A DNA stretch of 47,612 nucleotides from Solirubrobacteraceae bacterium (GTDB taxonomy: Bacteria; Actinomycetota; Thermoleophilia; Solirubrobacterales; Solirubrobacteraceae): positions 1-47,612 of the forward strand of contig JADGPP010000019.1 of the NCBI GenBank assembly GCA_017882375.1, read 5' to 3'. The first letter of the stretch is position 1, and the number at the start of each line of letters is the position of its first letter. Below, one piece after another: positions 1 to 47,612 of the stretch. The translations under genes were made by a program, and so were the position numbers. The notes beneath the pieces were generated by a model. The model made no database searches. It saw nothing but the letters and a program-made list of their open reading frames with translations, and was not told where the DNA came from.

Positions 1-575
1 CAAAGAGCGTGCTCACCGCGAAAAGGCGCTGATCCTGTGGGCCGATGAGATGGGTTTGCGCTCCGATCACACCGCCGGGCGATCCTGGAGCCCGGTCGGC
101 AGGACACCCGTGATCGAGGGCACCGGCCAGCGCTTCGGCGCGAACGTGATCTCGGCGATCTCCAACAAGGGACACCTGTCCTTCCGGGTGTTCAAGGAGA
201 AATTCGTGGCTGCGGTGTTCATCGACTTCCTGAACCGCCTCGTCCGCCAGAGCAAGGGGCAGAAGATCATCCTGATCCTCGACGGGCACCCTGTGCACCG
301 CTCGAAGAAGGTGAAGCTCTGGGCGCAGTCGCACGCCGAGCAGATCGAGCTGCAGTTCCTGCCCGGCTACGCACCGGAGCTCAACCCGACCGAGCTGCTC
401 AACCAGGACGTCAAGACAAACGCGCTCGGCCGCCGCCGGCCGCACACCCAGGACGAGCTGATCGGCGACACCCGCAGCTACCTACGCTCACGCCAACGAA
501 CCCCCCGCATCGTCGCACGCTACTTCCAGGAGAAACAAGTCAGCTACGCCAAAGCCGCATGACGGCTATTTACTA
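1..575 (+). mobile_element. Right-hand part of an IS630-like insertion sequence
   Basis: The element is defined by the transposase gene that runs off the left edge. Its right boundary is not certain. Shortly after the transposase stop (560-562) there is an imperfect inverted pair TTACTA (570-575) and TAGTAA (584-589). IS630 elements usually insert at TA, and TA dinucleotides occur at 568 and 572. The left terminal repeat is outside the window, so the end cannot be fixed by matching repeats. Confidence 0.55.
2..562 (+). CDS. IS630-family transposase, 3' part (5' end outside the window)
   Basis: DDE-type transposase of the IS630/Tc1-mariner superfamily, which cuts and joins element ends. The reading frame is open from base 2, so the N-terminal helix-turn-helix part is missing. 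The visible part reads into WADEMGLRSD (first catalytic Asp), then LILDGHPVHRSKKV near the middle (second Asp) and PGYAPELNPTELLNQDVK (third acidic residue, in the NP-E context typical of IS630). The C-terminus ends KQVSYAKAA. An internal ATG at 50 is not the real start. The frame is intact to its stop, so the element could still be active if its upstream part is whole. It lies beside a lower-GC stretch and a tRNA gene, which fits an accessory region. Confidence 0.9.
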   Translation, partial: KERAHREKALILWADEMGLRSDHTAGRSWSPVGRTPVIEGTGQRFGANVISAISNKGHLSFRVFKEKFVAAVFIDFLNRLVRQSKGQKIILILDGHPVHRSKKVKLWAQSHAEQIELQFLPGYAPELNPTELLNQDVKTNALGRRRPHTQDELIGDTRSYLRSRQRTPRIVARYFQEKQVSYAKAA

Positions 576-831
576 GGCCGAAGTAGTAAGCCACGCTCAA
601 CCCCAAAGCAACCGCGCCGCCGAGCACTAGAAATACTGAGAGTGTCAGCACTGCAATCTTGTTTGGGCTGCCGTTCACGATAGGCGCGCCAGCCTTCACG
701 ATAGGCAACGCAACCAACGCGGTAGCCGTCAGGCCAAGTCCTCCTACCACGACGTGCCGCGCGTCGCTTGTTGGGTGCTGATGTACTAGGACTTTCAGGG
801 CCGCAATCTCGCCCGCAAGGGCGAAGAACAC
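544..831 (-). CDS. Small membrane protein ORF, probably truncated at its C-terminus by the IS
   Basis: A 95-codon frame with a GTG start encodes two hydrophobic segments: about residues 28-45 (VGGLGLTATALVALPIV) and 59-85 (IAVLTLSVFLVLGGAVALGLSVAYYFG). No family is recognised. Its last ~12 codons run antisense into the end of the transposase gene, so the natural C-terminus was probably replaced by IS sequence. The stretch 563-900 is clearly less GC-rich than the rest of the window, and its codon use is unlike that of neighbouring core genes, which suggests acquired DNA. The frame stays open upstream to about 890, so the start is uncertain. It could be a decayed remnant. Confidence 0.4.
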   Translation of the reverse strand: MFFALAGEIAALKVLVHQHPTSDARHVVVGGLGLTATALVALPIVKAGAPIVNGSPNKIAVLTLSVFLVLGGAVALGLSVAYYFGLVNSRHAALA

Positions 832-903
832 GACTACCGAACGCCTCCGAACAATAGTGTCATAAAAGTGTCCTGACCAACTGGTAACTTCTCAAAAAGC
901 CAA

Positions 904-977
904 TCGGGGCGGCCGGATTCGAACCGGCGACCCCCTGCTCCCAAAGCAGGTGCGCTACCAGGCTGCGCCACGCCCCG
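904..977 (-). tRNA. tRNA-Pro (anticodon TGG)
   Basis: Read on the minus strand, the 7-bp acceptor stem is CGGGGCG/CGCCCCG (977-971 with 911-905), with discriminator A at 904. The anticodon arm is CCTGC-TTTGGGA-GCAGG, giving anticodon TGG. The T arm is GCCGG-TTCGAAT-CCGGC. The D arm contains the GG of CCTGGTA. CCA is not encoded, so it must be added by the nucleotidyltransferase (a candidate lies at 29640-31109). The gene borders the lower-GC IS region, and tRNA genes are common integration sites. Confidence 0.95.
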
Positions 978-1196
978 TTCCAAGGCGAGTCTACCGCCGC
1001 GTGTCCTGCGCATCCACGCGTGTCTGCACATCCACGCCTGCAGACGGGCGGCAGCTGGGCGGAGTCGACCGTGACGGTGAGCACGGCGTGCACCGGCAGC
1101 GGACGCCAGCGATGCAGCAGAGCGCGATCGCCTGGGCCTGGCGCGCGGATCGCGGCGGTCTCCTCGCCGGCGCGCTGCTAGCCTCCGCCACCGCCC
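978..1196. other. Intergenic stretch between tRNA-Pro and the DUF1015 gene
   Basis: About 220 bases with no convincing gene. Short minus-strand frames (for example around 991-1191) are Cys/Arg-rich, match nothing recognisable and look like frame shadows of GC-rich DNA. A near-repeat of CATCCACGC occurs at about 1011 and 1029. No clear sigma-A promoter was seen for the downstream gene. Confidence 0.5.
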
Positions 1197-2453
1197 ATGG
1201 CCGACGTCCAACCGCTGCGCGCTCTGCACTACGACCCCGCCGTGGCCGGCGCGCTGCAGGACGTGGTCGCGCCGCCGTATGACGTGATCGATGCCTCCCA
1301 GCGCGCCGAGCTGATCGCGCGCTCGCCGTTCAACGTCGTCGGCGTGGACCTCCCGCAGGGCGAGCCGGACCGGTATGCGGCGGCGCGTGAGCTGTTTCAG
1401 AGCTGGCAGCGCCAGGGCGCGCTGGTGCGCGACGGCGAGCCGGCGCTGTGGGCGCACACGCAGGACTACTCCGGCCCGGATGGCCAGCGACGCACCAGGC
1501 GCGGCTTCTTCTGCCGCGTGCGCATCGAGGGTTACGGCCCGGGGCGCGTGCGCCCACACGAGCGCACGCATCCCGGCCCGAAGGAGGACCGCCTGCGCCT
1601 GACGCGCGCCACGCGCGCGAACATCTCGCCGATCTTCTCGCTGTTCTCCGACCCGGCGAACGCCGCGTGGGCGGCGCTCGAGCCGTTCACCGCGCAGACG
1701 CCGTGGGGCGAGGTGAGCGACGCCGATCAGACCGTCCATCGCCTGTGGCGCGCCTGTGACGCGCAGGCGATCGCCGCTGTGCAGGCGGCGACGCGCGACG
1801 CCGAGCTGCTGATCGCCGACGGCCACCACCGCTACGAGACGATGCAGGCCTACGCCGAGGAGGTCGGCGGCGACGGCGAGCACCGCTACATCCTGATGTG
1901 CCTGGTCGCGCTGGAGGATCCGGGACTGACGGTGTTCCCGACGCACCGTCTGGTCAACCGTCTCGACGAGAAGCGACGCGCAGCGCTCGCGCAGGCGCTG
2001 CAGCGCGATTTTCAGATCGCCGAGGTGCCGATCGACGACGCCGCGCCGGCGCCCGGCGGCGGACTGCTGCAGCTCGGCTACATCACCTCGCAGGACGAGC
2101 GCGCCTACCGCCTGACGCTGAAGGACCAGGCGATCGCCGATGCGGCGCTGAGCGGGCACTCCGACGCCTACCGCCACCTCGACACGGGCGTGTTGGAGAC
2201 GTTGCTGCTGAAGGGCGCGCTCGGCCTGTCAGACGACGACATCTCGCACTTCAACGGCCTGTTCTACGCGCGCGACACGGCCGAGGCGATCGCCAAGGTG
2301 CGCTCGGGCGAGTACGACGCGGCGTTCCTGATGCGCCCGACGCCGGTCTCGCAGGTGCGCGACGTGGCGGCCGAGGGCGAGAACATGCCGCCGAAGTCGA
2401 CCTACTTCTTCCCTAAGCTGCTCACTGGCTTGCTCTTCAACCCCCTTTCCTAG
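1197..2453 (+). CDS. DUF1015 family protein
   Basis: A 418-residue protein of the DUF1015 family (annotated in some genomes as a SpoOJ/ParA/ParB/repB-related protein; biochemical role unsettled). The family signature is visible at the N-terminus: PLRALHYDPAVAGALQDVVAPPYDVI. The central motif LIADGHHRYETMQAY (around residue 205) is the most conserved block of the family. The length is normal for the family. The start is the ATG in GCCCATGGCC, and no longer in-frame start gives a better N-terminus. It stands alone on the plus strand after tRNA-Pro, so context does not reveal a function. Confidence 0.88.
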   Translation: MADVQPLRALHYDPAVAGALQDVVAPPYDVIDASQRAELIARSPFNVVGVDLPQGEPDRYAAARELFQSWQRQGALVRDGEPALWAHTQDYSGPDGQRRTRRGFFCRVRIEGYGPGRVRPHERTHPGPKEDRLRLTRATRANISPIFSLFSDPANAAWAALEPFTAQTPWGEVSDADQTVHRLWRACDAQAIAAVQAATRDAELLIADGHHRYETMQAYAEEVGGDGEHRYILMCLVALEDPGLTVFPTHRLVNRLDEKRRAALAQALQRDFQIAEVPIDDAAPAPGGGLLQLGYITSQDERAYRLTLKDQAIADAALSGHSDAYRHLDTGVLETLLLKGALGLSDDDISHFNGLFYARDTAEAIAKVRSGEYDAAFLMRPTPVSQVRDVAAEGENMPPKSTYFFPKLLTGLLFNPLS

Positions 2454-2509
2454 AGCGGCTCGCAGTACCATGTAAATGAGGGTTCTCTGGGGTTCTCGAA
2501 AGGAGCGAA

Positions 2510-2938
2510 ATGGGTGACGGGCTGACAAGGATGAAAGCCACCGCGCGACGCGACGGCGGCAGCTTCAGGCACACAGTGCAGGTGCGCGACCACGAGTTGG
2601 CGGTCGACGAGCCGCTGCAGGCGGGCGGACACGACACCGGCCCCAACCCACAGGAGCTGCTCGCGGTCAGCCTCGCCTCCTGTACGGCGATCACGATGGA
2701 GATGTACGCCGCGCGCAAGGGCTGGGACATCGGCCACGTGGAGGTCGACGTCGAGTACAGCCCGGCCGAGCGCGGCTGCCCGACGAAGTTCGAGCTGGTC
2801 ATGCGCCTGCCCGACGATCTCCCCGAGGAGCAGGTCGAACGCCTGCGCGTGATCGCCGCCAAGTGCCCCGTGCACCGCGCGCTCGACGGCGAGGTCATGT
2901 TCATGGAGCGCGTCGAGCGCGTCCACCTGGCCGCCTGA
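2510..2938 (+). CDS. OsmC/Ohr-family protein (thiol peroxidase-like)
   Basis: A 142-residue OsmC-fold protein. Members use a pair of cysteines to reduce organic hydroperoxides in the cytoplasm. Both expected cysteines are present: one in the helix motif LLAVSLASCTAITMEMYA (about residue 58) and one in IAAKCPVHRAL (about residue 118). The CPVHR form is typical of the OsmC/YhfA subgroup rather than Ohr proper. The start is fixed by a strong Shine-Dalgarno AAAGGAG six bases before the ATG. A peroxiredoxin lies close by on the other strand, so this is a small peroxide-defence neighbourhood. The natural substrate cannot be told from sequence. Confidence 0.88.
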   Translation: MGDGLTRMKATARRDGGSFRHTVQVRDHELAVDEPLQAGGHDTGPNPQELLAVSLASCTAITMEMYAARKGWDIGHVEVDVEYSPAERGCPTKFELVMRLPDDLPEEQVERLRVIAAKCPVHRALDGEVMFMERVERVHLAA

Positions 2939-3032
2939 GCCAAGGCCACGAGGCGGCCGTCATCTCGCCACCGGCCCCACGGAACTGATCGCGACGTCCG
3001 CGAACAGCCCGACCGAGCAGATCCGTGCGGCC

Positions 3033-3542
3033 GTGCTCGTGCCGCTGTTCGTGCCCGCCGAGGCCGAGGCTGCGCATGTCGTGCTCACCAGGCGCCGCGC
3101 AGACCTGCGCCGCCACGCCGGCGAGATCTCCTTTCCCGGCGGGCGCCAGGACCCCGAGGACGCCAACCTGACCGAGACGGCGCTGCGCGAGGCCGAGGAG
3201 GAGATCGGGCTGACTCGCGAGGTCGTCACGCTGCTCGGCGACCTGCCGGCGATCTCGACGTTCGCGACCAACTACCTGATCCACCCGTTCGTCGGGATGA
3301 TCCCCGCCGGCCAGCGCTGGCGCGTGTCGCCGCGCGAGGTCGACGCGGTGCTCGAGCTGCCGCTGCGCGACCTGCAGGAAAGCCGCACGCGCACGCGCTT
3401 GCAGCGGCGCGGGATCAGCTTCGAGACCGACGCCTACATCCTCGACGGCCACCTCATCTGGGGCGCCACCTACCGCATCCTCGCGGACCTGCTGGAGCGG
3501 CTGCGGACGACGGGCTCCGACGGCCGGCTGACGCTCGCCTAG
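3033..3542 (+). CDS. NUDIX hydrolase, CoA pyrophosphatase (NudL-like)
   Basis: A NUDIX-fold pyrophosphohydrolase, predicted to cleave CoA or acyl-CoA to 3',5'-ADP and phosphopantetheine. The NUDIX box is intact: GGRQDPEDANLTETALREAEEEIG (residues about 33-56), with the REAEEEIG metal-binding glutamates. The preceding LRRHAGEISFPGGR is the typical lead-in of the CoA pyrophosphatase subgroup. The GTG at 3033 is the first ordinary start codon, but it begins inside the first beta-strand (VLVPLFV). The frame is open upstream with only a CTG at 2985, so translation may start there and add 16 residues. It ends just before a strong hairpin shared with the convergent peroxiredoxin gene. Confidence 0.85.
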   Translation: MLVPLFVPAEAEAAHVVLTRRRADLRRHAGEISFPGGRQDPEDANLTETALREAEEEIGLTREVVTLLGDLPAISTFATNYLIHPFVGMIPAGQRWRVSPREVDAVLELPLRDLQESRTRTRLQRRGISFETDAYILDGHLIWGATYRILADLLERLRTTGSDGRLTLA

Positions 3543-3552
3543 CGAGCCCGGC

Positions 3553-3581
3553 GCGACGCCTGGCTATGCGCCAGGCGTCGC
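3553..3581. terminator. Hairpin between convergent NUDIX and peroxiredoxin genes
   Basis: A perfect 12-bp stem, GCGACGCCTGGC (3553-3564) with GCCAGGCGTCGC (3570-3581), around a 5-base loop. It sits between two convergent genes, so it probably terminates or protects both transcripts. Only a short TTCT follows on the plus strand and there is no U-tract, as is common in high-GC actinobacteria. Confidence 0.65.
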
Positions 3582-3599
3582 TTCTACAGCTCGGACGGG

Positions 3600-4259
3600 C
3601 TAGCTCGGCTGTGGCACGAGACGGATGTAGGGGCGCGGTTCCTCCCACCCGTCGGGGTAGGCCTCTTTGGCCTGATCGTTGGAGACCGAGCCGGCGATGA
3701 TCACCTTCTCGCCGGGCTTCCAGTTGGCCGGCGTGGCGACCTTGTGGTTGGCCGTCAGCTGCAGCGAGTCGATCACGCGCAGAACCTCGTCGAAGTTGCG
3801 CCCGGTGGTCATCGGGTACACGAGGATCAGCCGCAGCGTCTTGTCGGGCGCGATCACGAACACGTTGCGCACCGTCTGGTTGTCGGCCGGAGTGCGCCCG
3901 GCCAGGTCGCCGGAGGTGTTCGCGGGCAGCATGCCGTAGAGCTTTGCGACGTTGAAGTCGCTGTCGCTGATGATCGGATAGTTGGGCGCGACGCCCTGCG
4001 TCTCCTCGATGTCCTTGGCCCACGCCTCGTGGTTGTCGAGCGCGTCGACGGAGAGACCGATGATCTTCACGCCACGCGCGTCGAAGTCGGGCTTCACTTT
4101 GGCCATGTAGCCGAGCTCTGTCGTGCAGACGGGCGTGAAGTCCTTGGGGTGCGAGAACAGCACCGCCCAGGAGTCGCCGATCCAGTCGTGGAACTTGATG
4201 TGGCCCTCTGTGGTCTCGGCCTCGAAATCCGGGGCCACGTCGCCAAGTTGCAATGTCAT
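3600..4259 (-). CDS. Peroxiredoxin, 1-Cys (Prx6) subfamily
   Basis: A 219-residue thiol peroxidase that reduces H2O2 and alkyl hydroperoxides. The peroxidatic cysteine is in FSHPKDFTPVCTTELGYM (about residue 45), the universal P-x3-T/S-x2-C motif. The Prx6-type C-terminal extension is present (PANWKPGEKVIIAGSVSN then EEPRPYIRLVPQP). No second resolving cysteine is apparent, consistent with the 1-Cys mechanism. The start ATG has an AAAGGA Shine-Dalgarno about 9 bases upstream. A 15-bp perfect palindrome (4295-4309) lies in the leader. The thioredoxin reductase at 11155 may help recycle it, but that is inference. Confidence 0.93.
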   Translation of the reverse strand: MTLQLGDVAPDFEAETTEGHIKFHDWIGDSWAVLFSHPKDFTPVCTTELGYMAKVKPDFDARGVKIIGLSVDALDNHEAWAKDIEETQGVAPNYPIISDSDFNVAKLYGMLPANTSGDLAGRTPADNQTVRNVFVIAPDKTLRLILVYPMTTGRNFDEVLRVIDSLQLTANHKVATPANWKPGEKVIIAGSVSNDQAKEAYPDGWEEPRPYIRLVPQPS

Positions 4260-4294
4260 TGGTGCGTTCCTTTCTCGGCAGGTCGCCGTCGCAA

Positions 4295-4309
4295 CTCGGC
4301 TGAGCCGAG
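4295..4309. promoter_or_regulatory. Perfect palindrome upstream of the peroxiredoxin gene
   Basis: CTCGGCTGAGCCGAG is a perfect 15-bp palindrome (7-1-7) about 36 bases upstream of the peroxiredoxin start. It could be an operator or a leader hairpin. No regulator can be assigned. Confidence 0.35.
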
Positions 4310-4412
4310 CACTTCAGAATAAATCCTGATCGGCTTTACGGGGATTACCCACAGGATAGCGCAGCGGCACGCCGTTCCGCGGCGTAGAGCCGGGCTGCGG
4401 CGGGCGATCGGC

Positions 4413-4832
4413 TCAGGTCTCGGGCGTCCAGCCGGACAGCTGCGACCAGGCGTCCTGTACGTCGGCCGGGCGCCGTCTCGCGGCCCCTGCCTGGGCGGGC
4501 CACAGCGCCCCGGCGACCATCGCGATGGCGCCGAGCAGCGACAGCCACGCGCCCTCGCGAAGCGACAGCGCGAACATCTTGCCCGACGGCGACGGGAGCG
4601 CGATCATCCGGTATAGAACGCAGGCACACGCGACCGCGCCGAGCGGCGCCAGCGGCCCGCGATTGGCCTCGGCCGAAGCCGCTCCGGCGAGCGCGAGCAG
4701 CGCGAGCACGCAGCCCAGGCCGCCGGCGATCAGCAGGACGACGTTGAGCGTCTTCAGCGCCTGGTGGGCGCTCAGCGAGAGGAACTCGTGACCGGCGAGG
4801 CGAAGCGAGGAAGTCAGCGCCGGGCCGCGCAA
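4413..4832 (-). CDS. Small membrane protein, unknown function
   Basis: A 139-residue protein with three probable transmembrane segments: about residues 30-52 (VVLLIAGGLGCVLALLALAG), 62-80 (LAPLGAVACACVLYRMIAL) and 93-112 (GAWLSLLGAIAMVAGALW). A charged cytoplasmic-type C-terminal tail follows. No family is recognised. The start is TTG at 4832, with an in-frame hydrophilic N-terminus. It begins 16 bases after the stop of the Rossmann protein gene, so the two are probably co-transcribed. Confidence 0.7.
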   Translation of the reverse strand: MRGPALTSSLRLAGHEFLSLSAHQALKTLNVVLLIAGGLGCVLALLALAGAASAEANRGPLAPLGAVACACVLYRMIALPSPSGKMFALSLREGAWLSLLGAIAMVAGALWPAQAGAARRRPADVQDAWSQLSGWTPET

Positions 4833-4848
4833 ACGTTCCCGCGCGCAG

Positions 4849-5382
4849 TCAGCTGGCGCTCACGCCGAGCAACGAGTCCACGGCGCCGGACGCCGCGGCG
4901 ACCCACGCCTCGTCGTCGTCGCGCTGCTCGCCGGCGGCGCGATCGCGACTGTCGAGAACGGCAACGGGGATCGCGTTGAGCTTCGCCAGCGACCTGACGA
5001 TCCGCTCGCCGTCGGCCAGCATCTCGCAGGACACGTCGGTGCCCGTGGCCGGCCAAGCGTCGTAGACGAAGCCGCGCACGGTCGTGTCGATCGTTTGCGT
5101 GAGAAAGAACTCCAGGCGCGAGGAGTGCAGGGCCGCCACGGCGTCGGGCTGGCCATGCGCCCCGGCGAGCATCCAGCAGGCGATCGTCACGTTCTCCAGC
5201 GCGCCGCGCAGCGTGGCCAGGCGATCGGGCGTGCCGATCCAGCATTCGGCGCCGCAGGCCTCGATCGCCGCGCGACCGTCCTCGCTGCGCGTGGTCGCGC
5301 GCAGCGCGTGGCCCTGCTCGACCATGCGCGCGGCGAAGCGCCGACCCCGGCAGCCACCGCCGACGATGAGGATTCGCGCCAC
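4849..5382 (-). CDS. NAD(P)-binding Rossmann-fold protein
   Basis: A 177-residue protein that opens with a dinucleotide-binding strand-turn-helix, MARILIVGGGCRGRRFAARM (GxGxxG form), followed by TTRSEDGRAAIEACGAECW, as in atypical short-chain epimerase/dehydratase-like proteins. It is short for an SDR (usually about 250-300 residues) and lacks a YxxxK active site. It may be a sensor or an enzyme using only the nucleotide-binding half. Substrate unknown. It precedes the three-TM protein on the same strand and is divergent from glyS. Confidence 0.7.
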   Translation of the reverse strand: MARILIVGGGCRGRRFAARMVEQGHALRATTRSEDGRAAIEACGAECWIGTPDRLATLRGALENVTIACWMLAGAHGQPDAVAALHSSRLEFFLTQTIDTTVRGFVYDAWPATGTDVSCEMLADGERIVRSLAKLNAIPVAVLDSRDRAAGEQRDDDEAWVAAASGAVDSLLGVSAS

Positions 5383-5406
5383 GGCGCGCCATCTTAGGGA
5401 GCGCTA

Positions 5407-5426
5407 GCCGCCGGGCACCCGGCGGC
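5407..5426. repeat. 9-bp inverted repeat in the divergent region upstream of glyS
   Basis: GCCGCCGGG (5407-5415) and CCCGGCGGC (5418-5426) form a near-perfect palindrome in the gap between the divergently read Rossmann gene and glyS. It may be an operator or hairpin. Nothing more specific can be said. Confidence 0.4.
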
Positions 5427-5477
5427 ACGGCAAGGCGCGCCGCGCGCCGATCGTCTCCGCCTGCGCGCGGCGTCGCC

Positions 5478-5483
5478 TATGAT
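5478..5483 (+). promoter_or_regulatory. Candidate -10 element for glyS
   Basis: TATGAT, a 5/6 match to the sigma-A -10 consensus, lies about 100 bases before the proposed glyS start. No good -35 is seen 16-18 bases upstream. The element overlaps the first in-frame ATG (5479), which argues against translation starting there. Confidence 0.35.
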
Positions 5484-5540
5484 CGCGGCGGGCCCCACCC
5501 GAGGGGCTCAACGCGTCTCAGAGCCGCCGGACACGCCGCG

Positions 5541-5580
5541 CGAGATCGGAACACCCGAGGCGAGATTGGAACACCCGAGG
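5541..5580 (+). repeat. Tandem 20-bp direct repeat abutting the glyS start
   Basis: CGAGATCGGAACACCCGAGG (5541-5560) is followed directly by a copy differing at one base (5561-5580; ATTG for ATCG), and the ATG at 5581 follows at once. A 20-bp period does not keep a reading frame, which supports this being untranslated leader. It could be a recent slippage duplication or a regulatory element. Confidence 0.8.
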
Positions 5581-6999
5581 ATGGATGACTCAGATAGCCC
5601 TGTGACAGATGACGTGGTGACGATGGAGAAGATCGTCGCGCTGTGCAAGCGGCGCGGCTTCGTCTTTGCGTCGTCGGAGATCTACGGCGGGATCGGCTCG
5701 ACCTACGACTACGGCCACTACGGCGTGCTGTTGAAGGCGAACGTCAAGAACGAGTGGTGGCGCGCGATGCTCACCGAGCGCGACGACATCGTGGCGATCG
5801 ACTCGGCGATCCTGCAGCACCCGCGCGTGTGGGAGGCCTCCGGCCATCTGCAGGGCTTCACCGACCCGCTGGTGGACTGCAGGACGTGCGGCAAGCGCTA
5901 TCGCGCCGACCACCTGTCAGAGCTTCAGTGCGGGCGCAAACCGTCGAAGCATCCGGGCGAGACGGACGAGTGCGATCTGACGCAGGCGCGCGACTTCAAC
6001 CTGATGTTCGAGACGACGATCGGCCCGGTGAAGGAGTCGGGCTCGGTCGCCTACCTGCGCCCGGAGACCGCGCAGGGCATCTTCATCAACTTCAAGAACG
6101 TGCTGCAGTTCTCGCGCAAGAAGCCGCCGTTCGGGATTGCGCAGATCGGCAAGTCCTTTCGCAACGAGATCACGCCGGGCAACTTCATCTTCCGCACGCG
6201 TGAGTTCGAGCAGATGGAGATGGAGTTCTTCGTGGCGCCCGACGAAGCGCAGCAGTGGTTCGAGCACTGGCTGGCCGAGCGCGAGCTGTGGTACACGGGC
6301 CTGGGCATTCGTCCCGACCACCTGCGCCTGCGCGCGCACGACGCAGATGAGCTGTCGCACTACTCCTCGGGCACGAGCGACGTCGAATACCTCTTCCCGT
6401 CCACCACCCCTGGCGGCGGAGCCCGCTGGTCAGAGCTCGAGGGCATCGCCAACCGCGGCGACTTCGACCTGACGCGCCACGCGGAGTTCTCGGGCGAGAA
6501 GCTCGAGTACTTCGACCAGGCCAGCGGCCAGCGCTACGTCCCGCACGTGATCGAGCCGGCCGCGGGCGCCGACCGCGCCACGCTGGCGTTCCTGGTGGAC
6601 GCCTACGACGAGGAAGTCGTCGCCGGCGAGGGCGAGGGCTCTGGCGAGACGCGCATCGTCCTGCGGCTGCATCCGCGCCTGGCGCCGGTGAAGGCGGCGG
6701 TGCTGCCGCTGCTGAAGAAAGACGGCATGCCGGAGCTGGCGCGGGAGGTGCACCGGGCGGTGCGCACGGTGGTTCAGGCCGAGTACGACGACGGCGGCTC
6801 GATTGGCAAGCGCTACCGCCGACACGATGAGATCGGCACGCCGTTCTGCCTGACGATCGACCACGAGAGCCTGGGGGATCGAACGGTGACGCTGCGCGAC
6901 CGCGACTCGCTGGCACAGGAGCGCATTGCGATCGAGGGGATCGCCGAGGAGATCGAGCGGCGCGTGACGGCGCCGTGGATAACGCCAAAGCTGGCCTGA
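5581..6999 (+). CDS. glyS: Glycyl-tRNA synthetase (single-chain alpha2 type)
   Basis: A class II aminoacyl-tRNA synthetase that charges tRNA-Gly; cytoplasmic homodimer. Family marks include KIVALCKRRGFVFASSEIYGGIGSTYDYGHYG at the N-terminus, the RPETAQGIFINFKNVL block, and motif 2 FRNEITPGNFIFRTREFEQMEME. The anticodon-binding C-terminal domain (LAPVKAAVLPL, then IGKRYRRHDEIGTPFCLTID) is complete. With the ATG at 5581 the protein has 472 residues, normal for this type. An alternative is ATG 5623 (MEKIVALC). The far upstream ATG at 5479 would add a disordered stretch translated from the tandem repeat and from the candidate -10, so it is rejected. The acyl-CoA dehydrogenase gene follows 10 bases later. 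Confidence 0.95.
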   Translation: MDDSDSPVTDDVVTMEKIVALCKRRGFVFASSEIYGGIGSTYDYGHYGVLLKANVKNEWWRAMLTERDDIVAIDSAILQHPRVWEASGHLQGFTDPLVDCRTCGKRYRADHLSELQCGRKPSKHPGETDECDLTQARDFNLMFETTIGPVKESGSVAYLRPETAQGIFINFKNVLQFSRKKPPFGIAQIGKSFRNEITPGNFIFRTREFEQMEMEFFVAPDEAQQWFEHWLAERELWYTGLGIRPDHLRLRAHDADELSHYSSGTSDVEYLFPSTTPGGGARWSELEGIANRGDFDLTRHAEFSGEKLEYFDQASGQRYVPHVIEPAAGADRATLAFLVDAYDEEVVAGEGEGSGETRIVLRLHPRLAPVKAAVLPLLKKDGMPELAREVHRAVRTVVQAEYDDGGSIGKRYRRHDEIGTPFCLTIDHESLGDRTVTLRDRDSLAQERIAIEGIAEEIERRVTAPWITPKLA

Positions 7000-7009
7000 G
7001 AGGAGATAG

Positions 7010-8170
7010 ATGGACTTCGAACTCACCGACGAGCAGCGCCTGATCAAGCAGACCGCGCGCGAGTTCACCGACAGGGAGATCGTCAGGCAGTCGCGTGAAA
7101 ACGCGCGCAACCACCACTTCGACCTGGAGCTGGTGGCGAAGATCGCCAGCCAGGGCTACCTCGGCGCGATCGTCCCGTCGGAGTACGGCGGCGCGGGCCT
7201 TGACTACCTCAGCTACGGGCTGATCGTCGAGGAGATCGGCCGCGGCGACTCGGCGATCCGCACGGTGATCTCGGTGCAGACGTCGCTCGTCTGCTCGGCG
7301 ATCCTCAGGTGGGGCACCGAGGAGCAGAAGCACCACTACCTGCCGAAGCTGTGCACGGGCGAGTGGCTGGGCTGCTTCGGGCTGACCGAGCCGGACACGG
7401 GGTCGGACGCGGCCAACCAGAAGACGCGCGCGAAGAAGACCGACGACGGCTGGGTGATCAACGGCGCGAAGATGTGGATCTCGATGGGCAACTACGCGCG
7501 CGTGGCGCTGATCTTCGCGCAGACGGACCCGGAGCTCGGCTACAAGGGCCTGGCGTGCTTTCTCGTGGACACCGAGCAGGACGGCTTCAAACCGTCGACG
7601 ATCGAGCACAAGATGGGCCTGCACGCCTCCGACACGGCGTCGATCGCGCTGGAAGACGTCCAGGTGACCGACGAGCAGATGCTCGGCGGCATCGGCGGCG
7701 GCTTCAAAGTTGCGATGTCGGCGCTGGACTCCGGGCGCTACTCGGTGGCGGCCGGTTGTGTGGGCATCTGTCAGGGATGCGTCGAGGAGTCGGTCAGCTA
7801 CGCCAAGGAGCGCGAGCAGTTCGGGCGACCGATCGCGAGCTTTCAGCTGGTGCAGGCGATGATCGCCGACATGGTGCTGAAGACCGACGCCTCGCGCATG
7901 CTCGTGTGGCGCGCGGGCTGGCTGAAGGATCTCGGGCGGCCGAACACGCTGGAGACGTCGGTGGCCAAGCTGCACGCGACGGAGGCGTCGCTGGAGTGCG
8001 CGAACCTGGCGATCCAGGTGCATGGCGGCGCGGGCTACGTCGACGACCACCCCGTCGAGCGCTACTTCCGCGACGCGCGCGTGACGACGCTGTACGAGGG
8101 CACCTCGCAGATCCAGAAACTGATCATCGGCCGTGAGATGACCGGTATCGGCGCGATGGTGCCCGCCTGA
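7010..8170 (+). CDS. Acyl-CoA dehydrogenase
   Basis: An FAD flavoenzyme catalysing alpha,beta-dehydrogenation of an acyl-CoA, the first step of beta-oxidation. It has 386 residues, standard length. Visible signatures are the N-terminal helical domain, LGCFGLTEPDTGSDA (FAD/substrate contact), WISMGNYARVALIFAQ, and the C-terminal block ending YFRDARVTTLYEGTSQIQKLIIGREMTG. The Glu of YEGTSQIQ is the usual catalytic base. An AGGAG Shine-Dalgarno precedes the ATG. The next gene encodes a 3-hydroxyacyl-CoA dehydrogenase, so the two probably act in one fatty-acid or aromatic-acid degradation route. The short-chain or glutaryl-type substrate class cannot be fixed by eye. Confidence 0.95.
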   Translation: MDFELTDEQRLIKQTAREFTDREIVRQSRENARNHHFDLELVAKIASQGYLGAIVPSEYGGAGLDYLSYGLIVEEIGRGDSAIRTVISVQTSLVCSAILRWGTEEQKHHYLPKLCTGEWLGCFGLTEPDTGSDAANQKTRAKKTDDGWVINGAKMWISMGNYARVALIFAQTDPELGYKGLACFLVDTEQDGFKPSTIEHKMGLHASDTASIALEDVQVTDEQMLGGIGGGFKVAMSALDSGRYSVAAGCVGICQGCVEESVSYAKEREQFGRPIASFQLVQAMIADMVLKTDASRMLVWRAGWLKDLGRPNTLETSVAKLHATEASLECANLAIQVHGGAGYVDDHPVERYFRDARVTTLYEGTSQIQKLIIGREMTGIGAMVPA

Positions 8171-8190
8171 GCGGGCGAGGAGGCGAGGGC

Positions 8191-9915
8191 ATGCCCGCTC
8201 AGCCACTGGCAGACAACGACGATTATTCCGGCGGAGCCGGCGAGGTTCGCGTTCCGGCCGTAATCGGCGTGCTGGGCGCTGGCACGATGGGCGCTGGCAT
8301 TGCCCAGCTGGCCGCGCGTGCGGGCGCGCGCACGCTTCTGCACGACCCGGTCGCCGAGGCGCTGGAGCGTGGCGTGCAGCGGATCGAGGACGGGCTGGCC
8401 AAAGAAGCCGCCAAGGGACGCCTCAGCGAGGACCAGGCAAGTGACGCCGTCAAGCGGCTGGAGCCGGCCGCAGAGCTGGCGCAGCTGGCGCCGTGTGAGC
8501 TGGTGATCGAGGCGGCTCCGGAGCGCTTGCAGCTCAAGCACGAGCTCTACCGCCAGCTCTCGGAGATCGTCGACGAGCAGTGCGTGCTGGCGAGCAACAC
8601 CTCGTCGCTGCTGATGACGGCGATCGCGCCGGCGGCGAGCCACCCCGAGCGCGTGGTGGGGATGCACTTCTTCAACCCCGCGCCGGTCATGCGCCTGCTG
8701 GAGGTGGTCGCCGGCGAGCAGTCCTCGGGCCGGGCGCTGGCGATCGCCGACGCCACGGGCAGGGCGATGGGCAAGACGGTGATCCGCGCCAAGGACGGGC
8801 CGGGCTTCCTGGTCAACCGCAGCAACCGGCCGTTCGGGCTGGAGTCGCTGCGGCTGCTGCAGGAGCAGATCGCCGACGTGCCGACGATCGATCGCATCTG
8901 CCGCATGGAGGGCGCCTTTCGCATGGGCCCGTTCGAGCTGATGGACCTGGTGGGGGTCGACGTCGGCTTTGAGATCTCCAAGAGCTTCTACGAGCAGAGC
9001 TTCGGCGAGCCGCGCTGGCGCCCGTCGCCGATCTCCGCGCGCTACGTCGCCGCGGGTCTGCACGGACGCAAGACCAAGCGCGGCTACTACACCTACCAGG
9101 ACGGCGGCGGCGCAGGCGCAGGCCCGGGCCACCGCCCGCAGGACCCCGACCCGCGCGAGGCGCAGCAACCGGGCACGGGCGAGGGCGTGATCGTGATCGC
9201 CGGCTCGGGCGTGGTCGCGGAGGAGCTTCGCCACTACGCCGCGCAGGCCGGCTATGAGGTGCGCTCGCCGCACGACCCGACGGGCGGCGTGCCGCCGGCG
9301 CTGATCGTCGAATGCGACCGCGTGCCGGCCTCCCGAGGTGCGGCGGCGGGCGCAGATCCAATCGCACGCGAGCTGCACTCGCAACCGCACACGCAGGGCG
9401 GCGCGCACCTCGTGCTCTGCCAGGCCGGCTCGCTGGCGGCGCTGGACCCGGCGGGCAGCGCAGTGGGCTTTCACGTGCTCGCGCCGCTGGAGCAGGCGCG
9501 CCTGGTCGAGCTGACGCGCAACGACAGCTCGTCGCCGGTGGCGGCCGCGCGCGCGGAGCGGTTCTTCGCGGCGCTGGGCAAGCACGTCGCGTGGGTGGGC
9601 GACGCGCCCGGGCTGGTGCTCGGGCGGATCGTCTGCCAGGTGATCAACGAGTGCGCGTTCTCGCTCGGCGAAGGCGTCGGCAGCGCGAAGGACATCGACA
9701 CGGGGATGGTGCTCGGCCTGAGCTATCCGCTCGGCCCGCTGAAGTGGGCCGACGAGCTGGGCCTCGATCACGTGCTGAGCGTGCTGCAGGCGCTGTGCGC
9801 GGAGTACCGCGAGGAGCGCTACCGCCCCGCACCGGTCCTGCGCCGCCTGGTGGCGGGGGGGCAGCTGGGACGCACGACGGGGGCGGGCTTCTTCGAGTAC
9901 GACGGCGATCGCTGA
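8191..9915 (+). CDS. 3-hydroxyacyl-CoA dehydrogenase with two HCDH modules
   Basis: An NAD-dependent enzyme that oxidises 3-hydroxyacyl-CoA to 3-ketoacyl-CoA. Residues about 20-205 form the NAD domain: GVLGAGTMGAGIAQLAARAG, VIEAAPERLQLKHELY, LASNTSSLLMTAIA, and GMHFFNPAPVMRLLEVV containing the catalytic His. A C-terminal HCDH domain follows (DGPGFLVNRSNRPFGLESLRLLQEQ; GPFELMDLVGVDV). After a Gly/Pro-rich linker near 310-330 comes a second, weaker module: VIVIAGSGVVAEELRHYA without the canonical GxGxxG, then a good second C-terminal domain (GLVLGRIVCQVINECAFSLGEGV to TGAGFFEYDGD). At 574 residues it resembles PaaH/PaaC-type double-module enzymes. The second nucleotide site looks inactive. It lies 20 bases after the acyl-CoA dehydrogenase gene. 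Confidence 0.92.
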   Translation: MPAQPLADNDDYSGGAGEVRVPAVIGVLGAGTMGAGIAQLAARAGARTLLHDPVAEALERGVQRIEDGLAKEAAKGRLSEDQASDAVKRLEPAAELAQLAPCELVIEAAPERLQLKHELYRQLSEIVDEQCVLASNTSSLLMTAIAPAASHPERVVGMHFFNPAPVMRLLEVVAGEQSSGRALAIADATGRAMGKTVIRAKDGPGFLVNRSNRPFGLESLRLLQEQIADVPTIDRICRMEGAFRMGPFELMDLVGVDVGFEISKSFYEQSFGEPRWRPSPISARYVAAGLHGRKTKRGYYTYQDGGGAGAGPGHRPQDPDPREAQQPGTGEGVIVIAGSGVVAEELRHYAAQAGYEVRSPHDPTGGVPPALIVECDRVPASRGAAAGADPIARELHSQPHTQGGAHLVLCQAGSLAALDPAGSAVGFHVLAPLEQARLVELTRNDSSSPVAAARAERFFAALGKHVAWVGDAPGLVLGRIVCQVINECAFSLGEGVGSAKDIDTGMVLGLSYPLGPLKWADELGLDHVLSVLQALCAEYREERYRPAPVLRRLVAGGQLGRTTGAGFFEYDGDR

Positions 9916-9951
9916 CGGGCGACCTCACGTTTGCCGGCCCGGCGTCGTTCT

Positions 9952-10455
9952 ATGACCGTGAGCGCATCAGGGCTGCCCCCCTTCCAACGCTTCCTCGACG
10001 CCGAACGCGACGTCGTCTGGCGCTTTCTCGTCTCGGCGGTCGGCAGCGCCGAGGCCGAGGACTGCTTTCAGGAGACGTTCATCGCGGCGCTGCGCGCCTA
10101 CCCGCGCCTGCGCCCGGGCTCCAACGTGCGCGCATGGGTGCTGACGATCGCCCATCGCAAGGCGCTGGACGCGCACCGCGCGCGGGCCCGGCGGGCGCGG
10201 TCGTTCGCCGATCCGGCAATCGCCCACGACGGCGGATCGTCGCCGAGCGCGCAGGAGCAGGCGCTGCCGCACGACACGCCGCTGTGGGACGCGGTCGTCC
10301 AGCTGCCGGCGCGCCAGCGCTCGGCGGTGGTCCTGCGCTACGTCGCCGACCTGCCCCATCGCGACATCGCGACGGCGATCGGCTGTTCGGAGGAGGCGGC
10401 GCGACGCTCGCTGCACGAGGGGCTGACGAAACTGAGAAAGGTGGTCGCGGTATGA
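9952..10455 (+). CDS. ECF-type RNA polymerase sigma factor
   Basis: A 167-residue alternative sigma factor. Region 2 is DCFQETFIAALRAYPRLRPGSNVRAWVLTIAHRKALDAHR, including the RAWVLTIAHRKALD recognition helix. After a short linker, region 4 is LPARQRSAVVLRYVADLPHRDIATAIGCSEEAARRSLHEGLTKLR, a helix-turn-helix that would read the -35. ATG 9952 is preferred over TTG 9931. No anti-sigma gene with a zinc finger or TM segment is adjacent. Instead the stop overlaps the start of an O6-alkylguanine methyltransferase gene as ATGA, so the two proteins are translationally coupled. Confidence 0.92.
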   Translation: MTVSASGLPPFQRFLDAERDVVWRFLVSAVGSAEAEDCFQETFIAALRAYPRLRPGSNVRAWVLTIAHRKALDAHRARARRARSFADPAIAHDGGSSPSAQEQALPHDTPLWDAVVQLPARQRSAVVLRYVADLPHRDIATAIGCSEEAARRSLHEGLTKLRKVVAV

Positions 10456-11090
10456 GCAGGCGCACGACAGGCGAGCCGGACGAGATCGAGCAGGCACTGC
10501 GCCGGGGACGCACGTACACGCACGACGCGGACCGCGCGGCGAGCGCGGCCGCGCAGCGGCTGACTCGGCGGATCGCCGAGGAGGCTCTGGCGGACGTGAG
10601 CTACGCGCCGGTCGACTCGCCGTTTGGCACGCTGCTGCTCGCCGCGACCAAGCGCGGCCTCGTGCGCGTGGCGTTTCCCGAGGAGAACGTCGACACGACG
10701 CTGCAACGCCTCGCGCTGAGGATCTCGCCGCGCATCGTGCAGGCACCCGGCCCGCTGGAGCAGATGCGCCGCGAGCTCGACGAGTACTTCGACGGCCGCC
10801 GCCGGCAGTTCGAGCTGCCGCTGGACTGGACGCTCGTCGGCCCGTTCGCCCGCCGCGTGCTCGGCGTTACGTCGGAGATCCCCTACGGCGGCGTGCTCAG
10901 CTACGCCGAAGTCGCCGCCGAGGCCGGCAGCCCGCGCGGCTCGCGCGCCGCCGGCAACGCGCTCGGCTCCAACCCGATCCCGATCGTCGTGCCCTGCCAC
11001 CGCGTGCTGCGCAGCGGCGGTGCGCTCGGCGGCTACGGCGGCGGCCTGGACCGCAAGCGGTTTCTGCTCGAGCTCGAGGGCGCGCTCTAA
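10452..11090 (+). CDS. ogt: Methylated-DNA--protein-cysteine S-methyltransferase (Ogt type) with N-terminal extension
   Basis: A suicide DNA repair protein that takes the alkyl group from O6-alkylguanine onto its own cysteine. The active site is IVVPCHRV with the following GGYGGGLDRKRFLL block. The N-terminal RNase-H-like subdomain reads VDSPFGTLLLAATKRGLVRVAFPEE. It has 212 residues, with about 50 ahead of that subdomain (MSRRTTGEPDEIEQALRRGR through RRIAEEALADVSYAP). That extension is charged and helical and not part of ordinary Ogt (about 160-170 residues). The ATG overlaps the sigma factor stop. The extension could contact the coupled sigma factor; this is inference. Confidence 0.92.
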   Translation: MSRRTTGEPDEIEQALRRGRTYTHDADRAASAAAQRLTRRIAEEALADVSYAPVDSPFGTLLLAATKRGLVRVAFPEENVDTTLQRLALRISPRIVQAPGPLEQMRRELDEYFDGRRRQFELPLDWTLVGPFARRVLGVTSEIPYGGVLSYAEVAAEAGSPRGSRAAGNALGSNPIPIVVPCHRVLRSGGALGGYGGGLDRKRFLLELEGAL

Positions 11091-11133
11091 AGGCGCTCGC
11101 TGAGCAGCGCGTCGCAAGCCCAGCGAGCGCCTT
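11090..11133. terminator. Long inverted repeat between convergent ogt and trxB
   Basis: AAGGCGCTCGCTG (11090-11102) pairs perfectly with CAGCGAGCGCCTT (11121-11133), a 13-bp stem with an 18-base loop, in the short gap between convergent genes. Probably a bidirectional terminator without a U-tract. Confidence 0.6.
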
Positions 11134-11154
11134 ACGCGTATCGGCGTGAACCGG

Positions 11155-12189
11155 CTAGGCCACGCGATCGGCCGCCGGGTCGACCGCCGGCGCTGCCCAC
11201 TGGGCCTCGGCCAGATCGCCCTCGGGCATGCCCTCGGGCGTGGGCACCTCGGGCGTGTCGCGCAGGTACCACTCGGCGTCGAGCGCCGCCTCACATCCGG
11301 ACCCGGCGGCAGTGATCGCCTGGCGGTAGGTGTGGTCGACGAGGTCGCCGGCGGCGAACACACCGGGGCGGTTGGTGCGCGTGGACTTGCCTTCGGTCTT
11401 GACGTAGCCGTTCTCGTCGACGTCGATCTGCCCGTCGACCAATCCCGACTGCGGCTCGTGGCCGATCGCGATGAAGGCGCCCGACACGGGCAGGTCGCGC
11501 AGCTCGCCGGTCTCGGTGTTCTTCAGCTCGGCGTGGCCGAGGGCGCCGTTCTCGCCGGGCACGAACCCGTTGACGGTGTAGGGCGTGAGCAGCTCGATGT
11601 TCTCCTGCGCTCGCGCTCGCTCGAGCATGATCTTCGAGGCGCGGAAGTCGGCGCGGCGGTGCACGACGGTGACCTTGGAGGCGAACTTGGAGAGGAAGAT
11701 GGCCTCCTCCATCGCCGAGTCGCCGCCACCGACGATCAGCGTCGACGCTCCGCCGAAGAACGCCGCGTCACAAGTCGCGCAGTAGCTGATGCCGCGCCCG
11801 GACAGCTCCTCCTCGCCGGGCACCGCCAGCTTCTTGTGCTCGGCGCCCATCGACAGGACGATCGTGCGCGCACGGTGCTCGGTGCCTGCGACCCACACGC
11901 GGTGGACGCCACCGGGCTCTGAGGCCAGCTCGACGCGGTCGACGTCCTCGGTGACCAGGCGCGCGCCGAAGCGCTCGGCCTGATCGCGAAACTTCTGCAT
12001 GATCTCCGGGCCCATGATGCCCTCGGGAAAGCCGGGAAAGTTCTCGACGTCGGTCGTCTGCTGCAGCAGGCCGCCCCAGGCAAAGCCCTCGAACACCAGC
12101 GGGCTCAGGTTTGCGCGCGCGGTGTACAGCGCGGCGGTGTACCCGGCCGGGCCGCTGCCGATGACGATCACGTTCTCAACGTCACTCAT
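11155..12189 (-). CDS. trxB: Thioredoxin reductase
   Basis: An FAD/NADPH enzyme that keeps thioredoxin reduced in the cytoplasm. FAD site [16 protein letters not shown] (residues 7-22), redox-active disulfide [11 protein letters not shown] (Cys137, Cys140), NADPH site [16 protein letters not shown] (about 151-166), and second FAD motif [31 protein letters not shown]. It has 344 residues from ATG 12189, chosen because GGAG lies seven bases upstream and homologues begin just before the FAD motif. The acidic C-terminal tail ([17 protein letters not shown]) is longer than in the minimal enzyme. No thioredoxin gene is adjacent. Upstream is one of the clearest sigma-A promoters in the window, with an operator-like palindrome over its -10. 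Confidence 0.95.
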
Positions 12190-12204
12190 TTCATCTCCAA
12201 TCGG

Positions 12205-12223
12205 TACTTCACTAAGTAAAGTA
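12205..12223. promoter_or_regulatory. Operator-like palindrome over the trxB -10 and start site
   Basis: TACTTCACTAAGTAAAGTA is a 19-bp palindrome with a single mismatched pair (12210/12218) around a central base. It covers the -10 and the predicted start site, where a repressor would block RNA polymerase. The AT-rich TACTT...AAGTA form resembles sites of redox-sensing HxlR/DUF24 or Rrf2-like repressors; that assignment is inference. A second perfect palindrome, CGCCAGGACTGGCG (12227-12240), fills the promoter spacer. Confidence 0.6.
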
Positions 12224-12248
12224 TAGCGCCAGGACTGGCGTTTGTCAC
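12220..12248 (-). promoter_or_regulatory. Sigma-A promoter of trxB
   Basis: On the minus strand, -35 GTGACA (12248-12243; 5/6 match to TTGACA), a 17-base spacer, and -10 TATACT (12225-12220; 5/6 match to TATAAT). The predicted start of transcription is near 12213, giving a short leader to the ATG at 12189. The -35 overlaps the stop codon of the upstream YbhN gene, so trxB is transcribed on its own. Confidence 0.75.
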
Positions 12249-13411
12249 CTTGCTCCGACCGCTCCGGGGGTTCCCACGGAACTGGCGCGCGCGCCGGCGG
12301 CGGGCTGCTCGTCCTGCTCTTCGCGCCACCGCGCAACCGTGCGGCGCAGTTGGAAGTAGGCGATCGCGCCGGGCACCGTCGGCAGCCAGAAGGAGATCCC
12401 ACGATAGGACAGCACGGCGAGCACCGACAGGTCGAAGTCGACGCCGAAGGCGGCGAACGCGCCGATCATGCCGCCTTCCACGCCGCCGAGGCCGCCGGGC
12501 AGCGGCAGCAGGTTGCCGAGGGTGCCGACGAAGTAGGCCATCCAGATCACGGTGAACGGCGGCACCGAGCCGAACGCGTGGAACATCGCCCACAGCACGC
12601 TGATGTCAAAGCCCCACCAGGCGATCGCCCCGAGCAGACCCGGCTCGCGCCGGCGAATCAGGTCGATCGCCGTGCGCACGCCGCTGGCGGCGAGCGCGGG
12701 CACGGTCACGGCCCGCGCCAGCCAGTGCGCCAGACGGCCGGAGCCCGTGGCCCGGCGCTGCAGCCTGCGCTCGACGTCGCCCGGCAGCGCGGCTACGGCG
12801 CCGGCGACCCCGAGCAGCAGAGCGGCGACGATCGCCGGGACGAAGGTGATCGCAAACGAGCCGCCGCCGGGGAACAGGCCGGTGCCGAGGCCGATGCCGT
12901 CGATCAGCAGCGAGCCGGCGTAGACGACGTACAGCAGCACCGTGAAGGCGACCATCCGGCAGGCCACGAGCCGCGACTCCATGCCCGATCGCCGCAGCCC
13001 CCAGGCGGTGAGCGCGATCCCTCCCGCGCCCGCCGCGGCGAACAAGCGCGTCGCGACGAGGCCGGCCATCGTTATCTCATAGCTCTCGGGCCAGCCGATC
13101 CGTCCCTGTCCGCGTACGAACACGGCGCGAAACAGCATCACGTAGCCGGCGAAGGACAGCAGCTCGAGCGCGACGCCGATCGCTATCCACCAGCCGTTGC
13201 CGCGCTCGATGCGGTGTACCGTCGTGCCCACCCCGGAGAGCTTTGGCAGGACGAAGTAGAAGAACGCGATGACCGTCAGCACGAACAGCCCGAAGGCGAT
13301 CGCCTGCCGGCGCGTGACCGCCACGCGCGGCATCTCGTCGTCGCGCGACGCGTCCCTCGACTGGGCCTGAGTAGCCTCCTCCAGCTCGGGCTCGCTGTCC
13401 GGCTCGCTCAC
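12245..13411 (-). CDS. YbhN/UPF0104-family membrane protein (LPG-synthase TM domain)
   Basis: An integral membrane protein of the lysylphosphatidylglycerol-synthase transmembrane family (flippase-like fold). It has 388 residues: a ~40-residue hydrophilic acidic N-terminus, then about eight hydrophobic segments starting [21 protein letters not shown]. The family block near the C-terminus, [27 protein letters not shown], is very clear, followed by [23 protein letters not shown]. No catalytic LPG-synthase domain follows, so it is not a full MprF. The start is GTG 13411, overlapping the PAP2 stop as GTGA, so the two are coupled. A role in moving or modifying lipid-linked substrates together with the PAP2 protein is inference. 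Confidence 0.88.
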
Positions 13412-14400
13412 GCCCCCCCTCTTCCCTCCTCGTGCGCGATCGTCTCCAAGCTGCCGATCGCGCGCGCCAGACGACCGGCCAGGGGCGCGGCTCGCGGGCC
13501 GAACCGGCGCACCGCCGTCGTCAGCGCCGCGCCCGCGAGCAGGTCCACGACGAAGTGCTCGCCGAGATACACCAGTGCGAAGCCCAGCGTGGCCGTGTAG
13601 GTGAAACCGAAGGCACCCGCGACCGGTCCCACCTCTGCGAGCAGAAGCGCGGCCATCAGAGATGTCGCGAAGTGAAGCGAGGGCATCGCGGCCAGTGGGT
13701 TGCCTCCAAAGACACTGTAGAGCGGGCCCCAGCCGTCTTGCCAGAAGTGCTCGCCGTACTCGACCATCATGCGCCGCACCGCCTGACCATGCTCGGAGCC
13801 GGCCGCACCGTCGGCGGTGTACCACGGCGGGGCCGTCGGTATCAGCCAGTAGAAGCTCGCGCCGACGTCGAACACCGCGTAGGTCATCGCGGCGGCGCGC
13901 GGGAAGCGCTCGGGGTGGCGCAGCAGCATGTATGCGGCGGTCCCGTGCGGCACTGCGAACCACGCCCAGTGCGTCCACACGAGCACGCGGTCCAGCGCGC
14001 GCCATTCTGCGCCCTCGGGCCCGATCCGGGCGAGCGATCGCTGCAGGCGCAGCGTCGGCAGCTCACCGAGCCCGAGCGCCCGGTCGGCGACGATCGGGTA
14101 GTCGAAGTGCGTGCGGCGCTCCTGCGCGTCGGGGTCGTCGTGCGGTGACTTGTACGCGGCGAGGTAGGCCCACATCTGCAGTCCGCAAACCGCCACGTCG
14201 CGCGCTGGCGAGCGGCGCATGGCCACGGACAGCCCGAGCGGCGCGGTGAAGGCGACGCCCTGCAGGACGACCGGCGAGACGTTCAGGCGCTTGCGCGCCA
14301 GCGGCGCGCAGAGACCCGCCGCCACCACCCCCCAGGCGGTTGCTCTGAGGGCTGTCGAGCGCCGCACGCGGCCGAGTATATGACCGCCCACCGCCTCCAC
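13408..14400 (-). CDS. PAP2-superfamily membrane phosphatase/transferase
   Basis: A 330-residue multi-pass membrane protein of the PAP2 superfamily, which acts on lipid phosphates. The two better-conserved motifs are present: AAMPSLHFATSLMAALLL (PSLH, central His) and YLGEHFVVDLLAGA (G-E-H-x3-D, the C3 motif). The KxxxxxxRP first motif is not evident, and the spacing and the sequence WLIPTAPPW resemble the inositol-phosphoceramide-synthase-like branch, so a transferase is possible. The start is GTG 14400; shorter starts such as the GTG before RRSTALRATAW are possible. Its stop overlaps the start of the YbhN-type protein. Confidence 0.85.
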   Translation of the reverse strand: MEAVGGHILGRVRRSTALRATAWGVVAAGLCAPLARKRLNVSPVVLQGVAFTAPLGLSVAMRRSPARDVAVCGLQMWAYLAAYKSPHDDPDAQERRTHFDYPIVADRALGLGELPTLRLQRSLARIGPEGAEWRALDRVLVWTHWAWFAVPHGTAAYMLLRHPERFPRAAAMTYAVFDVGASFYWLIPTAPPWYTADGAAGSEHGQAVRRMMVEYGEHFWQDGWGPLYSVFGGNPLAAMPSLHFATSLMAALLLAEVGPVAGAFGFTYTATLGFALVYLGEHFVVDLLAGAALTTAVRRFGPRAAPLAGRLARAIGSLETIAHEEGRGGA

Positions 14401-14440
14401 CCGAGCGCGCTCGCCCGCGCGGCGAGCCAGGCAAATCGCG

Positions 14441-15184
14441 CTAGAGGGCGGCCTTGCGAGAGTGCGCGCGAGCGTCGGCCGCCTCGACGAGGCCGCCGAC
14501 GACCGGGCTCATCACGTCGGCCTCCGGGTGCCACTGCACGCCGAGCACGAACGCCCGCTGTGGCAGCTCGACGGCCTCGATCAGTCCGTCAAACGGAGAG
14601 GTCGCGCTGACGCGCAGCCCGTCGCCGAGGCGGTCGACTCCCTGGTGGTGGTGGGACTTCGTGCCGTGTCGCGCGGCACCGACCACCCGCCCGGCAAGCG
14701 TCCCGTCGGCAACGTCGACGTCGTGGTCGGAGCCGTCGAAGGAGCCGACCACGCGGCGGTGCTCCTGATGGCCGAGATGCTCGGGGAGGTGCTGGGTGAG
14801 CGTTCCCCCGAGCGCGATGTTGATCAGCTGCATGCCGCGGCAGATGCCGAGCACGGGGAGGTCGAGATCGATCGCGGCGCGCGTCAGCGCGATCTCGAAG
14901 GCGTCTCGCTCGGGGACCGAGTCCTGCGTCTCGGCGTGCGCCGGCTGGCCGTAGCTGGCGGGATCGATGTCGGCGCCGCCGGCGAGCAGCAGCCCATCGA
15001 TCAGCTCCAGCGCCTGCGCCGGCTCCTGCACCAGCTGCGAGTCGGGCGGCAGCAGCACTGCGAGCCCGCCGGCGCGCTGCACCGCGTCGACGTAGCTGCG
15101 CGCGAGCAGAACGGCCGGCTGGTCCCACACGCTCCAGCGGGCGGGCTCGAGCGCCGTGCACATGCCGATCACCGGTCGATCCAT
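14441..15184 (-). CDS. Class-I glutamine amidotransferase-like peptidase (C26, gamma-glutamyl-GABA hydrolase family)
   Basis: A hydrolase of the PuuD/C26 family that cleaves gamma-glutamyl amide bonds. The nucleophile Cys is in LPVLGICRGMQLINIALGG (about residue 107). The catalytic His and Glu are in VQWHPEAD near the C-terminus. IDGLLLAGGADIDPASYG is the usual oxyanion-region strand. It has 247 residues from ATG 15184 (MDRPVIGMCTA); an upstream extension MRGSYGVG is less likely. No polyamine genes are adjacent, so the substrate is uncertain. Confidence 0.9.
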   Translation of the reverse strand: MDRPVIGMCTALEPARWSVWDQPAVLLARSYVDAVQRAGGLAVLLPPDSQLVQEPAQALELIDGLLLAGGADIDPASYGQPAHAETQDSVPERDAFEIALTRAAIDLDLPVLGICRGMQLINIALGGTLTQHLPEHLGHQEHRRVVGSFDGSDHDVDVADGTLAGRVVGAARHGTKSHHHQGVDRLGDGLRVSATSPFDGLIEAVELPQRAFVLGVQWHPEADVMSPVVGGLVEAADARAHSRKAAL

Positions 15185-15264
15185 GCCTACACCATAGGAT
15201 CCGCGCACGCCGGCGAGCGCTCAGCGCCGCCGGCCGGCACGAGTCGCGCGACCAGAGGAGGGCC

Positions 15265-16077
15265 ATGAACGAGCCGACCACGCAACGCAAGACGGTCAAC
15301 GTGCACCGCAACGGGGGCGCCGCGACGGTGCAGCTGAACCGTCCCGACGCGCTCAACGCGTGGAACGCGCAGCTCGGCGCCGACCTGCTCGCGGCGCTGG
15401 GCGAGGTCGCAGAGAACGACGCGGTGCGCTCGGTCACGATCACCGGCGCCGGTCGCGCGTTCTCCTCGGGCGCGGACCTGAAGGACATCAGCGGCGGAGA
15501 CACTGCGCCAGACGGGCGCCCGGACGTGTACAAGACGCTTACCGAGCGCTACCACCCGATCATGCACGCGGTCCGCGAGATGCCAAAGCCGGTGATCGCG
15601 AGCGTGAACGGTCCAGCCGTGGGAATCGGCTGCTCGCTGGCGCTGTGCTGCGATCTGATCGTCGCGGCACAGAGCGCGTACTTCCTGCTCGCGTTCGTGA
15701 ACATCGGACTCGTTCCCGACGGCGGGTCGTCGTTGTTCGTGCCCACGCGCGTGGGCATGGCGCGTGCGACCGAGCTGTCGATGCTCGGCGAGCGCCTGGC
15801 GGCCGAGCAGGCGCTCCAGTGGGGGCTGATCAACCGCGTCGTCGCCGACGCGCAGCTGCCCGACGAGACCGCCACGCTCGCTGCGCGCCTGGCCGCCGGC
15901 CCGACGCGCTCCTACGCGGGCACCAAGCGCCAGCTCAACAACTGGCTGTATCCGCGCATGGCCGAGCAGCTCGAGCTCGAGGCGAAGATCCAGCAGGAGA
16001 TGGCCTCCAGCGACGATTTCGTAGAGGGAGCGATGGCCTTCGTGGAGAAGCGCCCCACTCGCTTCAGCGGGAGCTAG
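15265..16077 (+). CDS. Enoyl-CoA hydratase/isomerase family protein
   Basis: A crotonase-fold enzyme, 270 residues, standard length. Oxyanion-hole elements are ITGAGRAFSSGADLKDISGG and the later SVNGPAVGIGCSLALCCDLIVA. The helix GMARATELSMLGERLAAEQALQWGLINRVV is typical. The position of one usual catalytic glutamate (NIGLVPDGGSS) carries Asp, as in isomerase-like or PaaG-type members, so hydratase versus isomerase is open. The ATG follows GAGGAGGGCC. It could serve the same acyl-CoA degradation route as the dehydrogenases at 7010-9915, though it is not in their operon. Confidence 0.92.
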   Translation: MNEPTTQRKTVNVHRNGGAATVQLNRPDALNAWNAQLGADLLAALGEVAENDAVRSVTITGAGRAFSSGADLKDISGGDTAPDGRPDVYKTLTERYHPIMHAVREMPKPVIASVNGPAVGIGCSLALCCDLIVAAQSAYFLLAFVNIGLVPDGGSSLFVPTRVGMARATELSMLGERLAAEQALQWGLINRVVADAQLPDETATLAARLAAGPTRSYAGTKRQLNNWLYPRMAEQLELEAKIQQEMASSDDFVEGAMAFVEKRPTRFSGS

Positions 16078-16134
16078 GCGAGGCTCGTGGCGCTCGTGGC
16101 ATACGTCATCAAGCGCATCCCGCCCACGCCTGAA

Positions 16135-16140
16135 TAGAAT
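16135..16140 (+). promoter_or_regulatory. Candidate -10 for the first oxidase operon
   Basis: TAGAAT, a 5/6 match to the -10 consensus, ends 11 bases before the TTG start of coxB. No clear -35 is visible. If it is used, the transcript would be almost leaderless. Confidence 0.3.
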
Positions 16141-16150
16141 CTCCGCCGCC

Positions 16151-16984
16151 TTGGGCCATCTCATTTCCACGCTGGCGTTCTTCACCCCGCAGTCGGGCGG
16201 CTCGTCCAACGCGAACCAGATCGACAGCCTCTTCAAGATCACGCTGGCGATCGCGCTGGTGATCTTCGTGCTCGTCGAGGCGGGGCTGCTCTACGCGCTG
16301 CTCAAGTTCCGCGCGCGCAAGGGTGCCGTTGCAGCGCAGATCCGCGGCAACAATCGCCTGGAGTGGGGCTGGACCGTCGGCGCCACGGTGATCCTGCTCG
16401 CGCTGGCGATCGTGACCTTCGCCAAGCTGTCGTCGATCGAGAACCCGTCGAACTCCGGGCCGGAAGCCGACAAGCTCGCGAGCAACGGGCTGCTGTACGC
16501 GAGCTCCGAGCGCAAGCTTCCGCCGGACGGCAAATCGCTGACGATCAAAGTCGTCGGCCGCCAGTACATCTGGCAGTACTTCTACCCGGGCGCAAGCGAA
16601 CCCGACGGCCTGGGCGCGCCGTACTCCTACGAGGAGATGGTCGTGCCGACGAAAACGACGATCACGCTGGACATCGCCTCCGCCGACGTCGTGCACTCCT
16701 GGTGGGTGCCGCAGCTCGGCGGCAAGTTCCAGGCGGTTCCCGGCTACCACAACTACACCTGGTTCAAGGTCGAAAAGCCCGGCGTCTTTCGCGGCCAGTG
16801 CGCGCTCCTCTGCGGGCGCGGGCACGCGCGGATGATCGCGACCGTCAAGGCGGTCCCGCCGGCGCAGTTCGATCAATGGCTCGCCTACCAGAAGCAGCTG
16901 CTCTCCGAAGCCAACGAGCAGGCGAAGGTCGCACGCGCGAAACTGAACGCCCAGACCGGCGCCGGACAGGTCGAAAACCCCTAG
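16151..16984 (+). CDS. ctaC: Cytochrome c oxidase subunit II (locus 1)
   Basis: Subunit II of an aa3-type oxidase. It takes electrons from cytochrome c or cupredoxin through the binuclear CuA centre on the outer face of the membrane. Two TM helices (about residues 28-52 and 75-93) precede the cupredoxin domain. The CuA ligands are complete: His182 (VVHSWW) and Cys217-x3-Cys221-x3-His225-x2-Met228 (CALLCGRGHARM). The electron-entry aromatic patch is GRQYIWQYFYP. It has 277 residues with a TTG start and no obvious signal peptide. The C-terminal tail after residue 235 is a charged helix. It is followed at 25 bases by ctaD. Confidence 0.95.
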   Translation: MGHLISTLAFFTPQSGGSSNANQIDSLFKITLAIALVIFVLVEAGLLYALLKFRARKGAVAAQIRGNNRLEWGWTVGATVILLALAIVTFAKLSSIENPSNSGPEADKLASNGLLYASSERKLPPDGKSLTIKVVGRQYIWQYFYPGASEPDGLGAPYSYEEMVVPTKTTITLDIASADVVHSWWVPQLGGKFQAVPGYHNYTWFKVEKPGVFRGQCALLCGRGHARMIATVKAVPPAQFDQWLAYQKQLLSEANEQAKVARAKLNAQTGAGQVENP

Positions 16985-17009
16985 GACGAAGAGGAAACCA
17001 GCACTGCAA

Positions 17010-18710
17010 ATGGCCACCCAGCTCGCCCCAGTCCCCCAGGTAACCACGCACGGCGTACAGCGCGAGGCGCGCGGCTGGACGAGTTGGATCACGACGACCG
17101 ATCACAAGCGCATCGGGATCATGTACATGGTCACGACCTTCGTGTTCTTCTGCCTCGGCGGCGTCGAGGCGTTGATCATGCGCCTGCAGCTCGGCGCCCC
17201 CAACAACACGCTGGTCACGCCGCAGACCTACAACCAGCTGTTCACGATGCACGGCTCGACGATGATCTTCCTGTTCGTCGTGCCGATGATGGCCGGCCTG
17301 GCCAACTACTTCGTGCCGCTGATGATCGGCGCGCGAGACATGGCCTTCCCGCGCCTGAACGCGCTGTCCTATTGGCTGTTGCTGGCCGGCGGGATCGTCT
17401 TCTACGCGTCGATCTTCTGGAACCCGCCGGAAGCGGGCTGGACGAGCTATCCGCCGCTGTCGAGCATCAACTTCACGCCGGCCGGCGGACAGGACGCGTG
17501 GATCTACCTGATCCACCTCACGGGCATCTCCTCGATTCTCGGCGCGGTGAACTTCTACGCGACGATCGCCAACATGCGCGCCCGAGGCATGAGCTGGGGA
17601 CGCCTGCCACTGTTCATCTGGGCGATCCTCACGTACTCGGTCCTGATCATCTTCGCGATGCCTGTGATCGCGGCCGCGGTGACGATGCTGCTGACCGACC
17701 GGCACTTCGGCACGCACTTCTTTGACCCGGCGAACAACGGCTCGCCAGTCCTCTGGCAGAACCTGTTCTGGTTCTTCGGCCATCCGGAGGTCTACATCAT
17801 GATCCTGCCCGGCTTCGGGATCGTCTCGGAGATCCTGCCGGTGTTCGCGCGAAAGCCGATCTTCGGTTACAAGGCGATCGCAGCGGCGACCGTGGCGATC
17901 GCCTTCCTCGGCTTCCTCACGTGGGCGCACCACATGTTCACCGCGCCGATACCGGAGGCCGTGCTCGTGTTCGTGATGCTCAGCTCGTTCTTGATCGCCG
18001 TGCCGACGGGCGTGAAGATCCTCAACTGGATCGCCACCCTGTGGCGAGGGACGGTCGAATTCAAGACGCCGCTGCTGTTCTGCGCGGGCTTCATCGGGCT
18101 GTTCTTGATCGGCGGGATCTCGGGCGTGTTCCTCGCCGTGTTCCCGGTTGACTGGCAGCTCAACGAAACGTACTTCGTCGTCGCGCACCTGCACTTCGTG
18201 CTCGTCGGCGGCTCGGTGATGACGATCTTCGCGGCGATCTACTACTGGTTCCCGAAGATCACCGGGCGAATGCTCAGCGAGGGCCTGGGCAAGCTGAGCT
18301 TCTGGCTGATGTTCGTCGGCGTCCTCGCGACGTTTTTGATCCAGCACGTGATCGGGCTCGACGGGATGCCGCGGAGGGTGTATGAGTACGACAACATCGG
18401 CAACCTCGAGCTCTACAACCAGATCTCCACGGTCGGCTCCTTCATCCTCGGGCTGGGCGTGCTCGTGACGATCGTCAACGTCGCGCGCAGCCTGAAGGTC
18501 GGCGTCGTCGCGGGTCCGGACCCATGGAAGGCGAACACGCTGGAGTGGTTCACGTCCTCGCCGCCTCCGGTCAACAACTTCGACACCGTCCCGCAGGTGC
18601 GCTCGGTCGAACCGATGAAGGACATCCGCCGGGAGATCGAGCGCCGCACCGGCGGGGCTCCGGCCTCCAGCGCGATCGTCCCCGCCGGGGCCACGCAGGT
18701 CGGGGTGTAG
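17010..18710 (+). CDS. ctaD: Cytochrome c oxidase subunit I, A1 type (locus 1)
   Basis: The catalytic subunit that reduces O2 to water and pumps protons; 566 residues, 12 TM helices expected. Metal ligands: His81 (TMHGS) and His396 for low-spin haem; His394 for the high-spin haem (VVAHLHF); His259 and His308-His309 for CuB (GHPEVY; WAHHMF). Tyr263 would form the His-Tyr cross-link. Glu261 in FGHPEVY marks the A1 subfamily with a Glu at the end of the D-channel. Asp111 (GARDMAFPRLN) starts the D-channel and Lys337 (PTGVKILNW) belongs to the K-channel. The C-terminus ends in a soluble tail with SSPPPVNNFDTVP. One base separates it from ctaB. Confidence 0.97.
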   Translation: MATQLAPVPQVTTHGVQREARGWTSWITTTDHKRIGIMYMVTTFVFFCLGGVEALIMRLQLGAPNNTLVTPQTYNQLFTMHGSTMIFLFVVPMMAGLANYFVPLMIGARDMAFPRLNALSYWLLLAGGIVFYASIFWNPPEAGWTSYPPLSSINFTPAGGQDAWIYLIHLTGISSILGAVNFYATIANMRARGMSWGRLPLFIWAILTYSVLIIFAMPVIAAAVTMLLTDRHFGTHFFDPANNGSPVLWQNLFWFFGHPEVYIMILPGFGIVSEILPVFARKPIFGYKAIAAATVAIAFLGFLTWAHHMFTAPIPEAVLVFVMLSSFLIAVPTGVKILNWIATLWRGTVEFKTPLLFCAGFIGLFLIGGISGVFLAVFPVDWQLNETYFVVAHLHFVLVGGSVMTIFAAIYYWFPKITGRMLSEGLGKLSFWLMFVGVLATFLIQHVIGLDGMPRRVYEYDNIGNLELYNQISTVGSFILGLGVLVTIVNVARSLKVGVVAGPDPWKANTLEWFTSSPPPVNNFDTVPQVRSVEPMKDIRREIERRTGGAPASSAIVPAGATQVGV

Positions 18711-18711
18711 C

Positions 18712-19620
18712 GTGCCCAGCATCGCCCCACCGCTCGACGCGCCAAGCGTGGGCCTTGCGCCGCGCACACGTCAGCTGGTCGCAGACTACGTCGAGCTGAC
18801 CAAGCCGAAGGTCCAGTCGCTGCTGCTGCTGACGACGATCGCGACGATGTACGTCGCCGGCGATCCGTCGCCGCTGCTGGTCTTCCTCACGTGCCTGGGC
18901 GGCTATCTGTCGGCCGGCGGCGCCGGCGCCGTCAACCACTGGTTCGACCGCGACATCGACGCGCAGATGGCGCGCACGGCAACGCGGCCGGTTCCCTCCG
19001 GGCGCGTATCGCCGCCAGCCGCGCTGGCGTTCGGCTGCACGCTGGCGGCGCTGTCGCTGATCGAGCTGTCGCTGGCGGTCAATCCGCTGGCCGCGGCGCT
19101 GTCGTTCTCGGGCTTTCTCGGCTACGTGTTCGTCTACACGGTGTGGCTGAAGCGGCGCACGCCGCAGAACATCGTGATCGGCGGCGCCGCCGGAGCGGTC
19201 CCCCCGCTCGTCGGTTGGGCGGCGGTGACGGGGTCGGTGAGCTTCACCGCGGTGATCCTCTTCTCGATCGTCTTCTTCTGGACGCCGCCGCACTTCTGGG
19301 CACTGTCGCTGCTGATGAAGGGCGAGTACGAGAAGGTCGGCGTGCCGATGCTGCCGGTGGTCCGAGGCGAGGCCGAGACGCGCCGCCAGATCCTGCTCTA
19401 CTCGGTGCTGCTGTATGCCGTCACGCAGCTTCCCTTCTGTGCGGGCGGGTTCGGCACGATCTACCTCGTCGCTTCGCTCACGCTCGGCCTCGGCTTCATC
19501 GCCGGGGCCGTGCGGCTGTATCGCCGGGCCGATCGCCGCTCGGCGCTGCAGCTGTATCTCTTCTCGCTGGCCTACCTGGCCCTGCTGTTCTGCTCGATGG
19601 TCGCCGATGCGCACCTCTGA
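18712..19620 (+). CDS. ctaB: Protohaem IX farnesyltransferase (haem O synthase)
   Basis: A UbiA-superfamily membrane prenyltransferase that converts haem B to haem O for the oxidase. The first Asp-rich motif is NHWFDRDIDAQMARTATRP (about residues 77-95), with TRPVPSGRVSP following. The second is around WTPPHFWALSLLMKGEYEKVGVPMLPVV. It has 302 residues and nine predicted TM helices. GTG start, placed one base after the ctaD stop. It is the only copy in the window, so it probably serves both oxidases. No ctaA (haem A synthase) is present here. Confidence 0.95.
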   Translation: MPSIAPPLDAPSVGLAPRTRQLVADYVELTKPKVQSLLLLTTIATMYVAGDPSPLLVFLTCLGGYLSAGGAGAVNHWFDRDIDAQMARTATRPVPSGRVSPPAALAFGCTLAALSLIELSLAVNPLAAALSFSGFLGYVFVYTVWLKRRTPQNIVIGGAAGAVPPLVGWAAVTGSVSFTAVILFSIVFFWTPPHFWALSLLMKGEYEKVGVPMLPVVRGEAETRRQILLYSVLLYAVTQLPFCAGGFGTIYLVASLTLGLGFIAGAVRLYRRADRRSALQLYLFSLAYLALLFCSMVADAHL

Positions 19621-19677
19621 GCTGGGCGCCGAGAGCGCGACCTTCAGACTGGCCTGCGACGGGTATTCTCCAAGCCG

Positions 19678-19788
19678 ATGAACCGTCGCCTGGCACGCAA
19701 GAACATTCGCACCGGCTGGATCGTGGCCGCGATCTGCATGTTCATGTTCGGGATCACGTTCCTCGTCGCCGCGGTGTACGTCTCATGA
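19678..19788 (+). CDS. 36-residue single-span membrane protein in oxidase locus 1
   Basis: The frame has a basic N-terminus (MNRRLARKNIRTG) followed by one TM helix (WIVAAICMFMFGITFLVAAVYV) and stops in TCATGA, where its stop overlaps the ATG of the next small gene. The positive-inside N-terminus, the helix length and tight coupling to the next frame support real translation. It is probably a small accessory subunit or assembly factor of the oxidase. No family can be named. Confidence 0.7.
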   Translation: MNRRLARKNIRTGWIVAAICMFMFGITFLVAAVYVS

Positions 19789-20006
19789 GCCCGCTCGATC
19801 CCGAGGTGCCGCCCGTCGGCGAGGAGATCCATCTGCCTGGACCGACGGTCCTGCCGGTGCTGACGGCCGTCGGGCTGACGCTGCTGCTGATCGGCTTCAC
19901 GACATTCATCGAGCTGACCGTCGCCGGCGCCCTGCTGACGATCGGCTGCATCGTGCGCTGGATCAAAGACACGCGCGCCGAAGTCGACGAGCTCCCGCTC
20001 GACTGA
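19785..20006 (+). CDS. 73-residue two-span membrane protein, subunit IV-like (locus 1)
   Basis: ATG overlaps the stop of the 36-residue gene (ATGA). A proline-rich N-terminus with EEIHLPGPTVLPVL is followed by two TM helices (VLTAVGLTLLLIGFTTFIEL and VAGALLTIGCIVRWI) and an acidic tail. The EIHLPGPT lead-in and the size suggest a small subunit IV-type protein of actinobacterial oxidases; this is recognition by context, not by a catalytic motif. Last gene of locus 1, before tandem hairpins. Confidence 0.75.
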   Translation: MSPLDPEVPPVGEEIHLPGPTVLPVLTAVGLTLLLIGFTTFIELTVAGALLTIGCIVRWIKDTRAEVDELPLD

Positions 20007-20042
20007 TCGGCAACGGCGCAGCGCGTACGCGCTCAGTGGAGC

Positions 20043-20087
20043 CCGGCGCGCGGTCCCCAAACCGCGCGCCGGCCGATCTGCGATCGG
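20043..20087. terminator. Tandem hairpins closing oxidase locus 1 and the CBS gene
   Basis: First stem: CCGGCGCGCGGT (20043-20054) with ACCGCGCGCCGG (20061-20072), 12 bp, loop CCCCAA. Second: CCGATC (20073-20078) with GATCGG (20082-20087), followed by TTCT. They sit between convergent genes, so they probably end both transcripts. Confidence 0.65.
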
Positions 20088-20094
20088 TTCTGAC

Positions 20095-20508
20095 TCACCC
20101 CACTGCTGCGCTTGCCGGCACGGGACAGATCGCTCCGTCGTCGGTCCAGCAGCGCACGACGTCGCGGACGGAGAGAATGCCCACCGTCTCTCCCCTCTCG
20201 ACGACGATCAGATGGCGAAAGCCCCCGCGGACCATCGCCGCAGCGGCCTGCTCCAACGACCAGTCAGGCGCCGCGTAGACGACGTCGCTGGTCAAGTGAG
20301 CGGCCACGAGCTCTGCGTCGGGGTCCTCCCCGGCGCCGACCGAGCGCAGGATGTCGCGCTCGGTGATGATCCCCGGCCCCGCGCCGTCGGGATCCATCAC
20401 GACGGCCGCGCCGACCATGCGCCGCGACATCAGCTGCGCGACGGCGCGCAGGGTGTGATCGGGCCCGACCGTCAGCACCGTCGGACTCATGCCTTCGCTC
20501 ACCTGCAT
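20095..20508 (-). CDS. Tandem CBS-domain protein
   Basis: A 137-residue protein made of two CBS repeats, a fold that binds adenine nucleotides and senses energy state. Repeat 1: MSPTVLTVGPDHTLRAVAQLMSRRMVGAAVVMD then GIITERDILRSV. Repeat 2: TSDVVYAAPDWSLEQAAAAMVRGGFRHLIVVERGETVGILSVRDVVRCW. No other domain is attached. The start at ATG 20508 is fixed by AAAGGAG about eight bases upstream. Lying between the two oxidase loci and with its own promoter, it may report energy charge to respiration; this is inference. Confidence 0.9.
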   Translation of the reverse strand: MQVSEGMSPTVLTVGPDHTLRAVAQLMSRRMVGAAVVMDPDGAGPGIITERDILRSVGAGEDPDAELVAAHLTSDVVYAAPDWSLEQAAAAMVRGGFRHLIVVERGETVGILSVRDVVRCWTDDGAICPVPASAAVG

Positions 20509-20573
20509 GGCCGCTCCTTTCGCGTTCAGCCTCTCCGTGGACGACTCGCTCAAGCACTTGCAACGATTGGCTC

Positions 20574-20602
20574 AATCTAGTACCCGGATTGCCGTACGTC
20601 AA
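20574..20602 (-). promoter_or_regulatory. Sigma-A promoter of the CBS-domain gene
   Basis: Minus strand: -35 TTGACG (20602-20597; 5/6), a spacer of exactly 17 bases, -10 TAGATT (20579-20574; 4/6). The predicted start is near 20567, leaving a leader of about 60 bases to ATG 20508. Confidence 0.7.
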
Positions 20603-20709
20603 GCGCCGAGTCGTTCGGGGGAAGAAGGCATTAGGATCACGCCTCGCGATGGAAGGGACGTCCGCAGACACAGCCCGCACGGGCGCGCCCAGAAGGGACG
20701 GCGCAGCGC

Positions 20710-21498
20710 ATGGGTAGACAGCGCCAGCTGATCCTCACGATCGCCGCGGCCGTCGTCGCGGTCGCGATCGGGGTCGTGCTCAGCTACGTGATCCACTGGT
20801 TCCCGGTGCAGGCGTCGACGCAGGCGCACAACACCGACCGCCTCTTCCACGTGCTCGTCGATGCCTCGATCCCGATCTTCGTGCTCGTCGTCACGGTCGT
20901 CCTGTACTGCGCCTGGCAGTTCCGCATGAAGCCGGGCGAGGAGCTCAAGGACGGGCCGCCGATCCACGGCAACACGCGCCTGGAGGTCGTCTGGACGACG
21001 ATTCCCGCGGTCATCTTGCTGGCGCTCGTCTCCTATTCGTTTGTGATCCTGCACGACAACGAGAAGAAGCCCGCGCGGGAAATCCACGTCGGCGTGACCG
21101 GCCAGCAGTTCGCCTGGAGCTTTCAGTACCCGCCGTCGGTCACCGGCGGCGCGCCGGTCGAATCCGACCAGCTCTACCTGCCCGAGGGCGAATCGGTCCA
21201 GTTCGCCCTGCACTCCAAGGACGTGATCCACGCCTTCTGGATTCCCGCGTTCCGCCTGCAGGAGGACGTCGTGCCGGGGATAACGGTCAAGTACCGCGCG
21301 ACACCCGACCGCCTGGGCACATATCCGATCGTCTGCAACCTGCTCTGCGGGCTCGGGCACTCACTGATGCGCGCGACGGTCCACGTCGTGCCCCGGGCGC
21401 AGTTCCAGCAGTGGCTGAAGAGCCATGCGGGGGCGACCGTCGCCGGCGGGTCGAGCTCCGGCGCGACGACGAGCACGACAGCGGCGGCTGCGGGATAA
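20710..21498 (+). CDS. ctaC: Cytochrome c oxidase subunit II (locus 2)
   Basis: A second, clearly different subunit II (262 residues). An N-terminal hydrophobic segment (about 8-30) is followed by two TM helices (about 54-71 and 95-115) and the CuA domain. CuA ligands: His174 (VIHAFWIPAF), Cys209, Cys213, His217 and Met220 (CNLLCGLGHSLM). The electron-entry strand is GQQFAWSFQYP. The C-terminus is a low-complexity Gly/Ser/Thr/Ala tail of about 30 residues, probably a flexible periplasmic linker. It starts the operon that holds the A2-type ctaD. No fused cytochrome c domain is present, unlike caa3 oxidases, but a separate cytochrome c/cupredoxin lipoprotein is encoded nearby. Confidence 0.95.
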   Translation: MGRQRQLILTIAAAVVAVAIGVVLSYVIHWFPVQASTQAHNTDRLFHVLVDASIPIFVLVVTVVLYCAWQFRMKPGEELKDGPPIHGNTRLEVVWTTIPAVILLALVSYSFVILHDNEKKPAREIHVGVTGQQFAWSFQYPPSVTGGAPVESDQLYLPEGESVQFALHSKDVIHAFWIPAFRLQEDVVPGITVKYRATPDRLGTYPIVCNLLCGLGHSLMRATVHVVPRAQFQQWLKSHAGATVAGGSSSGATTSTTAAAAG

Positions 21499-21552
21499 TG
21501 TGGCCGACGTGCGAGGCGACGAGACGATGACACCGGGCATGGAGACGCGCTG

Positions 21553-23463
21553 ATGGCGGCGAGACTGCGCGCACCCGGCTTCTACCGCGCCGGGTGGATG
21601 ATGGCCTTCGGCGTCGCCTTCGCGACCGGACTGACGTGGGTCGTGCGGATGAGCACCGGCCACTCCACGTTCAAGCACTTCATCGACGGCGAAGCGATCC
21701 TCACGGTCTCGCTGATCGCCGTGCCACTGCTGTTCCTGGTCGGCATCGGCGGCTTTGACTACTGGTTCTACTGGGCCGCGGGCCGCAAGACGCGGGCCGA
21801 GGACCACTCCAGCCACGGGGCGCGCTCGTGGAAGGACTACTTCCGCATCAACACCGACCACAAGGTGATCGGCGTCCAGTACACGGTCAGCTCCTTCTTC
21901 TTCCTGCTCGTCGGAGGCCTGATTGCGATGTTGATGCGCGCCGAGCTTGCGGCTCCGGGCGCCCAGTTCGTCGACGCGAACACCTACAACGGCCTGTTCT
22001 CCGTCCACGCGTCGCTGCTGATCTTCCTGTTCGTGATCCCGGTCTTCGCCGGCCTGGGCAACTTCGTGATCCCGCTGATGATCGGCGCGCCGGACATGGC
22101 CTTCCCGCGCTTGAACGCGCTCTCCTTCTGGCTTCTGCCGGTGGCCGGCGCGCTGATGCTCGGCAGCTTCTTCGCGCCCGGCGGAGCGTTCGCCGACGGC
22201 TGGACCGCCTACGCGCCGCTCTCGACCAATGCACCCGTCGGCCAGACGTTCTTCGCGCTCGGAGTGCAGTTCGCAGGGGCGTCCTCGATCATGACGGCGC
22301 TGAACTTCCTGGTGACGATCATCACCATGCGCGCGCCGGGGATGAGCTTCTTCCGCATGCCGCTGCTCGTGTGGGCCAACTTCGCGACGTCGCTGCTGGT
22401 CGTGATCGCCACGCCGTTCATCGCCGCCTCGCAGTTCTTCGTGCTGCTCGACCGCGCGCTGGGCTTCAACTTCTTCAACGCGGCCAAGGGTGGCGACGTG
22501 CTGATGTATCAGCACGTCTTCTGGTTCTACTCGCACCCGGCCGTCTACATCATGATGTTGCCCGGGTTCGGGATCATCAGCGAAGTCCTCGCCGTCAAGG
22601 CGCGCAAGCCGATCTTCGGCTACCGCATGATGGCCTTCTCGCTGCTGGCGATCGTCGCTTTGGGCTTCACGGTCTGGGCGCACCACATGTTCACGTCGGG
22701 CATGGCCTCGTGGATCCGCATCCCGATGGCGGTCACGACGGCGATCATCGCCGTGCCGACGGGCATCAAGATCTTCTCCTGGCTGGCGACGCTGTGGCGG
22801 GGCGTGCTGCATCTGGACACGGCGATGCTGTTCGCGCTGGGCTTTCTGACGACGTTCACGCTCGGCGGGATCAGCGGCGTGATGCTCGCGATGATCCCCT
22901 TCGACATCCACGTCTCGGCGACGTACTTCATCGTCGCGCACATCCACTACGTGCTGTTCGGCGGCTCGCTGATGACGATCTTCGCCGGCGTCTACTACTG
23001 GTTCCCGAAGATGACCGGGCGGATGTACGACGAGCGGCTGGGAAAGTGGCATTTCTGGACGACGTTCGTGCTCTTCAACCTGACCTTCGGCCCGATGCAC
23101 ATCCTCGGCCTGCAGGGAATGCCGCGCCGCGTCGAGGACTACGCGTCGAAGTTCGCCGACCTCAACCTGTTCATCTCGATCGCCAGCTTCGCGCTCGGGC
23201 TGAGCACGTTGATCTTCCTCTACAACATGGTCACGAGCTGGCGCGGTGGCCCGATCGCCGCGAGCAACCCGTGGCGCGGCATGACACTCGAGTGGCAGGT
23301 CTCCTCGCCGCCGCCGATCTTCAACTTCGACAAGCTGCCGACCGTCGTCGGCGGCCCGTACGAGTACGGCGTCCCGGGTGCGGTGCACGGCACCTTCGCC
23401 CCCACCCCCACCCCAGCGACGGTCGGAGCCGGCTCCGGCGTCGCGCGAGCTCCGAGCGAGTAG
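21553..23463 (+). CDS. ctaD: Cytochrome c oxidase subunit I, A2 type, with extra N-terminal helices (locus 2)
   Basis: A 636-residue catalytic subunit. Ligands: His152 (VHASLL) and His465 for low-spin haem; His463 for high-spin haem (VAHIHYV); His328 and His377-His378 for CuB; Tyr332 for the cross-link. The helix-VI motif is FYSHPAVY (residues 325-332): the Glu of A1 enzymes is Ala330 and the Tyr-Ser pair marks subfamily A2. Asp181 and Lys406 (PTGIKIFSW) are kept. About 95 residues precede the normal start of the fold (RINTDHKVIGVQYT) and contain two extra TM helices (about 14-32 and 50-74), giving about 14 in all. The two CtaD copies are not recent duplicates. Confidence 0.96.
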   Translation: MAARLRAPGFYRAGWMMAFGVAFATGLTWVVRMSTGHSTFKHFIDGEAILTVSLIAVPLLFLVGIGGFDYWFYWAAGRKTRAEDHSSHGARSWKDYFRINTDHKVIGVQYTVSSFFFLLVGGLIAMLMRAELAAPGAQFVDANTYNGLFSVHASLLIFLFVIPVFAGLGNFVIPLMIGAPDMAFPRLNALSFWLLPVAGALMLGSFFAPGGAFADGWTAYAPLSTNAPVGQTFFALGVQFAGASSIMTALNFLVTIITMRAPGMSFFRMPLLVWANFATSLLVVIATPFIAASQFFVLLDRALGFNFFNAAKGGDVLMYQHVFWFYSHPAVYIMMLPGFGIISEVLAVKARKPIFGYRMMAFSLLAIVALGFTVWAHHMFTSGMASWIRIPMAVTTAIIAVPTGIKIFSWLATLWRGVLHLDTAMLFALGFLTTFTLGGISGVMLAMIPFDIHVSATYFIVAHIHYVLFGGSLMTIFAGVYYWFPKMTGRMYDERLGKWHFWTTFVLFNLTFGPMHILGLQGMPRRVEDYASKFADLNLFISIASFALGLSTLIFLYNMVTSWRGGPIAASNPWRGMTLEWQVSSPPPIFNFDKLPTVVGGPYEYGVPGAVHGTFAPTPTPATVGAGSGVARAPSE

Positions 23464-23476
23464 GAGGGGCGTCGCG

Positions 23477-24319
23477 ATGCGCGAAGTCCTCGTGGTGGCC
23501 AACCGGACGCTCGGCGGCGCCAAGCTGCTGGAGGCCGTGCGCGAGCGCGCGGCCGCCGGCGACGTGCGCTTTCGCCTGGTCGTCCCCCAGAGCAACCCTT
23601 CGGCGGGCCTGGTGATCTACGACGAGGCCGTGCACGAATCGGCGCAGGCGCGCGTCGATCTGGCCCTCTCGCTGGTCACCGGCGAGTCGATCGACGCGAC
23701 CGGGGAAGTCGGCGACGCAGACCCGTTCCTGGCGACGATGGACGCGATCGCCACACGCCGCCCGGACGAAATCCTGATCTCCACGCACCCCGCCGTCAGC
23801 TCCGGCTGGCTGCGCCGCGATCTGGTCGAGCGAATCCGCAACGCCTCGGGACTGCCCGTCGAGCACATCGTCGTCGACATCGAGCAGGAGGGCTTTCCCT
23901 TCAAGGTCACGCTGGTGCTCGCGAGCAAGACGCTCGGCGGCGACGAGCTGCTGCAGCGACTCGGTCAGAAGGCCGCCGGCGGCGAGCGCCGCCTGTTCGT
24001 CGTGATCGTCCCCCAGCCCGACGGCAGCGGCGGTGCGCCGCAGGTCGCACGCGCGCGCCTGGCGACGATGCTCGACCGTCTGCACAGCGCCGGGCTGGTC
24101 GGCTCGGGCATGATCGGCGACCCCGACCCGTACACGGCGGCTGTCAACGCGTTGGAGCTGTTCCGCGTCGACGACGTCGTCATCTCGACGCTGCCCGACC
24201 AGCGCTCGGGCTGGATGCGCTCGAACCTGATCGAGCGCGTGCAGCACATGACCTCGGCGCCCGTCGAGCACGTCGTCGTCGACCTGCAGCCCTCCACGAC
24301 CGCGGCCTCCGCCGCTTAG
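23477..24319 (+). CDS. Tandem-repeat, USP-like cytoplasmic protein inside oxidase locus 2
   Basis: 280 residues made of two similar halves of about 135. Half 1: REVLVVANRTLGGAKLLEAV, a strand RFRLVVPQ, then DPFLATMDAIATRRPDEILIST and GLPVEHIVVDIE. Half 2: KVTLVLASKTLGGDELLQRL, RRLFVVIVPQ, DPYTAAVNALELFRVDDVVIST and SAPVEHVVVDLQ. The alternating strand-helix layout and the SGWLRRDL/SGWMRSNL blocks look like a Rossmann-like universal-stress-protein fold. No signal peptide or TM. The start ATG has TAGGAGGGG upstream. It sits 13 bases after ctaD and 12 before ctaE, so it is made with the oxidase. No defined function is recognised; assembly, regulation or nucleotide sensing are possible. Confidence 0.85.
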   Translation: MREVLVVANRTLGGAKLLEAVRERAAAGDVRFRLVVPQSNPSAGLVIYDEAVHESAQARVDLALSLVTGESIDATGEVGDADPFLATMDAIATRRPDEILISTHPAVSSGWLRRDLVERIRNASGLPVEHIVVDIEQEGFPFKVTLVLASKTLGGDELLQRLGQKAAGGERRLFVVIVPQPDGSGGAPQVARARLATMLDRLHSAGLVGSGMIGDPDPYTAAVNALELFRVDDVVISTLPDQRSGWMRSNLIERVQHMTSAPVEHVVVDLQPSTTAASAA

Positions 24320-24331
24320 CCGGCTCAGACG

Positions 24332-24949
24332 ATGGAGGCAGCCAGCATCGCCCACCCGGTCGCGCACGGCGACGACCACCACGGGCCGCCGCCCGCCAAC
24401 TCCAGCTCGCGCGCCGAGCCCCAGCTGCTGGGGATGCTGCTTTTCATCATCTCCGAGGTGATGGTCTTCGGCGCCTTCTTCACCGCGTACTTCTTCATCC
24501 GCGTCGCCCAGGGCGATGCCTGGCCGGCTCCCGGCACGACCCTGCCGGTCGAGGTCGCCGGCGTCAACACGGCGATCCTCGTGTCCTCCTCGATGACCAT
24601 GCACTGGGCGCAGACGTCGATCAAGAACGGCAACCGCTTCGGCCTGAAGGCCGGCATGCTGACGACGTTCCTGCTCGGCTGCACGTTCCTGTTCATCCAG
24701 ATCAACGAGTACGCGAACATCGGCTTCGCCCCGCAGGACGGCGCGCAGCAGACGGTCTTCTACTCGCTCACCGGCCTGCACGGCGCGCACGTGTTCATCG
24801 GACTGCTGCTGCTGCTGTTCGTGACGATCAGATCCTTCCGCGGGCACTACAGCCCCGAGGAGCACCGTGGCGTCGAGGTGCCCGGCATCTACTGGCACTT
24901 CGTCGACATCATGTGGATAGTCGTCTACACCACGGTCTACATCGTCTGA
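24332..24949 (+). CDS. ctaE: Cytochrome c oxidase subunit III
   Basis: A 205-residue membrane subunit with five TM helices, the short bacterial form lacking the first two helices of mitochondrial COX3. Family marks: LLGMLLFIISEVMVFGAFFTAYFFIR (with the conserved Glu), STMHWAQTSIKNGN-type loop, YSLTGLHGAHVFIGLLLLLFV and the end block GVEVPGIYWHFVDIMWIVVYTTVYIV. It is the only subunit III in the window, so locus 1 either borrows it or has another elsewhere. Confidence 0.96.
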   Translation: MEAASIAHPVAHGDDHHGPPPANSSSRAEPQLLGMLLFIISEVMVFGAFFTAYFFIRVAQGDAWPAPGTTLPVEVAGVNTAILVSSSMTMHWAQTSIKNGNRFGLKAGMLTTFLLGCTFLFIQINEYANIGFAPQDGAQQTVFYSLTGLHGAHVFIGLLLLLFVTIRSFRGHYSPEEHRGVEVPGIYWHFVDIMWIVVYTTVYIV

Positions 24950-24968
24950 CGGCCGCTGGGCCGACGAC

Positions 24969-25079
24969 ATGCTGAATCCACTTGGCTCCGAGGGCGAGGC
25001 CTTTAGGCTGCTGGTGTATGTGCTCGTGGTGGCCGTGGCGATCATCGCGCTGATCCTGATCCTGCGCGCGATCCTCTAG
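24969..25079 (+). CDS. 36-residue single-span membrane protein after ctaE
   Basis: ATG at 24969, 19 bases after the ctaE stop. MLNPLGSEGEAFRL is followed by one TM helix (LVYVLVVAVAIIALILILRAIL). The size, the uninterrupted helix and the operon position match the small-subunit pattern of actinobacterial oxidases. No family is named. Confidence 0.65.
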   Translation: MLNPLGSEGEAFRLLVYVLVVAVAIIALILILRAIL

Positions 25080-25126
25080 CAGACGACCACGGCGCCGCGT
25101 GTGCTCTCGGGCGTAGGCTGGTGGAC

Positions 25127-25261
25127 ATGGAGCGCGAGCAGCGCAGACGCGAGCTGATCGGGACAATCGAGCTGATCGCCACGCTCGTCGTCGTGCTCGC
25201 GATCATCGCCTTTGTCGTCTGGTTCTTGTTCTTCGCGCACAATCCCCTGCTGCGCGTCTAG
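25127..25261 (+). CDS. 44-residue single-span membrane protein ending oxidase locus 2
   Basis: MEREQRRRELIGTIEL gives a charged N-terminus, followed by one TM helix (IATLVVVLAIIAFVVWFLFF) and AHNPLLRV. The N-terminus is basic, so it should stay inside. It is the third small frame type in the block and again lies at the operon end. Probably an oxidase accessory peptide; inference from context. Confidence 0.65.
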   Translation: MEREQRRRELIGTIELIATLVVVLAIIAFVVWFLFFAHNPLLRV

Positions 25262-25263
25262 CG

Positions 25264-25284
25264 GTCGTAGGCGGCCGCTGCGAC
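25264..25284. terminator. Weak hairpin between convergent locus 2 and the cytochrome c gene
   Basis: GTCGTAG (25264-25270) pairs with CTGCGAC (25278-25284) with one T-G pair, around a GCGGCCG loop. It lies in the 22-base gap between convergent genes. No U-tract. Confidence 0.35.
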
Positions 25285-26075
25285 TACTTGACGGTCAGCG
25301 TGCCGTACATCCCCGCCTGACGGTGTCCTGGCGCCTCGCAGAAGAACGTGTAGGAGCCGGGCTTGAGCGTGACGTTGACCGTTGCGGTGGTCTTGGTCGT
25401 GAACGGGCTCGCGCCGATCTTCGAGCCCTTCGCCGTCGCGCCGCCTTCGCCGGTTTCGATCGCGATGTTGTGCGCGACGCCGGACATGTTCGGCATTTCG
25501 ACCGTCACCGCGCCGGGACTCGCCGAAGCCTTGTTCGTCACGTAGGCGAGCTGGCCGCTGGGGCTGGCGGCGATCGACAGCTTGCCGCCCTTCTCGACCG
25601 CCGGCTTGCCCGCTCCGGGCGCCTGCACGGCGGTCGCCAGCAGGCCGCTGTCCTTGCCGGACTTAGAGACCACCTGAGCGACATATGCGGAGACGTCTTT
25701 GGCCGTCGCTCCGCTGACCAGGTTCTTCGGCATCGCGCCTTCGGGATTGGGGATCTGGATCTGTTTTTCGACGACGCCGCGGACCGTGTCGCGGGTGGCG
25801 CCTTCGTTCAGGCTCGCGCGGAACGCTTCGTCGAGATTCGGCCCGACGACGCCTTTGGTTTCGCCGCGCGCGAGCGTGTGACAGGAGCCGCACTTGGCGA
25901 CGAACTGCTGCTTGCCGACGATCAGGTTGGCGTTGTCGCCGCCCTTGACCGAGCAGCCGGCCGTGCCAAGCGCGACAGCCGCCAGCGCGGCGAGCGCCGG
26001 TCCGCGCGCCATCAGCCGGCGCAGCGAGCTGCGCGGGGCGGGTTCTGAGGCCGTGAGAGCTTGCGTGCGGCTCAT
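25284..26075 (-). CDS. Lipoprotein fusing cytochrome c and a blue-copper (plastocyanin-like) domain
   Basis: A 263-residue exported electron carrier. The N-terminus has a twin Arg (LRRLMARG), a hydrophobic stretch and lipobox LGTAGC (Cys41), so it should be lipid-anchored outside the membrane. Residues about 50-138 are a class I cytochrome c: haem motif CGSCH (62-66), axial Met115 in GAMPKNL. After a linker, residues about 165-263 form a cupredoxin with all four type-1 copper ligands: His202 (VAHNI), Cys246, His251 and Met256 (FFCEAPGHRQAGM). Start at ATG 26075; ATG 26012 is possible, GTG 26090 less likely. It converges on the oxidase operon, making it a likely donor to CuA of one or both oxidases. 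Confidence 0.92.
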   Translation of the reverse strand: MSRTQALTASEPAPRSSLRRLMARGPALAALAAVALGTAGCSVKGGDNANLIVGKQQFVAKCGSCHTLARGETKGVVGPNLDEAFRASLNEGATRDTVRGVVEKQIQIPNPEGAMPKNLVSGATAKDVSAYVAQVVSKSGKDSGLLATAVQAPGAGKPAVEKGGKLSIAASPSGQLAYVTNKASASPGAVTVEMPNMSGVAHNIAIETGEGGATAKGSKIGASPFTTKTTATVNVTLKPGSYTFFCEAPGHRQAGMYGTLTVK

Positions 26076-26145
26076 AAGCGGGCGGAACACTATCCGAACG
26101 CGCGGGTGCCTCGGCGCCCGCTCCCACGACGGGACGCGCGTCTTT

Positions 26146-27729
26146 TCACGGCGTTTGCAGGTCGTCCAGCTCTCCGCGCGCCGCCGCGATCACACCGCGC
26201 GCGACACCTTCCCACGACCACCGCTCGCGGACGGTCTCGACCAGACCAGCGCGCGCCCGCCGGCGAAGCGGCGGATCGGCCGCCAGCCAGCCCGCAACGC
26301 GCGCCGCCAGCGCCTCCACGGCGCCGTCGTCGATCGGAAACGACAGCAGGCCCGCGACCTCCTCGGGCACAGCTCGCGCCAGCACGTCGCTGACCTCGGC
26401 CAGGCCCGAGTGGGCGGCGCTGACGGGCAGCACGCCGCAGGCCGCAGCCTCGGCAGCGACCATGCCGAAGGCCTCCGGGAAGGTGCTCGGGACGACTATC
26501 GCCTCGCACGCCGGGAGCAGATCGGCGAGCTCCTCGTGATCGAGCCGGCCGGTCAGCACGACGCTGTCCTGCAGCGACGCCGCCGCAGCGAGATAGCGTT
26601 CCAGCGCATCCCCGTCGAGGTCGTCGAGGAACGCCAGCAGATGCCCCAGCGGCCTGGCTTCGACGGACTCGCCCTCCAGCGATCGCCCGGCGCGCGCGAT
26701 CCGCTTGGCCTGCTCGACGTCGCCGGCCGCCAGCGCCGCGCACAGCCGCTGCAATCCGGCGCGGTAGGCGCCGAAGCCAACGATCACCAGCCGCGCCGCC
26801 GGCACGCGCTCGAGCACGAGCGGCCAGGCGGCCAGCAGCAGGTCGACGCCCTTGCTGACGATCAGCTTGCCGACGAACGCAACGAGTCGGTCGCTCGTGG
26901 GATCCAAGCGCGCGAGCGCGTCGCCGGCGGCGCGCTCGTCACGCGCGAACGCGTCGCTGTCGGCAGGGGCCTCGGAGTCCGAGCCCTTGGCCTGCAGCCG
27001 CAAGGCAAGCGCGCCGAGCCCCGCCGAGGCCGCCGCGGGCTCGCGCGGCACGAAGCGCTCGATATCCACCCCCGGCGGGCCCAGGCGAGTCCGGCGCTTG
27101 ACGTCGGGGTCGCCCAGCGCGTCCCACAGGCTTGCCGCGGTGTGGTGCGAGCCGACGAGCACACCGCCGGCCTGCGCAAGTCCCTCGCGGGCGAACGGCA
27201 GGAAGCGCTCGGGGTTCGGCTTGACGGTGTACTCGAGCGCGCTGCCGTGGACCTTGACGGCATATGCAACGCGACCACCGAGCGCGCGAGCGAGGATCGC
27301 CGGACCCATCACCAGGTGGTTGGCGAGAGCCACATCCGGTGCTGCGCGGCTGACGACCTCGCTCACGGCCGCGACGTTCGCCTCGATGTAGCGCGCGACC
27401 TCCTCATCGCTGCACTCGGCGAACGTGCGCGCCTGGATCCCCTCGTAGCGGTCTGCCACGTACACCGGCAGCAGATCGCCAATGTCCGGCCGGTAGACCG
27501 TGCAGCTGCCCGCTTGTCCACGTCGCGGCTCGCGCACGGGTCGCAAGCGCAGCGTGCCCTCGTCCCAGTCGCCGGCCACGTCCACGAAGGCGTGCTGCTC
27601 GGGGTGGCGATCCTGGCTGAGCAGGTGCACCTCGTGGCCCTGGGAGACGAACGCCGCCGCCAGGCGCGCGTTGTAGACATTCGATCCGGTCCCGCCGAGC
27701 AGGTAGCCGTGGAAGACGAGGATGCGCAC
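26146..27729 (-). CDS. Glycosyltransferase, GT4 family
   Basis: A retaining GT-B glycosyltransferase of 527 residues. N-terminal Rossmann domain opens MRILVFHGYLLGGTGSNVYNARLAAAF. The C-terminal domain carries RLVAFVGKLIVSKGVDLLLAAWPLVL and the EX7E nucleotide-sugar block ACEAIVVPSTFPEAFGMVAAEAAACG, which defines Glycos_transf_1/GT4. Two insertions lengthen it beyond the usual ~400 residues: Ala-rich about 240-290, and 330-385 with LAFLDDLDGDALERYLA. Acceptor and sugar are unknown. No other polysaccharide genes adjoin it. Confidence 0.9.
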   Translation of the reverse strand: MRILVFHGYLLGGTGSNVYNARLAAAFVSQGHEVHLLSQDRHPEQHAFVDVAGDWDEGTLRLRPVREPRRGQAGSCTVYRPDIGDLLPVYVADRYEGIQARTFAECSDEEVARYIEANVAAVSEVVSRAAPDVALANHLVMGPAILARALGGRVAYAVKVHGSALEYTVKPNPERFLPFAREGLAQAGGVLVGSHHTAASLWDALGDPDVKRRTRLGPPGVDIERFVPREPAAASAGLGALALRLQAKGSDSEAPADSDAFARDERAAGDALARLDPTSDRLVAFVGKLIVSKGVDLLLAAWPLVLERVPAARLVIVGFGAYRAGLQRLCAALAAGDVEQAKRIARAGRSLEGESVEARPLGHLLAFLDDLDGDALERYLAAAASLQDSVVLTGRLDHEELADLLPACEAIVVPSTFPEAFGMVAAEAAACGVLPVSAAHSGLAEVSDVLARAVPEEVAGLLSFPIDDGAVEALAARVAGWLAADPPLRRRARAGLVETVRERWSWEGVARGVIAAARGELDDLQTP

Positions 27730-27798
27730 GGCGCGAGCCTAGCGGGCGCCTCCCGCCTTCCGGCCGCTCCCGTCGGTCGCTCCGATAGAGTTTTGCCC

Positions 27799-28083
27799 GT
27801 GAGCACCAGCCAGCGCTATCGCCTGCGAAACCCCGCGACCGGGCGCGAGATCGTTCTCGAAGCCGAGCCCGGCGAGATCTACCTCGATCGCGACGACGGC
27901 GAGGCGCTCGAAGTCGTCGGCCAGGTTCTCCCTCTGGCGCCCTCGTCCTCGCGCCTGCCGTGGGCCGTCCAGAACCTGCGCTTTTGCAGCTGGTGTGACC
28001 AACTCGCCCAGAAGGACCTCAACGACTGTCCCACCTGCGGCCGGCGCATGGAGCCGTTGGGACCGCGGGCGGAGGCCCGTTGA
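27799..28083 (+). CDS. Small zinc-ribbon protein
   Basis: 94 residues. The C-terminal half has two Cys pairs, FCSWCDQ and DCPTCGRRMEPLG, spaced as a zinc ribbon. The N-terminal half (YRLRNPATGREIVLEAEPGEIYLDRDDGEALEVVG) looks like a small beta-rich domain. GTG start at 27799; the stop overlaps the TTG start of the next gene, so the two are coupled. Function unknown. Confidence 0.7.
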   Translation: MSTSQRYRLRNPATGREIVLEAEPGEIYLDRDDGEALEVVGQVLPLAPSSSRLPWAVQNLRFCSWCDQLAQKDLNDCPTCGRRMEPLGPRAEAR

Positions 28084-28475
28084 GGCTTCGCGCCGTCGTC
28101 GTCGCGCTCGCCCTGCTGCTCGCCGCGGGGGCTCTTGGGGCCTGCGGTGGCGGAAGCAGCGCCTCGGACTCCGTGCCCAAGAGCACGCCCGACATCACAC
28201 CGCCGAACGACACGAGCGCCGAAAAGGCCGCGGTGCAGACGACGTCGACGTCCACATCGACGAAAACCTCGACCGGCGAAAGCGCCGCCGGCGCGTCGGG
28301 TGGCAACGAAGCGACCGAAGAACCCGAAAGCGGCGGCAACTCCAGCGGCTCAGGCAAAGAAGAAGCGACGCCCTCCGGTGGCGCCTCGGCCGAAAAAGAA
28401 AAAGAAAAAGAAACCGAAAAATCCGCTGCCGGCTCCAGTCCGTCGGGCGGCGCGAGCGCGCCCACCGGCAAATAG
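28080..28475 (+). CDS. Disordered lipoprotein, low complexity
   Basis: 131 residues. A signal peptide (MRLRAVVVALALLLAAGALGACGGG) ends in lipobox LGAC. The mature part is nearly all Ser, Thr, Gly, Glu, Lys, Ala and Pro, with STSTSTKTST and EKEKEKETEK runs, and has no predicted fold. TTG start overlapping the zinc-ribbon stop. Such tails act as spacers at the cell surface, but no role can be given. Confidence 0.65.
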   Translation: MRLRAVVVALALLLAAGALGACGGGSSASDSVPKSTPDITPPNDTSAEKAAVQTTSTSTSTKTSTGESAAGASGGNEATEEPESGGNSSGSGKEEATPSGGASAEKEKEKETEKSAAGSSPSGGASAPTGK

Positions 28476-28480
28476 CCGCC

Positions 28481-29158
28481 CTAGGGAGTGGAGATCAGCG
28501 TGGCGCTGTAGGTCAGACGCGCGGTCTGGTACAGGCAGAAGTACTGCACGGCCGAGCCGATCGACGTCTGCGTGCTCTGCGAGCTGGTGCTGGCGCACTG
28601 CTTTTTTTCGCGGCTGGCGCGCCAGGAGGTGTCCTTGCCGAAGCCCAGCGCCAGCGCGGGCGCCCAAGTGGGCACGGTCAAGGCGATGATGTCGCCCTTC
28701 TTGACGGCGATCGTTTTTTCCAGCGGGAACTGAGCCGTCTTGCCGAAGTACTTCTTCAGCTTGACCGTCGGGCTGGAGGCGATCAGCTGGTAGGTGAGGT
28801 TCGGTTTCTTTTCCGCGCGCAGGATCGCGAGCCCCGCTTCGGCTTCGCCGCCCTCGTTGGCGTTGAAGAACTTGACCTGCGTGGCGTTGGGCCTGCCCAG
28901 CATGACCGTCCAGGCGACGACCGTGCCGGCGCGCGGCGCGCTCATCAGCGTGGTGTTCGGGCCCACCTTGACCTGGAAGCCGGTCGTGCGGCTGACCGCC
29001 AGGCACGGGCTGGCGGGACAGCTGGGGACCGTTTCAGGGCTGGTCGTTGGCGGGATCACGCCGACTTCGGCGATCGTCGCGGGCGCGACTGCGGGAATGG
29101 CGAGAACGAGCGCGAGGCTCGTCAGAAGGGCTGGGTATATGCGGTTCATCGTTGCCAT
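28481..29158 (-). CDS. Secreted protein, unknown function
   Basis: 225 residues with a Sec-type signal peptide (NRIYPALLTSLALVLAIPAVAPATIAEVG). The mature part is beta-rich, with GTVVAWTVMLGRPNATQVKFFNAN, FPLEKTIAVKKGDIIALTVPTWAPALAL and a Cys-containing C-terminal end (KQCAST, YFCLYQ). The arrangement recalls a jelly-roll-like extracellular domain. No family can be named. ATG 29158 and ATG 29149 are both possible starts. It is convergent with the lipoprotein gene, five bases apart. Confidence 0.7.
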   Translation of the reverse strand: MATMNRIYPALLTSLALVLAIPAVAPATIAEVGVIPPTTSPETVPSCPASPCLAVSRTTGFQVKVGPNTTLMSAPRAGTVVAWTVMLGRPNATQVKFFNANEGGEAEAGLAILRAEKKPNLTYQLIASSPTVKLKKYFGKTAQFPLEKTIAVKKGDIIALTVPTWAPALALGFGKDTSWRASREKKQCASTSSQSTQTSIGSAVQYFCLYQTARLTYSATLISTP

Positions 29159-29199
29159 TGAACACGAGTCCGGGCCAGATGTAGCGCTTTGACCATTCG

Positions 29200-29613
29200 T
29201 CATTGCCGTCCGAGTTCCTGCGCAGCAGCCGCGATCTCGTCGGCATCTCCCGGCGCCGGGACCCAGGGAAGCCGCAGCCCATCGCCCTCGTAGCGCGGGA
29301 TCACGTGCAGGTGGAAGTGAAATACCGTCTGGAAGGCGACCGCACCGCAGGAGTTCATCAGGTTCACGCCGTCGGCAGCCAACCGGTCTTTGACGCGCAC
29401 GGCGAGCCGCTGGGCGGCCAGGTTCACGGCGGCGAGGTCGTCGGCCTCGATGCTCAGCAGATCGGCCGAGTGCTCGCGTGGGACCACCAGCGCGTGCCCG
29501 CGTGTGGCCGGGGCGATGTCCATGAAGCAGACCGTCCGCTCGTCCTCGTCGACGATCGTCGCGGGCAGCTCGCCAGCGACGATCTTGCAGAAGATGCAAT
29601 CTGGGTCGCGCAT
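29200..29613 (-). CDS. HIT-family nucleotide hydrolase/transferase
   Basis: 137 residues of the HIT superfamily, which act on nucleotides joined to small groups (for example AMP-lysine or Ap4A). The histidine triad is HFHLHVIPR (H-x-H-x-H). The N-terminal CIFCKIVAGE and GHALVVPREHSADLL blocks are typical of HINT/HIT members. It is the last gene of the long minus-strand cluster, 26 bases after the CCA-adding enzyme gene. A role in recycling adenylates from tRNA synthetases is known for some HINT proteins; here it is inference. Confidence 0.93.
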   Translation of the reverse strand: MRDPDCIFCKIVAGELPATIVDEDERTVCFMDIAPATRGHALVVPREHSADLLSIEADDLAAVNLAAQRLAVRVKDRLAADGVNLMNSCGAVAFQTVFHFHLHVIPRYEGDGLRLPWVPAPGDADEIAAAAQELGRQ

Positions 29614-29639
29614 CGGCGGAAAGCCTATTGGGATCGCCC

Positions 29640-31109
29640 TCAGGCGTCTCCGGCGCGGCCTTGCACGTAGGCAAACGCCTGCTCGCGCGTGCTGATGTCG
29701 CCGGCGTACTGAGCTTCGGCCAGCTCGTTCAGCAGCATCCCGATACGCGGCCCCGGGGCGATGCCCAGATGCGCGCCGAGCTCGTCGCCGCGCAGCAGCG
29801 GCTCGCCCGGGCCCTCACTACGCCAGCGCAAAGCGTCCGGGAGCATCCGCCGCGCAACTGCCAGATGAGCCCGTATCGCCTCCTGCGCACGGTCGCCGCG
29901 CGTGGCCAGGCGATCGGCGACCGACAGCAGCGTGACGTCGACCTCGACCGGCGAGCACGCGCGCAGATAGCCGAACACCGCCCGGCGCGAGAGCGGCTGG
30001 GGCTCGTGCACGAGAAAGCCGAGCCGCAGGTGATGTCCTACCAGCGCCGCCACGTGCGCGCGCAGGCGCTCGCTGCAGCGCAGCCTGCCGAGCACCTCGC
30101 GCGCGAGCGCAGCCCCACGCTCGTCGTGACCGATGAACGTCACGCGCCCGTCCGTGGGGCGCACATCGCGGGTGAGCGGCTTGGCTGCGTCGTGCAGCAG
30201 CGCCCCCCAGCGCAGCCCCTCGCTGCGGGTCAGGCCATCTGCCAGCGGCTCGGCCAAGAGTGCCGCCACCGCCGCCCGGTGCTCGGCGAGCACGGACTCG
30301 ATCTCAGTCTCTTGCTCCGCGGACTCCGTTGTGACTCCTGGACCACCCGTTTGCGAGTCCCCGCCAGCGGTCTCACTCAGCGCGATCGTGCGCGCGAGCA
30401 CCTCCAGGGTGTGCCCGTGGACATCGGCGTGATGAAAGCGGTTCTGCTCGACATCTCTCAGCGCGTCGAGCTCGGGCAGCACCACGGCAGTGGCCGCAAG
30501 CTCGTCCATCAGCTCGAGTCCCCGCAACGCCCGGGGCGCCGCGACGATCCGGCGCAGCTCCGCGAACACGCGCTCGGGCGAGCACCGGCTGAGCTGCGCG
30601 GCGTGCTGGCGGGCCTGGCGCACGGTCTGCGGCTCGGGCTGCAGATCCAGCTCGACGGCGATCCGCGCCAGGCGCAGCACGCGCAGCGGATCGTCGGCGA
30701 AGGCGCTCGGCGCGGCCATGCGCAGACGACCGGCCGACAGATCCTCCAGGCCACCCAGCGGGTCGATCGGGTCGCCTCCGGCGATCGGCTCGGCGATCGC
30801 GTTGACGGTGAAGTCACGCAGCGCCAGGTCGGCCTCCAGCGAGCCGTCGCGCATGCGCTCGACATCGACCTGCCACGAGGAGTCGCGCGCGCAGACGCGC
30901 CAGGCGCCGAACTCCTCGGACAGTGCAAAGCACGCCGCCCGTCCGGCGGCGCGTGCGATCGCGCGCGCCGCCTCGGCCGGATCGCCATCGACGACCACGT
31001 CGAGGTCGGCCGTCAGGCGCCCTAGCGCGCGGTCGCGGATCGCGCCGCCGACGAGCCATGCCCGGCGACCGGCCAGCGCGCTGCGCGCAGCGGCCAGGGG
31101 GTCAGGCAT
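29640..31109 (-). CDS. cca: CCA tRNA nucleotidyltransferase / poly(A)-polymerase-family protein with HD domain
   Basis: A class II nucleotidyltransferase of 489 residues that adds CCA to tRNA 3' ends. The nucleotidyltransferase core is AWLVGGAIRDRALGRLTADLDVVV (GG-x-RD, DLD metal ligands). Head and neck elements include LALRDFTVNAIAEP, DPLGGLEDLSAGRLRM and DDPLRVLRLARIAVEL. An HD phosphohydrolase domain follows, with RWGALLHDAAKP and VALVGHHLRL. It is needed because the tRNA-Pro here lacks encoded CCA. Start ATG 31109; its first bases overlap the end of alr by eight, so they are coupled. The longer frame to 31205 is rejected. Confidence 0.92.
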   Translation of the reverse strand: MPDPLAAARSALAGRRAWLVGGAIRDRALGRLTADLDVVVDGDPAEAARAIARAAGRAACFALSEEFGAWRVCARDSSWQVDVERMRDGSLEADLALRDFTVNAIAEPIAGGDPIDPLGGLEDLSAGRLRMAAPSAFADDPLRVLRLARIAVELDLQPEPQTVRQARQHAAQLSRCSPERVFAELRRIVAAPRALRGLELMDELAATAVVLPELDALRDVEQNRFHHADVHGHTLEVLARTIALSETAGGDSQTGGPGVTTESAEQETEIESVLAEHRAAVAALLAEPLADGLTRSEGLRWGALLHDAAKPLTRDVRPTDGRVTFIGHDERGAALAREVLGRLRCSERLRAHVAALVGHHLRLGFLVHEPQPLSRRAVFGYLRACSPVEVDVTLLSVADRLATRGDRAQEAIRAHLAVARRMLPDALRWRSEGPGEPLLRGDELGAHLGIAPGPRIGMLLNELAEAQYAGDISTREQAFAYVQGRAGDA

Positions 31110-32298
31110 GTTGATGCGGCAGCCACGATCCCGCGCGCACCGACGCACCGGCGGCCGCCGCCACGGGCTCGGCCAGGACGCCGTCGCGGTGGTAGACGCG
31201 CGCAACGCGCGACGTCAACCCGCAGGTGATCTCGTAGTTGATCGTGTCCAGTCGCCGTGCGACGTCCTCCGCGGTGATCCGCTGCTCGCCGTCGATGCCG
31301 ATCAGCGTCGCCGGCTCGCCGCGCAGCCGCTCCGCGCTGGAGTCGGCGCCGAGGTCGATCGTCACGTTGTCCATGCTCACCGTGCCCACCAGCGGATAGC
31401 GGCGCCCGGCGATCAGCACGTCGGCGTTGTTGGAGAGCCCACGCCGCCAGCCGTCGCCGTAGCCGATCGGCAGCACGCCAAGGTGGGTATCGCGCTCGGC
31501 CGTGAAGCGGCGCCCGTAGCCCGCGCTCTCCCCCGCCCGGCACAGCTTGACCTCTGCGACATAGGAGCTCAGCGCCAGCGCCGGCTGCAGCGCGCGCTCG
31601 GCCGGATCGACGCCGAACGGGTCCATGCCGTAGACGGCGATCCCGCAGCGCGCCATGTCGAACTGCGCGTCGGCGTCGCGCAGCATCGCCGCGCTGTTGG
31701 CCGCGTGGACGATCAGCTGCGGGTGCGCCAGCTTCAGCTCGCGCGCCCAGCGCGCGAAGGTGTCGAGCTGGCGCGCGAAGAATCCCCCGTCGTCGAGTTC
31801 GTCGGCCGTCGCGAAGTGCGTCATCAAGCCCACCGGCTCCACCCCTCGCGTGTCGCGTGCCAGCGCGAGCACGCGCGAGGCGAGGATGCTGTCGCGCGTG
31901 CCCAGGCGTCCCATGCCCGAGTCGAGCTTGACGTGCACGCGGCCTCCACCGGCTTCGGCGACGGCTCGCACGTAGCGTTCGCTCCACACGACGACGTCGG
32001 CATCGGCGGCGAGCGCCTCGGCGACCTCGTCCAGGCTCAGCGCGCCCATCACGAGGATCGGCGCACCGCTCACGCCGCACTCGCGCAGCTCGCGCGCCTC
32101 CTGCGCGCTGGCTACCGCCAGCCAGCTCGCGCCGCCGGCCAGCGCGGCATGCGCGCTGGCCGGCGCACCGTGGCCGTATCCGTCGGCCTTCACGACGGCG
32201 CACAGCTCGGCACCGGCGCGCAGCTCAGAACGCAGGCGCGAGCAGTTTCGCTCGATCGCCGCGACGTTTACGCTGGCCTGCGCGCGCGGCGCGCTCAT
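31102..32298 (-). CDS. alr: Alanine racemase
   Basis: A PLP enzyme converting L- to D-alanine for peptidoglycan. PLP lysine in CAVVKADGYGHGA (about residue 38). The second-face catalytic Tyr is in RAGESAGYGRRFTAERDTHLGVLPIGYGDG. HVKLDSGMGRLG and FDMARCGIAVYGMDP are conserved blocks. 398 residues, slightly longer than the usual ~370 because of the C-terminal tail. ATG overlaps the stop of nnr (ATGA), and the stop overlaps cca. Confidence 0.96.
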   Translation of the reverse strand: MSAPRAQASVNVAAIERNCSRLRSELRAGAELCAVVKADGYGHGAPASAHAALAGGASWLAVASAQEARELRECGVSGAPILVMGALSLDEVAEALAADADVVVWSERYVRAVAEAGGGRVHVKLDSGMGRLGTRDSILASRVLALARDTRGVEPVGLMTHFATADELDDGGFFARQLDTFARWARELKLAHPQLIVHAANSAAMLRDADAQFDMARCGIAVYGMDPFGVDPAERALQPALALSSYVAEVKLCRAGESAGYGRRFTAERDTHLGVLPIGYGDGWRRGLSNNADVLIAGRRYPLVGTVSMDNVTIDLGADSSAERLRGEPATLIGIDGEQRITAEDVARRLDTINYEITCGLTSRVARVYHRDGVLAEPVAAAAGASVRAGSWLPHQHA

Positions 32299-33830
32299 GC
32301 GTCGTCTCCGCCGCGCGCGCCCGGCAGCGCCTCGATCACATCGGTCGCGATGACACCCTCGACGGCGCCTTGGCGGCGGGCGGCCTCACGCCCTGCCTCG
32401 GCGTGCAGCCACACCCCCGCGCAAGCCGCCGTGAGCGCATCGAGCCCCTGGGCCAGCAGCGCGGCGATCACGCCGGTGAGCACGTCGCCCGTTCCCGCCG
32501 TCGCAAGTGCCGGGCTGGCTCCCTGGCTCACTGCGACACGGCCGTCGGCGGCGGCTATCAGCGTGTCGTCGCCCTTGAGCACGACCACTGCGTGCGCCTG
32601 CTCGGCCGCCGCGCGCACGTGGCGCAGGCGCTCGCGCTCGATCTCCTTGCTGGCGAGCCCCAGCAGCCTTCCCAGCTCGCCCGCGTGCGGCGTCAGGACC
32701 GTCGCCTTGCTCCGTGCTGCGAGATCGTCCAAGCGTCCGGCGTGCGCGTTCAGGCCGTCGGCGTCGAGCACCATCGGCGCGTCGGCCTGACGTGCGAGCT
32801 CGCGCGCGAAAGCGACGGCGCCGTCGCTTCGGCCCAGGCCGGGCCCGAGTGCCAGCGCACCGCCCGACCGGATGCTCTGGAGCACCTGCGCCACCGCCGC
32901 CGGGGCGAGGGCGCCGTCCTCCTCGGCCACCCCCCGCGTCATCAGCTCGGGCGTCTCCGCGCTGGCGACCACGTCCTGCAGCGAGCGCGGAATGCACACC
33001 GTCACGTAGCCGGCGCCCGCGCGCATGCTCGCCCGCGCCGCCATCCGCGGCGCGCCGACGAGCCCACGCGAGCCGCCCGCGACGAGCACCTGGCCGGAGG
33101 CGAACTTGGTCGACTCCGCGCCTCGCTGGGGCAGGCACTCGCGCACGGAGGTCGCGATCAAGCCGATCACCGCCGCCGACGGCGCTCCGCGGGGGATGCC
33201 GATGTCGGTCGTGTGAACCTCGCCGGCATACGCCTTGCCCGGCCTGATCCACAGCCCGGGCTTGGCGGCGTGGAAGGTCACCGTGACCGCCGCGCGCACG
33301 GCGTGGCCCAAGACGACGCCCGTGGACGCGTCGACGCCGCTTGGCACGTCGATCGCCACGACCGGCGCTGCGGAGGCGTTCAGCGCCTCGATCGCAGTCG
33401 CCGTCGGGCCGTGGGGCTCTCCGGCGAATCCCGTGCCGAGCAGCGCATCGACGAGCACCGCCGCGCCGGCGATCGCGTCTGCGCCGTCGGCGAGCAGCAC
33501 GGGCGCATCGCCCGGCAGCCGCTCGAGGTTCGCGCGGGCGCCGCCGGAGAAGTCCTCCGGCGGCGCGACGCAGACGACCGTGACCTGGCGGCCGGCCTCG
33601 CGCAGCTGGCGCGCGACGACCAACCCGTCGCCGCCGTTGTTGCCCTTGCCGCACACCACCGCCACGAGACCGTCGGCGCAATGGACCTCGACCGCGCGCG
33701 TGACTGCCGCGCCCGCGCGCTCCATCAGGTCGAGTCCCGGCACGCCCTGCTGGTCGATCGCCCAGCGATCGATCGCGCGCATCGTCTCCGCGTCGGGCAG
33801 CGGCGTCAGCCAGTCGGGCAGGGCGTCCAC
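32295..33830 (-). CDS. nnr: Bifunctional NAD(P)H-hydrate epimerase / ADP-dependent dehydratase
   Basis: Repairs hydrated NADH and NADPH. The N-terminal YjeF_N epimerase domain (about 1-215) includes MRAIDRWAIDQQGVPGLDLMERAG, VVCGKGNNGGDGLVVARQL and AIDVPSGVDASTG. The C-terminal ribokinase-like dehydratase domain (about 225-511) includes LVAGGSRGLVGAPRMAARA, VLTPHAGELGRLLG and LATAGTGDVLTGVIAALLAQG. 511 residues is the normal fused length. It sits between glmS and alr; in many actinobacteria it is likewise a neighbour of alr. Confidence 0.95.
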   Translation of the reverse strand: MDALPDWLTPLPDAETMRAIDRWAIDQQGVPGLDLMERAGAAVTRAVEVHCADGLVAVVCGKGNNGGDGLVVARQLREAGRQVTVVCVAPPEDFSGGARANLERLPGDAPVLLADGADAIAGAAVLVDALLGTGFAGEPHGPTATAIEALNASAAPVVAIDVPSGVDASTGVVLGHAVRAAVTVTFHAAKPGLWIRPGKAYAGEVHTTDIGIPRGAPSAAVIGLIATSVRECLPQRGAESTKFASGQVLVAGGSRGLVGAPRMAARASMRAGAGYVTVCIPRSLQDVVASAETPELMTRGVAEEDGALAPAAVAQVLQSIRSGGALALGPGLGRSDGAVAFARELARQADAPMVLDADGLNAHAGRLDDLAARSKATVLTPHAGELGRLLGLASKEIERERLRHVRAAAEQAHAVVVLKGDDTLIAAADGRVAVSQGASPALATAGTGDVLTGVIAALLAQGLDALTAACAGVWLHAEAGREAARRQGAVEGVIATDVIEALPGARGGDDA

Positions 33831-33894
33831 GAAAGGCGATGCTAGATGGTCGGCGCGGGCCGGCGCGAGCGGACGCCACGTGCCCGCCGAGCGT

Positions 33895-35766
33895 TTACTC
33901 GACGGTCACGGTCTTTGCCAGGTTGCGCGGCTGGTCCACGTTCAGCCCGCGATTGCGGGCGATCGCGTAGGCGAGCAGCTGCAGCGGGATCACGGCGAGG
34001 ATCGGCTGCAGCATCCAATCGGTGGCGGGCACGGCGATCGTCGCGTCGACGTGCGCCTCGACAACGCCGTCGCCGGCCGTGGTCACCGCGATCACGTGCG
34101 CGCCGCGGGCGCGCGCCTCCTGGATGTTGGAGACGAGCTTGTCGAGCACCGGCGAGCGCGTGGCCACGCAGACGACCGGAGTCGCCTCGTCGAGCAGCGC
34201 GATCGGACCGTGCTTCATCTCGCCGGCCGCGTAGGCGTCGGTCGAGATGTAGGAGATCTCCTTCAGCTTCAGCGCCCCCTCCAGCGCCACCGGAAGGCCG
34301 ACGTGGCGGCCGATGTAGAGGAAGAAATCAGCCTTCCAGCAGGTCTCGGCGATCGCCTCGATGCGCGCCTCACAGCCCTCGATCAGCTCGTCGATGCAGT
34401 GCGGCAGGCGCTTGAGCTCGGCGACCAGCTCGGCGATTCGCGGCGCCGGCAGCGTGCCGCGCAGCTCGGCCAGGCGCAGGGCCAGCAGGTACATGACCGC
34501 GACCTGGCAGACGAACGTCTTGGTCGCGGCGACGCCGACCTCCAGGCCGGCGCGCGTGTAGAGCACGCCGTCGGCGTCGCGCGTGGCCTGCGAGCCACGG
34601 GTGTTGGTGATCGCCAGCACGGTCGCGCCGCGCTCGCGCGCCAAACGCATCGCGGCGAGCGTGTCGGCGGTCTCGCCCGATTGGGAGATCCCGATCACCA
34701 GGTCGCCCGCTCCGACGACGGGATTTCGGTAGCGGTACTCGGAGGCGATGTCCATCTCCACCGGCACGCGCGCCCACTCCTCGATCGCGTAGCGGCCGAT
34801 CAGGCCGGCGTGGTAGGCCGTCCCGCAGGCCACGACGACGATCCGCTTGACGCCGGCGAGGATCGCCTCGTCCAGCGCGTCCTGCTCGTCGAGGTCGACG
34901 CCGTCGCCGCGCGCGGTGCGGTCAAACAGCGTGTCCGCGACGGCGTCGGCCTGTTCGTGAATCTCCTTGAGCATGAAGGTGTCGTAGCCGCCCTTCTCGG
35001 CGGTTTCCTCGTCCCAGTCGACCGTCTCCACGGCTCGCTGAACCTCATCGCCGGCGGCGGTCGTGATCTGCACTCCCTCCGGGCGTAGCACGACGATCTC
35101 GCCGTTCTCCAGGTACTGGATCTGGCGGGTCTGCGCGAGAAACCCGGGGACGGCAGAGGCGACGAACTGCTCGCCCTCGCCGCGGCCGATGATCAGCGGG
35201 CACTCCTTGCGCGCGCCCACCAGCACCTCGGGCTCGTCCAGGCTCATCGCCACGAACGCGTAGTGGCCCTCCAGCTCGGCGTAGGCGGCGCGCACGGCGT
35301 CGGCCAGATCGTCGACATAGTGAGCTGCGACCAGGTGGGCGATCACCTCGGCGTCGGTCTCCGAGGTGAACACGCTCCCGTCGGCCATCAGGCGCTCCTT
35401 CAGCGCCATGTAGTTCTCGACGATCCCGTTGACGACCACGTGCACGCGGTCGCGACTGTCGTAATGGGGATGCGCGTTCTCCTCGCTCACGCGCCCGTGC
35501 GTGGCCCAGCGCGTATGCCCGATGCCCGTCGTCGCCGGCCGGGGCGCCACCGCCACCGAGCCGTTGCTGGCGGCCAGCGCGTCTTCGCCGACGAGCTTTG
35601 CCTGCAATGCGCTCAGGTTGCCGACCGCGCGGACCGCCTCGATGTGCCCGTCGGCGATCACCGAGATCCCTGCCGAGTCATAGCCGCGGTACTCGAGCTT
35701 GCTCAGGCCGGCGAGCAGCAGGTCTCTGACGGGGCGCCCGCCGACGTAGCCAACGATGCCGCACAT
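33895..35766 (-). CDS. glmS: Glutamine--fructose-6-phosphate aminotransferase
   Basis: Makes glucosamine-6-phosphate, the first step towards UDP-GlcNAc. After Met removal the nucleophile Cys starts the glutaminase domain (MCGIVGYVGGRPVRDLL), with TRWATHGRVSEENAHPH, HVVVNGIVENY and the double SIS isomerase half (VVACGTAYHAGLIGRYAIEEWA; SQSGETADTLAAMRLA; ending GLNVDQPRNLAKTVTVE). 623 residues, standard. It follows glmM by 66 bases. No glmS ribozyme is visible in that short gap. Confidence 0.97.
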   Translation of the reverse strand: MCGIVGYVGGRPVRDLLLAGLSKLEYRGYDSAGISVIADGHIEAVRAVGNLSALQAKLVGEDALAASNGSVAVAPRPATTGIGHTRWATHGRVSEENAHPHYDSRDRVHVVVNGIVENYMALKERLMADGSVFTSETDAEVIAHLVAAHYVDDLADAVRAAYAELEGHYAFVAMSLDEPEVLVGARKECPLIIGRGEGEQFVASAVPGFLAQTRQIQYLENGEIVVLRPEGVQITTAAGDEVQRAVETVDWDEETAEKGGYDTFMLKEIHEQADAVADTLFDRTARGDGVDLDEQDALDEAILAGVKRIVVVACGTAYHAGLIGRYAIEEWARVPVEMDIASEYRYRNPVVGAGDLVIGISQSGETADTLAAMRLARERGATVLAITNTRGSQATRDADGVLYTRAGLEVGVAATKTFVCQVAVMYLLALRLAELRGTLPAPRIAELVAELKRLPHCIDELIEGCEARIEAIAETCWKADFFLYIGRHVGLPVALEGALKLKEISYISTDAYAAGEMKHGPIALLDEATPVVCVATRSPVLDKLVSNIQEARARGAHVIAVTTAGDGVVEAHVDATIAVPATDWMLQPILAVIPLQLLAYAIARNRGLNVDQPRNLAKTVTVE

Positions 35767-35832
35767 CGCATCGAAGATACCAGCGCCTCGCGGCCCGTCT
35801 GGACCTGCGCGAGCACTGACGGGCGCTCTTGC

Positions 35833-37152
35833 TCAGCCAAGCTCGGCCTGCACGAGCGCCACCAGGCGATCGCAGACCTGCTGGGCCTCCTCGTCGCTCG
35901 GCGCCTCGACCATCACGCGCACGAGCGGCTCGGTTCCGCTGGGGCGCACGAGCACCCTGCCGCGCCCCTGCAGCGCTCGCTCGGCGGCGCCGATCGCCTG
36001 CTTGACGTCGTCGGCGTTGTGCAGCGCCTCGCGGTCGCGCACGCGCACGTTGACCAGTCGCTGGGGAAGCTTGGCCATTGCGCCGCGCTCGGCCAGGTCG
36101 CCCCCGGCGAGCGCCTCGAGCGTCAGCAGCGCGCTGGCGATGCCATCACCGGTGCGGTTGAAGCCCATCTCGATGATGTGGCCCGACTGCTCGCCGCCGA
36201 GCACCCAGTCGCGCGCGCGAAGCTCCTCCAGCACGTAGCGATCGCCGACGTTCGTGATCGCCACCGCGACGCCCGCCTGCTCCATCGCCGAGTGAAAGCC
36301 GTAGTTGGTCATCACCGTGACCGCCACGCCGTCGCCGTTGAGCCGCCCTGACTGGCGCAGGTGCAGCGCCGCCAGCGCCAGCAGCTCGTCGCCGTCGACC
36401 ACGTGTCCGAGGCGATCGACGGCCAGCACGCGGTCACCGTCCCCGTCGAAGGCGAATCCGAGCGCATGGCCGCCGGCGACGACCTTCTCAGCCAGCGCGT
36501 CGACGTGCGTGGAGCCGCAACCGGCGTTGATGTTGCGCCCATCGGGCTCGTCGGCGATCACGCTCACCTTCGCGCCGAGCCGGCGAAAGATCTCCGGTGC
36601 GACATGGAACGTCGCGCCGTTGGCGCAGTCCAGCAGCACGTCCACGCCGCTCAGGTCGAGGTCGACAAAGCGCGTGTGCAGCTCGCGCAGGTAGTCCTCG
36701 GGGGCGCCACGCAGCTCGCGCACGCGCCCGATCGACGTGCCTCCCGCAGCGCCCTCGCGCTCCAGCGCCTGCTCGATCGCCCGCTCGGTCTCATCCGAGA
36801 GCTTGTAGCCGTCGGCGGCGAAGAACTTGATGCCGTTGTCCTGGAAGGGGTTGTGCGAGGCCGACAGCACGACGGCGAGATCGAAGCCGTAGCGGCCGAT
36901 CAAGAGCGGCGCGGCGGGTGTCGGCAGGACCCCGCCGAGCAGCGCGTCGCCGCCCGCGGCGCTGACCCCGGCGGCGACCGCCGCCTGCAGCATCTCGCCG
37001 GACTCGCGCGTGTCGCGCACGATCAGCACCTGCGGGCGCTCGGCACCGGTCTGCTCGGTCGCCGCGCGCGCCAGGGCGAGCGCCAGCTCGGCGCTGAGGA
37101 ACTCTCCGGCGAGCCCGCGGACGCCATCGGTGCCGAACAGCTTGCGGGTCAT
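35833..37152 (-). CDS. glmM: Phosphoglucosamine mutase
   Basis: Converts glucosamine-6-phosphate to glucosamine-1-phosphate. Active-site phosphoserine in VVLSASHNPFQDNGIKFF (about residue 100). The metal loop is FAFDGDGDRVLAVD, the sugar loop GGEQSGHI, and the phosphate-binding loop VRPSGTEPLVRVMVEA. 439 residues. ATG 37152. Directly between rpsI and glmS, so ribosomal protein and cell-wall precursor synthesis share a transcript. Confidence 0.97.
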   Translation of the reverse strand: MTRKLFGTDGVRGLAGEFLSAELALALARAATEQTGAERPQVLIVRDTRESGEMLQAAVAAGVSAAGGDALLGGVLPTPAAPLLIGRYGFDLAVVLSASHNPFQDNGIKFFAADGYKLSDETERAIEQALEREGAAGGTSIGRVRELRGAPEDYLRELHTRFVDLDLSGVDVLLDCANGATFHVAPEIFRRLGAKVSVIADEPDGRNINAGCGSTHVDALAEKVVAGGHALGFAFDGDGDRVLAVDRLGHVVDGDELLALAALHLRQSGRLNGDGVAVTVMTNYGFHSAMEQAGVAVAITNVGDRYVLEELRARDWVLGGEQSGHIIEMGFNRTGDGIASALLTLEALAGGDLAERGAMAKLPQRLVNVRVRDREALHNADDVKQAIGAAERALQGRGRVLVRPSGTEPLVRVMVEAPSDEEAQQVCDRLVALVQAELG

Positions 37153-37174
37153 GCTTGCGCCCTGCGGGCTGGCT

Positions 37175-38134
37175 CTAGCGCTTGGAGAACTGTGGCTTCT
37201 TACGGGCCTTCTTCAGGCCGGCCTTCTTGCGCTCCTTGGCGCGCGAGTCGCGCGTCAGAAAGCCTCGGCGCTTGAGCTCGCCGCGCAGGTTCGGGTCGGC
37301 CTCCAGCAGGGCGCGCGAGACGCCGTGGCGCAGCGCGCCGGCCTGCGCGGAGATGCCGCCGCCATGCAGCCGGGCGACGACGTCCATCTTCTCCTGGTAG
37401 CCGACCGTCTCCAGCGGCTGGCGGATGTTGCGCTGCAGCGTGTCGCGCGGAAAGTGCTGCTCCAGCGTGCGACCGTTGATCAAGTACGTACCCTTGCCCG
37501 GCTTCAGCGTGACGCGCGCGATCGCCGTCTTGCGCTTGCCGGTCGCGCGGTAGCGCGCGTCGGCGGCCAGGTCGATCGCCGCCGAGGCGATCGGCTCGCT
37601 GAGGGCCTCCTCGCCCGGCTCCTCGCCCTCGGCCGCGGTTGCCGGCTCGCCCTCCTCGCCCTCGACCGCATAGGGATCCTCATAGCCCGGCTGCTCACGG
37701 CCCAGCGGATCGGCGCCCTCGGGAACGATGTCCACTTCCAGGTGCGCGCCCGGCACGGACGGTTTGGCGCTCGGCGTCGCCTCGGGCTCGGCGTCGCTGG
37801 AGTCCTCGGCGTCCTCGTCAACCGCAGCCTCCATCGCGACCTTGTCCTCGGCCTCCTGCAGCGCCTCCAACGGAGCGTCCTCGGCCACGCCGGCGATCTC
37901 CAGCGCGTCCTTGCTGGGAACCGCGTGACCCTCGCCGCCGGGCTCGGCCGTGGCCGGCTCGGGCGGTGTCTCGCCGCCGGCCTCGATCGCCTCCTGCGCG
38001 GCCTCCAGGGCCGCGTCCTCGACCGAGCCGGCGATTTCGCTCGCCTCCTCGCTTGGCACGGCGTGCTGCGGCGTCTCCTCCGCGGGCGTCTCGGCGTCTG
38101 CGGGCGTCTGCGGGGTGTCCTCGTCGGCCATCAT
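37175..38134 (-). CDS. rpsI: Ribosomal protein S9 with a ~190-residue acidic N-terminal extension
   Basis: The C-terminal ~125 residues are ordinary S9: [52 protein letters not shown], and the basic tail [16 protein letters not shown] that reaches the P-site tRNA. The first ~190 residues are Glu/Asp/Ala/Pro-rich with almost no basic residues, whereas S9 is normally 130-160 residues in all. The extension has an internal repeat: [20 protein letters not shown] (from residue 24) and [20 protein letters not shown] (from residue 70), each ending in an LEA-QEA helix. The frame is continuous with no in-frame ATG that would give a plain S9. The start ATG (38134 or 38131) overlaps the rplM stop, which argues that the extension is translated. 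Confidence 0.93.
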
Positions 38135-38637
38135 TTGGTCTCCTCCGCGGAGCCTCCGGCTCCGCGCTCTGATGTGAACGGTAGGCCTCCCGCCTCCCGA
38201 AGATCCAAAGGTTGCGGGTTCTGGGCGACGTGCGGGTGCTCGGGCCCGGCGTAGATCTTCAGCTTCGTCAGCTGCTTTCGCGCGAGGCGGTTGCGCGGCA
38301 TCATGCCTTTGACGGCCAGCCTGATGATCTCCTCCGGGCGGCGCGCCTGCATCTCCGCAAACGTGCGCGAGCGAAGGCCGCCGGGGTAGCCGGAGTGGCG
38401 GTAGTAGCGCTTGTCGCTGCGCTTGTTCCCCGTCACGTGGATCTTCTCCGCGTTGACGACCACCACGAAGTCGCCCGTGTCGACGTGCGGCGTGTACTCG
38501 GGCTTGCGCTTGCCGCGCAGCACGTCGGCGACCTGCGTGGCCATACGCCCGAGCGTCTTACCGTTGGCGTCGACGACCAGCCAGTTGCGCTCGCGGTCGG
38601 TCGGCTTCGCTACGTAGGTTCTTGTCGAGGGTGCCAT
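38131..38637 (-). CDS. rplM: Ribosomal protein L13
   Basis: A large-subunit ribosomal protein. Core blocks: [63 protein letters not shown] and [28 protein letters not shown]. 168 residues, with about 20 extra at the C-terminus ([23 protein letters not shown]) beyond the usual end. First gene of the rplM-rpsI pair. Its stop overlaps the S9 start. Confidence 0.97.
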
Positions 38638-38690
38638 CGCGTGAAAAAGGCCACGCCCCGATCGTCGATCGGCTGCGCGGCGAAGAGGAC

Positions 38691-38719
38691 ATCATAGGCG
38701 AACTCGGGCCGCTCCGTAA
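38691..38719 (-). promoter_or_regulatory. Candidate promoter for the rplM-rpsI-glmM-glmS transcript
   Basis: Minus strand -10 TATGAT (38696-38691; 5/6) lies 54 bases before the rplM start. The hexamer 17 bases upstream is TTACGG, a poor -35. It lies in the gap between guaA and rplM, which is otherwise unexplained. Confidence 0.4.
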
Positions 38720-38755
38720 GCAGAGCATCCAAGCTGCGAAGCTAATTCCGGGGCT

Positions 38756-40384
38756 TCACTCCCACTCGATCGTCCCCGGCGGCTTCGAGGTGATGTCGAG
38801 GACCACCCGGTTGACCTCGCGCAGCTCGTTGATCATGCGCGAGGCGATCGTCTCCAGCAGGTCGTACGGGAGCCTGGCCCAATCGGCGGTCATCGCGTCG
38901 TCGCTGGTGACCGCGCGCAGAACCACCACATACCCATAGGTGCGCTCGTCGCCCTGCACGCCGACCGTGCGCACGTCGGGAAGCACGCAGAAGGACTGCC
39001 ACAGCTCGCGGTAGAGCCCCGCCTTGCGGATCTCCTCCTGGAGGATGTGATCGGCCTCGCGCAGGACGTTCAAGCGCTCTTTGGTCGCTTCGCCGCCGAC
39101 CACGCGGATCGCCAGTCCCGGACCGGGAAACGGCTGGCGCCAGACCAGGCGCTCGGGCAGGCCGAGCTCGGCGCCGACGGCGCGCACCTCGTCCTTGAAC
39201 AGCGCGCGCAGCGGCTCGACGAGCTCGAACTGCAGATCGTCGGGCAGCCCGCCGACGTTGTGGTGGGACTTGATCGTGGCCGCGCCGGTGCCGCCGCCGG
39301 ACTCGATCACGTCGGAGTACAGCGTCCCCTGCACGAGGAAGCGTGCTGGCCGATCTCCGATCGGTTCGCCGTCGGCGTCCGCGAGCTTCTCGGCCTCCTC
39401 CTCGAACACCCTGATGAACTCCGCGCCGATCGCCTTGCGCTTGGCCTCGGGCTCGGTCACGCCTTTGAGCTTCTCCAGGAAGCGCTCCTCGGCGTCGACG
39501 GCCACCAATGGGACCTTGAAGGTGTCGCGAAAGGCGCTGACGACCTGCTCGCCCTCGTCCTTGCGCATCAGGCCGTGGTCGACGAACACGCAGGTCAGTT
39601 GATCGCCGATCGCGCGGTGGACGAGCAACGCGGCCACGGAGGAGTCGACGCCGCCGGACAGCCCGCAGATGACGTTCGCCTCGCCGACCTGCGCGCGGAT
39701 CCGCCGGATCTGATCCTCGACGATCGACGCCGGCGACCACGTCTGCTCGCAGCCGCAGACCTCGGTGAGAAAGCGCGTGAGGATCTCCTGGCCGTAGGGC
39801 GTGTGCACGACCTCGGGGTGAAACTGGATGCCGTAGATGCCGCGGGCAGTGTCCTGGACGGCGGCGACCGGCGACGAGCTCGAGGATGCCAGCGCCGTGA
39901 AGCCCGGCGGCGGCTCGAACACTGTGTCGCGGTGAGACATCCAGCAGGTCTGCTCGGTGGGCATGTCACGCAGGAGCACGCCGGGCTCTGAGATGTGCAG
40001 ATCCGAGCGCCCGAACTCGCCGACCTCGGCCTGCTCGACGCGCCCGCCCAGCTCGTGGACGAGCAGCTGCATGCCGTAGCAGATGCCCATCACCGGGACG
40101 CCCAGCGCCAGCAGCTCGCGGTCCAGTCGCGGCGCGCCCTCGGCGTACACCGACGCTGGGCCGCCCGACAGCACGATCCCGCGCGGCTTGCGCCTGGCCA
40201 CCTCCTCCAGCGGCACGTCGTGCGGCAGCAGCTCGCTGAACACGCCGCACTCGCGCAGCCGGCGGGCGATCAGCTGGCTGTACTGCCCGCCGTAGTCGAG
40301 GACCAGGACCTCCTCCCTGGCCGCCTCGATCGGCGCCGCGTCGCCGGCGTCCAACTCGGGCGCCGTGACAGCCAGCTCAGTCAT
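38756..40384 (-). CDS. guaA: GMP synthase (glutamine-hydrolysing)
   Basis: Converts XMP to GMP. The N-terminal amidotransferase domain (about 25-215) has [15 protein letters not shown], nucleophile Cys102 in GICYGMQLL and [15 protein letters not shown]. The ATP-pyrophosphatase domain has the P-loop [15 protein letters not shown] (about residue 245). The C-terminal dimerisation domain ends [17 protein letters not shown], the family signature. 542 residues, with a ~20-residue N-terminal lead. Its start overlaps the end of the upstream guaB3 gene by eight bases. Confidence 0.97.
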
Positions 40385-41570
40385 GTACGAGGGTTGCAGC
40401 CTTTCCGTTGGTGGCGCCCATGCCGACGCCCTGATCGCGCTGCAGCGACTTGCCCTCGGTCTGCAGAGCCGGCGCGATCACTACCTCCGCACGGTTGAAC
40501 TCCGCCAGATCCTTGTGCCCGCACGTCGCCATCGACGTGCGCAGCCCGCCGAACAGGTTGAACGTGCCGTCGTTCTCGCGCGCCGGGCCCGTGAGGATCT
40601 CCTCGAGCGTGCCGTTCTGATGGGTCGCCACGCGCGCGCCGCGCGGCAGGGTCGGGTGGAAGGTCGCCATGCCCCAGTGAAAGCCGCGGCCCGGCGCCTC
40701 GTATGCGCGTGCCAGCGGCGAGCCGATCATCACGGCGTCCGCGCCCAGCGCGATCGCCTTGGAGACGTCGCCGCCGTTGCGCATGCCGCCGTCGGCGATC
40801 ACCTGGCTGTACTCGCCGGTCTCCAGCATGTGCGTCGAGCGTGCGTGGGCGACGTCGGCGATGGCCGTCGCCTGCGGCACGCCGATGCCGAGCACGCCAC
40901 GCGTCGTGCACGCCGCGCCAGGACCCACGCCGACGAGCACGCCCGCCGCGCCGGTGCGCATCAGGTGCAGACCCGTGTGGTAGGAGGCGCAGCCGCCGAC
41001 CACGACGGGAACATCGAGCGAGGGGATGAACTCCTTCAGGTTCAGCGGCTCAGAGACGGTCGAGACGTGTTCGCCGGAGACGACGGTGCCCTGGATGACG
41101 AGCACGTCCAGGCCGGCCTCCATCGCGATCTCGTGGTACTTGAGCACGCGCTGCGGGGTCAGCGACGCTGCGACGACGACTTTCTGCTCCTTGATTTCAG
41201 AGATCCGCTGGGCGATCAGCTCCGGCTTGATCGGCTCTGAGTAGATCTCCTGCATCTCGCGTGTCGCGAGCTCCTTGGGCAGCAGCGCGATCCGCTCTAG
41301 CTGCTCCTCGGCGTCCTCGTAGCGCGTGAAGATCCCCTCGAGGTTGAGCACCGCCAGCCCGCCGAGGCCGCCGATGATGCCCGCGGTTCTGGGCGAGACG
41401 ACGCCATCCATCGCCGAGGCGAGCACCGGCAGCTCGAACTGGTACGGACCGAGCTTCCAGGAGATATCGATGTCATCGGGGTCTCGCGTGCGCCGCGAAG
41501 GCACGATCGCGATGTCGTCAAAGCCGTACGCCTGACGGGCCTTCTTGCCGCGTCCGATCTCTACTTCCAT
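40377..41570 (-). CDS. guaB3: GuaB3-type IMP dehydrogenase-related protein
   Basis: A TIM-barrel enzyme of the IMPDH/GMPR family. It lacks the CBS domains of true GuaB (397 residues versus about 490) and starts [31 protein letters not shown], the actinobacterial/cyanobacterial GuaB3 signature. The nucleotide loop is [21 protein letters not shown] with the catalytic-position Cys, and [31 protein letters not shown] binds phosphate. Work on GuaB3 proteins elsewhere points to GMP reductase activity rather than IMP oxidation; here that is inferred from family. Overlap with guaA makes it part of purine control. Confidence 0.9.
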
Positions 41571-41734
41571 CGCTGAATCCTCGCAGTCGGTCCGGACGAG
41601 AAGACCCCGCTCACGACGGGGCCAAACGGGTGTCGGCGGGGCGCCGTGAAGGTGGTGTCGCGGACCTCGGCCAACTGGGTTTGAGCATAGCAATGGCGGG
41701 TCGCATCCCATGCCCTTGGATATCCTCGTCTTCG

Positions 41735-44008
41735 ATGAGCGAGGGGGTGAACATCAGCTACGAGGCGCACGCGATCGAGGCCCGCCGGCAGGCGGCCTGG
41801 CGCGAGCGCGACGCCGCGCGCACCCCGACCGTGTTCGATGACCAACCACATCTGTACATCAAGCCGTCGGCCCCGTTCACGTCGGGCAACGTGCACATGG
41901 GCCACGTGCGCAGCTATTCCGTCGGAGACGCCTACGCGCGCTTCAGGCGAGCACGCGGAGATCGTGTCCTGTTCGCTTTCGGTTTTGATGCCTTCGGCCT
42001 GCCCGCAGAGCTCGGTGCGATCGCCGGCGGCGTCCCGCCGAGCGAGTGGGTGGCGCGCTGCGCCGAGCACATGACCGGGCAACTGCAACGGCTGGGATTC
42101 TCGTTTGACTGGGAGCGCACGTTCATGAGCTCGGACCCGGTCATGTACCGTTGGTCGCAGTGGCTGTTCCTGGCGCTGCTGGAGGCCGGACTGGTCTACC
42201 GCGGCACGGGCAACGTCGACTGGTGCGACACCTGCCAGACGACGCTGGCGACGATCCAGGTCGAGGATGGCCTGTGCTGGCGCTGCCACAACCCCGTTCG
42301 CCTGATCGAGCGCCCCACGTGGTACCTGCGCGTCAGCGCCTACACCCAGGAGAACGACCGCCGCCTGGACGAGCTCGCCGGCGGCGGGCGCTGGGACGAG
42401 GTAGCGCTGGCCAGCCAGCGCTTCGTGCTCGGGCGCGTCGACGGGGTCGAGGTGGACCTGAGCGCAGCCGGCGACGGCCCGGCGTTGTCGGTGTTCACGC
42501 CGCACGCCGACTCGCTGGAGCTCGCGCGCTTCGTGCTGATCTCGCCCAAGCACCCGGAGATCGACGCCTGGGCCGCCGACCCGGAGGTTCACGAGCGCCT
42601 GGAGGAGCTGCGCTCGGGCGGGCTGGAGCGAAGCTCGCGCGACGCACGGGCGATCGCGCTGATCGACACCGGCCGTTCGCTACCCGCGCCCGCGGGCGGC
42701 GGATCGCTGCCGGTGCTGATCTCGCCGGCCGTCGACGGCCGCTTCGGCGCGACGGCGGTGTTCGGCATCCCCGAGCACGACCGCACCGACGAGGTGATCG
42801 CCGAGCGCCTGCCCGAGCTGCTGGCGGCCTCCCGCGGCGCCGGGGGGGCCGATGCGAGCGCGGGCGGCGGCGAGGCATCGGCGCCGCGCGCGGCGTTGCG
42901 CTACAAGGCCGACGACTTCTCGATCTCGCGCCAGCGCTCGTGGGGCACGCCGATCCCGATCGTGTACTGCGAGGCGCACGGCGCCGTGCCCGTGCCCAAG
43001 GAGCAGCTGCCGGTGCTGCTGCCGCTGGACATCAGGCCGACCGGCGCCGGCAACCCGCTGGCCGAGCTGAGCGAGTTCGTGCAGACGACGTGCCCGCTGT
43101 GCGGCGGCCCGGCCGAGCGCGAGACCGACACGCTGGACTGCCACTTCGACGCGCTGTGGCTGTGGGTTCCCGTGTGCGTGCCGCCGGAGTCGCGCGAGGA
43201 GACCCTCGAGGAGATCCTCGCACTGGCAGACCTGCGCCAGTGGCTGCCCTGCGAGCGCGTCGTCGCCGGCTCTGACAGCGGCAACTTCGTGTTCGACCAG
43301 CGGATCGTCACCAAGGCGTTGCGCGACCTCGGCCCGCTGGCCTTCCTGCAGGACGGCGAGCCGTTCGCGGGCTGCCTGTTTCACGAGATGGTGATCAGCG
43401 ACGGTCGCAAGATGAGCAAGCACCTGGGCAACGTCGTCGACCCGGACGCGCTGGTCGAGCGCTACGGCGCCGATACGGTGCGCCTCGCCGTGCTCTACGC
43501 GGCCCGTCCGCAGAAGACGCTGAACTGGAACGACTCGGCGGTCCTGCGCGCGCACCGTTTCCTCACGCAGGTGTGGGAGTTCTCCCAAGCGCGCATCGCT
43601 GCGGCAGAGCTGCTCGCGCAGACCGAGCGGGCGGCCTCCGGCGAGGGGTCCGACGCGGAGCCCGTGAGAGACACCAGCGAGCACCTGCGGCTGAAACTGT
43701 CACAGTGGTGTGAGAAGGGTGCGGAGAAGATCACACAGGACATGGAGGGCCTGGAGATGCACAGCGCCGTGCGCAATGTCATGCGGCTGTTCGACCGCGT
43801 CAAGGACTTCGACAAGCGCGTGGTCGCGCGCCAGGGCGCGCTCGGCCGCGCCGACAACGACGCGCTGCTGGAGGCGCTGGCCCTGCTTTCCCAGCTGCTC
43901 GGCCCGTTCGCTCCGCACATGGCCGAGGAGTTGTGGCTCAGCTTGGGCAATGACGAGAGCGGCGCACAAACGCCGTGGCCAGGCGTATCGTTGCAGGCAG
44001 TCGCATGA
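41735..44008 (+). CDS. Divergent leucyl-tRNA-synthetase-like class I protein
   Basis: 757 residues with LeuRS architecture: HIGH region TSGNVHMGHVRSYSVGDAYAR (HMGH 54-57), zinc ribbon WCDTCQ...CWRCHN (Cys164/167/181/184), editing-domain remnant, SRQRSWGTPIPIVYCE, and KMSK loop DGRKMSKHLGNVVDPDALVERYGADTVRLAV (KMSKH 559-563). Several LeuRS hallmarks are altered. The PYPSG lead-in is SAPFTSG. The editing Thr-rich peptide TTRPDT is TPHADS (255-260), though HDxxD survives (348-352). The usual GG-EHA-x-HLLY-x-RF helix is AGSDSGNFVFDQRIV (511-525). The leucine-specific insertion and C-terminal domain are missing. ATG 41735; the stop overlaps thrC. It may be a second, repurposed synthetase. Confidence 0.85.
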   Translation: MSEGVNISYEAHAIEARRQAAWRERDAARTPTVFDDQPHLYIKPSAPFTSGNVHMGHVRSYSVGDAYARFRRARGDRVLFAFGFDAFGLPAELGAIAGGVPPSEWVARCAEHMTGQLQRLGFSFDWERTFMSSDPVMYRWSQWLFLALLEAGLVYRGTGNVDWCDTCQTTLATIQVEDGLCWRCHNPVRLIERPTWYLRVSAYTQENDRRLDELAGGGRWDEVALASQRFVLGRVDGVEVDLSAAGDGPALSVFTPHADSLELARFVLISPKHPEIDAWAADPEVHERLEELRSGGLERSSRDARAIALIDTGRSLPAPAGGGSLPVLISPAVDGRFGATAVFGIPEHDRTDEVIAERLPELLAASRGAGGADASAGGGEASAPRAALRYKADDFSISRQRSWGTPIPIVYCEAHGAVPVPKEQLPVLLPLDIRPTGAGNPLAELSEFVQTTCPLCGGPAERETDTLDCHFDALWLWVPVCVPPESREETLEEILALADLRQWLPCERVVAGSDSGNFVFDQRIVTKALRDLGPLAFLQDGEPFAGCLFHEMVISDGRKMSKHLGNVVDPDALVERYGADTVRLAVLYAARPQKTLNWNDSAVLRAHRFLTQVWEFSQARIAAAELLAQTERAASGEGSDAEPVRDTSEHLRLKLSQWCEKGAEKITQDMEGLEMHSAVRNVMRLFDRVKDFDKRVVARQGALGRADNDALLEALALLSQLLGPFAPHMAEELWLSLGNDESGAQTPWPGVSLQAVA

Positions 44009-45342
44009 GCCCGCAAACCGTAGAGAGCCCTCGACAAGGGTCCCGGCAGCGCACGCGCTCCTGCGCAACGGAGCTGGTCTGTCAGCGCTGCGAGAACAGC
44101 TATCCACTGGAGTCGACGGTCTTCTCCTGCCCGGACTGCGGCAAGGGGCTGGACATCGCCTACGACTACGAGCTGGCCGCCAGCCACTTCAAGGACTTCC
44201 CCGGCTCCGAGCGCCCGCAGAACATCTGGCACTTCGAGGAGCTGCTGCCGATCGTCGACGCGGCGGCGCAGGCGCGCGTCGGCCAGCACTCCGGCTACAC
44301 GCCGATGATCCGCGCCGACCGGTTGGGCGCCGAGCTGGGCATCGCCAACCTGTACCTGAAGGACGACTCGAGCAACCGCCCGAGCCTCTCCTACAAGGAC
44401 CGGGTCGTGTCGATGTCGGTCGCGCGGCTGCTCGAGCGCTCAAAGACGGAGATCGGCTGCGTCTCCACCGGCAACGTCGGCACGGCGGTGGCCTCGATGG
44501 CCGCGAAGGCCGGCGTCGACGCGTTCATCTTCTACCCCAACCGCCTGGAGGAGATGAAGGCGCGCGCGTGCATGGCGCTGGGCGCGAAGGTCGTGCAGGT
44601 GCAGGGCAACTACGACGAAGCCAACCGCCGCTGCCGCGAGGTGGCCGAAGCGACGGGCATGGACTTCGCGAACATCACGCTGCGCCCGTTCTACGCCGAG
44701 GGCGCCAAGACGGCGGCGTTTGAGATCGTCGAGCAGTTCGACTGGGAGTCGCCCGACCACATCGTCAGCCCGGCCGCCGGAGGCACGCTCTCCTCGCGCC
44801 TGCACAAGGGGTTGATCGAGCTGCAGCTGCTCGGGCTGTCAGAGACCGACGGCACGAGGATCCACATCGCCCAGCCCAGCGGCTGCAACCCGATCGCCAG
44901 CGCGATCCTCGCCGAGGAGGCAGAGGTCCATCCGGTGATGCCCGAGACCGCCGCCCACTCGCTGGCGATCGGCGCACCGGGCGACGGCTATCTGGTGATC
45001 GACGCCGTGCACAAACGCGGCGGCACGGCCGGCTTCGCGTCGGACCCGGAGATCTTCGCGGGCATCGACCTGCTGGCGGCGACCGAGGGCCTGCTGACCG
45101 AGCCCGCCGGCGGCACGACGGTCGCCGTACTGGAGAAGCTCGCCGCGGCCGGACGTTTCGCGCCCGGGGAGACGGTGGTCGCGCTGATCACCGGCAACGG
45201 CTTGAAGACGCTCGACGAGCACCCGCAGAAGCCGTGGCCGGCGAAGATCGACTGCGAGCTCGATCCGATGCTCGCGGCGCTGGCCGAGCTCAAGAGCGGC
45301 GAGTCGCTGCTGCAGAGCGCTCGCAGACAGCTGGCGCAGTAG
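44005..45342 (+). CDS. thrC: Threonine synthase (zinc-ribbon type)
   Basis: A fold-type II PLP enzyme that converts O-phosphohomoserine to threonine. Begins with a zinc ribbon: CQRCENSYPLESTVFSCPDCG (Cys26/29/42/45), as in archaeal-type ThrC. PLP lysine is Lys131 in RPSLSYKDRVVSMSVA. The phosphate-binding turn is CVSTGNVGTAVASMAAKAG. A late block is GLLTEPAGGTTVAVLEKL. 445 residues. The ATG overlaps the stop of the LeuRS-like gene (ATGA). The SYKDR and STGNVGTA motifs differ from the usual SFKDRG and SSGN-A, so a related PLP lyase/synthase is possible. Confidence 0.85.
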   Translation: MSPQTVESPRQGSRQRTRSCATELVCQRCENSYPLESTVFSCPDCGKGLDIAYDYELAASHFKDFPGSERPQNIWHFEELLPIVDAAAQARVGQHSGYTPMIRADRLGAELGIANLYLKDDSSNRPSLSYKDRVVSMSVARLLERSKTEIGCVSTGNVGTAVASMAAKAGVDAFIFYPNRLEEMKARACMALGAKVVQVQGNYDEANRRCREVAEATGMDFANITLRPFYAEGAKTAAFEIVEQFDWESPDHIVSPAAGGTLSSRLHKGLIELQLLGLSETDGTRIHIAQPSGCNPIASAILAEEAEVHPVMPETAAHSLAIGAPGDGYLVIDAVHKRGGTAGFASDPEIFAGIDLLAATEGLLTEPAGGTTVAVLEKLAAAGRFAPGETVVALITGNGLKTLDEHPQKPWPAKIDCELDPMLAALAELKSGESLLQSARRQLAQ

Positions 45343-45343
45343 C

Positions 45344-45646
45344 TCAGCCGCGGCGCATCAGGCGCCCGACCGCGGCCATCATCTCCTCGGCGCGTTGCTC
45401 GCGCTCTGACTCCTCGCCGCCGAGCACGCACACTCGCGCGTGGTCGTCGAGCAGCCCGAGCGCGACCTTGTCCAGCGCCGCCTCGATCGCGGCGATCTGC
45501 GTGAGCACGTCGATGCAGTAGCGGTCCTCGGCGACCATCTTGGAGACGCCGCGCACCTGACCCTCGATGCGCGCGAGGCGTCGCTGCAGCTCGTCCTTGC
45601 TCGCCGTGTATCCGCGGGTCGGCGCCGTCGCGCGTGCCTGGGGCAT
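45344..45646 (-). CDS. csoR: CsoR-family metal-sensing repressor
   Basis: A 100-residue all-helical repressor of the CsoR/DUF156 family. It binds Cu(I) (or related stress signals) and leaves DNA. The copper triad is present: Cys in [15 protein letters not shown], then His and Cys in [11 protein letters not shown] (C-H-C). The DNA-contacting helix is [19 protein letters not shown] family-type palindrome lies just upstream, so it probably represses itself. No copper pump or chaperone gene adjoins it. It converges on thrC with one base between them. Confidence 0.92.
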
Positions 45647-45655
45647 CGCCCCAGC

Positions 45656-45673
45656 ATACCCCTACCGGGGATG
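45656..45673. promoter_or_regulatory. Probable CsoR operator
   Basis: ATACCCCTACCGGGGATG is a G/C-tract palindrome of the form ATACCCC-N-GGGGAT, as seen upstream of CsoR genes. It lies 10 bases before the csoR start and 58 before the divergent gene at 45731, so it could control both. Confidence 0.65.
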
Positions 45674-45730
45674 GGCTTCGCCGCGGAAGGCCCCGGCCGG
45701 GAGATCGCGCCGAGCGAGTACAGTTGCGCC

Positions 45731-45985
45731 ATGGTCGACGAGACGCCCCCAGAGCCGCTGCTGGAGCTCACCGAGCGCAGGCGCAAAGAGCGCGAGGCCG
45801 TCGAGGAGGCCGGCGGCGGCCAGTCCGAGGGCTTTGAGCTGGCCGAGCAGGAACTGATCGAGCACACCTCCCATGGCGACGGGCACGCACCGGCGAAGAT
45901 CTCCCAGGACGCCTTTCGCGAGGGCGAGCAGGACCCCGTCGACGGCGAGTACGGCGAGGCCGACGCAGAGCACCTCGCCGACTGA
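45731..45985 (+). CDS. Small acidic protein, unknown
   Basis: 84 residues, rich in Glu, Asp and Gly. A charged helix (PLLELTERRRKEREAVEEAGG) is followed by GFELAEQELIEHTSHGDGHAPAKISQDAFREGEQDPVDG, which has four His that could bind metal. No family is named. It is divergent from csoR and shares the operator region. Start ATG 45731. Confidence 0.6.
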   Translation: MVDETPPEPLLELTERRRKEREAVEEAGGGQSEGFELAEQELIEHTSHGDGHAPAKISQDAFREGEQDPVDGEYGEADAEHLAD

Positions 45986-46005
45986 CTCGCAAGGCCAGGC
46001 GGCGC

Positions 46006-46686
46006 TTACTCGACGCGAACAAGCAGCGGCGGGTGATCGGACAGCTCCACCGAGACGTCTCGCACGGTGACGTGCCTGTCGAGGATCTCCGCGTCACCCA
46101 CCGGTGCGAGGCCCTTCGCGAACAGATGGTCGACGTCGCGGGCGGCGATGTGCGCAATCGCGGCGTCGGGCGCGAGCGGTTCGCGCAGGTTGAGATCGCC
46201 GCCGAGGATCAGCGGGTCTCCCCCAGCCCAGCTCAGCGCGCGCTCCCACAGCCGTCGCAGCTCGTCCTCGGCCAAAGGCACGCGCGTGCTGGCGTGGAAG
46301 TTCGCCACGCACGTCCCGTCGCCGAGGCGCGCCAGCTGCGCGACGCGACGCTCCGGCCACGCGCGCAGGCGCAGCGTCGCGTGCTCGGCGATCGGCGTGC
46401 GCGAGAGGATCGCGTTGCATCCGCCGCCGTTTGACTTGGCCATCTCCGGATCGCGCTCGGCCACGACGCGACGCAACGCGAGCAGCGAGTTGCGCGAGGT
46501 CATCGCGCTGCGGTGGTCGGCCGCGGAAGCGCGCGCGAGCGCCGCAGGCCACCACGGTGGGACCTCCTGCAGCAGCGCAACGTCCCACCGCCACCCGGCG
46601 AGACTCGCGGCGAACCGCTCAAACAGCGACTGGCGCGTCGGCGGCAGCGAGCGCCCGTGAAACAGATTCCAGCTCAGGATCAGCAT
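46006..46686 (-). CDS. Endonuclease/exonuclease/phosphatase-family protein
   Basis: A DNase I-like metal-dependent phosphoesterase, 226 residues. Motifs in order: LILSWNLFHGRSLPP (Asn), WDVALLQEVPPWW (Glu metal ligand), VANFHAST, LILGGDLNLREPL (GD-N) and VELSDHPPLLVRV (SDH catalytic end). All key residues of the EEP fold are present. Substrate, nucleic acid or phospholipid, is unknown. No signal peptide. 43 bases separate it from the MBL-like gene upstream. Confidence 0.88.
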   Translation of the reverse strand: MLILSWNLFHGRSLPPTRQSLFERFAASLAGWRWDVALLQEVPPWWPAALARASAADHRSAMTSRNSLLALRRVVAERDPEMAKSNGGGCNAILSRTPIAEHATLRLRAWPERRVAQLARLGDGTCVANFHASTRVPLAEDELRRLWERALSWAGGDPLILGGDLNLREPLAPDAAIAHIAARDVDHLFAKGLAPVGDAEILDRHVTVRDVSVELSDHPPLLVRVE

Positions 46687-46729
46687 CCGATTGCACGGCC
46701 GTCCGAGGCGAGCCCATCAGGGCCGAGAG

Positions 46730-47335
46730 TCAGCGCGGGCTCTCGACAAAGGCGCGAAGCGCGTCCTTGCCGCGCTCGACGAGCGGCTCGCCGTGCGCCA
46801 GGAGCAACGCGTCGAAGTCAAGATCGAGCAGGCGCGTGTACGAGTTCCTGAGACCGGCCTTCGTCTGCTCGGGGTTGTCCATGAGCTGGTCGGGCACGAA
46901 CGCCAGCCCGTCTCCGCCAGGCCATTGCACGACGCCATCGGCGCACGCCAGAGCCCGCCGGGATGGGATGTACAGGGCAGTCTCGTCGGGACAGATCGCA
47001 TCGACCTCGTAGGCCACGACACCTCCGGGGAGCTCCTCGCCGAAGTCAAACGGCTCGACGGGTCCGCGCCCCTCCAGCTCGTGGAGTCCGTTGCGAACAC
47101 AGTGAACAGCGCAGCCGAATGCGTCGTGAAACGCCCACGAATGCCGATCGTGATGGCGGTTTGTCAGCAGCACATGCTCTGGTGCGCCTTCGCTTTCAAA
47201 CCACTCGTGACCCTCGGCGGGGGTCATCGGATCGATCAGCACGCGCTCGGGGAGCAGGTAGTAGGAGCTGACGTCAAAGCCGATGTGCTCGTGGCGAGCC
47301 GTCCAATGCCACAGGCCCGTGGAGATCTCTCGCAT
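46730..47335 (-). CDS. Metallo-beta-lactamase-like fold protein with altered metal motif
   Basis: 201 residues. Starts MREISTGLWHWTARHEHIGFDVSSYYLLPERVLIDPM, typical of MBL-fold proteins, then HVLLTNRHHDRHSWAF where the standard metal motif would be HxHxDH; here it reads HHDRH. YIPSRRALACADGVVQW and FDALLLAHGEPLVERG fit the later metal ligands (Asp; His). Start at ATG 47335. A longer frame would run through the terminator and RNase P RNA and is rejected. Enzyme activity is uncertain. Confidence 0.75.
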   Translation of the reverse strand: MREISTGLWHWTARHEHIGFDVSSYYLLPERVLIDPMTPAEGHEWFESEGAPEHVLLTNRHHDRHSWAFHDAFGCAVHCVRNGLHELEGRGPVEPFDFGEELPGGVVAYEVDAICPDETALYIPSRRALACADGVVQWPGGDGLAFVPDQLMDNPEQTKAGLRNSYTRLLDLDFDALLLAHGEPLVERGKDALRAFVESPR

Positions 47336-47398
47336 CGGGCAGAGCCTACTGACGCCACGGCCGACTCGATCTGCCGGCGTGAGCCATCCAATGCATAG

Positions 47399-47424
47399 AA
47401 AAGCCCCGCCGGAGCGGGGCTTTT
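47399..47424 (-). terminator. Terminator of the RNase P RNA gene
   Basis: AAAAGCCCCGC (47399-47409), loop CGGA, GCGGGGC plus TTTT (47414-47424): an 11-bp perfect stem with A-tract and T-tract, so a classical rho-independent terminator that works in both directions. It follows the 3' end of rnpB on the minus strand. Confidence 0.9.
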
Positions 47425-47429
47425 CCTTA

Positions 47430-47612
47430 GCGGGTCGATAAGCCGGATTCTGTCGTTGAGCAGCCATCCATCTGAGCGGCCTACCTGGATCTCGGCGGGT
47501 CACCTGCAAGCGATCCCGTTTGGCCTTGCATCGGGTGGGGTTTGCCCAGCCGCCGCGTCACCGCGACGCTGGTGCGCTCTTACCGCACCATTTCACCCTT
47601 GCCGGCCCGCCG
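47430..47612 (-). ncRNA. rnpB: RNase P RNA, type A, 3' part (5' end outside the window)
   Basis: The catalytic RNA that trims the 5' leader of tRNAs. Read on the minus strand it contains GGGTGAAATGGTGCGGTAAG, AGAGCGCACC, GGCAAACCCCACCCG, GCAAGGCCAAACGGGA and the 3' end ACAGAATCCGGCTTATC, all conserved RNase P RNA elements. The final GACCCGCT precedes the terminator. The window ends inside the gene. Confidence 0.95.

Follow-up and report, generated by a model that had tools for sequence, protein, structure and literature searches.

A conserved leucyl-tRNA synthetase-like protein and its threonine synthase-like neighbour in Solirubrobacterales

The window analysed here, a stretch of 47,612 nucleotides from a Solirubrobacteraceae bacterium (GCA_017882375.1, contig JADGPP010000019.1), carries two adjacent genes encoding a divergent leucyl-tRNA synthetase (LeuRS)-like protein, LeuRS2, and a divergent threonine synthase (ThrC)-like enzyme, ThrC3 (Table 1). 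The open reading frame, its coordinates, the 757-residue length, the zinc ribbon and the motifs SAPFTSG, HMGH, TPHADS, AGSDSGNFVFDQRI and KMSKH were all recovered as the original prediction had described them. ThrC3 has an alternative in-frame upstream start, a GTG at position 43975.

Table 1. Positions in the window of the features of LeuRS2 and ThrC3.
Feature	Coordinates	Strand	Evidence
LeuRS2, divergent LeuRS-like protein, 757 aa	41735..44008	+	ORF, family scores, alignment, tree
Pocket motif SAPFTSG, residues 45-51 (LeuRS: M-L-P-Y-P-S-G)	41867..41887	+	F48, T49 invariant in 21/21 family members
HMGH (HIGH) ATP-binding motif, residues 54-57	41894..41905	+	H54, G56, H57 invariant
Zinc-ribbon cysteines of LeuRS2 (C164, C167, C181, C184)	42224..42286	+	
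CP1 editing-type domain of LeuRS2, altered T-rich motif TPHADS, Asp349/Asp352 retained	42407..42892	+	Pfam PF13603, 44.6 bits
Pocket segment T-L-D-C-H-F-D-A-L-W-L-W, residues 466-477	43130..43165	+	C469, H470, D472 invariant
Specificity helix region R-V-V-A-G-S-D-S-G-N-F-V-F-D-Q-R, from residue 508 to 527	43256..43315	+	Stands in for LeuRS Q-Y-I-G-G-x-E-H-A-I-x-H
KMSKH (KMSKS) loop, residues 559-563	43409..43423	+	Invariant across LeuRS2 family
Helical anticodon-binding-type domain of LeuRS2; no LeuRS C-terminal domain beyond	43535..43954	+	PF08264, 48 bits; alignment end
ATGA overlap, LeuRS2 stop/ThrC3 start	44005..44008	+	ATG at 44005, TGA at 44006-44008
ThrC3, third, divergent threonine-synthase-like PLP enzyme	44005..45342	+	PF00291, 221 bits; TIGR00260, 210 bits
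N-terminal zinc ribbon of ThrC3 (CxxC...CxxC)	44080..44139	+	All four Cys invariant across 14 orthologs
Predicted PLP-binding lysine of ThrC3 (SYKDR)	44395..44397	+	Invariant; aligns with ThrC SFKDR lysine

LeuRS2 scored 441 bits in a profile search against TIGR00396 (leuS_bact), under the family cut-off of 548.4 bits, and its orthologs likewise fell below this cut-off. The closest PDB structure to an AlphaFold2 model of LeuRS2 (pLDDT 88) was a LeuRS (Z ~40). LeuRS2 shares with bacterial LeuRS (LeuS) the fold, the domain order through the anticodon-binding domain, the HxGH and KMSK motifs, CP1 and the zinc ribbon, but differs from it in a rewritten leucine pocket, a changed T-rich editing motif, the lack of a C-terminal domain, the sub-cut-off score and its phylogenetic position. 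In our tree, LeuRS2 formed its own clade (support 100/100, stem 1.49) outside all 18 LeuRS sampled, and a normal LeuRS scoring above the family cut-off was present in 19/19 LeuRS2 genomes, which runs counter to the objection that LeuRS2 might be the sole LeuRS of its genome and a member of the LeuRS clade. The leucine-specific and C-terminal domains had both been described as missing. The C-terminal domain, which contacts the variable arm of tRNA-Leu, is lost from LeuRS2 proteins and kept in the local normal LeuRS; judging from the alignment, its loss is a genuine peculiarity of LeuRS2, unlike the missing leucine-specific insertion ahead of KMSKS, which we rejected as a special trait since the normal LeuRS of the same genome is also without it.

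An alignment of active-site columns across 21 LeuRS2 proteins showed invariant catalytic motifs and a rewritten leucine pocket, in keeping with the motif changes first noticed in the window. HxGH, KMSK and the equivalent of Asp80 were invariant in 21/21 (H54, G56, H57, D85, K559 and K562). The His that ends KMSKS in LeuRS2 had been counted among the distinctive changes, a claim that we discarded because KMSKHLGN is also present in an actinobacterial IleRS (of L087). Every one of the leucine pocket sites (E. coli M40, Y43, Y499, E532, H533 and H537) was substituted in all 21 proteins; within the specificity helix region, where E532, H533 and H537 of LeuRS are gone, G512, D514, D521, Q522 and R523 were invariant throughout. 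Three sites of E. coli LeuRS, M40, Y499 and Y527, have been engineered for acceptance of other amino acids (PMC7782748), and all of them are replaced in the LeuRS2 family, except for a single Tyr at the Y527 position. The motif changes are fixed in about 20 orthologs and can therefore be attributed neither to sequencing error nor to drift.

ThrC3 resembles threonine synthase in its fold, PLP lysine, zinc ribbon and a score above the family cut-off (210 bits, against 167 bits for TIGR00260). It differs as a third copy, with two further ThrC copies in each genome, as a clade apart from those copies (support 100, stem 1.83), and in the motifs RPSLSYKDR, STGNVGT and AAGGTLSSR, which are mostly fixed in the ThrC3 clade. 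ThrC3 was present in 13 of the 14 genomes with LeuRS2 of one subclade, clade A, and in 0/285 others (Fisher p 7e-22, ignoring phylogeny); in the 14th, the locus is interrupted by a contig end. The two genes lie on different contigs in G065 and are both retained there. The LeuRS2 and ThrC3 trees agree in most groupings, and the pairing is conserved across two families of Solirubrobacterales, so that adjacency to a thrC-like gene is not peculiar to one strain. The overlap of the LeuRS2 stop with the start of the zinc-ribbon PLP gene, on which the predicted coupling was based, is real in the window but does not extend to the group as a whole, occurring only close to the window's own genus; in other lineages the genes are codirectional neighbours separated by up to ~0.9 kb (~1.9 kb in one genome), and in one family a short antisense XRE-type gene lies between them. 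Rfam returned no RNA element at the pair in eight loci. Within clade A, ThrC3 is the sole constant neighbour of LeuRS2; the remaining neighbours differ between lineages, and the pathway is therefore not readable from gene context.

Among the genomes sampled, LeuRS2 was found in Solirubrobacterales only. Its dN/dS, like that of ThrC3, is ~0.19-0.30, and LeuRS2 is under purifying selection. A second subclade, clade B, comprises LeuRS2 of Conexibacter and Solirubrobacter soli, second copies in G053 and G270, and that of G064; these have no ThrC3 alongside, and ThrC3 is therefore not required by every LeuRS2. Residues that distinguish clade A from clade B, which has no partner, were enriched in the pocket (7/24 versus 18/319 conserved columns, p 7e-4, with pocket windows delimited by our own choice), and L476 of the pocket segment is fixed within the ThrC3-linked clade.

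LeuRS2 is a separate conserved family that combines intact catalytic motifs with a rewritten pocket, has lost the C-terminal domain and is co-inherited with ThrC3. We give about an even chance to the reading that a class I synthetase has here been repurposed for the ATP-dependent activation of an amino acid that is not leucine and that ThrC3 supplies or modifies. LeuRS2 would retain the machinery for joining an amino acid to ATP, with a pocket probably reshaped for a substrate other than leucine. We infer the order of the steps as follows: in clade A, ThrC3, as a PLP enzyme of threonine synthase descent, would make or modify the amino acid, which LeuRS2 would activate and then transfer as an aminoacyl group to an acceptor. 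This acceptor may be a small molecule, a lipid or glycan precursor, or a non-translational aminoacyl-tRNA, any of which seems likelier than tRNA-Leu for protein synthesis because the domain contacting the long arm of tRNA-Leu is lost and no dedicated tRNA gene lies alongside. More tentatively, the pair could form a two-enzyme Solirubrobacterales module in which the LeuRS-derived enzyme would activate a non-protein amino acid produced by its ThrC-derived partner and load it onto an acceptor outside translation, the pocket having co-evolved with this partner. The original prediction of a different amino acid linked to the partner thus stands as the best reading, with a rewritten pocket whose residues track the ThrC-like protein; it is weakened by the partner-less LeuRS2 of clade B, and the amino acid, the acceptor and the reaction of the partner are putative. 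The CP1 and anticodon-binding domains, kept and conserved in LeuRS2, would fit continued tRNA use and count against this reading.

These two domains could instead point to a special tRNA that LeuRS2 loads with a non-standard amino acid, for use in translation or as a donor, which we regard as unlikely. The window's genome carries an extra short-arm tRNA with the anticodon UAA, full-length matches of which were limited to LeuRS2 genomes in the order sample. However, this tRNA immediately precedes an ArgRS-like gene in 8/9 genomes, that gene is missing from 6/17 LeuRS2 genomes of the class sample, and four of the six, searched for the tRNA (G099, G047, G053 and G065), gave no match; nor does a tRNA gene directly adjoin LeuRS2 in any of 16 loci. 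That LeuRS2 charges the short-arm tRNA (anticodon UAA or UGU) is accordingly unsupported by distribution, since the tRNA goes with the ArgRS-like gene. In the window's genome, the ArgRS-like gene and the unusual tRNA that accompanies it lie away from LeuRS2.

It is improbable, in our estimate, that LeuRS2 serves as an additional leucyl-tRNA synthetase and continues to make Leu-tRNA, for instance as a stress or self-immunity copy of the kind represented by AgnB2 of Agrobacterium K84. Self-immunity LeuRS copies are known (PMC5059758), and the overall LeuRS fold, catalytic motifs and zinc sites of LeuRS2 are those expected of one. AgnB2 keeps the residues of the sensitive LeuRS apart from KQSKS, and its C-terminal domain contacts the variable loop (PMC5059758), whereas LeuRS2 has neither the leucine pocket residues nor a C-terminal domain, stands on the stem given above and lies in no recognised antibiotic cluster here. 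Still less probable is that LeuRS2, with its own job, and ThrC3, as a spare threonine synthase, are unrelated neighbours: clade B does without ThrC3 and ThrC3 passes the thrC cut-off, but the co-occurrence, the retention of both genes on separate contigs, the presence of two more ThrC genes per genome and the ThrC3 stem argue otherwise. Inactive synthetase paralogs that act as sensors or regulators are known in general, and in the family where a short XRE-type gene separates the pair, that gene may be a target, but such a non-catalytic role is very improbable for proteins whose HxGH, KMSK and Asp80 equivalent are invariant.

Repurposed synthetases are already known from several families. MshC, a mycothiol ligase derived from CysRS, has turned the class I synthetase fold to a small-molecule acceptor. 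LeuRS2 reached just 22.5 bits against its family, TIGR03447, where the cut-off is 485 bits. SbzA is an IleRS-like transferase of SB-203207 biosynthesis (PMC6331615). Like LeuRS2, it is a class I synthetase paralog next to a normal copy (the catalytic motifs being kept in LeuRS2), and it acts outside translation, the role that we propose LeuRS2 may have; unlike LeuRS2, which is LeuRS-derived, it has its origin in IleRS, still carries a C-terminal tRNA-binding domain and belongs to a clear antibiotic cluster. Duplicated LeuRS have also been described in archaea, namely LeuRS-I of Sulfolobaceae and LeuRS2 of Halobacteria, with impaired canonical activity and a role that the review (PMC9437257) leaves unassigned. 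Both differ from our protein in being archaeal and, in the sections consulted, in having no ThrC-like partner mentioned; LeuRS-I also keeps a divergent C-terminal domain. The review gives archaeal examples only of duplicated LeuRS and no non-translational function for a LeuRS paralog. Neither a LeuRS-like protein nor a LeuRS paralog was named as such in the literature searched. If true, a conserved pairing of an activator of LeuRS origin with an enzyme of ThrC origin would suggest that a poorly cultured group has an amino acid and a product not described before. The pocket contrast between partner-linked and partner-less clades opens the substrate question to direct testing.

Several further associations were considered. 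Only three genomes have an LPG_synthase_TM flippase-like gene after ThrC3, and lipid aminoacylation was rejected on this count and with no transferase domain found there. In two species, the LeuRS2 operon is convergent with hopanoid genes; a link to hopanoid synthesis was rejected, HpnH being missing from other sampled LeuRS2 genera and present in genomes without LeuRS2. Elsewhere in the class and phylum, such matches at 37-40% as were checked proved to be normal LeuRS, and the Actinokineospora match (L087) is a normal LeuRS next to a normal IleRS.

LeuRS2, the divergent LeuRS-like protein of the window, and ThrC3, the threonine-synthase-like PLP enzyme encoded after it, were characterized by domain searches (Pfam, NCBIfam). 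LeuRS2 carries class I synthetase domains, with bacterial LeuRS as the top family (441 bits vs. a cut-off of 548), and ThrC3 has a threonine-synthase-like PLP fold. The top structural matches of an AlphaFold2 model of LeuRS2 (pLDDT 88) are LeuRS structures (Z about 40). All altered motifs named for LeuRS2 in the original prediction were found in the window protein. Two features that it had counted as peculiarities are more widespread: the leucine-specific insertion is also missing from the normal LeuRS of the window's genome (G000) and from some other bacterial LeuRS (PMC5059758), and the terminal His of the KMSKS motif recurs in an actinobacterial IleRS (KMSKHLGN).

Locations of the gene pair and of the ArgRS-like system (G, genome; C, contig; L, sequence stretch from a relative or G000)
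Feature	Location	Strand	Remark
LeuRS2, 757 residues	window 41735-44008	+	
ThrC3, PLP enzyme	window 44005-45342	+	ATGA overlap with LeuRS2
Extra 73-nt tRNA	G000:C53:93038-93110 (L245:1501-1573)		
ArgRS-like gene region going with extra tRNA	L295:9107-12969		relatives, for this row and the tRNA row together: L280-L287, L296-L303

LeuRS2 is not the sole LeuRS of its genome. The normal LeuRS of G000 (open frame of 856 residues) lies on a different contig, and a normal LeuRS scoring over the family cut-off is present in all 19 genomes found carrying LeuRS2. In a maximum-likelihood tree of 27 LeuRS2 family members, 18 LeuRS and three IleRS/ValRS, LeuRS2 falls outside the LeuRS clade, as the original prediction implied; each group forms a single clade (100/100 each), with a LeuRS2 stem of 1.49. 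The attachment point of the LeuRS2 clade is unsure because long branches meet (tool warning). That LeuRS2 did not arise by a recent duplication of the local LeuRS is clear. The dN/dS values of 0.19-0.30 between relatives, alike for LeuRS2 and ThrC3, indicate purifying selection on both.

We sampled 101 genomes of the order, 299 of the class and 396 phylum-wide. The family occurs in 6/6 sampled genomes of the window's genus (order and class samples), in a Conexibacter-type genus, in two genera that belong to a different family of the order, and in one further genome; members outside these groups were not found in the phylum-wide sample. Scanning GTDB genome contigs yielded further members, whose record titles place them in Solirubrobacterales save for one titled only “Actinobacteria bacterium”; three isolates are among them, Conexibacter sp. 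CPCC 206217, Conexibacter sp. CPCC 205762 and Solirubrobacter soli DSM 22325. Of the weaker matches (37-40%), those checked proved to be normal LeuRS.

Active-site columns were compared across 21 aligned LeuRS2 proteins, using E. coli LeuRS numbering from our own count along the alignment. HxGH, KMSK and the Asp equivalent to Asp80 are invariant, and Y43 and P44 are replaced by Phe and Thr in all 21. Other replacements are M40 (Ser/Ala/Gly), L41 (Ala/Ser/Cys/His), Y499 (Leu/Gln/Met/Thr), Y527 (Val/Leu/Ile, with a single Tyr), E532 (Asp) and H533 (Ser/Gly/Ala/Thr), while the H537 position is a one-residue gap. We take Y43, D80, E532, H533 and H537 to be functional LeuRS sites. C469, H470, D521, Q522, H563 and L564 (numbered as in the window protein) are invariant residues new to LeuRS2. 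The editing domain is present with its Asp, its T-rich motif reading T-P-H-x-D-A/S in most members, and the C-terminal domain is missing. Sites changed in E. coli LeuRS engineered for other amino acids include M40, Y499 and Y527 (PMC7782748).

ThrC3 is co-inherited with one LeuRS2 subclade (clade A). It occurs in 13/299 class genomes, all 13 of which have clade A LeuRS2 (Fisher p 7e-22, not corrected for phylogeny); in the 14th clade A genome a contig edge falls within LeuRS2. The two genes lie on separate contigs in G065, where ThrC3 still adjoins its usual GtrA neighbour, and their gene trees agree in most pairs. Besides ThrC3, all clade A genomes carry further ThrC copies, nearly always two, and ThrC3 forms a clade of its own (support 100, stem 1.83) with its own conserved motifs. 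ThrC3 does not adjoin LeuRS2 in clade B, which comprises the Conexibacter type, Solirubrobacter soli and the second copies of G053 and G270; G064, whose LeuRS2 branches alone near clade A, has none beside it either. Columns that clade A conserves but that differ in clade B are pocket-enriched (7/24 vs. 18/319, p 7e-4), with pocket windows drawn after viewing the alignment. In one case (L041:3055-4408), the pair is separated by a patatin-like gene together with a degenerate fragment that looks like the LeuRS2 end.

On the best reading, LeuRS2 activates an amino acid by means of a new pocket and is linked to ThrC3 in clade A. Its family, its motifs, the missing C-terminal domain and the co-inheritance are established by the data, whereas its activity, amino acid and acceptor are inferred. 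Enzymes of this kind have precedents in the repurposed synthetase SbzA (PMC6331615) and the archaeal LeuRS duplicates (PMC9437257).

In the window's genus the pair adjoins guaBA or has a flippase-like LPG_synthase_TM gene after it. The other family carries GtrA and PMT-type genes upstream of the pair, an antisense XRE-type gene within it and an alpha/beta hydrolase gene downstream. No neighbour is constant enough to name a pathway. The LeuRS2 end in Solirubrobacter soli is overlapped by an AurF-type N-oxygenase gene (L086:10759-11769), which precedes an acetyltransferase-like gene. In two species (L039:7950-12761, L046:1-4583), the LeuRS2-ThrC3-flippase operon converges with hopanoid genes (HpnH-like, squalene/phytoene synthases, amine oxidase); when tested, this hopanoid link did not hold in general. 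Elsewhere in the window (37175-38134, - strand), a 319-aa ORF joins a ribosomal protein S9-like C-terminal end to a long, acidic N-terminal extension rich in alanine and glutamate; ORFs of 296-308 aa occupy the matching position in related genomes (L038, L155).

A search for a tRNA dedicated to LeuRS2 showed that G000 has, besides its normal tRNA-Leu(UAA), an extra tRNA whose anticodon is UAA and whose variable loop is short. Its assignment to LeuRS2 is not supported: it lies directly upstream of a divergent ArgRS-like gene in 8/9 genomes, and that gene is missing from 6/17 LeuRS2 genomes and present in three genomes without LeuRS2. Because of this differing distribution, we treat the ArgRS-like gene and tRNA as a separate system, which may consist of a synthetase and its dedicated tRNA within a biosynthetic cluster. 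Relatives of the tRNA have a strongly conserved body and anticodon UAA or UGU by lineage; for tRNAs adjoining related ArgRS-like genes, the anticodon is AGU in G300, and the Conexibacter-type genus has UCU. Downstream of the ArgRS-like gene is a PabAB-type gene, with GNAT, deacetylase-like, chorismate-mutase and P450 genes in several genomes. In the stretches examined around second ArgRS-like copies (L320, G000:C153:30262-31611; L318, G081:C59:10825-12471), no tRNA gene was found. G000 also contains degenerate, low-scoring tRNA-like genes, a Leu(CAG)-type copy (C144:1084-1164) and a Thr-type copy (C90:6521-6594).
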